Assembly (NCBI RefSeq): GCF_032884065.1
Contig: NC_088873.1
Span: 2,709,463 to 2,773,462 of the forward strand
Direction: 5' to 3'
DNA: 64,000 nucleotides
From: Artemia franciscana
Lineage: Eukaryota; Arthropoda; Branchiopoda; Anostraca; Artemiidae
Shown here: positions 1 to 64,000 of the stretch, one piece after another
Layout of the letters: every line of letters begins with the position of its first letter
How positions within the stretch are numbered: position 1 is the first letter of the stretch
Program-made: the position numbers and the translations under genes
The notes under the pieces: model-generated
Databases searched by the model: none
What the model was told of the DNA's origin: nothing
The model's input: only the letters and a program-made list of their open reading frames with translations

Positions 1-2461
1 CAGCAGTTTTTTTGCAAAAGAATCAATTTTGCAAAGCGAAAAAAAAGCTGTTAATGTTGTATCCGGTGGATTCAGGGCTCTTTGTTGCACGTTGGTTTCC
101 GTGAAATAAACACGTTGACCATTCTGTAAATGTACCTCTTAGTGAACAACAGCTGGACTACGTTCATGTATCGGAAATGAAAGAATTCGGCAAACAGCTT
201 CATTACTGCTTATGTATCTTCCAGCCTGATATTGTACGATTTCGTCAAAATATTTGATTTCGGGCTGCAAGCCAAAAACTTCCATGTCACTGCCTTTGTT
301 GACGTATTTACATTTGTATTTGATTGCCTTTGCGGAGTTACAGTATTCAACGTTCATGTGTGCATTAAATGTTTTTGATAATAATGGGGAATATGGAACA
401 ACCCACTGGTTATCTACTTCGATGGTGGTACCGTTACGCTTCTTTATTATTGCTGTTTTACCGCCATCTTCAGTAGATCTTCTTCTATATTGTGGGTAAC
501 CATCATTGCCAGTAATTGTCTTTGATACTAAAAGTCGAGGATATTGCTTTGTGCACCTTCCTTTGGCATGCATGGTGAATTTTCGTTCAGTGCACCGCAA
601 GGTCCATGTATCATATTTTTTACAATAATATCATGTAACCCCTTATCGACATTTTTATCAGGTATTTCAACGGAAATAACATCATCAATTTCGTTCGAAG
701 TAATTTTTTTATGTAGCCAGATTAGTATATGTGCGTGTGGCAAACCTCGTTTTTGCCATTCCACTGAGTACATCCAGCATCGCACTGACCCAAACACTTC
801 AAGTTTTACTATGTAGTTTATCAGTGATTTCAACTTTTGCCGGAAGACACGGGCCGTAATGTCATGCCTATGAACCGCCTATTGGCCTTGAAGTAAAAGC
901 TGCAGTATCTCGTCCCAAGATTGATTACATGTAAATGTAATAAATAAATCTGGATGACCATAGAGACGAACATACGCAATAGCATCTTGAGCATATTCAT
1001 GCATATGACGGGGACTGCCAGCATATGACGAAGGTAAAATTGTTAATCTTCCAACGTTTCTGGTATTACCGTCATTTATAACTGCATCTCGCAAATGAAT
1101 GTATTGTTCAGAGCGGAGCTTGGTCTGATTCAGGCGGATATATAGCAAACGTTCTGATTCAATTTTAGCATACATATCAACGACAAATTGGTGAAACAAT
1201 TCACGGCATTTTAAAATATAATTTTCTTCATCCTGCCGAATCATTAGTCTATAGGAATAATAATTCATTGCACTGCATTTCTTATTCATTTCTTTGTTAG
1301 TGGCTGGATTCATCAATTTAATATTAAAGTGATAGCCGTCGGCTCCATCCCAAAAAATGATAGGATATTGTAGGGCATCGTAGCATCGATGAGTTTCAGC
1401 AATTCTTAACAACTGAGCGTTTCGCTTATGAAGAATAATATCTCGAGGTAAAAACTGATCACCGACCATAACGATTGCCACTTCGTCGATAGTTGGAGCA
1501 TTGTATCTACGCACATGTTGGCCAGGAGGCGTTTTGTCAGCGGAAATAACAATTTTATGCGTATCAGTAGGCATCAAATCGATGGTTGTTTTGAACAGAC
1601 GCACTAAATTATTATTTTCGTGGAAAAGATGTTGCAATTGGGAAATGATTGTCCTTTCAACCTTGGGAGAAATTTCGCAACGTGCATTCAATTCAGAATT
1701 TCTATCACTGATGAAATACAATTGTGAAAATTTATGATTCTCGCCTGAGAATGGTAGAAGGGACCCTGCTCTATGATAAATTTGCCCTTTTACTTTGAAA
1801 GTAGACATAAATTGATCTGGATTTTCGATTTGGGCTCCAAACGACGTCATTTGGAAACATGAGTTGTATTTTCTGATTTTTGACAAAAAACGCTTAGATT
1901 CTGACGTAGTTCCAGTAAGGAAAGTCTTCAATGGCTCTGGTGGTGCAGCCAATAGAGGAAGTTTAACTTTTCCTGAGGCGCAACACATTCCCATTGTTTC
2001 ACCATTGAATTTCAAGGCCTTGCAATAGGGACAAATTTTAAACATTGTCCCGATTTGAACACATCTACTCAAGCTATAATCATCGACTGGGCTGTACCTG
2101 AATGCCAGGCGATAACTTTCAGGTTGCTCTGATTCCTCGGCACGCTTTCTTTTCTTACTTTCTCTATCAGCAGCAAGCCTGATTTCTTGCTGTTCTTGTG
2201 ATTCCTCGGCACGCTTTCTTTTCTTACTTTCTCTATCAGCAGCAAGCCTGATTTCTTGCTGTTCTTGTGATTCCTCGGCACACCTTCTTTTTTCACTTTC
2301 TCTTTTAGCAGCAAGTCTGCTTTCGCGTTGCTCTGGTAGTTCCTCGGCACGCTTTCTTTTCTGACTTTTCTATCAGCAGCAAGTTTTTTGGCATAGACTC
2401 TTTGAGCATCTTCATCGGCTTTTGCCATTGTAAGTTCATCAGTCATTGTAAACTTAAACAT
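1..2461 (-). pseudogene. Helitron Rep/helicase protein, N-terminal and Rep part (pseudogene)
   Basis: The Rep part would nick and join DNA during rolling-circle transposition. Reading leftwards from about 2450: a basic, glutamate-rich N-terminus built from 23-residue repeats; a Cys-rich segment (CPYCKALKF, near 2020); the Helitron N-terminal region; the HUH metal-binding motif GLPHAHILIWL near 715-745; and the catalytic two-tyrosine region IKYKCKYVNKG near 290-330. After that comes a stretch typical of the Rep-helicase linker (NGQRVYFTETNVQQRALNPP, 50-110). Lesions: a 1-base deletion near 2370 (other repeat copies keep the base), an in-frame TAG at 879-881, a frameshift near 555-565, and an in-frame TAA at 139-141. 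The segments between lesions are otherwise well conserved, so inactivation looks fairly recent. Confidence 0.88.
2131..2380 (-). repeat. 69-bp in-frame tandem repeats in Helitron N-terminus
   Basis: The motif ATTCCTCGGCAC recurs at about 2132, 2201, 2270 and 2339, a period of exactly 69 bp (23 codons). The two left copies are nearly identical and the two right ones are diverged. The encoded units are Lys/Arg/Glu-rich (SKKRKRAEES-type) and are probably coiled coil or nucleic-acid binding. Because the unit is a multiple of three, repeat number can change without breaking the frame. Confidence 0.85.
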
Positions 2462-2616
2462 TAATAGATTTCTACGTGAACATATATGTCTTAAATATCT
2501 TTATTGACGTCACCGTCATAGCAAAAATGACGACAACTAACTTCATGACGTCAGTCGACACAGAAACATGACGTCACCTGATCCACAGACAGACAACTTA
2601 TTTTTATATATATAGA

Positions 2617-3239
2617 TGAGTGTGAAATGATTTTTTTATCAGTCGGGATCCAATGTAATCGTACTTAAAAAGTAACTAAATTAGTTTATTATTTTACTGT
2701 ATTTTATGGATTTTTATTTTTAGCTGGACATAAAATTCTTTTCCATCAATTACTTACATCAATTAACCCACCTATTAGTTTAGAATGTAAATTTGATATA
2801 AATATTATATTTATCCTGTCAGATCATTTTTTTTTATTTAATTCTATTACGGGATTTTAGTGGATTAATGACGCAAATTTATCTCTTCAAGATGTATTAC
2901 AATGTAATTTAAAAAGCATACGCTCAATCTAATATTATCATCATACTTTTGCTTTATTTATTTCTCGTTTTACTGAATCATATGAATTTGTTATTTTTGC
3001 TGTGTTAACCAGCTAAGATTCGTCTATGCCAATTAGATCAGTCAAATTTGAAGCAGTTGAGGGAATGTGAAGCATTGATTTATCTGACTAATTTTACTCA
3101 GGCTAATCATGTCTACAACACAATTTATTCGTTAAGATTTAATATTTTATTTTTAATTCCATTTTCTGATATCAATAAGCAACACCATATTAAGTTCAGG
3201 AGTCTGGGGCCACCTGTACAAATCGTTCCATCTCAAACT
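2617..3239. other. AT-rich interval, possible LINE endonuclease remnant
   Basis: No intact gene. One plus-strand frame around 2815-2990 gives short LINE-like pieces (ILSDHFFLFNSITGF resembles the SDHFPL motif that ends an APE endonuclease domain), with several stops. It could be the remains of the missing upstream part of the LINE that starts near 3240, or a different element. Confidence 0.3.
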
Positions 3240-5210
3240 GTTTTGACTGTCTTGGTAAAATTTCAGAATCTGAAGAAGCATGGCAACTATTCAAAAACGG
3301 CGTATTGCTTTAGGCCGAAAGTACTATCGGTCGTCAGAAGCCCAGAAAAAAGTTCTGGATTTCGCAGGAAACTCTAGATGTTATTGAACAGCGTCGCAAA
3401 GCACGCTTAGCGAAGGACGTAGTTACCTTCAGACGTCTAAACGGCGTAAGAAATAAATTCCTCCATGGAGACAGAAAGCTGTTCACCGAGAAAAAGGCCG
3501 CCCATCTCGAGGAGGCTGCCAGAAAGGGTGACACATGCGCTCTATACAAACACCTTCGGGATCTTAAAGATGACCGGGACTGTGTTAGCCAGCCCGACCC
3601 TGCCCTTCTTCAAGTTGCATCTAGCACCCCTGAGGCCCCGTATGAAAGTGTGCAGCACCCTTTCATCTCTACAGAAATCCTGAAATCTTTGAAATGGATG
3701 AAAAACAACCAAGCCCCAGGAGTCTGTGGCATCCCTGCAGACCTGCTGAAATATGATGGGGCAGCGACCCTTCTCTGGCTCCAAGTACTGTTCTCCATAG
3801 TATTTCGTACAGAATGGATTCCAAAAGACTGGCGAGCGGGCATCATTCTGCCTCTCTGGAAACGGAAAGGCAGTCGCAGAATCTGCTCCAACTATCGTGG
3901 CATCACACTCCTCTCTGTGCCCGGGAAGCTCTTCGTTATGACCCTCTTGGACCGCTGTACCACTTTCCTCAGAAGCCAACGAAGAATCCAACAGGCTGGC
4001 TTCATGCCAGAAAGGTATACTGTGGAGCAAGTATTCACAATGCAGCAGCTGATAGAAAAGACTCGAGAGTTTCAACAAAAAGCATATGCTGCCTTTGTGG
4101 ATTTCAAGGCTGCTTTCGATTATGTTGACTGGCAATCACTCTGGCTCATACTGAAAACAACGGGACTACCACCAAAGAAATGCAACCTTTTTGAGCGACT
4201 CCAAGAAGGGACTGAGAGCTGCGTGCAAGTCAATGGCAGACGCAGCCCATCTTTTAAAATTAATACTGGAGTCCGTCAGGGCTGTAATGCTGCTCCAGAG
4301 CCATTTAATTGTGTCATCGACTGCATTACAACTCGGACCATAAACCGCCCCCAGTTTGGGTTGTATTACAGCAATAGAGTACTTTCAGACGCTGACTATG
4401 CTGATGACCTTGTTATCGTCTCTGATGCACAGTCGAAGCTCACAGACGCCCTACAGATCCTTGCTTATGAAGCCTTAAAGATAGGGCTGTCGATTAATTG
4501 GCAGAAGACAAAAGTGATGTTTGTTGAACCCCGTAACTCACCGCGTCCCCCACCAGTCCTAAGGGTCGGTGAAAAAGCAGCTGAGATTGTTGAGGAATTT
4601 ACATACCTTGGCTCTATCCTCTGAAACGACGGGTCAATCCTCAAAGATTTAATGCACCAAATTGCCAAAGCCTCAGCAAAAGTGGGAAGACTAAGTGCCC
4701 TTTGGAGAAAACCTTCTATCAGCCGTAAGACCAAGATGCGCATATACAATGCTTCGGTAAGTTCCGTGCTTCTTTATGGAGCCGAAACCTGGCCAGCCAC
4801 TCAGTCTGTGCTTAGCACCGTAAATATAGCCCAGACAAAACATCTTCGTCGCATTAAAAGACTACACTGGCACGATTTTTTAGCAACGAGAACCTCCTGG
4901 CGTTAACTGCTCAAACGCCCTTCTCAGTCCAACTCGCCCAATGAACACTACGCTGGTATGGATATCTCCTTCGCATTCCCCCCGACACTCCCGCACAACC
5001 GATTTTTGACTTTGATCCTGTGCTGCACGGCGGGCAACGCCCAAGAGGTCGTCCCACAACCAGATGGAAGGACACGACAGGTGCCTTGTTAGCCATGGCA
5101 AATATTCAGGAGGACGTCCACATCCTTGCAAGAGACCAGTCTAAATGGAAGTGCAACGTAGCATCACTCTCCACGCCGGAAGCATTTCAGCAGGAGCAGT
5201 AAGTCAAGTG
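3240..5210 (+). mobile_element. non-LTR retrotransposon (LINE), 5'-truncated
   Basis: Only the reverse-transcriptase half of a LINE is present; ORF1 and the endonuclease are missing, as expected from 5' truncation during target-primed reverse transcription. Base composition is clearly richer in G+C than the flanks. No poly(A) or microsatellite tail is obvious after the last coding part at 5202, and I see no target duplication. Confidence 0.88.
3254..5202 (+). pseudogene. LINE reverse transcriptase (pseudogene)
   Basis: One frame can be followed from about 3254 to 4870. Landmarks: an RT-0 type segment (WISQETLDVIEQRRKARL, 3356-3410), NQAPGVCGIPADLLKY (3707-3754), NYRGITLLSVPGKL, motif A FVDFKAAFDYVDW (4094-4132), motif B GVRQGCNAAPEPFN, and catalytic motif C DADYADDLVIV (4390-4422). 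The thumb and C-terminal part (LLYGAETW near 4770; RGRPTTRWKD near 5047) closes the protein. Lesions: in-frame TAG near 3311, TGA at 4622-4624, a +1 shift in the T-run near 4873-4878, and TGA near 4949. The catalytic YADD itself is intact. The clade is uncertain (RTE-, CR1- and Nimb-like all possible). Confidence 0.9.
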
Positions 5211-6318
5211 TACTGACGAATCGCCATAAAAATTACCCCCTCTCTCCTCAAAAAGAACTAGGGTTACTGTACATCTAAAGAGACAAACAGGACGATTCAT
5301 GTACTTCAGGAATTCTGTTTCATTCTTATGTTCTGAACAGGAGCAGGATTCTAATCCTTTAACTGTTCTGAAATAAGATTAAGATTATAGTATTTTTATT
5401 ATAGCATCTTACAAAGAATTATAATTTATAATAGTCAGATTTCAAGGTCATGTCTGAGTAGGAGTCACCAGGTCTGAGCCCCCTGAAATATTTGTCTAAT
5501 TTGTACAAACGTGACAAAAATGCACATAAACAAATTGTTGGCGCGTTTTTTAAGGTTTTGCCCCCCCCCACAAAAAATATACTGGATACGCCCTTACCAT
5601 TTTTATATTTTATAACATGTTTATAATATAAGACTATGGTTCTATAATATTTGTATTGCAATAATGGCAAGCTACATAATCATGGTTTCTTCATTAATTG
5701 TTGTGTCGAATAGAACTGCAGAAACATATATCCTCAAACCTACACATAACACAACCGTTTGTGACGCACACGCAACAATTCATTGGATACAAGTTGCTGC
5801 CAACAGCAACAAGTTGAAGATGAAAAATAGTCATAAAAAATGAATGAGACACAAAAGCATAGCACTAGTAATAAAAAAGGCATATTATAATAAAAAAATA
5901 TCTATATTTAAAAAAAATGTTGAAAAACTTGATAAGAAGTAAAAAAAAAACATGTCTACAATTTTAAAAGAGCTTATAACTTAAGAAAAAACTTATTTTC
6001 TGATATCTTTCCAATACTTCAAGCTTGTAAGCTACAAAGAGCAGAAGCAATATACAAATTTTCAACAGAATAAAATTAGAAATTTTCAGTCAAATGAAAT
6101 AACCATGTCGTTGCAAAATAGAGAAGAATGTAATAGCTTACTAGTTTAGATCTTTACAGAAAGCCAAAACCCTCAAAAATTATTCCTGAGAAATGTTGAC
6201 AGTATAACTAATCATTACTCAACCGACTAGCTTCTCTTTGATTGACCTAGTCACATGTTCAGTCTTGTAAATCACAAATGGGTTGGTGGTACTGTTTTAG
6301 TACTGTCACTCTCCATAA
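5211..6318. other. intergenic, AT-rich, no gene seen
   Basis: There is a poly-C run with the flanking phrase TGGATACGCCC near 5555-5595, which looks like part of a dispersed repeat, and A-rich low-complexity DNA from 5820 to 6000. No coding potential or structured repeat is visible. Confidence 0.5.
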
Positions 6319-6805
6319 CAAAATATTGCTGGATTCTGGAAACTACTTTCAAACATTCTAAAATACTAACTTATATCATTTTTGAATGCTAGATACTTCA
6401 CTTTACCCCCCACCCACCCTTCCTGGACAAGTATATAACCCAAAGTATAACTAAAGAAACTTTCAATAGCCCAACTCTTGTTGTCCTGTCACTTGTTTAC
6501 TACTAGATAATAAGCGCATTTTTCACTAGAAAATTGAGCTTTCGGTGCCTTTTCACCGAACTTATTTTCAAAATATTGCTGGATTCTGGAAACTACTTTC
6601 AAACATTCTAAAATACTCACTTATATCATTTTTGAATGCTAGATACTTCACTTTACCCCCCACCCACCCTTCCTGGACAAGTATATAACCCAAAGTATAA
6701 CTAAAGAAACTTTCAATAGCCCAACTCTTGTTGTCCTGTCACTTGTTTACTACTAGATAATAAGAGCATTTTCACTAGAAAATTGAGCTTTCGGTGCCTT
6801 TTCAC
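6319..6805. repeat. recent 250-bp direct tandem duplication
   Basis: Positions 6319-6556 and 6569-6805 are about 237 bp each and differ by only about three changes (an A/C and a C/A substitution and a 1-bp deletion), with a 12-bp spacer. The unit contains a C-run phrase (CTTTACCCCCCACCCACCC) similar to the core of the foldback family seen at 32.7-32.9 kb and 59.4 kb. Confidence 0.9.
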
Positions 6806-7217
6806 TTTAAGGTAGTGCAACTTTAGACCGAGCAACTGGCAACACTGGTTCCTATCCCATTTGGTTATGATTTACTTAATGGCCAATTGGATATTGAATA
6901 ATCCCTCAATCTATAATTTACTGTAAAAAACAAGATTACTGATGACACTTAAGGAAACCTAATTGAAACCTACAAAGGAGATAAGTAACAAGCAAATTTC
7001 TCCCTGAAATAAAATAAAAGGATATTTCTCTCTAAAACTTGATCTGATATGGTTTCAATATTCTTCTGCATTTGCTGCAGTAAATTTTGGACCTGAAAGA
7101 GAGACAAGAGATTACTGAATACATACTCTCAGCCAGCTTAAGCCCTTTATCACAGTATCTACTTTAGCATGGTAAAAAAAAATATTAGTTTTAAGAACTT
7201 AACCTAAACTTTAGAAA
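6806..7217. other. intergenic, nothing recognised
   Basis: AT-rich sequence without open frames, clear repeats or splice-linked exons that I can support. Confidence 0.4.
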
Positions 7218-7436
7218 ATGGATATTAGGACAAAACCAGGTTCTACTGAGGGGATTGAACATCCTAAACATAAAATCTACAAACGAAAACCTATCCAATG
7301 CCAAAAATGTCAAAAACTTGGACACTCATCAACACATAGAAAGCAATCCTACAAACCTCCAGTAAATGTAACAACCCATTCCACAGAAGTGCTAAACCAC
7401 ATGAAAGATCAGCCAACTTGCATAAACTGCTAAGCC
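7218..7436 (+). pseudogene. LINE ORF1 (Gag-like) zinc-knuckle fragment
   Basis: A 71-aa open segment contains PIQCQKCQKLGHSSTHRK, which fits a CCHC knuckle (C-x2-C-x4-H-x4-C) whose last Cys has become Arg, followed by CINC, the start of a second knuckle where the frame stops. This is typical of the RNA-binding ORF1 protein of Jockey-type elements. It is interpretable only together with the downstream LINE pieces. Confidence 0.6.
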
Positions 7437-8129
7437 CCTGTGAATCCAACTACAAAAAACAAACACTAGCTCTCAAAATAGCATCTGAAAAGGCTATATC
7501 ATACTTTACCCATTTGCTTCTTCTCCTGCTCTTGAAGCAAAAGCAGGACAAAAAATCCAAACAGAACCTTCTACCAAAGAACTAACAGTGCCACACAAAC
7601 AACACTCAAGTCAAGCTCCACCAAATCAACAAGTACCACCTTGAAAGGGGGTACAAGTACCACAAGACTAATCCATTTCACAGCCCAAGTGGAGAGAACC
7701 TCCAAAATAGAACAAATAAAGCTATTTCCTTGGCTACAACACCCAAATAAAATGAAATACAGAAGTCTAACCAGGAATCAATGCCATAGTTAATGGTATG
7801 GCTGCTGAGCACTTAAGTAAGCAGACACCTGCTATGTGACTTTCCATCATATACTGCAACACAGTAGATACATCAAATCTCATACAGCCACATAAAACAC
7901 CAATTATAAATGGATTGAACAAAATGTACCAGCCAAATTAAATGCTTAGCCAAGCAAAATAGGATCTTCTTTTACTATTAGCAACCTAAAAATTATTATT
8001 TAATCAGATGAATATTAAAGCCTCAAAGCAAAACATCTCAATACTTTAATGTAATGCAAGATCACTTTAAGGAAATAAATTAAATAGCTTAGCATATTTT
8101 ATGAATGTAAATCATTCATCACCTTACTC

Positions 8130-8480
8130 AAATCAGCAAATAAAGATCCAGTGATCTTCAGAAAGGATGTGTCATCTGAGAGAAAAGTTGGTAGTGTGGC
8201 TATACTAATAAATAATAGGCCTAATATTAAATTTTTTGGAATAGATTTTCCTGATTTTCACAAGGACGTTAATGCCATTGGAGTTAAAGAGTGGCTGAAT
8301 AAAATCAAAACAGTAACTACTTTCAATTTCTTCAGTTGTAAAAGCAATTCTAGCATGCTGACAAATCTAATTTAATGTGAAGATTTTAATGCTCATAGCA
8401 TGCTTAGGATGCTATGAGCAAATAAAGCCGCCAGAAAACAAAGTAGAAAATTTTATTGAATCTTTGCATCAGATAACAAT
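8130..8480 (+). pseudogene. LINE apurinic-like endonuclease fragment
   Basis: The open segment 8151-8375 reads RKDVSSERKVGSVAILINN then NKIKTVTTFNFFSCK, and after one stop continues into EDFNAHSML near 8380-8405. DFNAH is the conserved metal-binding/catalytic motif of LINE APE endonucleases, and the VAILIN strand matches the GGVAI strand of the fold. The endonuclease nicks target DNA to prime reverse transcription. This fragment is inactive. Confidence 0.65.
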
Positions 8481-9299
8481 GAGTTGACAATTGCAACTCC
8501 TCCCCCCCCCCCTAAAAATTGAAAAATGTACTTTGATGCCAAAAGTGGAAAGTTCTCCATAATTAACCTTCCAATGAATTCATTAAAAATATTTAAATAA
8601 ATTTGATAACCTTCTCATAGAGCACTTTGCTAAGTTTCAACAATAAATGAACCTGTTGTAGTTCAGTCACACATATTCCACTATATAGCCTCCAAAGCAA
8701 ACTAGACAATGTTCAAGGATAAACTTGATGCAGACTCTCTCTCAGTCAGACAGTAAAATCACCCTCAAGTGCCATGTCTTCAAAATTTGACAACTACTAC
8801 ACAGGCCATAGAATTAACATCTATACTAACTAAAGCGGAAAATCCTGCTCCCCCCATCACAAAACCAAGAAGGAAAAAACTAGAACATATACCTAAAGCA
8901 TGGTCATAAAAAGAGTACCAACATAATTGGAGAACAAATAGTTAGCAAATAGGACATTTATAAAGAATCCCTCAACATATATAAGTAAGTTGCAAGCAGA
9001 GACTAATCTTAAGAGACCCACAATAAATACCAAACATAATTATCAGAATAATTTCAACAATAATCTATTGAGAAAGACCCAAACCTAATATCCAAAAGAA
9101 AACAAGATAAATTAGTGGGGGGGGGGCAAACACCCCCACATCTCTCCAATAAAAATAATGCTTAATTACATCTGTTATGATAATAATAATTCAAAGGCAA
9201 GCCCATTTGCAATTTTTTTAACCAAAGGTTGCATAAAATAGCATCACCACCAGTCCCACAGATCACCTTTATCCAGGCTCAGAGTACATATTACCTTTC

Positions 9300-9590
9300 A
9301 TAATGAATTAACTAAATAATGCAATAAATCACATGAAGACTAAGGCTGCAGCTATTTATGATAATATACATACTGCATGGTTAAAACCCTCACCTCTTCA
9401 TAAAAACAGAAACTCCTAACCTGCTTTAATCATGCATGGGATCCTTCAGTTTTCCCCATGTTTGAAAATGATCATCCCTCCAAGCTATCCTAAAGAAAAA
9501 TAAACCAAGACATGCGACTTCATCTTACAAACCTATCATTATTACTGTATACTGGGAAAAGTGATGGAGAAAATGATATTTAATTAATTT
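9300..9590 (+). pseudogene. LINE reverse transcriptase, N-terminal fragment
   Basis: The frame gives LNNAINHMKTKAAAIYDNIH followed by AWLK (RT motif 0/1, usually KNKAPGxDxI), then after stops ILGKVMEKMI near 9550-9580, matching the motif before the palm domain. Motifs A, B and C do not follow, so the catalytic core is deleted. Confidence 0.6.
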
Positions 9591-9739
9591 GTATGGGTTG
9601 TACAGATAAGCAATATTTTATACATATTTAAAACAATACAAAATTCAATTATGTTAAGCTTTCAAACTTAACAAACTTAAATTACACTTATAATAGTATC
9701 TAAGCAACAAAAAACAGACTATCATTGAAAGTTCCACTA

Positions 9740-10250
9740 TCTTTAAAAGTTTCCTGAAACACTGGCATGATGTCATGCCTGTGCCATTTTTTTCCAAAAA
9801 TTCTTAAAACCATTTATTACTCCTTCATTCATGCCTATTTTCTTTATTGTATTTCTGTTTGGACATCTACCTTTTCATGTGTTTTCAAATTTCTTAAATT
9901 ACTTCAAAATAAGTCAATAAGGATAGTTTTTAATACTGATTATAGTTCATCAGTTAAACATGTTTATTGAGCAGGCTGAATTTTTTCTTTGGACAAACTA
10001 CATGTAATTCATATTTCTAATATTTGCCATGATTGTTTGTACTATATGTCGCCTTCAAACTTTTGTTATTACCTAACAACTCATAGATCTGATTTTTCTT
10101 GAGAAATTTGTCAAACATTGAGAATGTATTTCATGCATCTGTCATACCAGGTCAAAAAGAATATGGGAGAATTCTGATAGGTTACCTCAATATTATATAA
10201 ATATTATAAAATATTACCTCAAAGTCAAATCTGCAGGACAATAGTTCAAA
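9740..10250 (+). pseudogene. LINE reverse transcriptase, C-terminal fragment
   Basis: The segment 9767-9970 reads KTIYYSFIHAYFLYCISVW followed by a Leu/Gln-rich stretch (LKLLQNKSIRIVFN). This is the thumb/C-terminal signature of Jockey/CR1 proteins. In shifted frames to about 10200, pieces such as SDRLPQYYINI fit the usual protein end. Stops and frameshifts separate the pieces. Confidence 0.7.
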
Positions 10251-10915
10251 TTTTTTTTATAGTGTTTTAGTGTCAATAAATGTTTTTATTTGACAAGTTA
10301 GTTTAAGGTTTTTGTTTGACAGGTTAGTCTACTGCTTTTTTAACACTTTATGTATGTTTGGATTCAAATCCAAAAAATTTTATACATCAATTCTAAGAAG
10401 AATTAAAATCCACTTCTCCTTAGCTACTTTGTTTATGGAGCTACAACTCACTTAGTATTTGGGAAAATCTCTTTAGGTGAAGAAAATGAAACTCATGTAT
10501 ATTCACTTGAAGGACATCTAGATTTAGAAAAAAGTGAACATGTGTGTACTGAAAATATAAATATTTCTTTGTAGAAGCTATTACAATGGTTATTAAATAT
10601 TAAGCTAGCTTTCAAAAGAGAAGGTCAACATTTTTCCCAATAGTTTTCATTTGCCTGCTACAGAAATTTTATTAAATTTTAAAGAATTTTCTCAAAAACA
10701 GTAACACATTACTGCAAATTTCTTTTTTGAAGCTGACATAAAAATGTAAAATATCATTTACTTCTAACATGGGAAAATGATTGTGCACTGCATTTAAACC
10801 TCTGTTTCCCTCCCAAAAATCTTATATAAAAAATTTAGTACATCTTATGGAAAAAATTGAAAAACATCATTATTTCTAAAAATTCCATATTAAGCAGCTT
10901 CAACATAATTTCAAT
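10251..10915. other. AT-rich interval, probably decayed retroelement
   Basis: A short local repetition (TTTTTATTTGACAAGTTAGT then TTTTTGTTTGACAGGTTAGT) lies at 10284-10330. No reliable coding fragment is visible. It may be the missing upstream part of the Penelope-like element that follows, but I could not recognise RT motifs. Confidence 0.35.
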
Positions 10916-10919
10916 GCAT

Positions 10920-11400
10920 ACAAGTATCAATATTTTGGGCCTACAGAAAATAATAGATACATTCACTTCAAGTCTAACCATCCTCCACAGGTTAAAATAG
11001 GTGTGGTAATATCTCTTGTAGATAAAGTGCTTAATATCTGTTCAGAGTCATATGTTCAAATGGAATTAGATTTTGCCATAGGGTTCCCTGTTCTTGCAGT
11101 TCTTTCTATGTTGGAAGAACCAAACAACAACTGGGGAAGGGATTGTTGGAACACAAGTCCTCAATCAACAAAGTCATGGGGCTACATCAAAGGCCTGAGA
11201 CTTTTGATTCTGCCTTGTCAAAACACACCTATGAAACACAAACCATTTCATTTGATAAAATTTCTATTATTGCCCTGTTAAAGGTCTCACGCAAGTTTTC
11301 AGAGAGGCATTGCAGATAAAAAAGCCTATTCACCAAAGAGTAACCCTCAATAGAAATACTGAAGAAACCTGTTTAAGCCCCATTTATACTGAACTCATTA
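10920..11400 (+). mobile_element. Penelope-like element remnant: RT thumb plus GIY-YIG endonuclease
   Basis: Penelope-like elements join a telomerase-related reverse transcriptase to a GIY-YIG endonuclease. From about 10935 the plus strand reads a thumb-like segment (RYIHFKSNHPPQVKIGVV, SLVDKVLNICS). After a frameshift, 11089-11320 reads the endonuclease core CSCSSFYVGRTKQQL, then EHKSSINKV, then SALSKHTYET and a Phe/Lys/Arg-rich end. YVGRTK matches the second half of the GIY-YIG motif, with the conserved Arg. The order RT-thumb then GIY-YIG is diagnostic. The upstream RT palm is not recognisable and stops are present, so this is an inactive 5'-truncated copy. Confidence 0.75.
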
Positions 11401-12149
11401 ATTCTGATTGTTTTATATTAATCCTTAAAATAATATTTTGTAGCTTAATAGAATCTTGGATAATATCTTACCTAGTAAGCAATTGGCTTTTAATAAGGCT
11501 GTTTATAAATTGAATGATTGATTTGCCATTCAGTGTTGTATTTTTTATTCAGTTACCTTTTTTTGTACCTATTTTAGTTCTAGTGTTTGTTTTAAATTTG
11601 GACTTTATATTATCTTTTGGAACAGGGCCAAGTTGAGGTCTTGACCAAAATATTGGCATTGTATTCTGTGTTTTTTTTTATCATTATTATTTTTACTGGC
11701 TATTATTAGCCTTGTTTTTCTCTTCTTGTTGGTTTTTTCTAAGATTCGGACCATGCTGTCCATGTTCAAAACCCCTAGAAGTAAGAAAAAGGCAGAAACA
11801 GAATATAGCAGCATGGCAATGCCTTCCCATGGCATATTTTTGGCCAAGGAAAGTTGTGTTAATTTAATTCAACCACTTTCAAAGATATTAAGAAGCCCCT
11901 AAACCAACTGAACTATTATTTGTACATTGGTTTTAAATTTAATATTTGATTATACCTTAAATTACCATAAATCACATTGACCAGTGAATAAGGAATTATC
12001 CTGTAGGTATTATCAAAAAGGAAATATAAATCCCTTTTGTTAAAGTTACATAGTCCACAACTATTGATTTATCACAAGAACAGGTTGGATAAAAATTTCA
12101 AATAAATTTGGCAGTGTTACTACTTTTTCTTCTTCTTTTAGGCCAGTAT
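11401..12149. other. intergenic; one isolated 80-codon minus ORF not accepted
   Basis: AT-rich. The minus-strand open frame 11605-11847 starts MAKNMPWEG and has a hydrophobic stretch followed by a basic region, but it has no recognisable family, splice context or neighbouring exon. Microsatellite-like TTATTATT occurs near 11680-11710. Confidence 0.35.
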
Positions 12150-12778
12150 GGTAAAATTCTAGTTAACTGACTTCTTTCTATCTCAGAAAGGGTTTAGGTT
12201 AGGTAAATGAAACTTTCAGGGATGAATCTAAAGACTAAACTATGTCCTGGGAATGTATTTTCAAGCAACTACCTCCACTCCTTCTCCCTCTAGAGGGCCC
12301 TAACCTTTGATGACCTTTAAAAATATGTGTGTTATGAAAGTGGAACCTTGCAAAATAGATCTTCTGCTTAATTGAAGTACAACAAAATTGTTTTCAGCTT
12401 CATAACTTTGCTCAATTCTATTTTATAAGGTTTTAAAGACATGCAAATACATTTCCTAAATTTTGAAAAGAAAACATTGATATGGCTCAGAATTCTACTC
12501 AAATAACAGGAATTGCATTTTTAGAACTAAAGGCAGAGAAAAAGCAACTAGTAACTGAAAATTAAGGTAAAAATGTTGTTTTGTCAAAATTTCAATAGGT
12601 ATAGACCTGTCATGTAGGCAAATTTCAGGGCCCTCTAGAGGGAAAAGGAGTGGAGGTGGGTACTTTAAAATACCTTCCTGGGACATACTTTAGCCTGTAG
12701 ACCCATCCCTGAAAGTTTCATTTTCCTAACCTAAACCTTTTCCAAGATAGCAAGAAGTCAATTAGCTAGAATTTTACC
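12150..12778 (+). mobile_element. long-TIR DNA element, copy A (complete)
   Basis: A 629-bp element starts GGTAAAATTCTAGTT and ends with the reverse complement AACTAGAATTTTACC-like sequence. The inverted arms continue inward through TTTAGGTTAGG and GAAACTTTCAGGGATG for about 100 bp. There is no coding capacity, so it is a non-autonomous (MITE/foldback-like) element. No convincing target duplication flanks this copy; the 8-bp duplication is seen at copy G (41812-42424). Confidence 0.85.
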
Positions 12779-13408
12779 CAATATTTCTGTTAAAGAATGC
12801 ATTTTCAATGAAATGTATAAAAACATATAATTGCCCTATTTTCATAAATGAAATACTGTGTTTTCTCAGCAGCAAAATGTGCATGACATTGGTAAAGTTA
12901 TATAATCCACAAGCATTCACTTGTCACTATTAAGTTGGAAATAAAAATATTTTTGAAAAAATGGAAAAACAATATTCTGTTAAATATTGAATTTAAATAT
13001 TTTTAATATATTCAATGATTTTTATGAAAGGGATGATTGTATATAATTTTGGAGGGACTCATTCTACTGAAAAACAGGAGTTCTATGAGCCTATAGATTA
13101 GATTAGAGAGCAATAACCCTAGCCCCCCATGCCCTTTTCCCCAAATATATCTGATGAATTGTTTTTTAGATAGCCATGCCTGATGGGGCATGGGCTGTAA
13201 GCTATTAAAGTAGTTGATTGTTAAGATAGACAAGGTTTTTATGGGAAGTGTGGTTGTATAAACTTTAGAGGGGGATCATTCAATTGGAAATCAAAAGTTA
13301 TGGTGCCCTTTTGAATCTTCAAAAGTAGGCTAATTGCAGGGCAACCAGCTCCTCTTATCCCATTTTTACCCAAATGCATTGGATCAAAACTTTGAGACAG
13401 CCATTTTA
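12779..13408. repeat. spacer with degenerate copies of a dispersed 'GGGACTCATTC' repeat
   Basis: Two diverged units, near 13045-13165 and 13255-13408, share the phrases GAGGGACTCATTC / GAGGGGGATCATTC, AAAAGTT-TGCCC, CCC-TTTTTACCCAAAT and GAGACAGCCATTTT. The same order of phrases is seen at 43.7 kb and 15.3-15.8 kb, so this is part of a dispersed non-coding repeat family. Confidence 0.55.
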
Positions 13409-13986
13409 GGTAAAATTCTAGTGAATTGAATTCTTGCTATCTCAGAAAGGGTTTAGGTTAAGAAAATGAAACTTTCAGGAATGGGTCTATAGGCTAAAGT
13501 ATGTCCCAGGAAGGTATTTTAAAGTACCCACCTCTACTCCTTCTCCCTCTAGAGGGCCCTGAAATTTGTCTACATGACAGGTCTATACCTATTGAAATTT
13601 TGACAAAACAACATTTTAACTAAATTTTCAGTTAGTAGTTGCCTTTTCTCTGCCTTTAGTTCTGAAAATGCAATTCCTGTTATTTGAGTAGAATTTTGAG
13701 CCATATCAATGTTTTTTTTTCAAAATTTAGGAAATGTATTTGCATATCTTTCAAACCTTATAAAACAGAGTTGAGCAAAGTTATGAAGCTGAAAACAATT
13801 TTGTTGTACTTCAATTAAGCAGAAGATTTATTTTGCAAGGTTTTACTTTTATAATGCACATGTTTTTAAAGGTCATCACAGGTCAGGGCCCTCTAGAGAG
13901 AGAAAAAGTGGAGGTAGTTGCTTCAAAATACCTTCCCAGGACATGCTTTAGTCTGTAGATTCATCCCTGAAAGTTTCATTTTCCTA
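13409..13986 (-). mobile_element. long-TIR DNA element, copy B (inverted, one end lost)
   Basis: Reverse-complement orientation relative to copy A: internal landmarks (the TCTACATGACAGGTCTATACC block, then the GCAGAAGAT block) occur in opposite order. It keeps one terminus GGTAAAATTCTAG, but the other stops at TTTCATTTTCCTAAC and abuts copy C directly, losing about 45 bp of the terminal repeat. Confidence 0.85.
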
Positions 13987-13990
13987 ACTT

Positions 13991-14627
13991 GGTAAAATTC
14001 AAGTTAATTGACTTCTTGCTATCTTGGAAAGGGTTTAGGTTAGGAAAAATGAAACTTTCAGGGATGAATCTACAGACTAAAGTATGTCCCAGGAAGGTAT
14101 TTTGAAGCAACTACCTCCACTCCTCCTCCCTTTCGAGGGCCCTGACATTTAATGACCTTTGAAAATATGTGTGTTATAAAAGTGAAACCTTGCAAAATAG
14201 ATCTTCTGCTTAATTGAAGTACAACAAAATTGTTTTTAGCTTCATAACTTTGCTCAATTCCATTTTATAAGGCTTTACAGATATGCAACTACATTTCCTA
14301 AATTTTGAAGAAAAAAAAACATTGATAGGCTATGGCTCAAAATTCTACTCAAATAACAGGAATTGCATTTTCAGAACTAAAGGCGGAGAAAAAGCTACTA
14401 GTAACTGAAAATTAAGGTAAAATGTTGTTTTGTCAAAATTTCAATAGGTATAGACCTGTCATGTAGGCACATTTCATGGCCCTCTAGAGGGAGAAGGAGT
14501 GGAGGTGGATACTTTAAAATACCTTCCTGGGAAATACTTTAGCCTGTAGAGCCATTCCTGAAAGTTTCATTTTCCTAACCTAAACCCTTTCCAAGATAGC
14601 AAGAAGTCAATTAACTAGAATTTTATC
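13991..14627 (+). mobile_element. long-TIR DNA element, copy C
   Basis: Same orientation as copy A, 637 bp, starting GGTAAAATTCAAGTTAATTG and ending TAGAATTTTATC (one change from the family end). It begins within a few bases of the truncated end of copy B. The missing end of B is not found on the far side of C, so the junction is better explained by recombination between terminal repeats than by simple nested insertion. Confidence 0.85.
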
Positions 14628-14716
14628 GGAGATTGGATAGTAGCCTAACATTCTATAAAAGCTTAATGAAAAATTTTCCAGGCTAGTCACAGGATGGAGT
14701 CCGAGCCTAGTGCTAC

Positions 14717-14816
14717 CTACAAAATTTGAGAAGTCTTGGATATTATTTATATTCCCAGCTTGCTTAGTTTCATTTTCAGATTGGGCTTCTAGCTTATTTT
14801 CTTCTGTATTTTCCAT
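14717..14816 (-). CDS. possible first coding exon of an unrecognised gene
   Basis: The ATG at 14814-14816 lies in a strong start context (TTAGCCATGG on the minus strand) and opens a polar, acidic 33-codon segment (MENTEENKLEAQSENETKQ and onward), typical of a disordered N-terminus. A donor-like AG|GTAGCA follows at 14716. Unspliced, the frame runs to 14607 but ends inside copy C of the long-TIR element, which argues for splicing. Upstream (14817-15010) is locally GC-richer and may be the 5' UTR and promoter. I recognise no protein family and found no second exon, so this is tentative. Confidence 0.35.
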
Positions 14817-15275
14817 GGCTAAGGGCTAAGAAATTGCTGAATTTATTTTTCTTTGTTTTCTTCTTCTTTTTCCAAAACGTAGGGTGGCAACTGAAGACGC
14901 TATCAAAAGAGCCGAAAAAGTGTTTTACTACCTAAAAAGTGCGACAAGGTGGACTTTTGTCGTGCAGCCCGGTCCAGTGATTTCTGTGACCAGAGTTTTT
15001 GGAACCCAGTGATTAAAATTAATCTGTTAAATATTAAACATCATATATTATACCATATATTAAATAGATCATACATTTAGCAAACATGAAAAATCACTGG
15101 TTTAAACAAAAAGAGGGGAATTGACCTTTTCTTCTTCTCTGATAAGATCTTAGATTCTTGGCTCCAAAACATCTTCTTGTTTTAATCATAGGCAGCTTAA
15201 TATTGCTGCCTATGTAAAGAGCAATAAGAGGCCCAAAGTATTTTAATTTATTTATCTTTTTGAGACAAGGGCACT
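14817..15275. other. GC-richer interval, possible 5' UTR/promoter, then plain AT-rich DNA
   Basis: 14870-15010 stands out as richer in G+C and CpG than its surroundings. It could be the leader of the minus-strand exon at 14717-14816. On the plus strand it also holds a 43-codon open stretch after a pyrimidine-rich acceptor-like site (ends TAG at 14884), so strand assignment is open. No TATA box can be called. Confidence 0.3.
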
Positions 15276-15835
15276 ATGTATAAAAGAAGTTGTCGTAAAA
15301 ATTTCGAAAGGGGTTCATTTGATTTGAAATTGAAAGAGTATTGCATTTTTAAAATTCTAAGGTTATTGAATGGTAGCAAGATCTCCTCCCCCAAATCTCA
15401 TCATTTACCCAAATACATCAAATCAAATTTTGTGATTGTCATTTTGTTCAGCATAGTTGAAAGGTCCAGTAGTTGTGTCTTTGAAGACGACACTTCTGCC
15501 CCCCAACCCTCAGGGCAAGGAATATAAGATATATCCCGAAAGAATATATAAGCGGGAGCTTATTAGATTGGAAATCAAAAGTTCTAATGTATTTTTTAGT
15601 AATTTTAACTGATTGCAAGGTACCCACCCCCTTCCAAGCCCATTATTCCCCAAACACATCCATTTAAATTCTGAGATTATCATTTTGTTAAGTATATTCA
15701 AAAGGTCGAAGGAATATGTTTTTAGGTATGATAAACCCCGCTCCCTCACTTTTCCTAGAAATCAGAAGTCCTAATGTCCTTTTTAAAAGTAAAAAGTGAT
15801 TGGAGGGTGGTTAGCCTCGCAGAGAGCGAATTCTT
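15276..15835 (+). repeat. two to three degenerate tandem copies of a dispersed non-coding repeat
   Basis: Blocks starting AAAGGGGTTCATTTGATTTG (about 15307), GGGAGCTTATTAGATTGG (about 15553) and a shorter third copy near 15760 repeat the same phrase order (AAATCAAAAGTTCTAATG, then CCC-rich, then TCATTTTGTT-AG-ATA, then AAAGGTC). This is the family seen in fuller form at 43.7-44.1 kb. Open frames here are incidental. Confidence 0.65.
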
Positions 15836-16480
15836 GAAGAGGGAACACCCTCTTTCATAAACAGAATAATTTACGCTTATTTTAAATTTTAATGTCAATT
15901 CTTACTTGCAGTTAAAAAAAAAACGTTTTTTAATTCAATTTTTAATCGTCTCCGAATCATACAAAAATGAAAATAAATGTTTGATAAACTGTTTTTACAA
16001 CTGTTTGATACAATTTTTAATTACTAAAGTTAAAATTTATTGTCATAGAAATAAATCCTCATTTCATTTTTTACAAAAATCGGGGATAGCTACGTTTGAA
16101 CCGATGGTGTTTCGATCTGCAATATATTTCAATAATATTGTTGATTTAATTTTCGATCGTCTTTTGTTAAAACTGAAAATCCGGCTCTACTTCCATTGAA
16201 AAATATTCCTTCCCGCAAAAAGATCCTTTAGACAATTCAATCCCGGTTAAAATTTAATCCGGACAATTACTTTTAACATATTTACATGTAAACTTGAGTC
16301 GGCAAAGAAAAAGTAAATAAATAAAGTAATTTCGTATTTCGTATAGTAATTTCGTATATTCTGGCATATTTTCTCCAGTGTAATGTTCCCTCTGAAAAGT
16401 TCAGCCCTCGGAAACATCGTTCCTAATAGGAAATCCTCCCAGCAGAGAATTCATACAGAATATTAAAAGAGCAAATTGAC
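15836..16480. other. intergenic, nothing recognised
   Basis: AT-rich. The phrase TAATTTCGTAT is repeated at 16326 and 16345. No gene is supported. Confidence 0.35.
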
Positions 16481-16489
16481 AATATCATA

Positions 16490-17460
16490 CCAATGGCTAA
16501 GTGTATTAAGTTGAGGAGTTGTACTACTGCTGTTACTAATAATAAAACTATACCTAAGGGTAAGAAAATGAAATTTTTATAGAATACTTTTGGTAATATC
16601 TGTTACACGGATGACAACCTGGCATCCATGTGCAGGTTGTCAATAGGACATATCAGGTTAGGTTAGGTTTCCTGTGTGAAAATAAGACTTACAACGCTTG
16701 TTGCGGGAATTTTGAACTAACCAAAAGAGAATACACATAAAACTACTGCTGCTATTATTATTACTTCTATTACTACAACTGCTACTAAGGCTAAGACTAC
16801 TACTATTAACTTTACTCCTACTGCCAATACTATGCCTACTGATGCTACTACTACTAATAATAATACCCAAGGGTATTAAGGCGAATATTTTGGGCAACAT
16901 TGTAACTGTATTGAAATGAATCAAAACAAAATATGCCCACATAAAATGTCAAGAGGATGTATAAGTAATGCATCAGGACCAGTTGACTGTATCAAGTTAC
17001 AAACCTCATCATGTGTTAAAAGGGAGGTTAAAAAAAGGTGCTATGTGCACACTGCTGCTAATGCTACTACTGCTACTACAACTATTGCTACTGCACAGCC
17101 TAGGGTATTAAGGTGTAGCATCCAAAGAATATTTATGCGGATACTGAACAAAACCAAAACAAACTTTAATCATGTAGATTGTCAATAGGGTGACAAAGCA
17201 ACATTACAATAAAGGCCTACATAATTAAGTTAGACCTTTCAGCGTAACTTGTGACAGATTTTGAACTAGCCAGAAGACACTATGTGTATACTAATAATAC
17301 TACTTCTACGGTTACTGTAACTAATGGGAATAAGGGCATTATGTTGAAACGTTTAGAGGGAGTTTAATTAAATGAAAAAACTATACGTATATAAGTATTA
17401 AAAGGGCATATAAGCAATATCAGAGGCAGCGCTGCTCTATCATTGCAAGTACTGTCATTG
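16490..17460. repeat. ACT/TGC-triplet-rich dispersed repeats
   Basis: Four blocks (about 16520, 16740-16870, 17050-17110, 17290-17330) are rich in ACTACT/GCTACT triplets and each leads into a phrase like AAGGGTATTAAGG or AAGGGCATTATG followed by sequence ending near TAAGCAATATCA or TAAGTAATGCATCA. The pattern indicates three to four diverged tandem units rather than a simple microsatellite. The short ORFs inside (for example Ser/Asn-rich 16658-16942 on the minus strand) are products of the triplets. Confidence 0.55.
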
Positions 17461-17471
17461 ATATTTTATAG

Positions 17472-17940
17472 TATAAATTAGAATCCTAAAAATTCATTTT
17501 TTCGCATTTTCTATAATTTCTGCCAAAAATTTTAGATTATATTGAAAAGGTCAATTCGAAGCTATTTTTCTTAAATTTTCATGGCAATGAGTCCTTTCTA
17601 ATTAACAAATATTTAGAGAGAACTAGAACTTTCCTTTCCTAAATGAATGGTATAAATTGGAATCATAAGAATCCGATTTTTCAAATTTTCCATAGTTTCT
17701 TTAAAAAAAGTGGAGTTTTGCATATAATGACTTGTTGCATTAGAAGCTTAATTTCTGAATTTAACAAGTCTTTTCTCATCAACAAAATCTATAAAGGAAA
17801 CAAGAACTGTCCTTTTTGAAAAGATCGTATTACTTAGAATTCTCACAATCTTTTTTTTCTATTCTCCATAATTTTCTGCCAAAAATGAAGATTATAGTGA
17901 AAATTCCAATATAAACTAGATTTCTGATTTTTTAGTGGAA
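17472..17940 (+). repeat. diverged tandem repeat, period about 178 bp, three copies
   Basis: TATAAATTAGAATCCTAA at 17472, TATAAATTGGAATCATAA at 17651 and TATTACTTAGAATTCTCA at 17829 begin three copies (spacings 179 and 178). Each continues with TTT-rich sequence, CATA-TTTCTG/TTTCTT, and AACTAGAAC/ACAAGAACTGTCC. The copies are well diverged. Confidence 0.7.
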
Positions 17941-17950
17941 ATAGCGAAGC

Positions 17951-18487
17951 AGATCTGTTTCAGTTCAACCATATGTATTTTTTTCCATTTTTGCGTTAAA
18001 CATACAAGCTGCTTAAACCAAAACTGTCATTGGTTGAACCACCTGATTGACGCAAAAAAGGCCTTATGAGTTTTTGGGTGAAGTCATTTTTTAGGCTAAG
18101 TCAAGCTTTTGGCTTTGTTTCGAATTCTCGAAACCAGCTGATGACTTGGCATCCACATCAAGTCTGGGGGTGTGTTTGTTTACTTGTCCAATGGGATTTT
18201 TACTAATCGAGGTTAACCCCTAAAAGATAGCAACAAATACTTGTCTGGCCACGTGTCACTTAAAACGGCAAGATTAATTGGGAATAATGAGGGTGTTCCA
18301 GGTGAAAAATCAAGTAACTTTAAAGTAACTAGAGAAGTTACTTGAATTTTATATTCACCAGAGGCCTTTTTTCGCGTCAACCAGCTGGTTTAACCAATGA
18401 CAGCTTTGGTTTAACCAGCTTGTATGTTTAACGCAAAAACGGAAAAAATTACATATGGTTGAGCTCAAACAAAACTGGTTCGCAAAA
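17951..18487. mobile_element. inverted-repeat DNA element with about 115-bp arms
   Basis: The left arm 17951-18066 (TTTTTGCGTTAAACATACAAGC ... TTGACGCAAAAAAGGCC) is the reverse complement of the right arm 18363-18480 (GGCCTTTTTTCGCGTCAACC ... GTATGTTTAACGCAAAAAC). The 295-bp centre has no ORF. Related arm sequence reappears at 23850-24010 (GACGCGAAAAAAGGCCTCAG). Confidence 0.75.
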
Positions 18488-18489
18488 AC

Positions 18490-18830
18490 ACTTTTTACGT
18501 GTCGGTTTGGGCAAAAAATTTCAAACATAAAACATCCGTATAGTGTTAAGAGTGTCATTCTATTATAATTAAATGATTTAGCACTGGCTTAATTTCCTCC
18601 GGATTTGACATATTTCACATTAGTTTGAGGTCAGAGAGAATTGAAAAATGATCTAGCATACTCTCTGGTATATTTGAAGAGATAGGAAGGGTCAGAATTA
18701 GTGGAATCTTGGGTTAAATTGTTCAGGTAATATATTGGAAAATGTTGTATTCATACTGTAAAAGCAAAATTATCTATAAAAAAGTCCTAAATGATAAGAC
18801 TTTAGCTTTGTTGAGCTACCCTAAACAGAG
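18490..18830. other. intergenic, nothing recognised
   Basis: AT-rich spacer between two transposon-like elements; no gene or structure seen. Confidence 0.35.
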
Positions 18831-18833
18831 GAT

Positions 18834-19315
18834 AAAATTCTAGTTTGACTTCTTTTTGTTTTGATTTGGAATTCTACTAGCCTACCAGGCTATAGATTAA
18901 ATTTCCAGTCAAATTCCAGTTTAGCTACTTTTTGCTATCTTTGATTGGGGTTATGTTAGGTGAATGAAACTTTCAGTGATTAATCCATAGCTAAAAACAT
19001 ACTCTGAGAAGCTATTGCTAAGCTTATGTGATAACCCTCTTCTGTTTTTAAATCTTGGAATTTTGAGTATTGGACTGGTCTGTAACTATTAAAATTTTGG
19101 TAAAGCAACATCTTACCTTAATTTTCAGCTAGCAGTTTCTGTTTCTCTGGTTTTAGCTCTGAAAATGCAATTCTTGTTATTTGAGTAGAATTTTAAGCCA
19201 TATCAGTGTTTTGTATTTAAATATAGCTAAATGTATATCCTGAAAGTTTCCTCATTTTCCTAACCTAAACCTTTTTCAAGATAATACAAATTTATATAAA
19301 ATAGAATTTTACCAA
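18834..19315 (-). mobile_element. long-TIR DNA element, copy D (diverged, shortened)
   Basis: Shares with copies A-C the terminal AAAATTCTAG / TAGAATTTTACC ends, TGAAACTTTCAG, the block TGAAAATGCAATTC-TTATTTGAGTAGAATTTTAAGCCATATCA, and CCTAACCTAAACC near the end. It is shorter and much more diverged, so it is an older insertion. Confidence 0.7.
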
Positions 19316-20015
19316 ACAGAAGTTTAACCTAATAATTTGTAATAACATATTGTTCAGGCTAGCCTTTGCAATCCCTACAAATTTTGGCTCTTCACAATAA
19401 AGCACTATTACAGGCTTAGCCTAACAAAAGAAAGTAGCAAACTGCTTAATCTTAATAAAAAAAAATCCAAAGGACTTTATATTTCTTCAATACAAAATAT
19501 ATATTAATTTTTGTTTTCAGTAGAATACTAGTTAAGTATAAACCAGCAAATGTTTAAGAATTTTTTGAGGGGGGACAGCTGCCTAAAATTAACAAAATAT
19601 TTCTGATAAGCACAAAAATATAACAAATTAAGCTAAACTAGGCAAATAGTTTTTTTCTCACTGAACAGTTACCATAACACATAATGTGTTGTAAGATTTT
19701 TGCAGTACTTGTGCATTATAGCCACCACATTCAAGTTCTATTGAGAAGTTTAGTTTGGCTAATGTTAATGACATAAAATAAAATATGATGAATATATAAA
19801 ACTTTATCAACAAAATTATGAAAACTACAACAAAGAATCCTGGAATTTGTAAATCAGCATCATATCTAAATATACTGTATCTTACATTGTGATAGATTGT
19901 TTTAACGCCCTACTGTACAGGGGTAAATATTTAAATTATGTATCATAGGCAATTATCTGAAGAGTAATCTATTAAAAGTCTCCTGAGCTAACTAGGGAAG
20001 TTTTTTCTTTCTTTT
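19316..20015. other. intergenic, nothing recognised
   Basis: AT-rich DNA without coding frames or structured repeats that I could support. Confidence 0.35.
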
Positions 20016-21699
20016 TTACTTGCTTTAGCCTGTATCCAGTTCCTGATTGCCATATAAATTCCATATTCATAGTTAAATAACATAAGCCTTTGTATATAGA
20101 CTATACCTTGTTGCTAATTTTTCTGGGCATAGAATGTTTGATTTGGTAAAGCCCTAGAGAAGGACCTGAAGAGAAAGAAACATAATAAAAAAAAAATTCA
20201 TGCTTCATAATTTTTAGAATAATAGCTGGTAACACATTTTATATTCAACCTTGCTCTACTTTACCCCTCAATCCTCCCAATATAAAAATGTATTGCTGAA
20301 ATTTCCTATTTTCTATTTGTTTTGTCAATCTGTCTCTCTAACTTCATCCCATGTAGCTGTAAATTAAACAAATGTGACAAACAATAAGTAGAAAACAGGT
20401 CACAGGATGTTAAATGCATTGAAAATATGAAATTTGAGCCATATTTCTGCACATTGGGAGGGGGATTCAGATAAAGCATAGCCTAACTTAATGATTTTCT
20501 CTTGCTATGTAGGGTAATTGGAAAGTCACTTGTATATCATGCTGTCCTTTTCAGTTTTAGTTGGATAGAAAAAATCCAAAGAAAGTCCCCTTTGAAAAGA
20601 TAGGAGCCACAAAGTGAGATTGTATTTGTCAAAGCTTGGAGGTTTGTCCCTTCTGTCTGTTTAAACAAAACAGAATCTTAATTGAAGCTTTGTTCATTTC
20701 TATCTTAAGGGTGCAACAATTATGATATAAGGTACTTTTCTTTATTCAATTGTCTTCTTTGTTGTCTAAAAGACTTTTTTTTAATCTAGATGTTTCATAA
20801 ATTGCTCATTTTTACCAGAAGTTCATTTGACCTACTTTGAAATCCCTGGTCTTAAAATTACATTTGACTTTGTTAAAGCTAGGAGACATAGACCTTGTGT
20901 TTGTTTAAAGAAAGTGAATAAACATTAGTAATTTGTATTGCACTAAAGCCCTAGGGCCATCACAATTCCAAACAAAAAAGAAACTTCACTTTAGTATATT
21001 CAATATTGTCTAACATAACAGAAACAAAGAAAAAAAAATTACCAAATTTTACTTCTGCACTCTACTGTCAACATGAGACATTGTCCAAAATTTTAAAATC
21101 TTGCAAAACATTCGTCCCTCATCACATTCACCAGCGATCTCTCATCAAGCTTACACTTCATTTCTCATCTCAATCAATCCTACAAATGCATCAAATAACC
21201 CACTCTCTCATTAGTGCTTCCATAGATATGGTCAAAGTAAGAGCCATCTTGCTTACATTTTATTATATCTAGAGGTTTTCTGTAGCTAAGTCAGTACTTA
21301 AATATTTCATACACCTTTGTAAACAACCTTAAGATGGTAAAATAGGTTGGATTATCCAAATTTTTAGTTGCCACAATATATTTCAATCATTATTGTAATA
21401 TAAAGGGCAGCCAATAGTAAAGGACCTGAATAAATATTTTAAGGTAATTAAAAAGGTTTATTACTCAAAAACTTGATAAAACTAAAAGGGACTTTTTAAT
21501 GATTGATTACTTTAAAATATCTACATTATACACAACAATAAACCTTTGCTATAAAGGGAAAGTCAGTAAGGCCCAAAAACTATTCAATACTAATTGTGGT
21601 TTGAGACAGTTTGCTGAATGTCTAAATGATTTTAGATAGTAATGAAGATAAAATGTGGTCAAACTCAACACCAATATGCAAGTAAGTAAGTATGGCAGC

Positions 21700-21981
21700 A
21701 CTGACACATCAAGGTCTAAACTGGCAGTGCTAATTTCCACTTTGTGACCCTTTGGCCAAGAATTGCAATTAAGGGCTGGGGGCCAGAAATCTTGTGCTTT
21801 TGTACACCCTCCCTGCTTACCTTTTGCATATTTCTCCATTTGCCTATTTAGAGCTGGTTTAGATCTGTCTAACATCACTGGCCCCCATTTAAAACAAATA
21901 AACAGGCAGTACTAGGAATCAAACCTGTACCACATGGACAAAGGATTTCTTACTAAGAGTGCTTTCCACTTAGCCAAGAAC
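21700..21981 (-). mobile_element. tRNA-headed SINE, copy 1
   Basis: On the minus strand 21981-21907 reads like a degenerate tRNA. An A box TGGCTAAGTGGA (plus 21965-21976) and a B box GGTTTGATTCC (plus 21915-21925) are separated by an anticodon-arm-sized spacer, so this would be an internal RNA polymerase III promoter. A non-tRNA body follows to about 21700 and matches the body next to the head at 35043. The head is too degenerate to be a working tRNA. No tail or target duplication was identified. Confidence 0.65.
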
Positions 21982-22189
21982 ATTATTACAACCAGAGTAG
22001 AACAACTATTAAAAAAAAATATTGAAAAAAAACAAGATGGATTTACAGCCATTTTCACTAATTTTCAATACACATTGTATTTTACTTAGACAAGTTATTG
22101 TAAGGCAGGTGTCAACAAAGCTCCAGCAGGGATTGCTTTACTTAAGATGCAAACTAGCATGGTGAATACTTAGCTGGTAAAAACCAAAT

Positions 22190-22275
22190 ACACTAGCAAT
22201 GCCAGGAATTAAACCTGTACCCCTTGGACAAAGGATTCCCAAACCAGAGTGCCAACAACTTAGCAAGGAACACAA
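22190..22275 (-). mobile_element. tRNA-headed SINE, second head (tandem partial)
   Basis: The same tRNA-like head as at 21907-21981: B box GGTTTAATTCC (plus 22205-22215) and a weaker A box TTGCTAAGTTG (plus 22256-22266). It sits about 290 bp from the first head, and the flanking sequence (CAGGTATCAACAAAACTCC versus CAGGTGTCAACAAAGCTCC) is also duplicated. Head plus flank were therefore duplicated in tandem in this copy of the large segment. Confidence 0.6.
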
Positions 22276-22784
22276 ATGTGACCAGAGAACTATTATTTGA
22301 AAAAAGAAATATTGAAAAAAACTCAATTCATGGTTGTTGCTTTTCTCTACTGTCCCATAAACAATATATTTTATTTAGACAAATTAATTTTAAGACAGGT
22401 ATCAACAAAACTCCATCAGGGATTGTATTTACTTAAGATACAACAAGCAATGTGATTGCATAGCTTTGTGATATTCTAGTCTTAAATAATGATAAAAAAG
22501 CAAATTTACATTTGCTATTTCTTTTCCAAACCATTTTAAGCAAAACCATTTGCAACAGCAATATGTCCATGGTTAGATTAGTGTCTATCCAAAATGCTTT
22601 ACAACAGAAGGGACACATTTCTTGCAAAGCAAATACTCAGCTTTAATGCTATTCTGTGTCATCTCTAAAAAATTAAACTGTATCAGGTGTATTTTGATAT
22701 AAGATACTTCTAAGACTTTTAGCAAGGGGGCAGGCATTTCTTCACAATTTATACAATGTGTAAAAGAGCACCAGGGGCCGAGAT

Positions 22785-23245
22785 TGAAAAAAAAAACTTT
22801 CAGGGATGGGTCTAAAGGCTAAAGTATGTTCTGGGAAGGTCTGCTTACATGGAGTACAAAGAAACTGTTTCACAGCTTTCCTCAATCCACTTTATAAGGT
22901 TTTAAAGATATGCAGACATTTCCTAAATTTTGAAAAAAAAAAATATTGATATGGCTTAAAATGCTACTCAAATAAAAGGAATTGCATTTTAAGAGCTAAA
23001 GCCAGAGTAAAAGAAACTGATAATTAAAAATTAAGGTAAATCTTGTTTTGTCAAAATTTCAATAGTATAGGTATAGACCTTTTGAGTAAGCAATTATCTA
23101 AGACTTAAAAATCAGAAAAGGGTTGACATAGAAGCCTGACAGTACCTTCCCAAAGTGTTTTTGACCCTGGATTAATTACTGAGTTTCATTCTTGTAACCT
23201 ATTCCCTTTCCAAGATAATGAAAATTAGCTAAACTAGAATTTTAC
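22785..23245 (+). mobile_element. long-TIR DNA element, copy E (partial)
   Basis: Begins inside one terminal repeat (ACTTTCAGGGATGGGTCTAAAGGC), keeps the internal TTTATAAGGTTTTAAAGATATGC and TCAAAATTTCAATAG blocks and ends TAAACTAGAATTTTAC. Parts of the interior are missing. It lies immediately after the 2.7-kb segment copy 1. Confidence 0.7.
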
Positions 23246-23840
23246 GTATTTTTTGCTTTGGATTCATTACTGGAAGTTCTGTTTTCCTGACTTAACCCAT
23301 TTCTAAGATAGCAAACAGTAGCCAAACTAGAGTTTGACCTGAAAATTTATCCATGGCCCTATAGGGTAAGGCTGAAATGTAAAGAGTTCTGACAAAGATG
23401 CAACATATCTTGAAGCATCTAGTAAGAATAGTAATTGGATTAACGATGCTTTATAACCACTAGGGTCTTGCTTCATCAAGGTTTTATCTCTGAAGCCAAA
23501 TTACCAAGCTAAGGTCAAGTCTAGGGCATCAAAAGGATGAAACAAAGATTTCCAAGTATCTACATAAGTTTTCAAAAGCATATTCAAACTCTTGACTTCC
23601 TGTATTAAGGCCTATGTGAATCAAATTGCAGGATATAACCCAACATTTATCCAAATAGCCCTAATACAAAAAAAAACAAAATTAAACCTTACTTTTGCGT
23701 GGCTAGAATTCTATTTGTCAGCTTATAATTCTTATTTTATATAGACTTATTTATAGCCTACGAATTCTTCTTTTCGAAATCTACGCCTGAAAAGGTCAAC
23801 CAATAATTATGACTGATAGAACCCTACGGTTAAAAACAAT
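23246..23840. other. intergenic with fragments of long-TIR element ends
   Basis: 23265-23340 (TTTTCCTGACTTAACCC, ATAGCAAACAGTAGCC, AACTAGAGTTTGACC) is a detached, diverged terminus of the long-TIR family. Otherwise nothing is recognised. Confidence 0.45.
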
Positions 23841-23849
23841 GACAGTTCT

Positions 23850-24015
23850 GGTTAAATTAGAGTTCAACCAGTCAATTGTTTCACGCAAAATCACTTTTCA
23901 TGACAACCTGGTTTGTCACTGTTTCACGCAAAAACAGCGGTTGAGCTCAACCACACCGAGTGGTTGAGCTCAAACAGTCTCTTTGGTTGACGCGAAAAAA
24001 GGCCTCAGGAACGGC
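23850..24015. repeat. fragment of the 18-kb inverted-repeat family
   Basis: Contains TTTCACGCAAAA twice, a local palindrome GTTGAGCTCAACCACACC-GAGTGGTTGAGCTCAA, and GACGCGAAAAAAGGCCTCAG matching the arm end of the element at 17951-18487. Central sequence is absent. Confidence 0.6.
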
Positions 24016-25905
24016 TTTTGAAGTAACTAAGGTCTTATTCAGATAGAAAAAAATATTACGACCAAGATTTTGATAACATTTGTTTTAGACTCATTTAGTC
24101 TGAATTTAGAATAACTTCCTGTGCATAAGTCCTTGTAAATATTGTACCTAAGGCCGCCAACCAGTAGAGGAAACTCTTAGAATATTTTCTAACCAGTAGA
24201 GGAAACTCTTAGAATATTCTGGAACTGATCTTGAAATCAAAAAAATTAGATACACTCTAGGGGTGTATGAATAGGATATTCTAGGCTAGTTGCATGTTTA
24301 AACTTGTTTGTCTTGGGTATAGTTTGAATAACATAACCTCTTGCCAAGATAGCAAAAAGTATCTAAACTAGAATTTTACCATCATTTTTTCTCCATTGTT
24401 TCCTGATTGATTAGGCTAGCCTAACCTATATCTTAAATTTAACCCATTGTATAAAATTGACCTAAATTGTTCACAAAAAGAAAAGCAGAATGCTGCATAA
24501 ATAACTTAATGCCAAATTCATTATGGAAAGGTATTAATTTTGCAATAAATCTGTTGGCATTAAACCTAGATTTGGTTTAAATATCCTGTTTCTATATTAA
24601 TTTCAGTGCATTAGTGTCTGAGATAGCATACAGTAGTGTTGATTATTGAAACTCTTTGGCTTAGGCCTATCTTTTTCTTACATTCAGTTGAACTATTAAG
24701 GTTAGAATTTTAGACTAGGCTAGTTAAAATTTCCAAATGATGGCCTTTTCACTAGGCTATCTTTAAAAGTATTTGAGCTTACTAAATTATTTTTTAATAA
24801 TGGATCTGCATCAAATGAGAGGGAGCTCCCCTAGATTTGGTAAAATACTTTGGGAATTTTCATTGAAATATATAGGCTATATTTTGGTACATCCATCAAG
24901 GAACCCCCCTCCTCAGATTTTCAAAATACATTCCCTTCCCCCTCCCATTTACAGTTTTGTAAATTAGTGCCATTTGTGAATTAGCATAGCAGAAAGACTT
25001 TGGTTTTGTCCTGGATTTTGTTTTATTTTATACTTGACTGATTTCAGCTTATTCATAGAAAATTGTAAGGGTTTCATGTCTTCATTTTTATGGAATTTGT
25101 TTTTTTATTTATTTGCATAATTTTATAGTATTTGCTTATGAATAGGTTAAACTTGTATCAGATCAAAGGTATAAGCTATATAAAAAATGCCAATTTTTCA
25201 TGATAATTAAAAATGTTTTCTTGGGCATTAATTTGTGAACACAGAACATTTTGTTGTTAGGGCAATATGATTTTCAGAAACTTGTTTAATAACCAAATCA
25301 GGCTCATACTAAGGCCCATGACCTAAACTTAACAAGAGAAAGAAACAGAAACTTGCAGGTAGGATTTAATTTAGAGCAAAGTGGATGACATATATTTGAA
25401 ATATTCAATTCACCAAGTTTAACCTTTATAAAGCAGAGTAGTCACAACACAGGTTTCAGTTTACTGTATTTGCTTCTAATTAAATCTAGGCTTTCTTTGA
25501 GACGACAGTCCAAGATAAAAATGATTTATTCAAAGCCCAATAAAGGAACATAATTTTACAGCCTCCATCAAATATTCCAAAATTTATGAAAAATATAGCA
25601 TAGAGATGGGTGCATAAAAATTCAATGACTGATTTAGGATTTTTCTGTGAAGGGAAATTTCTCTCTTCTGATGGCTGTTCAAAAACTGTTGTCTTTTGAT
25701 AGGTAGAAAACAAAAATAACTGAACCTATAGACTTTGTATGCATTCCTTTCATCTCAAATACTTGATACTCTTCAAAACACTCACTATTATTGAAACAGA
25801 TATCTTACAAAATCCTAAAATATCAAATAACTTCAAAAATTCAATAGATTATCTCAGCTAGAAACAATTTTAGATTTTACAATTTTACAGCTTTTTTCAA
25901 ATCTT
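24016..25905. other. intergenic; small duplications only
   Basis: A 32-bp direct duplication (AACCAGTAGAGGAAACTCTT and flank) lies at 24159-24220, and a detached long-TIR element end (AAGATAGC ... TAGAATTTTACC) at 24350-24380. Open frames at 24773-24967 and 25486-25713 have no family resemblance or splice context. Confidence 0.4.
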
Positions 25906-25911
25906 CATACA

Positions 25912-26184
25912 ATGAACTCTGCCAGTGGTACATCAGAAATGACACAACATTATTTAGTTCTACAGTTGCTTATTGATGAAATAATGGATACTGATGTAGG
26001 ATCAGATAAAAATGAAGAAAAATGGTGGTAAGTTGTAATATAATATTCAATTTAATCTTGCAAGTTATTATTTTTCTAGACACAATCTTGTATATTCAGG
26101 TATGGACAAGTTCCAAAGCTGCCAATAGCACAATTAAATAGAATTCCAAAAGCTGCTGACACTTTAGCAGCAACTGCCAAATAG
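25912..26184 (+). CDS. candidate small two-exon gene, 66 aa, unrecognised
   Basis: Exon 1 is 25912-26027 and exon 2 is 26100-26184. The donor TG|GTAAGT matches consensus, the acceptor is TATATTCAG|G, and the 72-nt AT-rich intron is a typical short arthropod size. Joining restores one frame of 66 codons and a TAG stop, while the unspliced frame stops at once after the donor. The protein begins MNSASGTSEMTQHYLVLQLL, has an acidic middle, WW at the junction and the end LAATAK. I recognise no family. It could instead be the 3' end of a longer gene whose upstream exons I did not find (a possible acceptor TTTTACAG lies at 25890). No AATAAA closely follows the stop. Confidence 0.35.
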
Positions 26185-28600
26185 CATTACTACTTAGCTA
26201 CCCCATTTTCTCTATTGTGGGGTATATGTATAAATGAATGTTGGAGTGGAGACAAGTATTATGTTGACTAATAATTTGTAATTTTTTTTATTACATAGAA
26301 ACAGTTTTTTATGACCAAGAAAAAAGGATTCTGATTTTATTTAAAAATACATTATTTTGTTTTGCTACAAAGTCATTTATTGTTTGAACCTGCGATTATG
26401 ATGTTATTTATCATCTTGTATACAAAGATGTCATCTTGTATACAATAATTGTGAGTCTTTATTTTGATGTGCATATTTGAAGAAAAAGTTTACCATATGT
26501 ATAGACCAACTAACCCAATAGGAACATTTTGACTAAATACCTGACAGCCTGTACAACCAACAAGTCTCTTTTTGCTTCCTGGCTTTTGGCTATGGTCTGT
26601 TTTATGCTTTCTATTTAGCTAATTTTGTTTTGCTGGTTAAATAGCAGAAATATTCTTTATTTGACTATGTTTTTGAGTTTAGGCTATTTTATGGTTTTCA
26701 TTTAGTTATTTTCTTTTTTTCCCAAGAAAGAATGTTGGTTAAATAGCAGAAATAATCATATAGGCTACATCACCTATCACTGTCTTTGTACAATAAACTT
26801 CTAATTTCTTGGAATTAATTTTTTCAGGTTTGGCATTAATAAATTTACTCATAGATAACATTGGCCTCCAAAATTACAGTTTTGAAAATTTCGTAAAGTA
26901 TTTTGCCAAATTCCATGCTATTTGATATGTTAATTCCGAAAATGGTTCCCATCATTCCCATAATGTCAGGATTTTCTTGAAAGATACATATTATTTTAAA
27001 CAAAACCCAATTTGGAAAAGAATGATGTTGCCCAATTTCTTGTGTACTATCTGGTAACATTAGTTTCACCCAAAGCCAATAATTTGTTATTTCTTTATAT
27101 TACATAGAAACAGTTTTTTAGGACTTAAAAGTTTCTGATTTTATTTAAATGGCCCTTGTGTTTCAAGAGTTAAAGAATTAAAACAAAAGGTCAAACTGTA
27201 GCATAAAGAGCAGAGTATTGTGGAGGGGAAATCAAATCACATAACTTTTCCTAGCTAGAATTTCCTCTTTGTGGAGAATTTTTCCTGCAGAAAATTCCCC
27301 CATCAAATATTTTTTTTTTCCTCAGAAATGCATTGATAAGCATCTTATCACTTTGGTTATGGATGACGTTGTTGGCTTGTTGCAAAATTACAAATTTCTG
27401 ATGGGATGTAAACATTAACTTGCTTTTCTGAATTTACAACAAATTAGTGCAAACATAAATGCTTAGTTTGGTGGTGTCCATTGTAATTCTGAGTAACTTG
27501 CAATGTCAAGGATAATAACATCTTTGTTTTATTATACTTGACATCTAAAGTTTGTGTTTCCAAGATTTGTCAGGGGCTAGTAGCTACAGTAAATTCTTAA
27601 ATGATTCATAAATGAGGGTAGCTTCCCCCTCCTTAATAACTCATTTTTCACCCTGAAGTTTTTAATATCTTGTTAAAGTTTCTTAGGGGCCATTTTCACA
27701 AGGATTCAAGTTCAACTAAAATCCTTGTGAAACCAACAAAAGATGGATAAAATTCATCTTTTGTTCAACTTAGAGATGGGCTTCATAATCCAGTTAAAAA
27801 TGCGGCAAAAAACATAATCCATCTCAGTGATACCTTAACTCATATAGCAAATTTCAAGCAGAACTAGCTTAGCCTACTAGCAGTTGTCTTTCATTTTTGA
27901 AAAGGCCAGGCCACCCAAGCAAAGGGTGTATTGTCATTACAAATGATTTTGCTGAAATGAGCTGGTGGAAAACTATTAGGAAATGTAAGGAATCTAGTTT
28001 ACTGTTTAGAGATTAGGATATCACAAAATTAAGCATTCAATATGCTTGTTTGTAAATCTTAAGTAAATACAAACCCTGTTGGAATTTTGTTGATATCCAT
28101 CTCACAAGTAGTGTGTCTAAAGAAAGTTTCCAAAGAGCATTCAGTTTTCAGCATGCATTTTATCTTTATTGATGGTTAAAGAAAGCAATAGATATACCTG
28201 CTGTAGTTGATTAGTAATAAATAACTTGCTGCCTTTCTGCATAAAAATGTGCATTTTTATGTATAATGTATAGCTTTTAAAGTCATTAATTCCTGAGAAG
28301 CCCCTTCTCCAGTTATGCCAGCTTTATGGGTAGTAAAGCCTTTTTAAAATAATCTGAAATAATTCTTTGGGGGTCCTTACTAGTGACTTTCCTTTCTACT
28401 GCAATTAGCAATGGTTGAAATATATTGTAGTCACTAAAAATTTACAATCTTACCTATTTTACCACTATTAAGTTGCAAAAAGGGTGAACTAAATATTTAC
28501 CATTGAATTTGCCACAAAAGAAATTTCTAGCTTCAAGAAATTCAATCATGCCTTTAGAACAAGGGATCCTAAGTTAGGTCAAAGTCTTGAAAATGTGCTT
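26185..28600. other. intergenic or intronic; small hairpins near 27.7 kb
   Basis: No supported exon. 27690-27830 holds three consecutive small inverted repeats: TTTCACAAGGAT/ATCCTTGTGAAA, CAAAAGATG/CATCTTTTG and GAGATGG/CCATCTC. The rest is AT-rich. TTATTACATAGAAACAGTTTTTTA occurs near 26290 and again, slightly changed, near 27100, suggesting an old duplication. Confidence 0.4.
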
Positions 28601-28606
28601 CTAGTA

Positions 28607-28739
28607 TAAGTAATTTGTAGATTAGCTGATGATGAACACTGTATATGTGTTCGAAATATCCAGTTAAATAATTTTATATTTCACTGTCAATAAAAACGTA
28701 TCATCCCTGTTTTGAACTGCTTTACTTAAGTAATTTGTA
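28607..28739 (+). mobile_element. 107-bp retroposed insert with 13-bp target duplication and hammerhead-like core
   Basis: The insert 28620-28726 is flanked by perfect 13-bp repeats TAAGTAATTTGTA (28607-28619 and 28727-28739), the size expected for target-primed retrotransposition. At its 5' end is CTGATGA (28626-28632), a perfect 6-bp stem GAACAC/GTGTTC (28634-28639, 28647-28652) with a 7-nt loop, and GAAA (28653-28656). These are the conserved core boxes and stem II of a hammerhead ribozyme. An AATAAAA signal lies at 28689. I could not find stems I and III. It is best read as the 5'-truncated 3' end of a retroelement, possibly Penelope-like. Confidence 0.7.
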
Positions 28740-29315
28740 AATAAAAATTTGTGTCTTACTAAAAATGAGACAAAAAAATCCTGCAGAAAAGAAACAAGAC
28801 AGATTAATAAAGGAAGAAATACCATGGATGCCCATGAAATGTAAGATAGAAATGAACAAAACTTCAATTATGCATCTGTTTTCTTTAAACAGACAGGAGG
28901 AATAAACCTCCAAGCTTTGACAAATTCAATCTCACTTTTGGAACCAGGTATAAGACTAATTTCCAGGGAATGAAAACAGTAAATCCCTGGCTTTTCTATT
29001 GACACAGGCAGTGAAGGGAATAAAAACACATTTATTGTTCTGCCTATTTGTTCAACTTCTCTGTCTGTTCTACACATTCTGTATTATATTTATTTGATAA
29101 AAAAAAGGCAAAATGTCATAGATAAGATTTATTTGCAAAAAAGCCTGCAGGCCATAGCAAACACATGCAACTTTATACAAGCACCTAATTCCAAACAACT
29201 TAAACAAGCAAACAAACTTTCAAACACTTTATAAATTCAGAAACACCCATGAATAAACTCTTACCAAGCTAACTCCTCAAACATGATTCCCTATGCTTAG
29301 TCCCTAAACAAAGAT
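28740..29315. other. intergenic, nothing recognised
   Basis: Overlapping minus-strand open frames (28664-29077) are low-complexity or hydrophobic and lack support. AT-rich DNA. Confidence 0.4.
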
Positions 29316-29613
29316 TAAATAAAAAAAAAACTAGTTTTTTAAAACTGAAAGTAAGGAGCAATATTAAAACTTAAAATGAACAGAAATTACTCCATATATG
29401 AAATGGGTTGTCCCCTCTGCAATCCCTCACTCTTTACACTAATGTTTTTAATTGTTTTAAAAAGTAGAATTGTGGCAAAGAATCAAACTTTAGCATAAAG
29501 AGCAAGGAATTGCAGAGGGGACAACCCATTTCATATACAGAGTAATTTCTGTTTGTTTTAAGTTTTAATATTGCTACTTACTTTCAGTTTAAAAAACTAG
29601 TTTTTTTTATTTA
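29316..29613. repeat. 298-bp palindrome (foldback repeat)
   Basis: The left arm (AAACTAGTTTTTTAAAACTG, then GAAAGTAAGGAGCAATATTA and on to CTCTTTACACT) pairs with the right arm (AGCATAAAGAGC ... TTTAAAAAACTAGTTTTTT) over about 115 bp per arm, with about 60 bp between. The same palindrome family is seen at 44683-44975 and more degenerate at 44165-44430. A single strand could fold into a long hairpin. Confidence 0.85.
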
Positions 29614-30009
29614 ATTTCTGAACATTTTTGAATTAATGCATTTTTGATTTTGGCTCTCTGCACATAAATTATTAAAATGAAATTTACATATTAATTTTTG
29701 TTGGCTAAACGGCTTTCTCTTAGTTTTGATCAGACGATTTTGAGAAATTAGGGGTGGGGAAGGAGGCCTAGTTGCCCTCCAATTTTTCGGCTATTTAAAA
29801 AGGCAACTAGAACTTTTAATTTTTAACAAACGTTTTTATTAGTAAAAAATATACATAAACTTAAGAACTAACTTACATAACCAACTTTTATACTCTTATA
29901 TTTTTTTATTATGTATATGAGGGGGTTTGTCCCCTTGTTAATACCTCACCTTTTATACTAAATCTTAAGTTTTGTCCCAATTCTTTAAGAATGACCCCTG
30001 AATCAGAGA
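29614..30009 (-). repeat. body of the same composite repeat (reverse of 44.25-44.68 kb)
   Basis: TTTGGCTCTCTGCACATAAAT, then GGAGGCCTAGTTGCCCTCCAAT and AACAAACGTTTTTATTAGT occur in reverse-complement order to 44460-44660. This shows that palindrome plus body form one mobile unit present in both orientations in the window. Confidence 0.7.
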
Positions 30010-30530
30010 GGCTGTGGAATAAATAGTTGAAATTACCACCACTACTACTATATCATCTACAAATAATATACATGATACCCTAAACCAATCCAAAGATACA
30101 AATGGGGCTCCGTTATTTTTTCATAAAACTGTCTAAATCATTAACAAACAAGGAGAAAAGCTTTGGGATAAAGTACATCCTTGTTTCACACCAAAATGAG
30201 ACATAACTAGTCTAGAAAATTTCCCCATCACCTTTACAACAAACTTCACCCTCCTATACATAGCTGCTATTATTGCTACAAAACAAGACAGCAAGCCTAT
30301 TTCTTACAGGCTTTCAAGTAACAACCTCCTATTTACTGAATCAAAAGCACTTCTCAGGTCTAAAAAGATACAAATAGCCAACCATTTTTCCATCTCAATA
30401 TTTCCAAAGTAAAAATATGGTCAATAGTGCTGAATGTCAATCTGAATCCCACTTGTACTGGACTCAGTATTTCCTCTTTATCTAACCAATCTCTTAGCCT
30501 AAATTCCAAAACCTTATTTGCACATTAGGG
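30010..30530 (-). pseudogene. LINE reverse transcriptase fragment
   Basis: On the minus strand, right to left: an RT segment; motif A in the frame AICIFLDLRSAFDSVNRR (about 30335-30390); FVVKVMGKF; motif B HFGVKQGCTLSQ (about 30160-30200); and motif C LFVDDIVVV (about 30045-30075) with both catalytic aspartates kept. A stop follows motif A and a frameshift lies after motif B. No endonuclease or C-terminus is adjacent. Clade not determined. Confidence 0.75.
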
Positions 30531-31048
30531 GAAGGGGGGGGGGTTGCATTATATCAAATACCTAACCTAACCACCTCTATATATAAATATTAATTTAAAT
30601 GTAATTGCATCATAGTTTGTTTCACAAAAGAACCTAACTTTACTTATTGAGTGTGTTCTGAATAACATGCAAGTAGCCTACCTAACAACCATATTGATGC
30701 ATAGCTTAGATTTCTTGTTATGCATTGACGTATAGAATTCTTCTCAATTCCTATTTTGATAGCAATACATGAGGGTTTGAGTTTCACATTTTTTTTTGCA
30801 TAATTGTATAACCTACTAGTTTTGACCCTATTTTCTAATGTAGCAAGAAGTTAGGCCTACTTAAAAAAGAAAAAATTGTATGCTGACCAATGGTCAGCAT
30901 TGCACAGCAAGTGATATCCTGATTCAATGTCTGTAGCTGGGAGTGTTACAAAACATTGATTCTTCATTTGAGTGCAAAAAACATTTGATTCTTCTGAAGT
31001 TTTTCCTCAAAATTTCTCCAGGTAGGCTAATCATTATAGCTAGGTGTA
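30531..31048. other. intergenic; G-run repeat fragment at its start
   Basis: GCACATTAGGGGAAGGGGGGG at 30520-30545 belongs to the same phrase (TTTGCACAT-AGGGGGTGGGGGTAAAG) as the core of the foldback family at 32.7 kb. Otherwise nothing is recognised. Confidence 0.45.
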
Positions 31049-31160
31049 CTGTGGCTAAACTTACAGAGTCACACCATTGACCCTTATCCCAACCAAAATA
31101 ACAGCAACACCAGGCCTTAAACTCCTAAGCTTAGGTTTTCAAGCCTAGAGTAACCTACAA
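31049..31160 (-). mobile_element. tRNA-headed SINE, diverged partial copy
   Basis: CTAAACTTACAGAGTCACACC then CATTGACCCTTATCCCAACC and AGCAACACCAGGCCTTAAAC match 34998-35070 (CTGAACTTACAGAGTTACATC and onward), followed by a degraded head. It lies outside both 2.7-kb paralogous segments, which supports independent dispersal of this SINE-like unit. Confidence 0.5.
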
Positions 31161-32440
31161 GAAACTTTGCTAGGAGGGCTCAAATGTATCTATAAATTAA
31201 TATTAAAAAGTTGTTACAGGCTACCAATAAACTGCAAAGTTTTTTGAAGCACTTCAATGAATAACAGGATTCAATCTAGCCAAGGCTAGCTTAAGTAATT
31301 ATCATTGAATGTTTTAAATCAGCTTCCAGAGTAACACAGTATTTCTTTGTGTCAAGTGGGATTGAACTAAGCTTTCTTTGAACTATATACATTTTTTCTG
31401 GACAATTAGACCTATTACTCACTCTAGGCTATGCCATCGCTACAAAACAATTTACCACTGACTTTGTACGGGCTAGCAACTGTCCAAGGATTACAGGAAT
31501 TTAATTAGAAGCTTCCTAAAGCAAGACCTGAAGACTTCATCCCCAACAAACTATTCAACCAAGCTTCTCTAGATATGCCCAGCAGATCACATTAATGCTT
31601 GAACTTTACCAATGTATTTTTTATTAAAAATCAGTTTAAGGTCAAAATAAGATTGTTTACCATCACTGGTTCTTTGAACAATTGCAGTTCCATTCTCTTC
31701 CCTGCATAAAGGCTCATAGTCTTCAAACTTTTGTATGTTAGCCATCATAAAAGTTTTATATTATTGTAGTGATGATAATGATGTTCAGTTACTTAACTAA
31801 AGATGCTCGTTAACTATCTTTAGCAAAAGTTACTGAAGAAGTTACTTTGAAGTAACTTTTCTGTCGTTCCAGCTGCTAAATAGCCTCAGCTGGAACGGAA
31901 AAAGTTACTTTTAGTAACTTTTCCGTAACTTTTAGTTACTTTTTGTCACAGCTGGAACACGCTCAATAACAACATTGGTCACGTGTAATTATTGTTTTAA
32001 TGCTATTTGAAGTTTTGACAAGGAAGAGGCTAGGACTTTGGGCCTGTTTCAAATTTACAGGCAAATACACCTTCAGCAATTATTTCAGAGCTGGGTAGCC
32101 TAATACAATTTGTGTGGCCAGAAGTTTAATTGTAAGATTTCAAATTGTGGTTGTCATTTGCCTTTTTAAGTCATTCAAGATGCTTTGGATATTTTTTATT
32201 GTGATAAATTGTCTTAATGCTCTGAAAAGGGAAAATTATTTCAATTGCATAGGATAAGAAAATTTTGGTAGGCTAATTAATTCAAAGTCCTAAATTAGCC
32301 AGTGAAGTGTTTTTTTTTTTTTCACTAAAAAATCACCACGTTCTTTGAACTCCAATTATATAGCCCTGTTTTTGGCCCCCTTGATCCAGTATCCAGTTCC
32401 TGATTGTCATTTACACTAAATTTCACTTTTTCTGTTACTT
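31161..32440. other. intergenic; palindromic AGTTACTTTT cluster at 31.82-31.96 kb
   Basis: 31830-31960 is built from AGTTACTTT and its complement, with paired GTTCCAGCTG/CAGCTGGAAC, so it can fold into nested hairpins. A weaker version (AAGTAACTTTAAAGTAACT, with GTTCCAGGTG) occurs at 18290-18345. No gene seen. Confidence 0.5.
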
Positions 32441-32467
32441 ATTTATGTTTGCACCAGTTTTACCATT

Positions 32468-33096
32468 GGGTAAAACTGGTACAAACATTATTACTGGCTT
32501 TCATATAAAGTGAATATACCACTTGATGCCTTTTTTAATGCTGTTTACAAATATAATAATCGCTTCTACCACAAGTTCAGATTTAAGCACTTTTTGACCT
32601 CTTAAAAATGACCTATATATAGGGTCATTACAAATCTGTAATAGTTTAGAAACAAATTTGGGCTATATATTTGCACATCAGGGGGTGGGGGTAAAGTGTA
32701 GCATATATTAAATATGTAAACTAACCATTGCTTGAATTTTTTTTATGTGTGTGCTGTTGCACTGGTGATTTCTCTTTTCATTAAAATTTGATGTGCACAA
32801 ACACATTAAAAAAAAAAAAAACAGCAATGGTTAGTTTACGTATATAATATATGCTATGCTTTACCCCCACCCCCCTGATGTGCAAATATATAGCCCAAAT
32901 TTGTTTCTAAACTATTACAGATTTGTAATGACTCCATTTATAGGTCATTTTTAAGAGGTCAAGAGGTGAAAAAGTGCTTAAATCTGAATTTGCAGTAGAA
33001 GCAATTATTATATTTGTAAAGAGCATAAAAGAAGGCATCAAGTGGTATATTCACTTTATATGAAAGCCAGTAATACTGTTTGCACCAGTTTTACCC
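32468..33096. mobile_element. 629-bp near-perfect palindrome (foldback element)
   Basis: The left arm from GGGTAAAACTGGTACAAAC (32468) to about 32740 is the reverse complement of the right arm from about 32808 to GTTTGCACCAGTTTTACCC (33096), with a spacer of about 70 bp. Landmarks are mirrored: CACTTGATGCC/GGCATCAAGTG, AAGCACTTTTTGACC, and TTTGCACATCAGGGGGTGGGGGTAAAG against its complement. There is no ORF. TTTGCACCAGTTTTACC is also repeated directly just left of the element (32448-32464). Confidence 0.9.
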
Positions 33097-33530
33097 TTGT
33101 TTCTTGTTAATATTACTAAGGAGTCATAGTTAAGCACTAGAGAAGTCATTGTTAAATAACATGTGCTTATGTATATATAGCTTTTTGCTACTTATTCTTC
33201 TTTGGTTATATAATGCTTGATGTGGTATAAGCCAAGAGAAGGACCTGTAGACCTATAGAAGAAAACCTGTTAAAAAAGATGTTTCTTTGTAATTTACATA
33301 ATAATTATAGCTTTCTACATGCAGCCCTGCTCTACTTTAGCCCCAACCCTCCTAATATGGAAATCTATAGCTGAAATTACATATTTTCTATTGATTCTGC
33401 CAATCTATCCCTCAACCCTAGTACCTGTTAATTGAGGCAACTGTGGCAAAACAAAAACTGGAAAAACAAGTAAAAGGTGGCAGAAAACATTGGGAATATA
33501 TAATTTGGGCTATATGTTTGCAAATTAGGC

Positions 33531-34030
33531 ATGTTGTTCATATTTTGATTTACAAATAAAGTGAATATACCACTTGATGCCTTTTTGTATGTTCTTTACA
33601 AATATTATAATTGCTTATTTTGCTAGTTCAAGTTTAAGCACTTTTTGACCTTACTTAACCTAACAAATTTTGGCAGTGAAAAACATACATTATTTTGTCA
33701 AAACTGACCAAAAACACGTACCTTAATTGAAAATTTGGCATCAAAGAAGAAGAAATACAGCATAATATTGTAAAATTTATTAATCCAACTTCATTGTGGA
33801 AAATCAGTGCTCATAGATTATACAACATGTAAAAAATGGATTAATAATGAAACAGTAAGTTTGAGACCAATGTTTTAAGCTTTCTTATACCCAAAAACTA
33901 TTTGAGTATACTTTGGTCATTTTCAAGAGCTCAAAAACTTGTACTTGAAGCACTTATTATGTTTGTAAAAAATAAAAAAGGGCATCAAGGAGTATGTTCA
34001 CTTTATTTGTAAATCAAACATATGAACAAC
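33531..34030. mobile_element. foldback element inserted in paralogous segment 2
   Basis: Ends are TGTTGTTCATATTTTGATTTAC on the left and the complement of TGTTGTTCATATGTTTGATTTAC on the right. Arms of about 110 bp include CACTTGATGCCTTTTT and AAGCACTTTTTGACC, shared with the 629-bp palindrome. The element is absent at the equivalent place in segment 1 (about 20480), which gives an empty site. The central 260 bp is unrelated to the other copy and non-coding. Confidence 0.75.
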
Positions 34031-34839
34031 AAAAAATTTACCAATTATTAGTATAGCTGCACAACTTTCCCCTGGGTATGTAGGCTTAGTGGAAGGTCAC
34101 TTATACCTGATCATGTCCCTACTGTTTTTAATTGGTTGAAAAAAATCCAAAGAAAGTTCCTATTGAAAAGGAAAGAGATCAAAAGTGAGATTGAATTTGT
34201 CATAGCTTGGAGGTTTGTCCCTTCAGTCTGTTTAAAGAAAACAGATTCATAATTGAAGCTTTGTTCATTTCAATCTTAGGGATAATCTACATTTGTTACA
34301 CTTAATTAAATGGTTGTAAAGGGATACTTTTATTTATTTGTCTTGTTTGTTTTCTACATAATTTTTTAATCTTTAAATTGATATACATTTCTTACAAATT
34401 AATTAGTCATATCATAGTTCCACTTGCAAGTTTTGACCTACTTTGTAACCCTGGTCTCAAAATTGCATATAAATTTATTGAAGCTAGGAAACATAGAACT
34501 CATCTCTGTTTAAAAGAAAATGGATGGACATAGGTAGGTTTTAATACACTAAAGTCCTAGGGCCATGGAAATTTAAAAAAAAACAATGAAGATTAACTTT
34601 AAAATTCTGGAAATGACATAAATATAACATTCACAAAGAAAAACCATTCACAAAATTTTACTTTTGTGCTCAGTTGCCAACCTGAGCAATTGCCCTAAAT
34701 TTTTAAACCTTGCAAAACATTCACCAGCCAATTCTTATGACCTACACTGTTGTCTGTACATCAAAAATTCATTGAAAAGGAAGGACCACCTTACTGGCAT
34801 TTCTTCTTTTGTACTTATATTTAATGGGTTTAAAAGAAA

Positions 34840-35130
34840 GCTCCTATGGCTAAGTCAGAAGCCTAGTAAAGGACCAGGTAATCCTTTAGACAGGAAGTGC
34901 AATAGGAAGCTAGGGGCCGTTCATCCTATGCTTTTGCATGTCCTTCCTGCTTACTGACCCCAGATTTCTCTAGGTAACCTGTTAAGTTTGGGCCAATTCT
35001 GGCTGAACTTACAGAGTTACATCACTGACCTTTGTCCCAAGCCAAATAAACTGCTAATGCCAGAAATTAAACCTGTGCCCTTTGGATAAAGGATTCTCAA
35101 CCTAGAGTGCCAGCCACTTAGGAAGGAACA
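34840..35130 (-). mobile_element. tRNA-headed SINE, copy in paralogous segment 2
   Basis: The B-box-like GGTTTAATTTC (plus 35062-35072) and A-box-like TCCTAAGTGGCT (plus 35112-35123) lie in the same arrangement as copy 1. The body down to about 34840 shares AGTAAGCAGGAAGGACATGC, then AAAAGCATAGGAT, with the 21.8-kb copy. It is collinear with segment 1, so it predates the duplication. Confidence 0.6.
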
Positions 35131-35770
35131 CAAATGTCACCAGAGAACAAAAATTATTTGGAAAAAAGAAAATATTGAAAAAAAAAAAAAATAAATAACT
35201 CAAGTCATAGTTGCTCATTGCTGTCCCACAAACAATATGTATTTCATTAAGACAAATAAATTTTTAAACAGGTATCAACAAAACTCCATCAGGGATTGTA
35301 TTTACTTAAGGTACAATCAGCAATATTAATGCTTAGTTTTGTGATATTCTGGTTTTGAAATAATAAAAAAAGAGAAATTATATGTTCTACTTGTTTTCCA
35401 CAAGCCCATTTGAGAAAAATCATTTGTGACAACAATATACCCATGGTTGGCTCAGAATCTCTCTAAAATTCTTTAAACAGAAGGAATTTAAAAAAAAAAT
35501 TATACTCATCAGCAAGAAAAATATTAACATAACTCTCTAAACTTGGCACTTTTTAAGACAATTTTTAGCAAAGCAAATGCAAAACTTTAATGGTGTCCTA
35601 TGTCATCTAATAAAAAACCCCATTAAAATGTGTCAAATGAATTTTGATGTAAGATGCCTCAAATACTTTCAGTTGAATCTGTGAAATGAAGGGCTAGGTA
35701 TTCCTTTACATTTTATACAATATATAAAAAGAAAAACAGTTCAAATTTTTTCACAAAAGAAGAAGCTTGA

Positions 35771-35866
35771 TGTAGTATTTTTATATTATGTTGTATGGAA
35801 GTTTCATGTTATGTTTTTTTTGTAGGTAGCCTGGGTCAATAAACCTATTCAATAGACAACATTACA
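35771..35866 (+). repeat. 5' LTR (96 bp)
   Basis: Begins TGTAGTATTTTTATATT and ends CAACATTACA, giving the canonical TG...CA. Contains AATAAA (35837 region) within GGGTCAATAAACC as a likely polyadenylation signal. It is identical to the 3' LTR except for the second base. Confidence 0.95.
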
Positions 35867-35884
35867 TGGTGTCAGAAGTGGGAT
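35867..35884 (+). promoter_or_regulatory. primer-binding site, tRNA-Leu type
   Basis: TGGTGTCAGAAGTGGGAT directly follows the LTR. Its complement ends ...CACTTCTGACACCA, which from memory matches the 3' end (with CCA) of animal tRNA-Leu. It would prime minus-strand DNA synthesis. Confidence 0.8.
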
Positions 35885-35894
35885 CAAAATAACA

Positions 35895-36638
35895 ATGGAC
35901 GTCCTTCAGCCATCAATAAACTGGGAGGTCAACTCCCTTTCAGAAGAATGGGACCGCTTTGAAGAACACGCTAAGCTGATGTTTGCAGGGCCACTTTCAG
36001 GCAAAACAGAAAAAGTACAGTGTGCCTACCTACTCATCTGGGCTGGAGCAAAAGGTCGGGAAATATTCAACACCTTCAGCATCGCGCCTGAAGAGCTGCA
36101 CAAAATTGAACCTTACCTCGCTAAATTCAAAGCATATGCTTCACCTCAGAAGAACACAGTTCTTGCACGATACCTGTTCCAGAAGCGAGACCAAAACGAC
36201 ACAGAGACTGTGGAAAAATACATCACAGATCTAAAGACATTAGTGAAACCATGCTCCTACTACGACCCAGATGAAATGGTTTGGGACCGAATTGTATGTG
36301 GAACCCAAAACCAAAACGTGCGTGAAAAGCTCTTGGCCGAAGGTGATGAACTCACACTGGATAAAGCAACCTTTATGTGCAGAAGCCACGAAGCGACCCA
36401 GGCTCAACTCAAGACATTCAACGGAACGAGACCAGCCCCCATCAAACAAGAGATCGACGCTATATTCCGCTACCAAAACCGGAACAGTGGTAGAAACAAA
36501 CAAACAGAAGCAAGCGGCTCCAAGAGTAAAGCATGCTACTTCTGTGGCGGAACATACTCCCCCTCACACATCTGTCCTGCAAAGGGGAAAACCTGCTCCA
36601 TATGCAAAAAGACCAACCATTTTGCCAGGGTCTGTTGA
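35895..36638 (+). CDS. gag: Gag polyprotein of Mag-like element
   Basis: A 247-aa open frame starting 28 nt after the LTR. It begins MDVLQPSINWE, has a capsid-like helical region (SPQKNTVLARYLFQKRDQ, about residues 83-100), and ends with two Cys-His motifs: CYFCGGTYSPSHIC, near residues 211-224, and a true CCHC knuckle CSICKKTNHFARVC. It would package element RNA. This is the only intact ORF in the element. It ends at a TGA (36636-36638) in the same frame as the downstream protease, so the stop either separates Gag from Pol by readthrough or, more likely given the other lesions, is a mutation in a Gag-Pol fusion. Confidence 0.85.
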   Translation: MDVLQPSINWEVNSLSEEWDRFEEHAKLMFAGPLSGKTEKVQCAYLLIWAGAKGREIFNTFSIAPEELHKIEPYLAKFKAYASPQKNTVLARYLFQKRDQNDTETVEKYITDLKTLVKPCSYYDPDEMVWDRIVCGTQNQNVREKLLAEGDELTLDKATFMCRSHEATQAQLKTFNGTRPAPIKQEIDAIFRYQNRNSGRNKQTEASGSKSKACYFCGGTYSPSHICPAKGKTCSICKKTNHFARVC

Positions 36639-39600
36639 AGTAAGACAGTCAGTGCAGTTGATGAAGACGCTGCAGATACAAACCCCAGCGACGAAACTGT
36701 TTTCCTTTACTCCATCAAGCAAAGTAAGAACAAAGACGAAGCAGTTATTCCACTGACTATCAACAACCAGTTCCCTGTACAATTTAAGATCAACACAGGA
36801 GCCCAGGTGAATATCATCCCAAAGAAGTATTTTGACCTCATCACGCCAAAGCCCACCATGAAACCCACCAATAAGCACCTCACAAGCTATTGTGGAGCAC
36901 GGATCCCAGTAACAGGAGTCTGTGAACTATCCTGTAGGTACAAAGACAACGTGAGCAGCACGCAGCAGTTCTATGTAGTCGAGACCTCATCCTCCCCAAT
37001 CATTGGCTACCGTTCTAGCCTCAACCTGGACCTGATCAAGCTAGTCCTAAACATAGACATAGCAACGTCCCAAGTACCGCACCTGAAGGAAAAGTACAAA
37101 GAAGTATTCAGAGGAATTGGGAAGCTGGACGGAGAATGCAACATACACCTAAAGGATAACGCTACGCCAACCGTCTACCCAGCCCGACGAGTCCCGCCGC
37201 TATGCAGGATAAGCTCAAGACAGAGGTCAGTCGCCTAGAAAGCCTAGGTATCATAGAAAAAGTAGTGACCCCGACCGAATGGGTTAACTCAATGGTAATG
37301 GTAGAAAAGAAGGACGGCTCCATAAGACTGTGCATAGATCCAGTTGATCTAAATAAGTCCATCAAGCGACCGCACTACCTGATTCCCACTCTGGACGATG
37401 TCACCTCGAAGCTACACGGAGCCAAAGTATTCACCAAACTTGATGCCCGATCCGGTTACTGGTCCATTCTGCTGTCTGACGACTCTTCTTATCTCATGAC
37501 ATTCAGCACGATCTATGGGAGATACCGTTTCAAGCGAATGCCCTTTGGAATCATCTCAGCCCAAGATGAATTTCAGCAGCAAATGGAAGACGCTTTCGAA
37601 GGCCTAGAAGGATTCGAAATCATCATTGACAACATGATCGTGCATGGCAACACCCAAGAAGAACACAACGAACGTCTAGCAGCAATATTGGAACGCACCC
37701 TTGTCAAGGGCATCCGATTCAACGAAGAGAAGTGCGAGTTCTCAGTATCCAGAGTAAAGTACTTCGGACACGTCATAAGCTCCGAAGGAATGCAGCCAGA
37801 CCCCGATAAGATCCGTGCCATAAACAACATGCCAAGCCCATCATGCTGAGAAGAACTCCAAACACTTCTTGGGATGATCAATTACTTAGCCAAGTACATT
37901 CCAAGTCTCTCAACAAAGAACAAAAAACTCTGTGACCTGACTAAAGCAGACCCGTTCATCTGGGAAGAGGAACACACGCAGATCCTAGAAGACTTGAAGA
38001 GCTCCATAGTATCCAACACCCCGTTCTTCAACCACAAGAGTAACAACATGGAACTCATAGTTGACGCCTCTAGCCACGGACTTGGTGCACACCTGGTCTC
38101 GGAGGGGAAAGTCACAGCTTATGCATCAAGATCGCTCAGCAAAACAGAGCAGAAATATTCCCAGCTAGAAAAAGAGCTGTACGCCATCGTATTTGGCTGC
38201 AAACATTTCCACCATTATCTCTATGGCCGGCATGTTGAAATTACTACTGACCACCACTACTGACTATCCACAAGGCCCCACCCCGAGTACAGAGATTAAT
38301 GCTCCAGCTCCAGCCTTATGACCTTAGCCTGAAGTTCCGACCAGGCTCAGAAATTCCTGTAGCCGATGCTCTATCCCACCTACACCTGGGCGATGCAGAT
38401 CCAACACTGGAAGAAAGTCTAGATGTCTACGTACACCAAGTTGTACAAAACCTACCTGCCAGTGACCAGAAGCTCGAAGAGATCCGGGTGGAAACAACAA
38501 AGGATTCAGAACTGAGTACCCTGATCAAAACAGTCCAAGCGGGGTGGCCGAGTGCAAGAAAAGACTGCCCAACCAACATCCTAGCATACTGGAACTTGCA
38601 GCATGAACTCTCCTTTGAAAAAGGCATCCTACTCAAAGGAGAAAGGCTGATCATCCCCAAGAATATGCAGGCAGCTACACGCAGCCCATCTCGGAATCGA
38701 GAAAACAAAACAACGAGCCAGAATGTTGGTATATTGGCCAGGACTCAATGCAGACGTCGAGCAGTACATAACGAAGTGCCAAACATGCGCCAACAACATG
38801 CCAAGCAATTCAAAGGAACCGATGATAAACCACAACATCAAGACGATCTCATCCAGTGCAGTCATCACGAAACTCAAGGCCCATTTCGCCCGACACGGCA
38901 TACCGTCTCAGCTAATGTCAGACGATGGACCTCAGTTCACATCAAGAGAATTCACCGATTTTGCCAAGACGTGGGGAATCTCACTAACCATGTCCAGCCC
39001 AGGATACCCAAAATCCAACGGACTGATCGAGAAGGCGGTACAAATCTCAAAAAACATCATGATGAAAGCGACAGAAAACAGAGAAGACCCCTTCCTGGGT
39101 ATACTAGAGTATAGGAATACACCAGTCGACGGGTTTGCGTCCCCAGCCCAGCTCCTAATGTCGCGTCAGCTAAGATCCATCCTGCCGTGCACTGCACAAC
39201 ACCTCAAGAAGAAAGTCATTCCGACCACACAGTTTACCCGACAAAGAACTGAAATGCAGAAACGCCAAAAGCTGTATCATGACAAATCAGCTAGATCACT
39301 GAAACAACTCACCCCTGGAGACGCAGTTTACGTACAGAAGACACCCGACAGACCATGGAGTCAGGCTGTTGTGCTATCCCATGCAGGACAGCCATGATCC
39401 TACCGGGTGTGTACCAACGAAGGTTCCATGCTAAGGAGAAACTGTAAACATCTCACAGCCTGTCCACATCAAAGCCAGCAAGGTTTGAGCCATGTCAGTG
39501 AGACAAGCAATGAAGCAGCACCACCAACAACAGAAACAGCTATTGAGTCACCACCCTCAGCTTCACAGCCAGACCTGTTCATGTCCCCATTGCCACTGCA

Positions 39601-39736
39601 GGACAGTCAGCAGGCCAGCCCAAGCCCCAACAAGACGGCCACCGTATCTCAGCCCCAGGGTACCAGCAAAACACCATTGCAGCTATGCACGCATTATGGT
39701 CGAATAGTAGGAGGACCCCTGAAGCTAAACCTGTAA
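36639..39736 (+). pseudogene. pol: Pol polyprotein (protease, RT, RNase H, integrase), inactivated
   Basis: Protease: FKINTGAQVNIIP (about 36786-36824), where the catalytic Asp of DTG is Asn (AAC at 36792-36794). A 1-base frameshift near 37197. RT: LDARSGYW (about 37440) and IIIDNMIV, with the second catalytic Asp changed to Asn (AAC at 37631-37633). TGA at 37847-37849. RNase H: ELIVDASSHGLGAHLVSEG and SQLEKELYAIVFG. A frameshift near 38253. A small deletion/frameshift near 38675. Integrase: zinc-binding region ending KCQTC, then an apparent in-frame deletion near 38834-38848 that removes the first catalytic Asp; SDDGPQF and NGLIEKAV keep the other two positions. TGA at 39395-39397, where CGA is likely ancestral. 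The C-terminus ends RIVGGPLKLNL. Confidence 0.92.
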
Positions 39737-40005
39737 AAAAGAGTGAAGTGAAAAGAAGTATGAAAAGCTGCAGCCTCAACGCGGCCAAAGACTCAGTGAA
39801 GTGAACCAAGCCAAGACTTTAGTGGACCACTCTTGAAGTTAAAGTGTTTTGAAAGCTTAAGAGGACCCCTGAAGCTAAACCTGTAAAAAAAAGAGTGAAG
39901 TGAAAAGAAGTATGAAAAGCTGCAGCCTTAACGCGGCCAAAGACTCAGTGAAGTGAACCAAGCCAAGACTTTAGTGGACCACTCTTGAAGTTAAAGTGTG
40001 TTGGA
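39711..40005 (+). repeat. 150-bp direct tandem duplication in 3' UTR of gypsy element
   Basis: GAGGACCCCTGAAGCTAAAC at 39711 recurs at 39861. The two units (39711-39860 and 39861-about 40005) are nearly identical (one C/T change, one extra A, and a different last stretch). The first unit includes the pol stop codon. A polypurine tract follows downstream. Confidence 0.92.
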
Positions 40006-40030
40006 AGTTTAGTATGTTGCTTTTTTTATT

Positions 40031-40043
40031 ATGAGAAGGAAGA
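40031..40043 (+). promoter_or_regulatory. polypurine tract
   Basis: GAGAAGGAAGA (40033-40043) immediately precedes the 3' LTR, the expected place for plus-strand priming. It is short but purely purine. Confidence 0.75.
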
Positions 40044-40139
40044 TATAGTATTTTTATATTATGTTGTATGGAAGTTTCATGTTATGTTTTTTTTGTAGGT
40101 AGCCTGGGTCAATAAACCTATTCAATAGACAACATTACA
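40044..40139 (+). repeat. 3' LTR (96 bp)
   Basis: Identical to the 5' LTR in 95 of 96 positions; it begins TA instead of TG and ends ...CATTACA. It is followed by the 5-bp target duplication CTTGA. Confidence 0.95.
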
Positions 40140-40286
40140 CTTGATGTAAAAAAATAAATGTATTTTTAACAGAAAGCAACTGACATCAATGAAATCAAAT
40201 AAAACAAAAATTCATGGAGAATAAATAATATAAGCCATATATTTAACCTACAATGAGGTGGCATAAAAGATTATTTCTAGAATTAG

Positions 40287-40564
40287 AAAAAAACAGTGTT
40301 ATGGCTTAAAGTTCTGTGCAATCAACAGGAGTTGTCTAAGGCCAGAATAATTAAGAACTAAGGCCAGAGAAAAAGAAACTGATAACCAAAAAATAAGGCA
40401 CCCAAAAATTTCAGAACCATTTAGAGGGAAAATAAGTAGAAGTGGGTACTTCAAAATACCTTCCTGGGACATATTTTAGCCTGTAGACACATCCCTGAAA
40501 GTTTCATTTTCCTAGCCTAACCTCTTTCAAAGATAGCCAAAAGTAGCTAAAGTAAAATTTTACC
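40287..40564 (+). mobile_element. long-TIR DNA element, copy F (partial)
   Basis: Keeps GGCTTAAAGTTCTG, AAGGCCAGAGAAAAAGAAACTGATAA, the TTTAGAGGGAAAATAAGTAGAAGTGGGTACTTCAAAATACCTTCCTGGG block and the terminus ending AAAATTTTACC. The left part is missing and diverged. Confidence 0.7.
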
Positions 40565-41811
40565 CCTACTGTATCTTAAAAATCCAGTTTAAATAGCAAT
40601 CTCAGCAAATATAGACTATATAAAAGGCTATAGGTATTGGCCTAATCATTCTAATTTTTTTTCAACTAATAATTATAGGATGGTTTAGAAACTAGGCCTG
40701 TTTAGCCTATGCAAGACAGGCCTAGAACACCAAAAACCCTTTAGATACTAAGGAATATGCATAATATTACTTACAGGTCACTGAAAAGCTAAGATTATTT
40801 CTATTATTTACAGTTTCCTTGTCTTTTCTCTAGACTTAACGATTTCACATGTTTATCCATTTAAAAAAATATATACCATTGACGTCACAATCCTCAAATA
40901 ATCTTTTTATTTGGGGGTTATAAAGTGCCAGCCCACGGACAAGTAATCCTGAGCGTTTGAGGGGATAATCCGACTAACCACTGACGTCATATGTGTCTCA
41001 AAAAACGCTTGGATTAATCAGATTAGTAATCGGACAAGTAAACAAACGCACCCTGGAATGCAATTTAAAAATAAAGGCTAACGTGTCATAGGTTTGTAAT
41101 TTATTTTGCAGAAACCTTCTTAGCCTAACCTATAGAATCTTTTTTAAAGACAAAAATTCCTAGTATTGTAGGTCTAAAATTCGTATGCCGTGAATAGTTC
41201 TGTAACCGAGTAGGCTAGACTAAGCCTAGTTGCTCCTCTGCAGTGTCATGCAAACCAGCTTTGTTGTATTATTGCCAATTAGGCAAAATATGGTCATGTT
41301 AATAATATAGGTATTAATACTGCAGCCCCTCGTTCAGAAGAAAATTCTCAAATTTTTAGTAGGCTACTTCTTTGAAGTATGCTAAAGTACCTCCCTCTTT
41401 TATTGTTTCCCTTTGGAGATTAGGAATAGCCTACAGCCTTAATACCATGCTATGTAATTTTGGCTAAGTTTTAAATAGCCTATTTCTCTAGTAAGAACAT
41501 GGACATATATCAGATAGTAGCCCACCTCTTAATCCACTTTCCAAGTGTAATATTTGCTACTCTTGCAAATTCCATTTAGAGCCCTTAAAGTCACCTTAAT
41601 TTGTACTTTGGCTCCATTGTTGAAATGGCTTACATCTTGTTATTATTTTCTTTGCAATCTTCTAGGACTAAGATAAAATATAGCCCTCTAGGCCTATTTT
41701 ATTCAAAATCAATTGCCTAGATAATATGTTATAATCATCTAAATCATGCCTGCTCCATTTTTGATTTATTAGCCTACTTATATTGGAAGAAGTATCACTA
41801 ATAAAGATTAT
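40565..41811. other. intergenic; fragment related to the 18-kb element at 41.03 kb
   Basis: GGACAAGTAAACAAACGCACCC (41029-41050) is the reverse complement of a block at 18168-18190. Two TGACGTCA palindromes occur nearby (about 40882 and 40982) in GC-richer DNA. No coding exon is supported. Confidence 0.4.
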
Positions 41812-42424
41812 GGTAAAATTCTAGTTAATTGACTTCTTGCTATCTTGGAAAGGGTTTAGGTTAGGAAAATGAAACTTTCAGGGATGGGTCTACAGGCTAA
41901 AGTATGTCCTGGGAAGATATTTTAAAGTACCCACCTCCACTCCCTCTCCCTCCAGAGGGCCTTGAAATTTGTCTGCATGACAGGTCTATACCTATTGCAA
42001 TTTTGACAAAACAACATTTTACCTCAATTTTCAGTTACTAGTTGCTTTTTCTCTGCCTTTAGTTCTGAAAATGCAATTCCTATTATTTGAGTAGAAATTT
42101 GAGCAATATCAATGTTTTCTTTTCAAAATTTAGGAAATGTATTTGCATATCTTTAAAACCTTATAAAACATAATTGAGCAAAGTTATATAGCTGAAAACA
42201 ATTCTGTTGTACTTTAATTAAGCAGAAGATCTATTTTGCAAGGTTTCACTTTTATAACACACATATTTTTAAAGGTCATCAAAGGTCAGGACCCTCTAGA
42301 GGGAGAAGGAGTAGAGGTAGTTGCTTCAAAATACCTTTCTAGGACATACTTTAGTCTGTAGATTCATTTTCCTAACCTAAACCCTTTCTGAGATAGCAAG
42401 AAGTCAATTAACTAGAATTTTACC
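41812..42424 (-). mobile_element. long-TIR DNA element, copy G (complete, with 8-bp target duplication)
   Basis: 613 bp, starting GGTAAAATTCTAGTTAATTG and ending CAATTAACTAGAATTTTACC. Flanked by a perfect 8-bp duplication AAGATTAT (41804-41811 and 42425-42432). Terminal inverted repeats of about 100 bp. The 8-bp duplication points to hAT-, P- or Merlin-type transposase mobilisation, though the GGTAAAAT end is not a classic hAT end. Non-coding, and opposite in orientation to copies A and C. Confidence 0.92.
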
Positions 42425-42432
42425 AAGATTAT

Positions 42433-43680
42433 AAATAGTATAGGACCCAAGATATATCCATGAGGACCTCTACTAAAAAGCTTGGGCTTAGGGGGTTTAA
42501 CCCCCCCCCCAAATAAAAATGTTTGTCTGACTTGTAAAAATGTAAAAAAATGAATATAAATTTTTTTTTGCATTTTTTTTTGCTGTGTAAAACCCCCGAA
42601 AAAAAAATACTTTTTTACCCCCCCCCCCCCATAGAAAAAAAATATATAGCCCTGCCTTGTTTGATTGAAAACAGCCTTACTCCCTGAAACTTGTCATGTA
42701 ACTAGTGTACTATGAAGGCTGAAATTGTGCAACTTGTAGTTTCTTTGTTGGAAAACCCAACCCAGAATTGTTCTAAAAGGGTTCTCATTTTGTCTTCATT
42801 TACCTGCTTCTTGCTCATGAAATATCATACACAAGCCCCTGATTACAACAGTTGGCTAATACTTAAAGAAGAGGTGATAAAGATTATCAGTATAAAAGAT
42901 TCTTAAACAGATGATTGGGGCTCTAAGAAGAAATTGTGTACCTGCATAGGAAAAGACCAATTAAGTTGACTAGACAGTACAGTTTATCAAAGGAGTAGAA
43001 TTCATCCTAGAGGCTGATTTTATCAAATATCATAGCTAGAGACTAGGACAAGATTGTTTTGACAGCTAAGCTCAAATTCCAGCTGATATCTTGTTGCACC
43101 AGTTCTGAAGATGCCATTGTGAATACAACTTGATCAATTGATTACAAATTTGGGATACAATCTCAAGGCTTCAAAAGCTTTTTCAGCTATTTTACTTCTT
43201 GTTTGAACCTCCTTTGAAGAAAGGGATCATAGCTAGCAACTTTACTTTTTTGCAATCTAGGAAATTGCTCTGGGCAAGGGTTACTTGCTTCATAGAATAT
43301 CAAACAGTTTGTGGTAACAAACTGTAGTAAGGAGCAACCCAGCACAATAGTAACCAAAACTCTAAAAAATAGAATTTTGATATCAATAGCTACATAATAA
43401 GAATTGCATTTTAATGCTTATTTTCAATAAATAAGTTTAATCAAGTTTAGTCTTACCCATCAAAAGTTACAAGCCTGCGAAAATTTGTCTTATTTTAGAA
43501 AATGGGGGGAAACAACCCCTAGAAGTCATAGAATCTTAACAAAAAGACACACCATCAGATTCAGCATATCAGAGAACCCTATTGTAGAAGTTTCAAGCTC
43601 CTATCTAAAAAAATGTGGAATTTTGTATTTTTTTTACCAGAAGGCAGATCATGGATGTGTGTTTATTTGTTTGTTTTATT
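42433..43680. other. intergenic; C-runs near 42.5-42.66 kb
   Basis: Two poly-C runs with CCC-A-AAAAA and ATATATAGCCC phrases resemble degenerate core pieces of the foldback family. The 64-codon plus-strand ORF at 42712-42906 has no support as a gene. Confidence 0.4.
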
Positions 43681-43689
43681 TTTGTTCCC

Positions 43690-44980
43690 CAGGGGTGATC
43701 ATATCAACCCAGTGGTCCTCGAATCTTGTGAGAGGGCTCATTCAAACGGAAATAAAAAGTTCTAGTGCCCCTTTTAAGTTACCAAAAAAATTGGAGGGCA
43801 CCTAGGCCCCCTCCCACACTAATTATTTTCCCAAAGTCACCAGATCAAAATTCTGAGATAGCCATTTTATTCAGCGTAGTCGAAAAACCTTATAATTATG
43901 TCTTTGGGGACAACTTACTCCCCCATAGTCCCAATGGGAGGGGCCACAAGTTACAAACTTTGACCACTCCTTTCATATAGTAATGGTTATTTGGAAGTGT
44001 ACAGACGTTTCAGGGGGAGTTTTAGGAGGGGGCGGGGTTGAGAAGAGGGGGATATGTGGGGGGAACTTTCCTTGGAGGAATTTGTCATGGGGGAAGAAAA
44101 TATTCATGAAGGGAGCACAGGATTTTCTAGCATTATTAAAAAAAAACAATAAAAAATAAATATTAATAAGTTTTTTCAACTGAAAGTAAGGAGAAGCATT
44201 AAAACTTAAAACAAACAGAAATTATTATGTATATGATGGGCTCATCCCCTCCTAATACCTCACTCTTTACGCTAAAGTATTTTTAGTAATTTCAACTATT
44301 TATTCTATGGCTTTTGTGATTCAGGGGTCATTCTTAAGAAATGGGGACAAAATTTAAGCTTTAGTGTAAAGAGCAAGGTACTGATGAAGGGTTGAGCCCT
44401 TTATATACATAATAAAAACATGAGAATACAGAAGTTCGTTACATAAGGTAATTTGTAAGTCATGTGTATCTTTTACTAATAAAAACATTTGTAAAAAAAT
44501 TTTAAGTAACCAAAAAATCGAAGGGCAACTAGGCCTCCTCCTCTGCTCCTTTTTTTCTCAAAATCATTTGATCAAAACTATGAGAAAGCCATTTAGCAAA
44601 AAAAAAAATGCAAATTTAGTTTTAATTATTCATCTGTGGAGAGCCAAAATCAAAACAGGCATTGATTAAAAAACGTTCAGAAATTGAATAAAAAAAAGTT
44701 TTTTTAATGGAAAGTAAGGAGCCACATTAAAACTTAAAACGAACAGAAATTACTTTGTATATGAAAGGGGATGCTTCCTCATCAATGCCCTGCTCTTTAC
44801 GCTGAAGTTTTTTACTGTCTTAAAAAGTAGAGTTAAGAGAAAGAGTCAAACTTTAGCATAAAGAGCAGGGCGTTGAAGAGGAAGCATGCCCTTTCATATA
44901 CAAAGTAATTTCTGTTTGTTTTAAGTTTTAATGCTGCTCCTTACTTTCCATTAAAAAAAACTTTTTTTATTTATTTAATC
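43690..44980 (+). repeat. composite dispersed repeat with internal palindromes
   Basis: The fullest copy in the window of the family also seen at 13.0, 15.3, 29.3 and 52 kb. It begins near GAGGGCTCATTCAAACGG (43731), continues with CCCTCCCAC and GATAGCCATTTTATTCAGCGTAGTCGAAA, then a G-rich stretch (44010-44100). It then contains a degenerate palindrome (44165-44430) and a near-perfect one (44683-44975). No protein is encoded by any frame I can recognise. Confidence 0.7.
44683..44975. repeat. 293-bp palindrome inside the composite repeat
   Basis: The arm AAGTAAGGAGCCACATTAAA, then ACTTAAAACGAACAGAAATT, to GCTCTTTACGC pairs with AGCATAAAGAGC ... AAGTTTTAATGCTGCTCCTTACTTTCC, about 110 bp per arm. 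It is homologous to the palindrome at 29316-29613. Confidence 0.85.
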
Positions 44981-45985
44981 TAAATAAAGGATATAACTTA
45001 ACCAACTTTACTTAAACTTGCTAAATGTCTACAGCTTGACAGCATATGTACCAACTGCAGTTGGTGCTGCCAAAAGAACATTTGAAATTTGGAAAAATTG
45101 ACCTCCCTTGCTTGTTTCTCAGCTAGACTCCTCTGCATAGTTTACGAATTAGGAAAATCTCACTAAATTAAAGCAAGATTGTTGGTAATGGTCCATTTTG
45201 AAAAGCATGCAACTCCAGATTTATGCTGTTATTTGCTACATATTTGCAGATATAGCATTTCACATTTGTTTGTTCTTTATAGACCATAATTATAAGTCAC
45301 AAAACATTATTGCTTTTGATCTTAAACTCTGCATTATAACAGTGGATCAATCTCTGCTTGGCAATAGAGGGCCTAGGGTCAATTTGGCTAATGTGAGGCT
45401 GGATAACAGTTTTGTTACCTAACCCCTATAAAATAAAATGCCTGGCTAGTGCAATGTGGACAATTGTGATTATGCTTATAAACATAAAGTATTATCTAGT
45501 TATTGTCTATGATTTATTAATGTATAATTAGAAAGAATTGTTCTAGAATTCCCATAAAATAAGAACTTAGTAGCTAAAATTGGCAAGACATCTACTGGCA
45601 AATACAGCTTTGTTCCTTCTGATCCAGTGTCTGATTCAAGTGATTTGGCCAAGCCAATTGTCTCTAAAACTAATCTAATTATGGTTGTTGGTTCATGAAG
45701 CTTGAGGTTATATTCCCAGTTTCAAGTTGATTTGCATTTAAGATCTGAGCTCTTTCATTTCAAAGATTAGATTATACATTTGTGTAGAACTTATTGAATG
45801 ACCAATGAAGTTAAGTTTTCATTGATGAAAACTTCACTCTCTAAGTAGAGAAACAATGTACCTGTATTCCTTATAATAAACAAAGTACCTTAATTTGCAC
45901 TTTGGAGTGATAAGATCCAATGGATCTGTGTTGCTTCATGAGTGATGATGGCTGTCACTTGCTACTTATCTTGATCTTACCAGTA
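44981..45985. other. intergenic, probably LINE 3' flank near its right end
   Basis: No gene supported. 45850-46010 may be the 3' UTR of the minus-strand LINE that follows. Confidence 0.4.
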
Positions 45986-45999
45986 GTATTTCCAGTTCC

Positions 46000-47075
46000 T
46001 GCATGACCACTCCTAATCCAGTGACTTCTTGAAAGTTGCTGACACTGTAGACTTGGAGAGGGAATTCCAGTTGTTGACAACTCTTTTGGAGAAGAAGTTT
46101 TGATGCATTCTTGTGTTCACATGGCATTTAGAAAGTTTCTTTGAATGGCCTCTTGTATGGGATTGCTGAGACTTGTTCAGGTTGTTGAGGCTTGATGTGT
46201 TGTTGGAGAGTTTGTGGGTAAGTAGCATGTTACCTTGTCTGTGGCAGTACACCAGTATGTATGTATGTATGTATATATTTATTTCCCATCAAAAGAAACA
46301 GATGGAGTATAAGATAAAAAAGCAAAAAACACACTACAAAAGAATACACAAACACAAGAAAAATAAAGAACAAATGGATATCTAACTACAAAAAACAAAA
46401 CCTTAAAAACAAAAAGTTTCTTAGTCTTTCATAGTAGGGGAGGTCTTTCAGCCCATCTATAACCTTGTTGGCATGTCTCTGCATGCCCTCAAGAAGTCTC
46501 ATGTTGCCTTTGTATTGGGGAGCAGCTATGCAGTTTCCAAAGTCAAGGCTGGGTCTTACAATGGCTTTATAAAGTCTAAGAAATACTTTGGGGGATCTGC
46601 TTGTAATTGATCTCTTGAGTAGGCCAAGTCCTGTGTTAGATTTGGAAACCATATTCATTGTGTGGGAGTGAAATTTGAGCTGATTTTCAACAAGTACACC
46701 CAAGTCCCTTTCTTTGTTTTGGGTTTGAAGATCAATCTGTGTTTGCTTGTCAGGATCCCACATGGATTACACTATGTTTTTGTTCTTTGGTCCAAAGTGC
46801 AAGAAGCAGCATTTGCTGATGTTGAATGATAGTAGCCACTCTTCAGATCACTCTATGGTTGAGATCAGAATGGAGGCTTGTGCTGTCTGCTGGACGAAAG
46901 AGCTTGGAATCATTGGCAAATAGTGTGATATTGTTACTGACCCTGGTGACTAAGTCATTGATGTAAATCAAGAAGAGGGTTGGGCCAAGGACTGTACCTT
47001 GTCAGACACCACTGCTGACATTGCAAGGTTTTGAATATATCTTCTGACCACTTGACCTGAATAGTCTAACCAGTC
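46000..47075 (-). mobile_element. LINE 3' half (CR1/Jockey-like) with a nested insertion
   Basis: Minus-strand protein pieces in order: motif B GTVLGPTLFLIYINDL (about 46950-47000); motif C LFANDSKLF (about 46905-46930), where the usual FADD reads FAND; then, in 46386-46763, KERDLGVLVENQLKFHSHT and LYKAIVRPSLDFGN; and, in 46013-46252, HRQGNMLLTHKLSNN to NFFSKRVVNNWNSLSKS and TFKKSLD. The last two pieces should be contiguous in this family but are separated by a 146-bp block (46254-46400) of different character. Several stops. 5' end truncated. Confidence 0.85.
46254..46400 (-). mobile_element. short LINE-like 3' tail inserted into the LINE, with (CATA)n tail
   Basis: On the minus strand this block is T/A-rich, contains GGGAAATAAATATATA (an AATAAA signal) and ends in four to five CATA units (plus-strand GTATGTATGTATGTATGTAT at 46257-46278). 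That is the structure of a severely 5'-truncated retroposed 3' end with a microsatellite tail. It interrupts the reverse-transcriptase C-terminus. Confidence 0.55.
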
Positions 47076-47860
47076 CAAACAGTATTGCCTAAGAGAAGGA
47101 AATAATACAAAAAAAAAGCGAATAAATCCAGTAATTTTCTTTGCTTGTACAATAATCATAATGCTTTTATAATAATCTCAAATGAAAAAGAGAGAGGGTT
47201 ATCATATGCTTCATATTCACAGGATCTATGTATTTTATTTAATAAGGATCTATCAGGATCTATGTATTTTATTTTATTATTTTTTTTATTGATATGGCAC
47301 ATCTGAGTAATAATTTGATACCCATACAGTGAACTTTTTGCTCTGTCTGGCACCATGACTGTAATGGTAGTCAAGTTCACATTCATAACACTGATTAAGA
47401 AGCCCTCTAAAAGGGTTTAATGAGCATTCGGCTTCACCTATTCCAAAGATGGGCTCACAAAGGGCCATCTGTCTGGACTGGGACTAGAAAAAAGGCTAGT
47501 AGATTTAAGTGTTCTACATATATATCAACTTTTTCCTTTCGTACAACTGTTTTTCCAACTTTCTAGATATATTTCTTAACCAGATGTTAAGGTTTACTAC
47601 ATTCTTGTAACATTGTATCTGTTACTATGTCTTGGCAACTAATCAAAATTCATCTAAAAATTTTCCTCACCAATGCTTGTTTCCCTTTTTGGTTACTCTT
47701 GCCTTAGGTTTGCTCTTCACTAAGTTCTATTGTGATTCTAAGGTAGGGTTTTTACAGAATCTATTTGTTGCTCTCTCTGTTTTCCCCTCTTTTTCAAAAT
47801 TGGTTTTTATGGTTCTTTGTATTAAGCAAGTGACATATAGCAATTGCAAATTCTGTTGGT
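47076..47860. other. intergenic; small duplication and AATAAA-rich block
   Basis: AGGATCTATGTATTTTATTT is duplicated at 47220 and 47253. 47255-47285 is A/T homopolymer-rich (AAATA units on the minus strand), which may be the tail of a minus-strand retroposon covering 47285-47480. No protein recognised. Confidence 0.4.
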
Positions 47861-49620
47861 CTGTCTGTCTGTCGGTCTGTCAGTCCCAGTTTTGCTACTT
47901 TAGGTACTTCCAGGTAAGCTAGGACGATGAAATTTGGCAGGCGTATCAGGGACCGGACCAGATCAAATTAGAAATAGTTGTTTTCCCAATTTGACCATCT
48001 GGGGGGGGGAGTGGGGGGCCAGTTAATTTGGAAAAAATAGAAAAATTGAAGTATTTTTAACTTACAAACGGTTGATCAGATCTTAATGAAATTTGATATT
48101 TGGAAGGATGTTGTGTCTCAGAGCTGTTATTTTAAATCTCGACCGTATTTGGTGAGATTGGGGGGGGAGTTGGGAGGGGGAAACCTGAAATCTTGGAAAA
48201 CACTTAGAGTAGAGGGATCGGGATGAAACCTGGTGAGGAAAATAAGCACAAGTCCTAGATACATGATTGACATAACCGGAACTGATCCGCTTTCTTTGGG
48301 GTAGTTGTGGGGGGGGGTTTGATTCTGAAAAATTAGAAAAAATGAGGTATTTTTAACTTACGAACAGGTGATCGGATCTCAATGAAAGTTTATATTTAGA
48401 AGATATCGTGTCCCAAAGCTCTTATTTTAAATCTCTACCGGATCTGGTGACATTGGGGGGAGTTTGGAGGGCCTAAAATCATGGAAAACGCTTAAATTGG
48501 TGGGATTGGGATAAAGCTTGGTGGGAGAAATAAGCAGAAGTCTTAGATACGTGATTTACATAATTGGAACGGATCGGCTCAATCGGGGGGGGGGGGTTTA
48601 ATTCTGAAAAATTAGAAAAAATGATGTATTTTTAACTTACGAAGGTGTAATCGGATCTTCATGAAACTTCATGTTTAGAAGGACCTCGTAGCTCAGATCT
48701 CTGATTTTAAATCTCAACCGGATCCAGCGTCATTGGGGGGGGGGCAGTTGGGGGAGACTGCAAATCTTAGAAAATACTTAAAGCGGAGAGATCAGGATGA
48801 AACTGGATGGGAAGAATAAAAACTTGTCTTAAGATACGTGACTGACATAACCCGACCGGATCTGCTCTCTTTGGTGGAGTTGGGGGGGGGGGTAATTTGG
48901 AAAAATGAGGTATTTGTAACTTACGAAAGGGTGACCAGATCTTAATGAAATTTGATATTTAGAAGGATCTTGTGCTTTAAAGCTCTAACTTTAAATTCCG
49001 ATCAGATCCTGTGACATTGGGGGGAGTTGGAGGGGGAAACCGGAATTCTTGGTAAGCGTGAAAATCGGGGTATTTTTATCTTACGAATAGGTGATTGGAT
49101 CTTAATGAAATTTGATATTTAGAAGGAATTCATGTCTCTGAGCTCTTATTTGAAATCCCGACCAGATCTTTTGACATTCGGGGGAGTTGGAGGGGGAAAT
49201 ATCGGAAAACACTTCGAGTGGAGGAATCAGGATGAAGCTTGGTGGATGGAATAAGCAAATGTCCTTGATACGTGATTGACGTAACCATACTGAATTCGCT
49301 CTCTTTGGGGGAGTTAGGGGGGAGGTGTTCAGTGATTTGGCGAGTTTGGTGCTTCTGGACGTGCTATGACGATGAAAACTGGTAGGCGTGTCAGGGACCT
49401 GCACAATTGACTTGATAAAGTCGTTTTCCCAGATTAGACCATCTGGGGGGCTAAAGGGAGAGGAACAATTAGAAAAAATGAGGTATTTATAACCTACGAG
49501 TGGGTGATCGGATCTTAATGAATTTTGATATTTAGAAGGACATTGTGACTCAGAGCTCTTATTTTAAATCCTGGCCGGCATTAAGCCTCTGATTTTACTT
49601 TTAAATCAATCTATTGATTC
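47861..49620 (+). repeat. G-rich dispersed element with internal ~285-bp tandem units
   Basis: Begins at a GTCTGTCTGTCGGTCTGTC run. Units start at GTATTTTTAACTTACGAA-type phrases near 48051, 48347, 48626, 48910, 49070 (short) and 49483; spacings of 296, 279 and 284 bp, then 160 and 413. Each unit has GATCTTAATGAAATTTGATATTTAGAAGG, then TCTCAGAGCTCTTATTTTAAATC, GACATTGGGGGGAGTTGG and ATACGTGATTGACATAACC. A leader phrase (GACGATGAAA-TTGGCAGGCGT) occurs twice (47927 and 49370). The element closes near 49620-49710 with CATATGAGCTCTTGGCTCTTAGCTC. Non-coding. Confidence 0.85.
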
Positions 49621-49985
49621 TTAGAATTTTGTTGGAGCTCATACCATATGAGCTCTTGGCTCTTAGCTCTTCTTGCCTCGTCATAAGTGCCATATGGGCT
49701 CTTAGCTCTAGTTAATACTATACAGTTTTTTTTTATTCTAAGTAACTAGCAAGAGTACATATTTATTAAAAAATGCCTTACATGGTCATGCTGATTAGTG
49801 GCAGTTCTTGTCATAATAAAAGATACAGCACAGAACAAATAAAAATCACAGGCATAGTCATTGTTGTAAAAATTTAGGTATGAATTTTAAATATCACAGA
49901 GTTAAACTATAACCTAAGACATTGAAATATCCAACTATCCATAAAAAAAAACTCAAAATTCAAATTAAAGAAAAAGTACTTTAAA
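49621..49985. other. element tail then AT-rich spacer
   Basis: 49625-49710 has an inverted pair (GAGCTCATACCATATGAGCTC), likely the 3' end of the preceding element. The rest is AT-rich and unremarkable. Confidence 0.5.
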
Positions 49986-49989
49986 AAAC

Positions 49990-50645
49990 AAATAAAAAGA
50001 ATAATGAACTAAAGCAAATAAATAAGCACAATTATTGATGAGTGTGTGTAGCATTAAAATCTTGACAAACATGGGAATAAAATTACTTGCATAATGCATA
50101 TATCATGTGTGTACCTGCTGAAATTTGGTACTGGTTGAGCTACTTGTCGTATGAGCCATTGTTGCAATAGGAGATTCTCAGGGGTAGAGGATCTTTTGAA
50201 GCTGCAGATATTCCCAAATTCCAACACCAAATTTGAAACACAATTCATCACAGCATGTCAAAAGAGTTGCAAGGGAAAACTGTTTTAAAAGGGAGCAATA
50301 AGGGACTTTGGGAGATTTAGACACTACCAGAAGAGCTTGATATTGGATCCTTTCCAGGCAGTCCTTCTGATCTGAAGTCAGGCTGTAATGCAAAACAGGA
50401 CAAGCATATTCTACCAGTGGTCTGGCAAACATAAGAAAATATGCAATAGGTGGGAGGTTGGGACACCATGATGGAACAAAATAGCTGTAAATGTAACAAA
50501 AAGTCTGAATGAAATAATTATCAAAATTATCCAGATATTATTTAGGCTTCCAATGTACCACTTACTTGCTACTTTGCAAAAAAAAGGACGATTCAGCTCA
50601 GGCAAAATCTTTTTATATTGACAAATCAGTTCTGACAACCAAATG
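49990..50645 (-). pseudogene. LINE reverse-transcriptase C-terminal fragment
   Basis: In 50178-50432 the minus strand reads RPLVEYACPVLHYSLTSDQK and LERIQYQALLVVSKSPKVPY, then LATLLTCCDELCFKFGVGI. After a frameshift, 50054-50200 gives VPNFSRYTHDICIMQVILFP. This is the C-terminal region of CR1/Jockey-type LINE proteins. Upstream fragments (KVASKWYIGSL) are less certain. At least two frameshifts; no catalytic domain remains. Confidence 0.7.
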
Positions 50646-51300
50646 GGCTGAGACTTCTGAATGAGAAAAACTATATGATTTTTTCTCTTTTTTTTAGATA
50701 TGGAAAATAGTAGACTGTATATAGCAGCAAAATAAGTAAACTACATGAAATGGTAAACCAGGAAAACACTATTTTTTATGGGGTCAGTAATACTAGAGTA
50801 AAATATACAAAATAACCTATTAAAAAATTCACAAATCTATATAAAATCTTTTTAGATGAGGGACTGCATTCCCTAGCCTGCGTCCTCTTAAGGTCTCCTG
50901 CTTGCTGTTTAATGGAAAGATAAAAAATAAACCAATACAATCAATCAGTTCTTTCAAGGTAGTTGCATTGTTTTTTCTCTTTCAATTGTCTGCTTTTGAA
51001 AAATTCTTGTCATTCACAGGAGTCAATATTAACATTGTCAGTTTTTGGCTGGTAATCTCAATTTGAATAAGGTCTGCTGAGTTAATTATTTGTTACTGAG
51101 ATAACTGTACTTATTATACAGCTAGCTGATTCACAAATTCTTAACCCAAATAGAAATCAATGGTTGGCTCACCTTAGTTCCAGCTTATACAGTTAGAGTC
51201 CAAAAATCAATAGGAAGAAATCCATTCCATTGGAGTATACAGGGCTGCTATTTCAGTTATATATTTGAATTTAAATTATTTTTTTATATTTTTTTTTTGA
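50646..51300. other. intergenic / likely upstream intron or promoter of the TPR gene
   Basis: AT-rich; ends in a long T-rich tract (51270-51299) that serves as the polypyrimidine tract for the acceptor at 51302-51303. No first (untranslated) exon could be identified. Confidence 0.4.
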
Positions 51301-51303
51301 TAG

Positions 51304-51457
51304 AATGGAGCACCAAGCTGAGCAAGTTCAGAAAATGAAAGTGGATGTAGAGATGAGAGACAAAATTTTGCAGGATTTATATGCATGGGAGGAAAAAATG
51401 AGAGAAGAAGATGCACAGTATAAGTTAAGCAGGAATTCCCAAATACACAGTATTGAT
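51304..51457 (+). CDS. TPR co-chaperone-like gene (RPAP3-like), first coding exon
   Basis: The acceptor is a long T tract ending TTGATAG at 51303, with the ATG at 51305, and the donor is GAT|GTAAGA at 51458. The exon encodes 51 residues in phase 0, starting MEHQAEQVQKMKVDVEMRDK and continuing with LQDLYAWEEKMREEDAQYK. This charged helical segment with the L-Q-D-L-x-x-W-E pattern resembles the N-terminus of RPAP3, a subunit of the R2TP complex that works with Hsp90 to assemble RNA polymerases, PIKKs and snoRNPs. Identity is inferred from pattern memory; SPAG1-like or another TPR protein is possible. Confidence 0.6.
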
Positions 51458-51487
51458 GTAAGAATTGTCATGATCTTGTTTGTCTAA

Positions 51488-51945
51488 TTTGTATTTTATT
51501 TTGACCATCTGGAATAGCTTGAACCGAGTAGCTTTGCAGAAAGAAAATGATAATTTTCTTTGGTTTATTAGTAATGACTATTTATGAGCTCTTTCTGCCC
51601 TGTTGCCATTTTCAATTCAAGTTTCTAGAAGCACTCTTAGCCTATGATCATACCTACACACACAAAAGAGGGATTATTCCCTCTATAAAAATGGAAAAAT
51701 ACTGGCCTAAAGTATACTTTATCTGATTTAACCCCCTCCTCTCTCCAATGCTCTGATCCCCACAAAAGGGCAGGGCCTGTTTGCACTAATGTTGGCGGTC
51801 TTTTAGTTACTTTTTACCCTCCCCCCATATAGTGCTGTGAAGATTAAAAAATGGCTTTTAACAAAGCTTTACATTTCATGTCATTGACCATCATTGTAAG
51901 TTGTTTTGTGATTCAAAAGTCTTTTATCTTACCTCTACTTACCTT
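51488..51945. other. intronic, nothing further recognised
   Basis: Probable intron of the TPR gene. Sequence AT-rich, with a CCCC-rich patch near 51725-51830 that may be a repeat fragment. Confidence 0.4.
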
Positions 51946-51949
51946 AGAT

Positions 51950-52905
51950 AGGAATTATATGGAATTTCATATATGGAATGATTTATATATACTTTAAGTT
52001 TTAGTGCTGTCCCCTACTTTCTCTTAAAACAAACAGTATTCTTCTTTTTTTTTTAATTTCTGAATTTTTTTCAACTAATTCAGGTTTGAATTTGGCAAAA
52101 TTAAAACGATATTTGTGTATTAATTCTGGCAAAGTTTCCTCCCATGTGAAATTTCCAATATAGAAAGTTCACTTCCAGAGACTACCCTCCAAATGTACAA
52201 ATCTCCTCATATAAAGTAACTGCTCCCCACCCAAAATAATTCCCTCAAAATAATATTTGTATGCTTCCCAATAACCAATAAAATATGTAAACAGTAGGCA
52301 AACTAAGCTTGTAGGCATTTCCCCATGGGTGTTGAGGGTCAAGTTATCTTCAAAAACTTAGATATTAAATCTTTTAACTTTTTTGAACCAAAATTTATTA
52401 TCTGGATTTTGTATGGGAGACTTAGTTGATGGGCGTGGGAGGGGATAACAACCCCATAAAGTGTCCCCGGGACAATTCCCCTCAACATCACCATATCTAA
52501 AATTGAGTCAGCAAAGTGAAAGCAAGACTAATAAAAAGAAATTTTTATAGGAACTCTTGCAAAGTTCCCGTGGAAAGTGTTCCCAGGAAACATTCCTCAA
52601 CATAGAAAATCATTCCTGTACCCCCTCCCCTCCTTCAAAAAATTTACCCCCTACCCTCCCAAAAAAGATATGCTTATTTCCCAATAACTATTACTATATG
52701 TAAACAATGGGCAAATTTTATAACTTAAAGACCTTTCCCCAGAGGCTGTGGGGGTTCTTGTTATCTCCAAAGACGTAATTATTGGGTGTCTCAAGTATGC
52801 TGAACAAAATGCTGTCTCCAAGCTTTGATAGGACGACTTTCGGGAAAAAATGTGGTGGGAGGGAGTTTAGTTGCCCTCCAATGTTTTTTGTCACTTAAGT
52901 CATAT
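51950..52905 (-). repeat. diverged copy of the composite dispersed repeat
   Basis: Begins with one palindrome arm (CTTTAAGTTTTAGTGCTGTCCCCTACTTTC, 51990-52021), then TTTCTGAATTTTTTTCAACTAATTCAGG and a C-rich section, and ends with the reverse complement of the GCCCTCCAAT/CACTTAA phrase (52868-52900). Two sub-blocks (about 52130-52460 and 52545-52800) repeat the phrases TTCCCAATAAC-AATA-ATGTAAACA, CCCCA-GGGTG/CTGTGGGGGTTCTTGTTATC and ACCCCCTACCCTCCC. Its orientation is opposite to the 43.7-kb copy, and it lies within the putative TPR-gene intron. Confidence 0.65.
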
Positions 52906-53252
52906 AATGATATGAAAAGTTACATAATGATACCAAATGAAGAACAAAAACTGCCCAATTTATTAAATCTAGTAGTATTCCACTGAAATCTTTTTTCCAA
53001 CTCAAAGGATTTTCTATGTTTTTCTGTAATTTTAAATTTGTTTACAACTTGTATGTAGGGCTACACATAAAGATATTGGGTGCAAAAAGCATAAAAAAAG
53101 GAAGCTCTTTTAAGCAAGTATGATTTTTTTTTTTTTCATTTTTTTGTAGGCATATGTAATCAATGATGTGTCTTAAAGCAATGGTAGTGTATATATTTCA
53201 TCCTGCATCGGCCAATTATTATGCTTCTTGTTTTATTCAATAGACTGGAGCT

Positions 53253-53336
53253 GTAATTTATCTTTTACATTTAATAACGTCTCTTTTATATAGCGTAATT
53301 TATATTTTACATTTAGTAACGTCTCTTTTATATATC
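53253..53336 (+). repeat. 42-bp direct tandem duplication
   Basis: GTAATTTATCTTTTACATTT at 53253 and GTAATTTATATTTTACATTT at 53295 begin two 42-bp units ending ACGTCTCTTTTATATA; AT-rich ATTATT low complexity follows to 53420. Confidence 0.8.
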
Positions 53337-53779
53337 TTTATTTATAATAATAAGTTATTATAGCGTACTATTAAATTATTATTATTAAATATTATTAATT
53401 ATTATTAAATTATTATCCTATTAAATAAAATTAGTAAAGTTACATCTCTTCAATTATAGCGTACTCTGGATACTTCTCTATGCTAGTGAATTCTGTAAAA
53501 TGAACCAGCAGCTCGAAAGTGCATTCTTTCATTGAATAAAATGTGGCCAAGAAGAATTCTAAATATAAGCTCCAGTAAATAGTGAGCAAATTCTAAAAAT
53601 TTGAGGTGTTATTACTGTTATTCTAAAGAAAAAGAGGTGGACTTATTTGCAATATGCTGCAGAATGGAACCAGATGGCCAAAGAAGACAAAGCTATTAAA
53701 AAACACCTTATGGTCAGCTATTGACTGAAATCTAGCGACAGCTGAGACAACAATAGTATCAAAATAGACAGATGTCACC

Positions 53780-54200
53780 ACTGCAGCACAGCTTTGGCAC
53801 TAGTGGAGAAGCTTCGTCAACGCCCCTCTTGCGCCATCAATGGCTTTTCAAATTTGAAATTTGGTATTAAAGAAACCTCTGTGTCTCTAAAGCTCTATCT
53901 GGAGTATGTTTTTCCTGTTTGGCGTCCTGGATGCAATGTAACTGTGTTAAAACCAGAAAAAAATCGAGAAAGAGGTCCGAAATTATACTTTACACCATCT
54001 AATGTCAACTAAGATGTATGAGGTTGATTAGTTTCCATGAGAAAGATATCACCTTCTGACTGTGAACTTTTGATTTAAATTTATCCACTTTCACTGACAT
54101 CTTCCTCCCTCTTTAAAGAAAAGTTTTCAACTCATCTCAATATGGGACTTCTGAAGCAAAAAGCAGGAAAATTGAAACTAAAGTCTTACCCAGTTATTTA
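53780..54200 (+). pseudogene. LINE reverse-transcriptase C-terminal fragment (weak)
   Basis: The open stretch 53794-54012 contains SVSLKLYLEYVFPVWRPGCN followed by a Lys/Arg-rich part. This fits the (Y-x-x-x-V/L-x-P-x-x-E/F-Y-x-x-P-V-W) region of CR1/Jockey proteins with a small internal deletion. Downstream frames (GLLKQKAGKLKLKSYPVIYI near 54140-54200) resemble the end of such proteins. Short and degenerate; lies in the TPR-gene intron. Confidence 0.45.
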
Positions 54201-55736
54201 TATTGTCATAATTTCACACATAGAAAAAAAGTTCTAAAGTTGTTTTTTTTAAAGAAGAAAAATAAAACTCAGTGAACAAACAAATAAGATAATACAATGG
54301 TGATGGAACGTATGGTCATTGACAAAACCTGAGATTCTACTCTGCTGTATTTTCAACTTAAAAACAATATCAGAAACATCAAGATTACTCACGATAAAAT
54401 GGTGTCTTGTCAACAGTGGAAGATAAAGTAGAAGTTTACAAAATATAATATAATCCATCCACATTCTGGTCGAATGAACCGTCTTAACGATTGGCACAAA
54501 AGCCTGAATTATAAGTAACAGTGATCACAAAAGATGGAGTAGAGTTTGGCCAGAGCACAAATATTGTATACATCCTAAGTCTGCATAACCAAATAGGCAA
54601 CTCTTGGCAACTCTGTGTTGACACAAACTCTAGAGTGTTAGCAATTAAGATACGGAGCCATTGGGCACAATCTACAAGACGGATATTGTCATTTATTGTC
54701 AATATATTTCCAATAAATCGTTTTTACTTTTTTTAATGTTTTGTTTTTATTCTCAATATATTTGTTTTCATTATATTTCAATATATTCTATATATTTTAA
54801 CATGGCAGATGTAATAGAGCCATTTATCTTGGCGAGTATACTTAAGATTATATAAATAGTTTTGTTTCTGGCTTATAGAAAATAATCTCAAGTATACTAA
54901 TAATTTTGTATGATACACTTGAATGTGAAGTAGCACAAAAAAAGTATTTTCTATTCAAACTAAACTGCTCAAAGGGAAAAAGTGACTGGTGCTAGCTACC
55001 TTTGGCTCTGTGGCTTTTAGGATGTAGGGGCATATAGGATTGTGGCTTGTAGGATGTAGTAGGACATATTCATTATATTCAGTAACTTATTCTCACCCTA
55101 AAGCCACCATATTTAAGAAAGTCATTTACCACGCTATCAGCACCTGGAGGCTTGTTATTTTTTTATCCTTTTAGTACTGTCGCAGATTCGGAGCCACGGG
55201 GTACAATCTACAAGAGGGATAGTGAAATCCTTACAATAGAGGGGGGCAGCAGTTGTAATTATAGGAAGGAGTAATGTAAAAACTTATTTGTGTCATAATG
55301 TATTGTAAACATAATTTATAACTTAAACACGATTTTTTACCCTTTGAATACTATTTTTATGTTGTTTGTTTTTTTTTATTTATTTTGACACTCATGGTTA
55401 TTATAGATCCACAAATTTCGGAACATTGTCTGATCAGGTTATTTTGTAAATTTTCTGTGTCTGTTATTTAAACTCTTTTTGGTGGCTTGCTTGTACCTCC
55501 TTTTACGCTATTAAAATAAAATAAAAATTCCAATTAAAATATAGCGAACCAAATATAATGATTTGAATTTGTTTCAAATATTACTTGTTTTATCTTAGTT
55601 ATTTATCATTTTCTTCTTGTTTTATCTTATAAATTACCAGCAATTAGATGATTTAATCAGTCACAACATAAGGGTAAAGCTAATTATTCAAGAAATGAAG
55701 AAAAGGACGCACGCCCACTGAAGAAGCCCCCCTGAG
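54201..55736. other. probable intron, nothing recognised
   Basis: TACGGAGCCATTGGGCACAATCTACAAGACGGATA (54652) and GGAGCCACGGGGTACAATCTACAAGAGGGATA (55190) are two copies of a short dispersed phrase. No other structure. Confidence 0.4.
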
Positions 55737-55784
55737 ATGTCACCAATTGCACTAAGCCAAAAATCGGAAGAAGAAAAAGAGAGG
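55737..55784 (+). CDS. TPR co-chaperone-like gene, probable small internal exon
   Basis: 48 nt, acceptor CCCCCCTGAG|A and donor AGAGAGG|GTAATT, phase 0 at both ends. Encodes MSPIALSQKSEEEKER. Joined to the next exon it gives KER-GDALYK, the normal lead-in to a first TPR helix, and SQK...KE(K/R)G resembles the RPAP3 linker before its TPR domain. An upstream in-frame TGA at 55718-55720 limits how far left the exon can extend. The acceptor is only moderate, and one or more further linker exons between 51458 and 55736 may have been missed. Confidence 0.5.
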
Positions 55785-57110
55785 GTAATTAGTTTGATTG
55801 GTAGTCCCATATAATTGTAGTTAGAAAATGGCATTGTATGGCTTCTTTGTGTGCTGTAAAACGAAGCTACATTGGTTTTCATATTTTATTTGCTTTATTT
55901 GTGACTGCCGGAAAGCGAATACAGCCTGCTACTGGAAAGTGTCTCTGACTACTGGTTTTTGGAGTTATATTCAAATTATTAGGATTATGACTTTAATAAA
56001 ACTTCTAATTTTGGCTTTTTTTTTCATGTTATTTTCGATTATTTCAAGAAACGAATGGCATTTTTGAAAAACTTACAAGACAATGACCGAGGTCAATTAT
56101 TTTTCTGGTTTATACATTATTGTTTTGGTTTATTGTGTATATTTAATATTTTCTGGTTTATTTTGATTGTTTTGGTTAACATTGGTATCTGATAATTTTG
56201 TTCTAATCCTAAGTAGAACTGCGAGTTCATTCATAGTTTGGCTTATAAGAGCAGCGAATCGCTCTATGAAGAACATAGGTGCTATAACTCGAATATGCGA
56301 TCCAATGAGTTCTTCTTCAATTGTGTATGTCTATAAAAAAACATGCCTTAAAAAAACATGGAAAACGCTCTGCTGTTTGTTAAACCAACCGTGTTACTTT
56401 TAATGTGATTTTAGTAGTGTTGCTTTGCGGTGTTAAATCTCCTGGCCAATTCCTTGTATTTTCGGAAGAGCCCCCTCGACCCACCCTGAGATTTACGTGA
56501 AAGTGTCCGTCGCCGCAGGAGAAAGAAAATTAGATACGCAAAATAAACTTTTTGCCTTGGATATCTCTCTCGTTCCATGAAAATTGTTTAATACTGGCTC
56601 TGAACACCAACTGAAAAAAAAATGGGGACTGAAGGCCTGAGCTTCCGACCCTATAGAGTGAAGGGGGCAACAAAGCCAGTTTTTATGGCACTTGTTTATA
56701 TATAAAGTTCCAAATTGCTTGTACTTTTTCCTCTGTTTTAAATTTTGATAGATGCTGTTTTATTTATCAGCTAACCTTTATAGGGGTTAATTTGCGGGTT
56801 TCAGCTCCTGCGGTTGTCTGCCGACCACTGTGTGGTGTTGAAAAAGTTAATTTTTGTGGTGTCTACTTTCAAAAAGAAATTAAAAGGAAAAAATATGTTT
56901 ATCTAGCTCTGTAGTGTAAAACAAGAGTACGCAATATACTAAATATTGGCAACTTTTTGATTTTCGTGTTTGTGAATCCTTCAGCAATGATGTTTCTCTG
57001 GGCTGTTTTCTGCTACAAGAATGATATGGAGACTAGTAATGTTGTATGATTTTGGACTCAATTTTAGCAGACGAGTTGAGTCTCGTGATCTGATTTTTAA
57101 TTCTTTCTAG
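55785..57110. other. probable intron of the TPR gene, nothing else recognised
   Basis: Open frames 55828-56067 and 56167-56403 are hydrophobic/AT-driven and unsupported. TTTTCTGGTTTA and TTGTTTTGGTTTA phrases recur between 56100 and 56175. 56450-56660 is GC-richer with CGAC/CCGTCGCCG content but has no recognisable exon. Confidence 0.4.
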
Positions 57111-57238
57111 GGCGATGCTTTATACAAGGCTGGTAAACTGGAGGAAGCGCTAAACGCGTATGCCCAAGCACTAGAAACGAAAAAGGATAATATAACTTGC
57201 TGCACGAACCGAGCTTTAATCTTCACTCGACTTGAGAG
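57111..57238 (+). CDS. TPR co-chaperone-like gene, tetratricopeptide-repeat exon
   Basis: The acceptor TTTTTAATTCTTTCTAG|GG is strong and the donor is GAGAG|GTAGTT at 57239; phase 0 in, phase 2 out. The 42 complete codons read GDALYKAGKLEEALNAYAQA and then NITCCTNRALIFTRLE. This is a textbook TPR (G-x-x-x-Y-K-x-G-x-x-E-x-A-x-x-x-Y, then N-R-A). TPR domains of this type bind the C-terminal EEVD of Hsp70/Hsp90. GC content and CpG are higher than in flanking introns. Further exons must lie beyond the window or were not recognised before the satellite. Confidence 0.8.
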
Positions 57239-57249
57239 GTAGTTTTTGA

Positions 57250-57904
57250 TATAAGTATATTTTCTTTTACTTTAGCTCCCGAATTTCATCGGAATTTTTG
57301 ACATTGGATCATTCCCATCATACCATTATACAGCTCGAATTTTGAAAAAGCTTGAAAATAATTCGCTGGGAAAAACGGGAGAATATTCGAAATTGACATT
57401 AGATGCTGAGTTTCATCGTATCTCTCTTGAAATTATTTCGGGTTTAATGATATTGGCGCTCTCTAGTATTGATAATTATCAGTGATTATACTAATTTCAA
57501 ATTACTATTATTTAACTCATTGGCATAACGAATTGAAAAAAAAGTATGCGAAAATGATTGGGTCAAGTTTTTTTTTCTTTTACTGAGCTGCAATTAGTAG
57601 AATTATGCTGAAAAAAGGTCTAATGAAAGTACCACTTACGAATTTCGGTAATTTATCGGCTGCTCGAATTTCGACAAAATTAGAAAATAATTCGCTGGGA
57701 AAAATTGGAGAATATTCGAAAATTGACATTAGGTGTTGAGCTTCATCAGGTCTCTTGAAAGGGTTTTCGGATTTAATGATACTGCCGCTCTCGGGGAATG
57801 GATAATTATCATTGATCATACGAATTACAAATTATTAAAAATTTTTGGAAGAACGAATTGAAAAAAATGGGAAAATAATTGGGTCGGTTTTTTATTATTA
57901 TTAT

Positions 57905-57965
<61 letters not shown>

Positions 57966-58180
57966 GAGCAGCAAATAAGTTCTAACAAGAATACCGCTGT
58001 TGTGCATTGATAATTTATCGGGAGATAGAACTTAGAAAAATATGAAAATCATTTTTCTTTTACTGAATAGTAATCAGTAGAATTACTCTGAGAATAAAAT
58101 TTAGTAAAAACAACACTTCCTAACATTGGTGAAATTAATTTATCAGCAGCTTGGGAGAAGACAATTGAATTTATCAGGGT
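57250..58180 (+). repeat. diverged tandem repeat, period about 330 bp, containing a 54-bp T run
   Basis: AATTCGCTGGGAAAAA occurs at 57359 and 57689. Around it are shared GCTCGAATTT, GGAGAATATTCGAAA, GACATTAG, TTTAATGATA and GATAATTATCA phrases, and TTTCTTTTACTGAGC / TTTCTTTTACTGAAT occurs at 57575 and 58055. A pure T tract of about 54 bases lies at 57908-57961; its length is likely unreliable in any assembly. It sits directly downstream of the TPR exon. Confidence 0.7.
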
Positions 58181-58680
58181 ACTTGTTAATTATTCAGAAC
58201 CACTGTATATACATTTATATAGTACAATCACTCTCTATCTCAACCATTATACAAAGCCGAACCAAGATGCAAGTGAACTGGGGAACGTAAAAACATAAGC
58301 GACATTGGGTTTTTTTCACGAGCAGACAAAGCCAGATTTCTCTTGAACGCGAAACTTGGCTTCACCTTCGTAACGCTAAATTCAAGAAAAGATATAATTT
58401 AAATTAATTAATTCTGACATTTATACAAAAATTGGCAATTAATAGTGTAATGTTATTATCAGGTGTTTTTAGAAATTACAAGGAGGTTTCAAAGTCTTGT
58501 GTTGGTTCCAAAGGTATTTTGAGAAAGTTTCTGCCAAAATACGTGTTCCAGGGTAATATACACTGAATTGTTGATGGACGAGGATATGGGTGGAGCTTTT
58601 ATACGTGCCAAAACTGTTGTCGCCAAGTATTACTGAGTCGTGATTATACTGTATATAATTTATATACAGTGTTCAGAACA
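58181..58680. other. AT-rich spacer, nothing recognised
   Basis: TGTATATAATTTATATACA palindrome at 58651-58669 just beside the Helitron end; otherwise unremarkable. Confidence 0.4.
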
Positions 58681-58813
58681 CTAGTCGGTGGGGGCGCTTC
58701 CCCCCCCCAAGCACCCCCGCGCGTGTAAGTCGTTACGTGCCATATTAATTACGCGCCATTGTAATTATGTCCCTGTGTCCCACCTGTGAATATAGATAAA
58801 TATATATTTGTTT

Positions 58814-59011
58814 TTAACTACGTAAAACTTGCGAATATACAACATTCTTCGCTGTCCCATTGTCTGTGCATATAGATAGATTGTCAGGTTTACTGACTCT
58901 TGAACATGCAACATATAATTGTCCATGGGAAAAACAATCCGTATTCAGATCTATACCTCATTATTCTAATGATTGCCCTTGAGCTTTGTTGATGGTGATT
59001 GCTAATCGAAC
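58814..59011 (-). pseudogene. Helitron PIF1-like helicase, C-terminal fragment
   Basis: 66 minus-strand codons: RLAITINKAQGQSLE, two consecutive stops (TAA TGA), then CFSHGQLYVACSRVSKPDNL and a terminal NVVYSQVLR. TINKAQGQS and GQLYVACSRV are helicase motifs V and VI of the PIF1/Helitron superfamily 1B helicase, which unwinds DNA during rolling-circle transposition. It is the C-terminus of the kind of protein whose N-terminus is seen at 1-2461, but it belongs to a different copy. Confidence 0.88.
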
Positions 59012-59216
59012 ATTCCCTGTGTCCCCGTCGTCATTTATATATCCCCCTGTGCCCCCCAGCGTCCCCGTTGTAGTTGTGTCCCTGTGTCCCGGTCGTCATT
59101 TATATTCCCTGTGTCCCGGTCGTTATTTGTGTCCCGGTGTCCCAGTCTGTAATTTCTCTTTGGGTATCCCGGTCGTCATTTATATTCCCTGTGTCCTGGT
59201 GTCCCGGTCTGTAATT
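59012..59216. repeat. minisatellite of GTGTCCCGGTCGTCATTTATATTCCC-type units
   Basis: Irregular units of about 20-45 bp: GTGTCCC(C/G)GTCGTCATTTATAT, CCCTGTGTCCCGGTCGTTATTTGTGTCCCGG and TCTGTAATTTCTC/TCAT. It interrupts the Helitron between its leader and helicase remnants. A 113-codon plus-strand frame across it is repeat-encoded and not a gene. Confidence 0.75.
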
Positions 59217-59269
59217 TCATCAGTTGACAAACATGACGTCAGTCGACAAACAACTTCAGGACGATATCT

Positions 59270-59460
59270 CTATATCTTCAGCTCTATATCTGCACATTAC
59301 GGAATGGTAGATTGGGGTAAAGTATAGCGGGTATGCATACAAAATATGTTAGCTACAGTTATTCTGCATATTATGAAGTAAAAATTGTTTTCTAACTTCA
59401 CGATGTCCAAATTCTTTACCCCCCCCCCCCCTTAATGTGTAAATATATAGCCGAAATTGT
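59270..59460. repeat. core of the foldback family
   Basis: CTATATCTGCACATTACGG...GGGGTAAAGTATAGC (59282-59321) and TTCTTTACCCCCCCCCCCCCTTAATGTGTAAATATATAGCC (59411-59452) are opposed, matching the innermost arms of the 629-bp palindrome at 32.7-32.9 kb. Only about 40 bp of each arm is present. Confidence 0.65.
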
Positions 59461-60580
59461 ACAAATCTGATACCTTCTGTGACCCAAGAAGTGAACACAC
59501 TAATGAAATAAGAATCTGGTTTTTACAGATCTACAGATCAGAATTTTTGTGTGTGTTCTGAATAATTAACAAGTACTTTTATCACATTACTTTTCTTCTT
59601 GTATTGAGTAGTGAGTAAAAAAAGGGACTCTTTTCTTTTATTTTTAAAATGAAAAGATTAAAATTAAAAGATATAAGAATTAAAATTAGATTAAATATTA
59701 TATTTTTTTTTGTAGAGAGTGAATAGATTTTCAATTTTTTTTTTTATGGCGGGGTGATTCTTATAAACTTAGTATTTTTTGTATCAATATTTTTATATTG
59801 TATCAATATTTTATATAAAGGGACCGTTTTCTTTCTCTTAATAAGTATTCATCAAAAGAAAAGAATCTTTCGTTCATTTAATGAAGCTTCAAAACAATAA
59901 CTATTAACTGTAAATCCTGTTTGAACTATCGTAGTGCGACAAGTGTTTTATCTCCACATGTTTAAGCATTTATGATTTAGTAAAAAAAAGTGATTTTTTG
60001 GAAAAAAAGTGAAAGATATTGTCAAATTTTTGTTTTCACTGATCATGAAGAACAAGGAGCAATCACTTAGTAAGCATGAAAAAAAGTTACTTTTGGTGAA
60101 ACTAGATGCCCCAGGAACTGCCTTAGTCTACAAGTATTTTGTTTCCATGTTTCTGAAACTTGATAATTTATCACATCTTGAGTTGTGGAAAAGGGGGGAA
60201 ATACCTTCTGATTCTCTCCCTTTTTCTTTTACTACAGTATTGAGAACTAGTAGCAGTTACTTTTGTTGCGTCAAAGTAATTATTGTTGAAATTATAGGTT
60301 TCCTTAGGACCATCTTAGTCCAAAAAGTATTTTGTCTCCACTCTTGTTTTTTATTTCGTTTGATGTTTTATTTAGTATTGAATTTGCAATTCTTCATGAA
60401 TGCCGAAATGAAATATATAAAACAATTTACGAGAAAAAAGAAAGTAGAAAAAAATCACGAAAAGCCTAATAAAAGAAAATTAGAGTAAGATACTTAAATA
60501 AGAAAGAAATTGATAAATCATAACTAACAAATTGAAAAAATTTAGTGATGAAAATTAGAAATCATGCTTACTAAGTGAAT
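59461..60580. other. AT-rich; faint ~190-bp periodicity, one unsupported 159-codon frame
   Basis: AAGT(A/G)TTTT(A/G)T-TCCA phrases recur near 59940, 60130 and 60320 (about 190-bp spacing), suggesting an old tandem repeat. The frame 60009-60488 (GTG start; Lys-rich end) spans two of these units, starts without ATG and resembles no family, so I do not call it a gene. Confidence 0.4.
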
Positions 60581-60589
60581 CACGAACGG

Positions 60590-61230
60590 TACTAAACATT
60601 TTAGACAAAGAAGATTTCGATTGGCTATTCAATAAAATATCATCAGTGTAAGCTTAATATGAAATATCAGGCATTCCATAGTAAAAAGTTGACCGAATCG
60701 AACCGCATATAAAAATATACGGGGATAGGACTCCTCCCTGGCGTACGCCGCATCAAACAGAGGTACTTCCCACAGGGTTTAATTTAAGCCGCGACTGCGC
60801 ATGTTTAGACCAATACCTTAAAACAAAAAATTACTGAAAAATTCACTCAACCAGAATAAAGAGAAAATAAAGCTGGAGTATAAACAACACTGCCAAAAGC
60901 CTTTGAAAGGTCTAGTACACACAGATGAATCTTACAACCACGTTCACCAGAATCCATCAAAACTTTTGCTAGTGCCCGATGAGCATGAGCGCAGCAAATG
61001 CACTGCTGAAAATCAAGCTGATTTTCACTATTTTTTTCAACAGAAGTTTGCGGAGGTATAAGGAATACTCGAAAACTTTACTAACTGTACATGCTACAGT
61101 GTTATAGGTCGGTATGAATTGCAGACACGAGGGTCCTTTTCACATGTCAAGATTGACGTTACCGAACCCTAAGAAAAGTACGCGGAACAATCAAAGAGGT
61201 CAAACACATCTGAAAGAGGAGCTGCAAGTG
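60590..61230 (-). pseudogene. LINE reverse transcriptase palm fragment
   Basis: Minus-strand frames give NSENQLDFQQCICCAHAHRA and CVLDLSKAFGSVVY (motif A, about 60890-61020), then CGVRQGGVLSPYIF (motif B, about 60715-60760) and YTDDILLNS (motif C, about 60630-60660). The catalytic aspartates of motif C are kept. Several stops and frameshifts; endonuclease and C-terminus not present nearby. The GGVLSPYIF signature suggests a different LINE family from those at 3.2 and 46 kb. Confidence 0.72.
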
Positions 61231-62055
61231 TCGCATGAGCGGAACTGAATCAGTATTCAAGTGTTTTGGTTGAAATGCCATTAATGTCCAGAGAATTTGA
61301 TTTTAGTTTTTTTAAAGTTATTTTATTTAAAGTTATTTTTTTTTTTTATTTTAAAGTTGTTTTTTTTTTTTTTTTAAATAGCATCATTAACACACGATAA
61401 TATAACAGGAATAACATCAGCCAGGATAAGTTTTTGAGAGACTTTATTGAAAAGTTTCTTGAAGAACGAATAAACCTTATATTACATGGTGACTACATAT
61501 AACAAATATCTTCGTATGGATCTTATAAAAATAGTTTAACTTGGAATACTGAAAAATTATGTTTTAGCTCTTGCGCATCGTCTTTCCCCCTTTAATGTTC
61601 TAATTTCACAATTTTTATTGTTTGTTCCTTGAAATGGCTTAGCATTTCTGTATGCTGCGGCATTATGAGTGTGCGTAATAAGCTTTTGGAGGACTCGACA
61701 GAAAAATATTCAGGTTAGATATTCCAAAATTATAGCAAATAGGTGAAAATTTAAACGGAAAGCATTATATAATTCACATTCAACTTTTTGTGATCATGCT
61801 GCGCTTTTTCCTGCTGGTGTTTTCAATATGCTAAAATTTCAGGATGCTAGGCGCCTGTGCTCGTATTACCTTTAATATATTATATTAAGTCCCTTCTTTA
61901 ATTGCCTTCACGTACTCGGAACCGAAAACGGTAAATGTTACTTTTGTTCCAAGTGCTCTAAAGTGCGTATTACTGTTTATGGCAAGATTCTGACGATCAC
62001 AGATTGTTTCTTTGTCATTATTAGAGAAGTGCATCCATTTCTGGTTGACCCTCCT
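61231..62055. other. AT-rich spacer, nothing recognised
   Basis: 61318-61378 contains T-runs separated by ATTTAAAGTT phrases (slippage-prone). No gene seen. Confidence 0.4.
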
Positions 62056-62059
62056 CCTC

Positions 62060-62350
62060 CATGGGGCAAACTAAAACTGCGCAACGTGGGATTGCTTACA
62101 GGAAACATAACCTATAGAGCGAAGTGTATTAGTCCATAAGCCTCACGGGCAGCGGGGCGAGGTCTTTAATCTATATTTATTCAACAAAGTGATAAAAAAA
62201 GAAAAAAAACAACAAACGAGGTTTATTTAATAAATATAAAATAAAGACCTCGCCACCCTGCCCGCGAGGCTCATGGGCTAATATGCTTCGCTTTATAGGT
62301 AATATTACCTGTAAGCGAACCCACTATAGGCTTTTTTAGTTTGCCTCACA
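62060..62350. repeat. 290-bp inverted repeat abutting the satellite
   Basis: The left arm 62060-62185 (GGGGCAAACTAAAACTG ... GGGCGAGGTCTTTAATCTATATTTATT) pairs imperfectly with the right arm 62225-62348 (AATAAATATAAAATAAAGACCTCGCC ... TTTTTTAGTTTGCCTCA), with a 40-bp A-rich spacer. The arms are GC-rich in the middle (CCTCACGGGCAGCGGGGCGAGG against CCTCGCCACCCTGCCCGCGAGG). The first satellite unit starts within 10 bp of the right arm. Confidence 0.85.
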
Positions 62351-64000
62351 AAAGCAAATACTCAGATCTAGAATGCGAATATTTAGGCGTTGACTGTTAA
62401 ATTCTCACATCGCCTTTTATGTTTAACTACAACAGAGGAGCGTTGAATTCAATCAAGTACAGATCAGATTGCGAATATGGAATAGCAAATACTCAGATGT
62501 AGAATGCGAATATTTAGGCGTTGACTGTTAAATTCTCATTTCAGTCAATGTGTGAATAATCGCCTTTTATGTTTGAATTACAACAGAGGAGCATTGAATT
62601 CAATCAAGTACAGATCAGATTGCGAATATGGAATAGCAAATACTCAGATGTAGAATGCGAATATTTAGGCGTTGACTGTTAAATTCTCATTTCAGTCAAT
62701 GTGTGAACAATCGCCTTTTATGTTTGAATTACAACAGAGGAGCATTGAATTCAATCAAGTACAGATCAGATTGCGAATATGGAATAGCAAATACTCAGAT
62801 GTAGAATGCGAATATTTAGGCGTTGACTGTTAGGTTCTCATTTCAGTCAATGTGTGAATAATCGCCTTTTATGTTTGAATTACAACAGAGGAGCATTAAA
62901 TTCAATCAAGTACAGATCAGATTGCCAATATGGAATAGCAAATACTCAGATGTAGAATGCGAATATTTAGGCGTTGACTGTTAAATTCTAATTCAGTCAA
63001 TGTGTGAATAATCGCCTTTTATGTTTGAATTTCAACAGAGGAGCATTGAATACAATCAAGTACAGATCAGATTGCGAATATGGAATAGCAAATACTCAGA
63101 TGTAGAATGTGAATATTTAGGCGTTGACTGTTAGATTCTCATTTCAGTCAATGTGTGAATAATCGCCTTTTATGTTTGAATTACAACAGAGGAGCATTGA
63201 ATTCAATCAAGTACAGATCAGATTGCGAATATGGAAAAGCAAATACTCAGATGTAGAATGCGAATATTTGGGCGTTGACTGTTAAATTCTCACATCGCCT
63301 TTTATGTTTGAATTACAACAGAGGAGCATTGAATTCAATCAAGTACAGATCAGATTGCGAAAATACTCAGATGTAGAATGCGAATATTTAGGCGTTGACT
63401 GTTAAATTCTCACATCGCCTTTTATGTTTAATTACAACAGAGGAGCATTGAATTCAATCAAGTACAGATCAGATTGCGAATATGGAATAGCAAATACTCA
63501 GATGTAGAATGCGAATATTTAAGCGTTGAATGTTAAATTCTCACATCGCCTTTTATGTTTGAATTACAACAGAGGAGCATTGAATTCAATCAAGTACAGA
63601 TCAGATTGCGAAAATACTCAGATGTAGAATGCGAATATTTAGGCGTTGACTGTTAAATTCTCACATCGCCTTTTATGTTTAATTACAACAGAGGAGCATT
63701 GAATTCAATCAAGTACAGATCAGATTGCGAATATGGAATAGCAAATACTCATTTGTAGAATGCGAATATTTAGGCGTTAACTGTTAAATTCTCACATCGC
63801 CTTTTATGTTTAATTACAACAGAGGAGCATTGAATTCAATCAAGTACAGATCAGATTGCGAATATGGAAAGACAAATACTCAGATGTAGAATGCGAATAT
63901 TTAGGCGTTGACTGTTAAATTCTCATTTCAGTCAATGTGTGAATAATCGCCTTTTATGTTTGAATTACAACAGACGAGTATTGAATTCAATCAAATACAA
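62351..64000 (+). repeat. satellite array, 151/131/120-bp units, runs off window
   Basis: The anchor ATACTCA recurs at 62359, 62489, 62640, 62791, 62942, 63092, 63243, 63363, 63494, 63614, 63745 and 63876, giving spacings 130, 151, 151, 151, 150, 151, 120, 131, 120, 131 and 131. Full units contain GTAGAATGCGAATATTTAGG, TTTCAGTCAATGTGTGAATA, CGCCTTTTATGTTTGAATTA and GAGCATTGAATTCAATCAAG. The 131-bp form lacks the 20-bp TCAGTCAATGTGTG block, and the 120-bp form also lacks the 11-bp TATGGAATAGC block. Units are mostly over 95% alike by eye, and most carry an EcoRI site (GAATTC). Confidence 0.96.

Follow-up and report, generated by a model that had tools for sequence, protein, structure and literature searches.

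Penelope-like elements (PLEs) encode a reverse transcriptase (RT) followed by a GIY-YIG endonuclease, and carry pLTRs. According to the available portion of PMC11167929, the protein of an Anolis PLE initiates cDNA synthesis internally, at two sites close to where the coding region begins, and extends both target strands. The Anolis pLTR hammerhead cuts only when the protein is present and is dispensable for insertion in vitro (same portion of PMC11167929). Penelope inserts of the rotifer Adineta vaga follow the same plan, and one of the inverted pLTRs may have a tail; self-priming on an antisense template was the mechanism preferred by the authors (PMC3846280, available portion). Hammerheads of available PLEs are minimal and lack helix III, as stated in the part of a review at hand (PMC6155905).

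The window, a stretch of 64,000 nucleotides of Artemia franciscana, contains a 107-bp insert between perfect 13-bp repeats TAAGTAATTTGTA (table). Its description as a retroposed insert with a perfect 13-bp target duplication, given in the sequence-only reading, stands: the repeats are exact, and a nearly empty site is present in a paralog. The insert lies in copy B of an older repeated block, whose three copies in the window are diverged (about 70–92% identity in pieces). At the corresponding place between conserved blocks, copy C reads TACAAATTAATTA, a nearly empty site with 12 of the 13 letters of the duplicated target, the reverse complement of which is TACAAATTACTTA. The alignment score against copy C is 49 with insert and both repeats, and 75 when the insert and one repeat are deleted. 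Against copy A it is 49 with or without the insert, and copy A is uninformative. Given the nearly empty site and the rise in score, the insert is a real insertion with target duplication. A locus on another contig (L002, contig C4) is 99.6% identical to the window locus (L001, contig C11) over all 3143 nt, insert included; the window copy therefore is within a larger recent segmental duplication, or is an assembly duplicate.

Table. Features of the window, with positions counted from its first letter.
Feature	Position	Strand	Basis
Helitron_like_N domain, tandem charged repeat preceding	882–2369	−	
Reverse-transcriptase element, RVT_1	3314–4624	+	
Second PLE, diverged and broken: RT end and GIY-YIG region	10754–11324		40–60% identical in pieces
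Stem II remnant of the second PLE's own hammerhead, about 300 nt further on	11626–11654		
Copies of the same repeated block elsewhere in the window	about 20067–22765 and 33146–35729	+	window self-comparison, alignments
Older repeated block holding the insert (copy B)	27924–28940	−	window self-comparison and alignments
Target-site duplication, left copy	28607–28619	+	perfect repeat; 12/13 letters at nearly empty site of copy C
Insert, 107 bp	28620–28726		between the perfect repeats
GATTA, five letters separating target repeat from pLTR module	28620–28624	+	outside the module common to most copies
pLTR module of PLE (very probable), 102 bp, 5′-truncated, tailless 3′ end	28625–28726	+	3/102 differences from majority of 53 copies
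Hammerhead core CUGAUGA	28626–28632	+	pattern scan; covariance model
One additional T	28633		
Hammerhead stem II, GAACAC/GUGUUC, perfect 6 bp, 7-nt loop TGTATAT	28634–28652	+	6/7 pairs changed on both sides in relatives
GAAA	28653–28656		
GAAAUAUC: GAA core, minimal stem III AUAU, cleavage triplet AUC (putative)	28653–28660	+	form common to family and relatives
Stem I 3′ strand CAGUUAAAU, orphaned	28661–28669	+	ACUG/CAGU pairing in family copies; covariation in relatives
Target-site duplication, right copy	28727–28739	+	perfect repeat
RVT_1 element within a run of frames resembling an LTR retrotransposon	35856–39736	+	
Tandem array, unit about 131–151 bp, reaching the window end	62409–63999		

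The insert is very probably a 5′-truncated, tailless, solo pLTR of a young, abundant, endonuclease-bearing PLE, and the reading of inverted pairs and mechanism given below proceeds from that identity. The genome searched comprises 1.27 Gb in 6468 contigs. At least 64 matches to the insert, the window itself counted, are 93–100% identical (40 of 889 first-look candidates scored). Family loci were taken as the best matches to the window copy, and short 5′-truncated fragments are thus under-represented among them. In most other copies 102 of the 107 bp align, beginning at the G before CTGATGA; the family sequence upstream of this point is ..AGTTTTACT. The five letters GATTA of the window copy may be filler or divergent upstream sequence; the middle pLTR of locus L036 has GAATA in this place.

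Longer copies extend into coding sequence. L036 has tandem units and, at 4541–5800, a single frame of 420 aa with RVT_1 (33.6 bits, Pfam cut-off 29.6) and, after it, GIY-YIG (21.5 bits, just under the Pfam cut-off of 22.6). The GIY-YIG domain was seen in three frames, at E 1.7e-4 to 3e-4 and 21.5–22.3 bits against the cut-off of 22.6, which counts against the preferred identity. Also counted against it is a preceding frame of 450 aa without meaningful Pfam match; by its PLE motifs this frame is taken to be the RT fingers. A frameshift lies between the two frames. The best match to a solved structure is weak (reverse transcriptase 8ub7, E 0.0003). Features found in the family are RT, GIY-YIG after RT, tandem and inverted pLTRs, a short target duplication and a tail on one end. 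Because longer copies have RT and then GIY-YIG, with pLTRs, the shared 102-bp module is assigned as the pLTR of a PLE, and PLEs, one of the possible homes named from the window letters, become the probable one. At least 153 genome matches were obtained with the endonuclease region of the second PLE of the window (150 of 8905 candidates scored).

The motif of the insert is, to judge from its letters and those of its relatives, a hammerhead of the minimal type I form, most of which is kept in the window copy. By itself the pattern CTGATGA-N5..35-GAAA is not rare, the window having 4 matches (shuffle mean 1.70) and 9 of 100 shuffles having 4 or more. What places the motif above chance is the nearly empty site in the paralog, the relatives in the genome, and the covariation of both stems. 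In family copies reaching further 5′, stem I is formed by ACUG, which directly precedes CUGAUGA, and CAGU, which directly follows GAAAUAUC; a mismatch and more pairs come next. The cleavage triplet of the family is AUC; stem III is the self-complementary AUAU only, with no countable helix. Stems I and III could not be paired in the sequence-only reading; stem I was found in the longer copies, and stem III was reduced to this minimal AUAU. The commonest form of the hammerhead occurs in 51 of 72 family matches of a regular-expression scan (redundant loci included), and the intact 43-nt core occurs letter for letter 1724 times in the genome and 0 times in a backward control. The cut is expected after position 28660. 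Of the 5′ strand of stem I, the window copy retains only the last base (28625), preceded by GATTA. The ribozyme of the window copy is therefore predicted to be broken and should not self-cleave, in keeping with the earlier suggestion of a truncated ribozyme: the copy ends just short of the strand that its longer relatives have.

Rfam models did not recover the motif, which is counted against the hammerhead reading. The whole window gave no hammerhead at gathering score, and neither the 361 nt surrounding the insert nor seven relatives gave one even at E ≤ 10; the check proposed from the letters was thus negative at the locus and in these relatives. Below gathering score, snoRNA, miRNA and other families were matched; some of these matches look strong on account of long inverted repeats in L003 and L006. 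On the evidence of the window and the seven relatives scanned, Rfam hammerhead models can miss PLE hammerheads.

In diverged PLE loci, a regular-expression scan gave hammerheads in just 3, and a stricter form in 2, vs 0.04 per shuffle of these loci. A covariance model was built from 4 sequences, 3 of them from diverged PLE loci, and searched against 31 of the 32 loci L050–L081 (L052, overlapping L050, left out) and 4 family loci. At E ≤ 0.001 it matched in 24 of the 31 diverged loci, including the 3 used to build it; the 7 of 31 without match at this threshold are counted against the hammerhead reading. In L055 and L061 the match is on the strand opposite the endonuclease, as expected for an inverted pLTR. 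The covariation alignment comprises all 37 model matches, weak ones included, in 32 distinct rows; it was fitted to the structure, which favours the structure and is likewise counted against. Over the distinct rows, cells are paired in 91.3% (76.3% in shuffles, 0 of 500 reaching the observed value), the covariation score is 0.386 (0.168 shuffled, 0 of 500), pairs with both sides changed number 11 (7.9 in shuffles, 22 of 500) and further pair types 27 (21.7, 9 of 500). In slid controls the paired share does not exceed 44.3%, nor the covariation score 0.080. Changes on both sides occur in 4/4 pairs of inner stem I, 1/3 of outer stem I and 6/7 of stem II. Across relatives the stem letters change wholesale and the core letters are constant. 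Between CUGANGA and stem II there is one nucleotide beyond the textbook core, also counted against. Relatives usually have C at this position and occasionally T or A; in some families, pairing of this base with the G of GAAA could lengthen stem II.

The equation of CTGATGA, hairpin and GAAA with a hammerhead core, proposed in the sequence-only reading, is thus borne out by the covariation of both stems across diverged PLEs. Stem I pairing is present, and the changes in inner stem I and stem II follow a hammerhead pattern. That the motif is a conserved hairpin of a LINE 3′ UTR, hammerhead-like by chance, has next to no probability: the tail-like 3′ end, the 5′ truncation and the target repeats would suit a LINE, and against it stand the two covarying stems with their constant core letters, a coding frame that combines RT with GIY-YIG, and inverted pairs with 3′ ends outward. 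This alternative, raised with the original description of the locus, is contradicted by the stem covariation and the coding copies, and was dropped.

For the analysis of ends, 9 loci contained in longer ones and three near-identical duplicates (L016, L024, L049) were left out; L002 was also left out of the counts of 5′ extents, flank letters and arm variants. In the 37 loci kept, 28 pairs of copies are inverted, with their 3′ ends outermost; a further 13 copies are not part of such pairs. In 26 of the 28 pairs one end is tailless (1–5 nt past TTTTACT) and one is tailed (35–43 nt past). The exceptions are L010, in which a deletion in the tail stops the match, and L015, which is nested. Direct repeats of at least 10 bp flank 24 of the 28 pairs, an AT repeat in one case; among shuffled flank pairs, 3% have repeats of 8 bp or more. 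A second set comes from the first 100 exact 3′-end sites of contig C1; exactly one exact tail is present in 14 of its 17 pairs, none in 2 and both in 1. The genome has 3333 exact 3′ ends, of which 1355 are tailed, and about 48% one-tailed pairs are expected. At tailless ends the flanks resemble the next letters of the element, TTCGTC (119 of 204 letters vs 55 by shuffling); as templated and target letters are mixed there, the resemblance is not taken as a sign of homologous priming. A strict one-tail rule was not found in titles and abstracts of the open-licence literature searched; literature beyond these may hold one. The window locus itself is ordinary, and PLE pairs with a one-sided tail are already in print.

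The 5′ extents are bimodal: of 57 copies, 37 retain no more than 15 nt of the family sequence upstream, and 20 retain at least 30 nt. Exactly 9 nt upstream of GCTGATGA is the end of 19 of the 57 copies. This boundary is the outer end of stem I and lies 33 nt below TATAAAT. Of 61 copies (redundant loci included), 33 have this motif no more than 45 nt away, 30 of them at 33 nt. The position of the boundary suggests a transcription start.

The abundance of short copies bears on a further alternative, that of a small non-autonomous family of the retrozyme type, short self-cleaving retroposons spreading as RNA circles. It is very improbable. The type I hammerhead, the low GC and a target repeat of more than 4 bp agree with animal retrozymes as characterised in the available part of PMC7229834, and the 37 short copies would agree as well; RT and GIY-YIG in the longer copies, the lack of head-to-tail arrays of the short unit in the loci fetched, and a family stem III that is minimal and not canonical speak against it. 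For the family this reading was dropped on account of the coding copies. Of the earlier proposal of a small self-cleaving retroposon family, the many small copies with the motif remain, many of them pLTR-only; their independence does not, the longer copies being coding PLEs.

As read from the copies in the genome, priming from both cut strands, each copying a separate RNA, accounts for the data better than self-priming does. In self-priming, inverted pairs of the same element would arise from one arm copied off the other and not from two target strands. Palindromic snippets are found at inverted junctions, and self-priming on an antisense template has the precedent of rotifer Penelope (PMC3846280, available portion). 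It is unlikely here, as in 26 of 28 pairs the two ends begin at template sites that are not the same. Arm sequences disagree in 20 of the 29 pairs compared, and 4 of the 29 do so at a variant present in another locus too, with small numbers and later mutation possible; one non-majority variant common to both arms occurs in 0 of 29 pairs, likewise a small number.

Returning to priming from both strands, PLE insertion may be an ordered two-RNA reaction, in which the tail site is used by one cut strand and the tailless site by the other, both copying short RNAs of their own that start with stem I, before the two cDNAs are united head to head; this ordered reaction is offered tentatively, at somewhat less than even chance. 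In the preferred reading of the family, transcription would start near AGTTTTACTG, 33 nt below TATAAAT, and the RNA would therefore begin with stem I. Cut target DNA would prime RT, which would start inside the 5′ part of the RNA at one of two sites some 35–40 nt apart and run to the 5′ end of the RNA. Transcripts of one unit would give pLTR-only cDNAs, and longer cDNAs would come from read-through of tandem units. As a rule both strands of the target would serve as primers, one giving a tailed and one a tailless cDNA, and the cDNAs would be linked head to head. For the window copy only one side, the tailless one, would have been made, its cDNA having ended a short way inside stem I. Counted against this reading are two in vitro results for the Anolis PLE: its enzyme showed no strand difference in start site, and insertion did not require cleavage (PMC11167929, available portion).

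If the two-RNA reaction is correct, every single-unit transcript would open with the hammerhead at its very 5′ end, and the hammerhead would be a removable 5′ leader or a mark of where cDNA synthesis ends. If the promoter reading is correct, RNA 5′ ends are predicted at AGUUUUACUG; if the RNA is cleaved in vivo, at CAGUUAAA; and if cleaved RNA serves as template, an excess of copies should start at the cut site, CAGTTAAA.. The near-strict one-tail rule, the unlike arm variants and the sharp 5′ boundary at stem I give concrete predictions for a poorly known insertion mechanism. Within a single genome, 1724 identical hammerhead cores and 3333 exact 3′ ends make the family an extensive natural archive of PLE insertion.

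The following comparison applies to the available portions of the papers cited. Poseidon of Anolis (PAc, PMC11167929) and Penelope of Adineta vaga (PMC3846280) likewise have RT and GIY-YIG, tandem and inverted pLTRs, short target duplications, a tail of 30–40 nt on one end, and AT-rich targets. PAc likewise has a pLTR hammerhead with stems I and II. Unlike both, the Artemia family has a nearly strict one-tail rule and a high copy number. A short frame that opens with its hammerhead ATG ends after 11 codons; in PAc, stem II is where the reading frame begins. Shared with the minimal PLE hammerheads (PMC6155905) are the type I layout, the nearly absent stem III and the location in the pLTR; the Artemia family may differ in the extra nucleotide between CUGANGA and stem II. 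Animal retrozymes (PMC7229834) are similar in the type I hammerhead, low GC and target duplications of more than 4 bp. They are non-coding tandem units with canonical hammerheads, whereas the Artemia family is a coding PLE with the minimal form.
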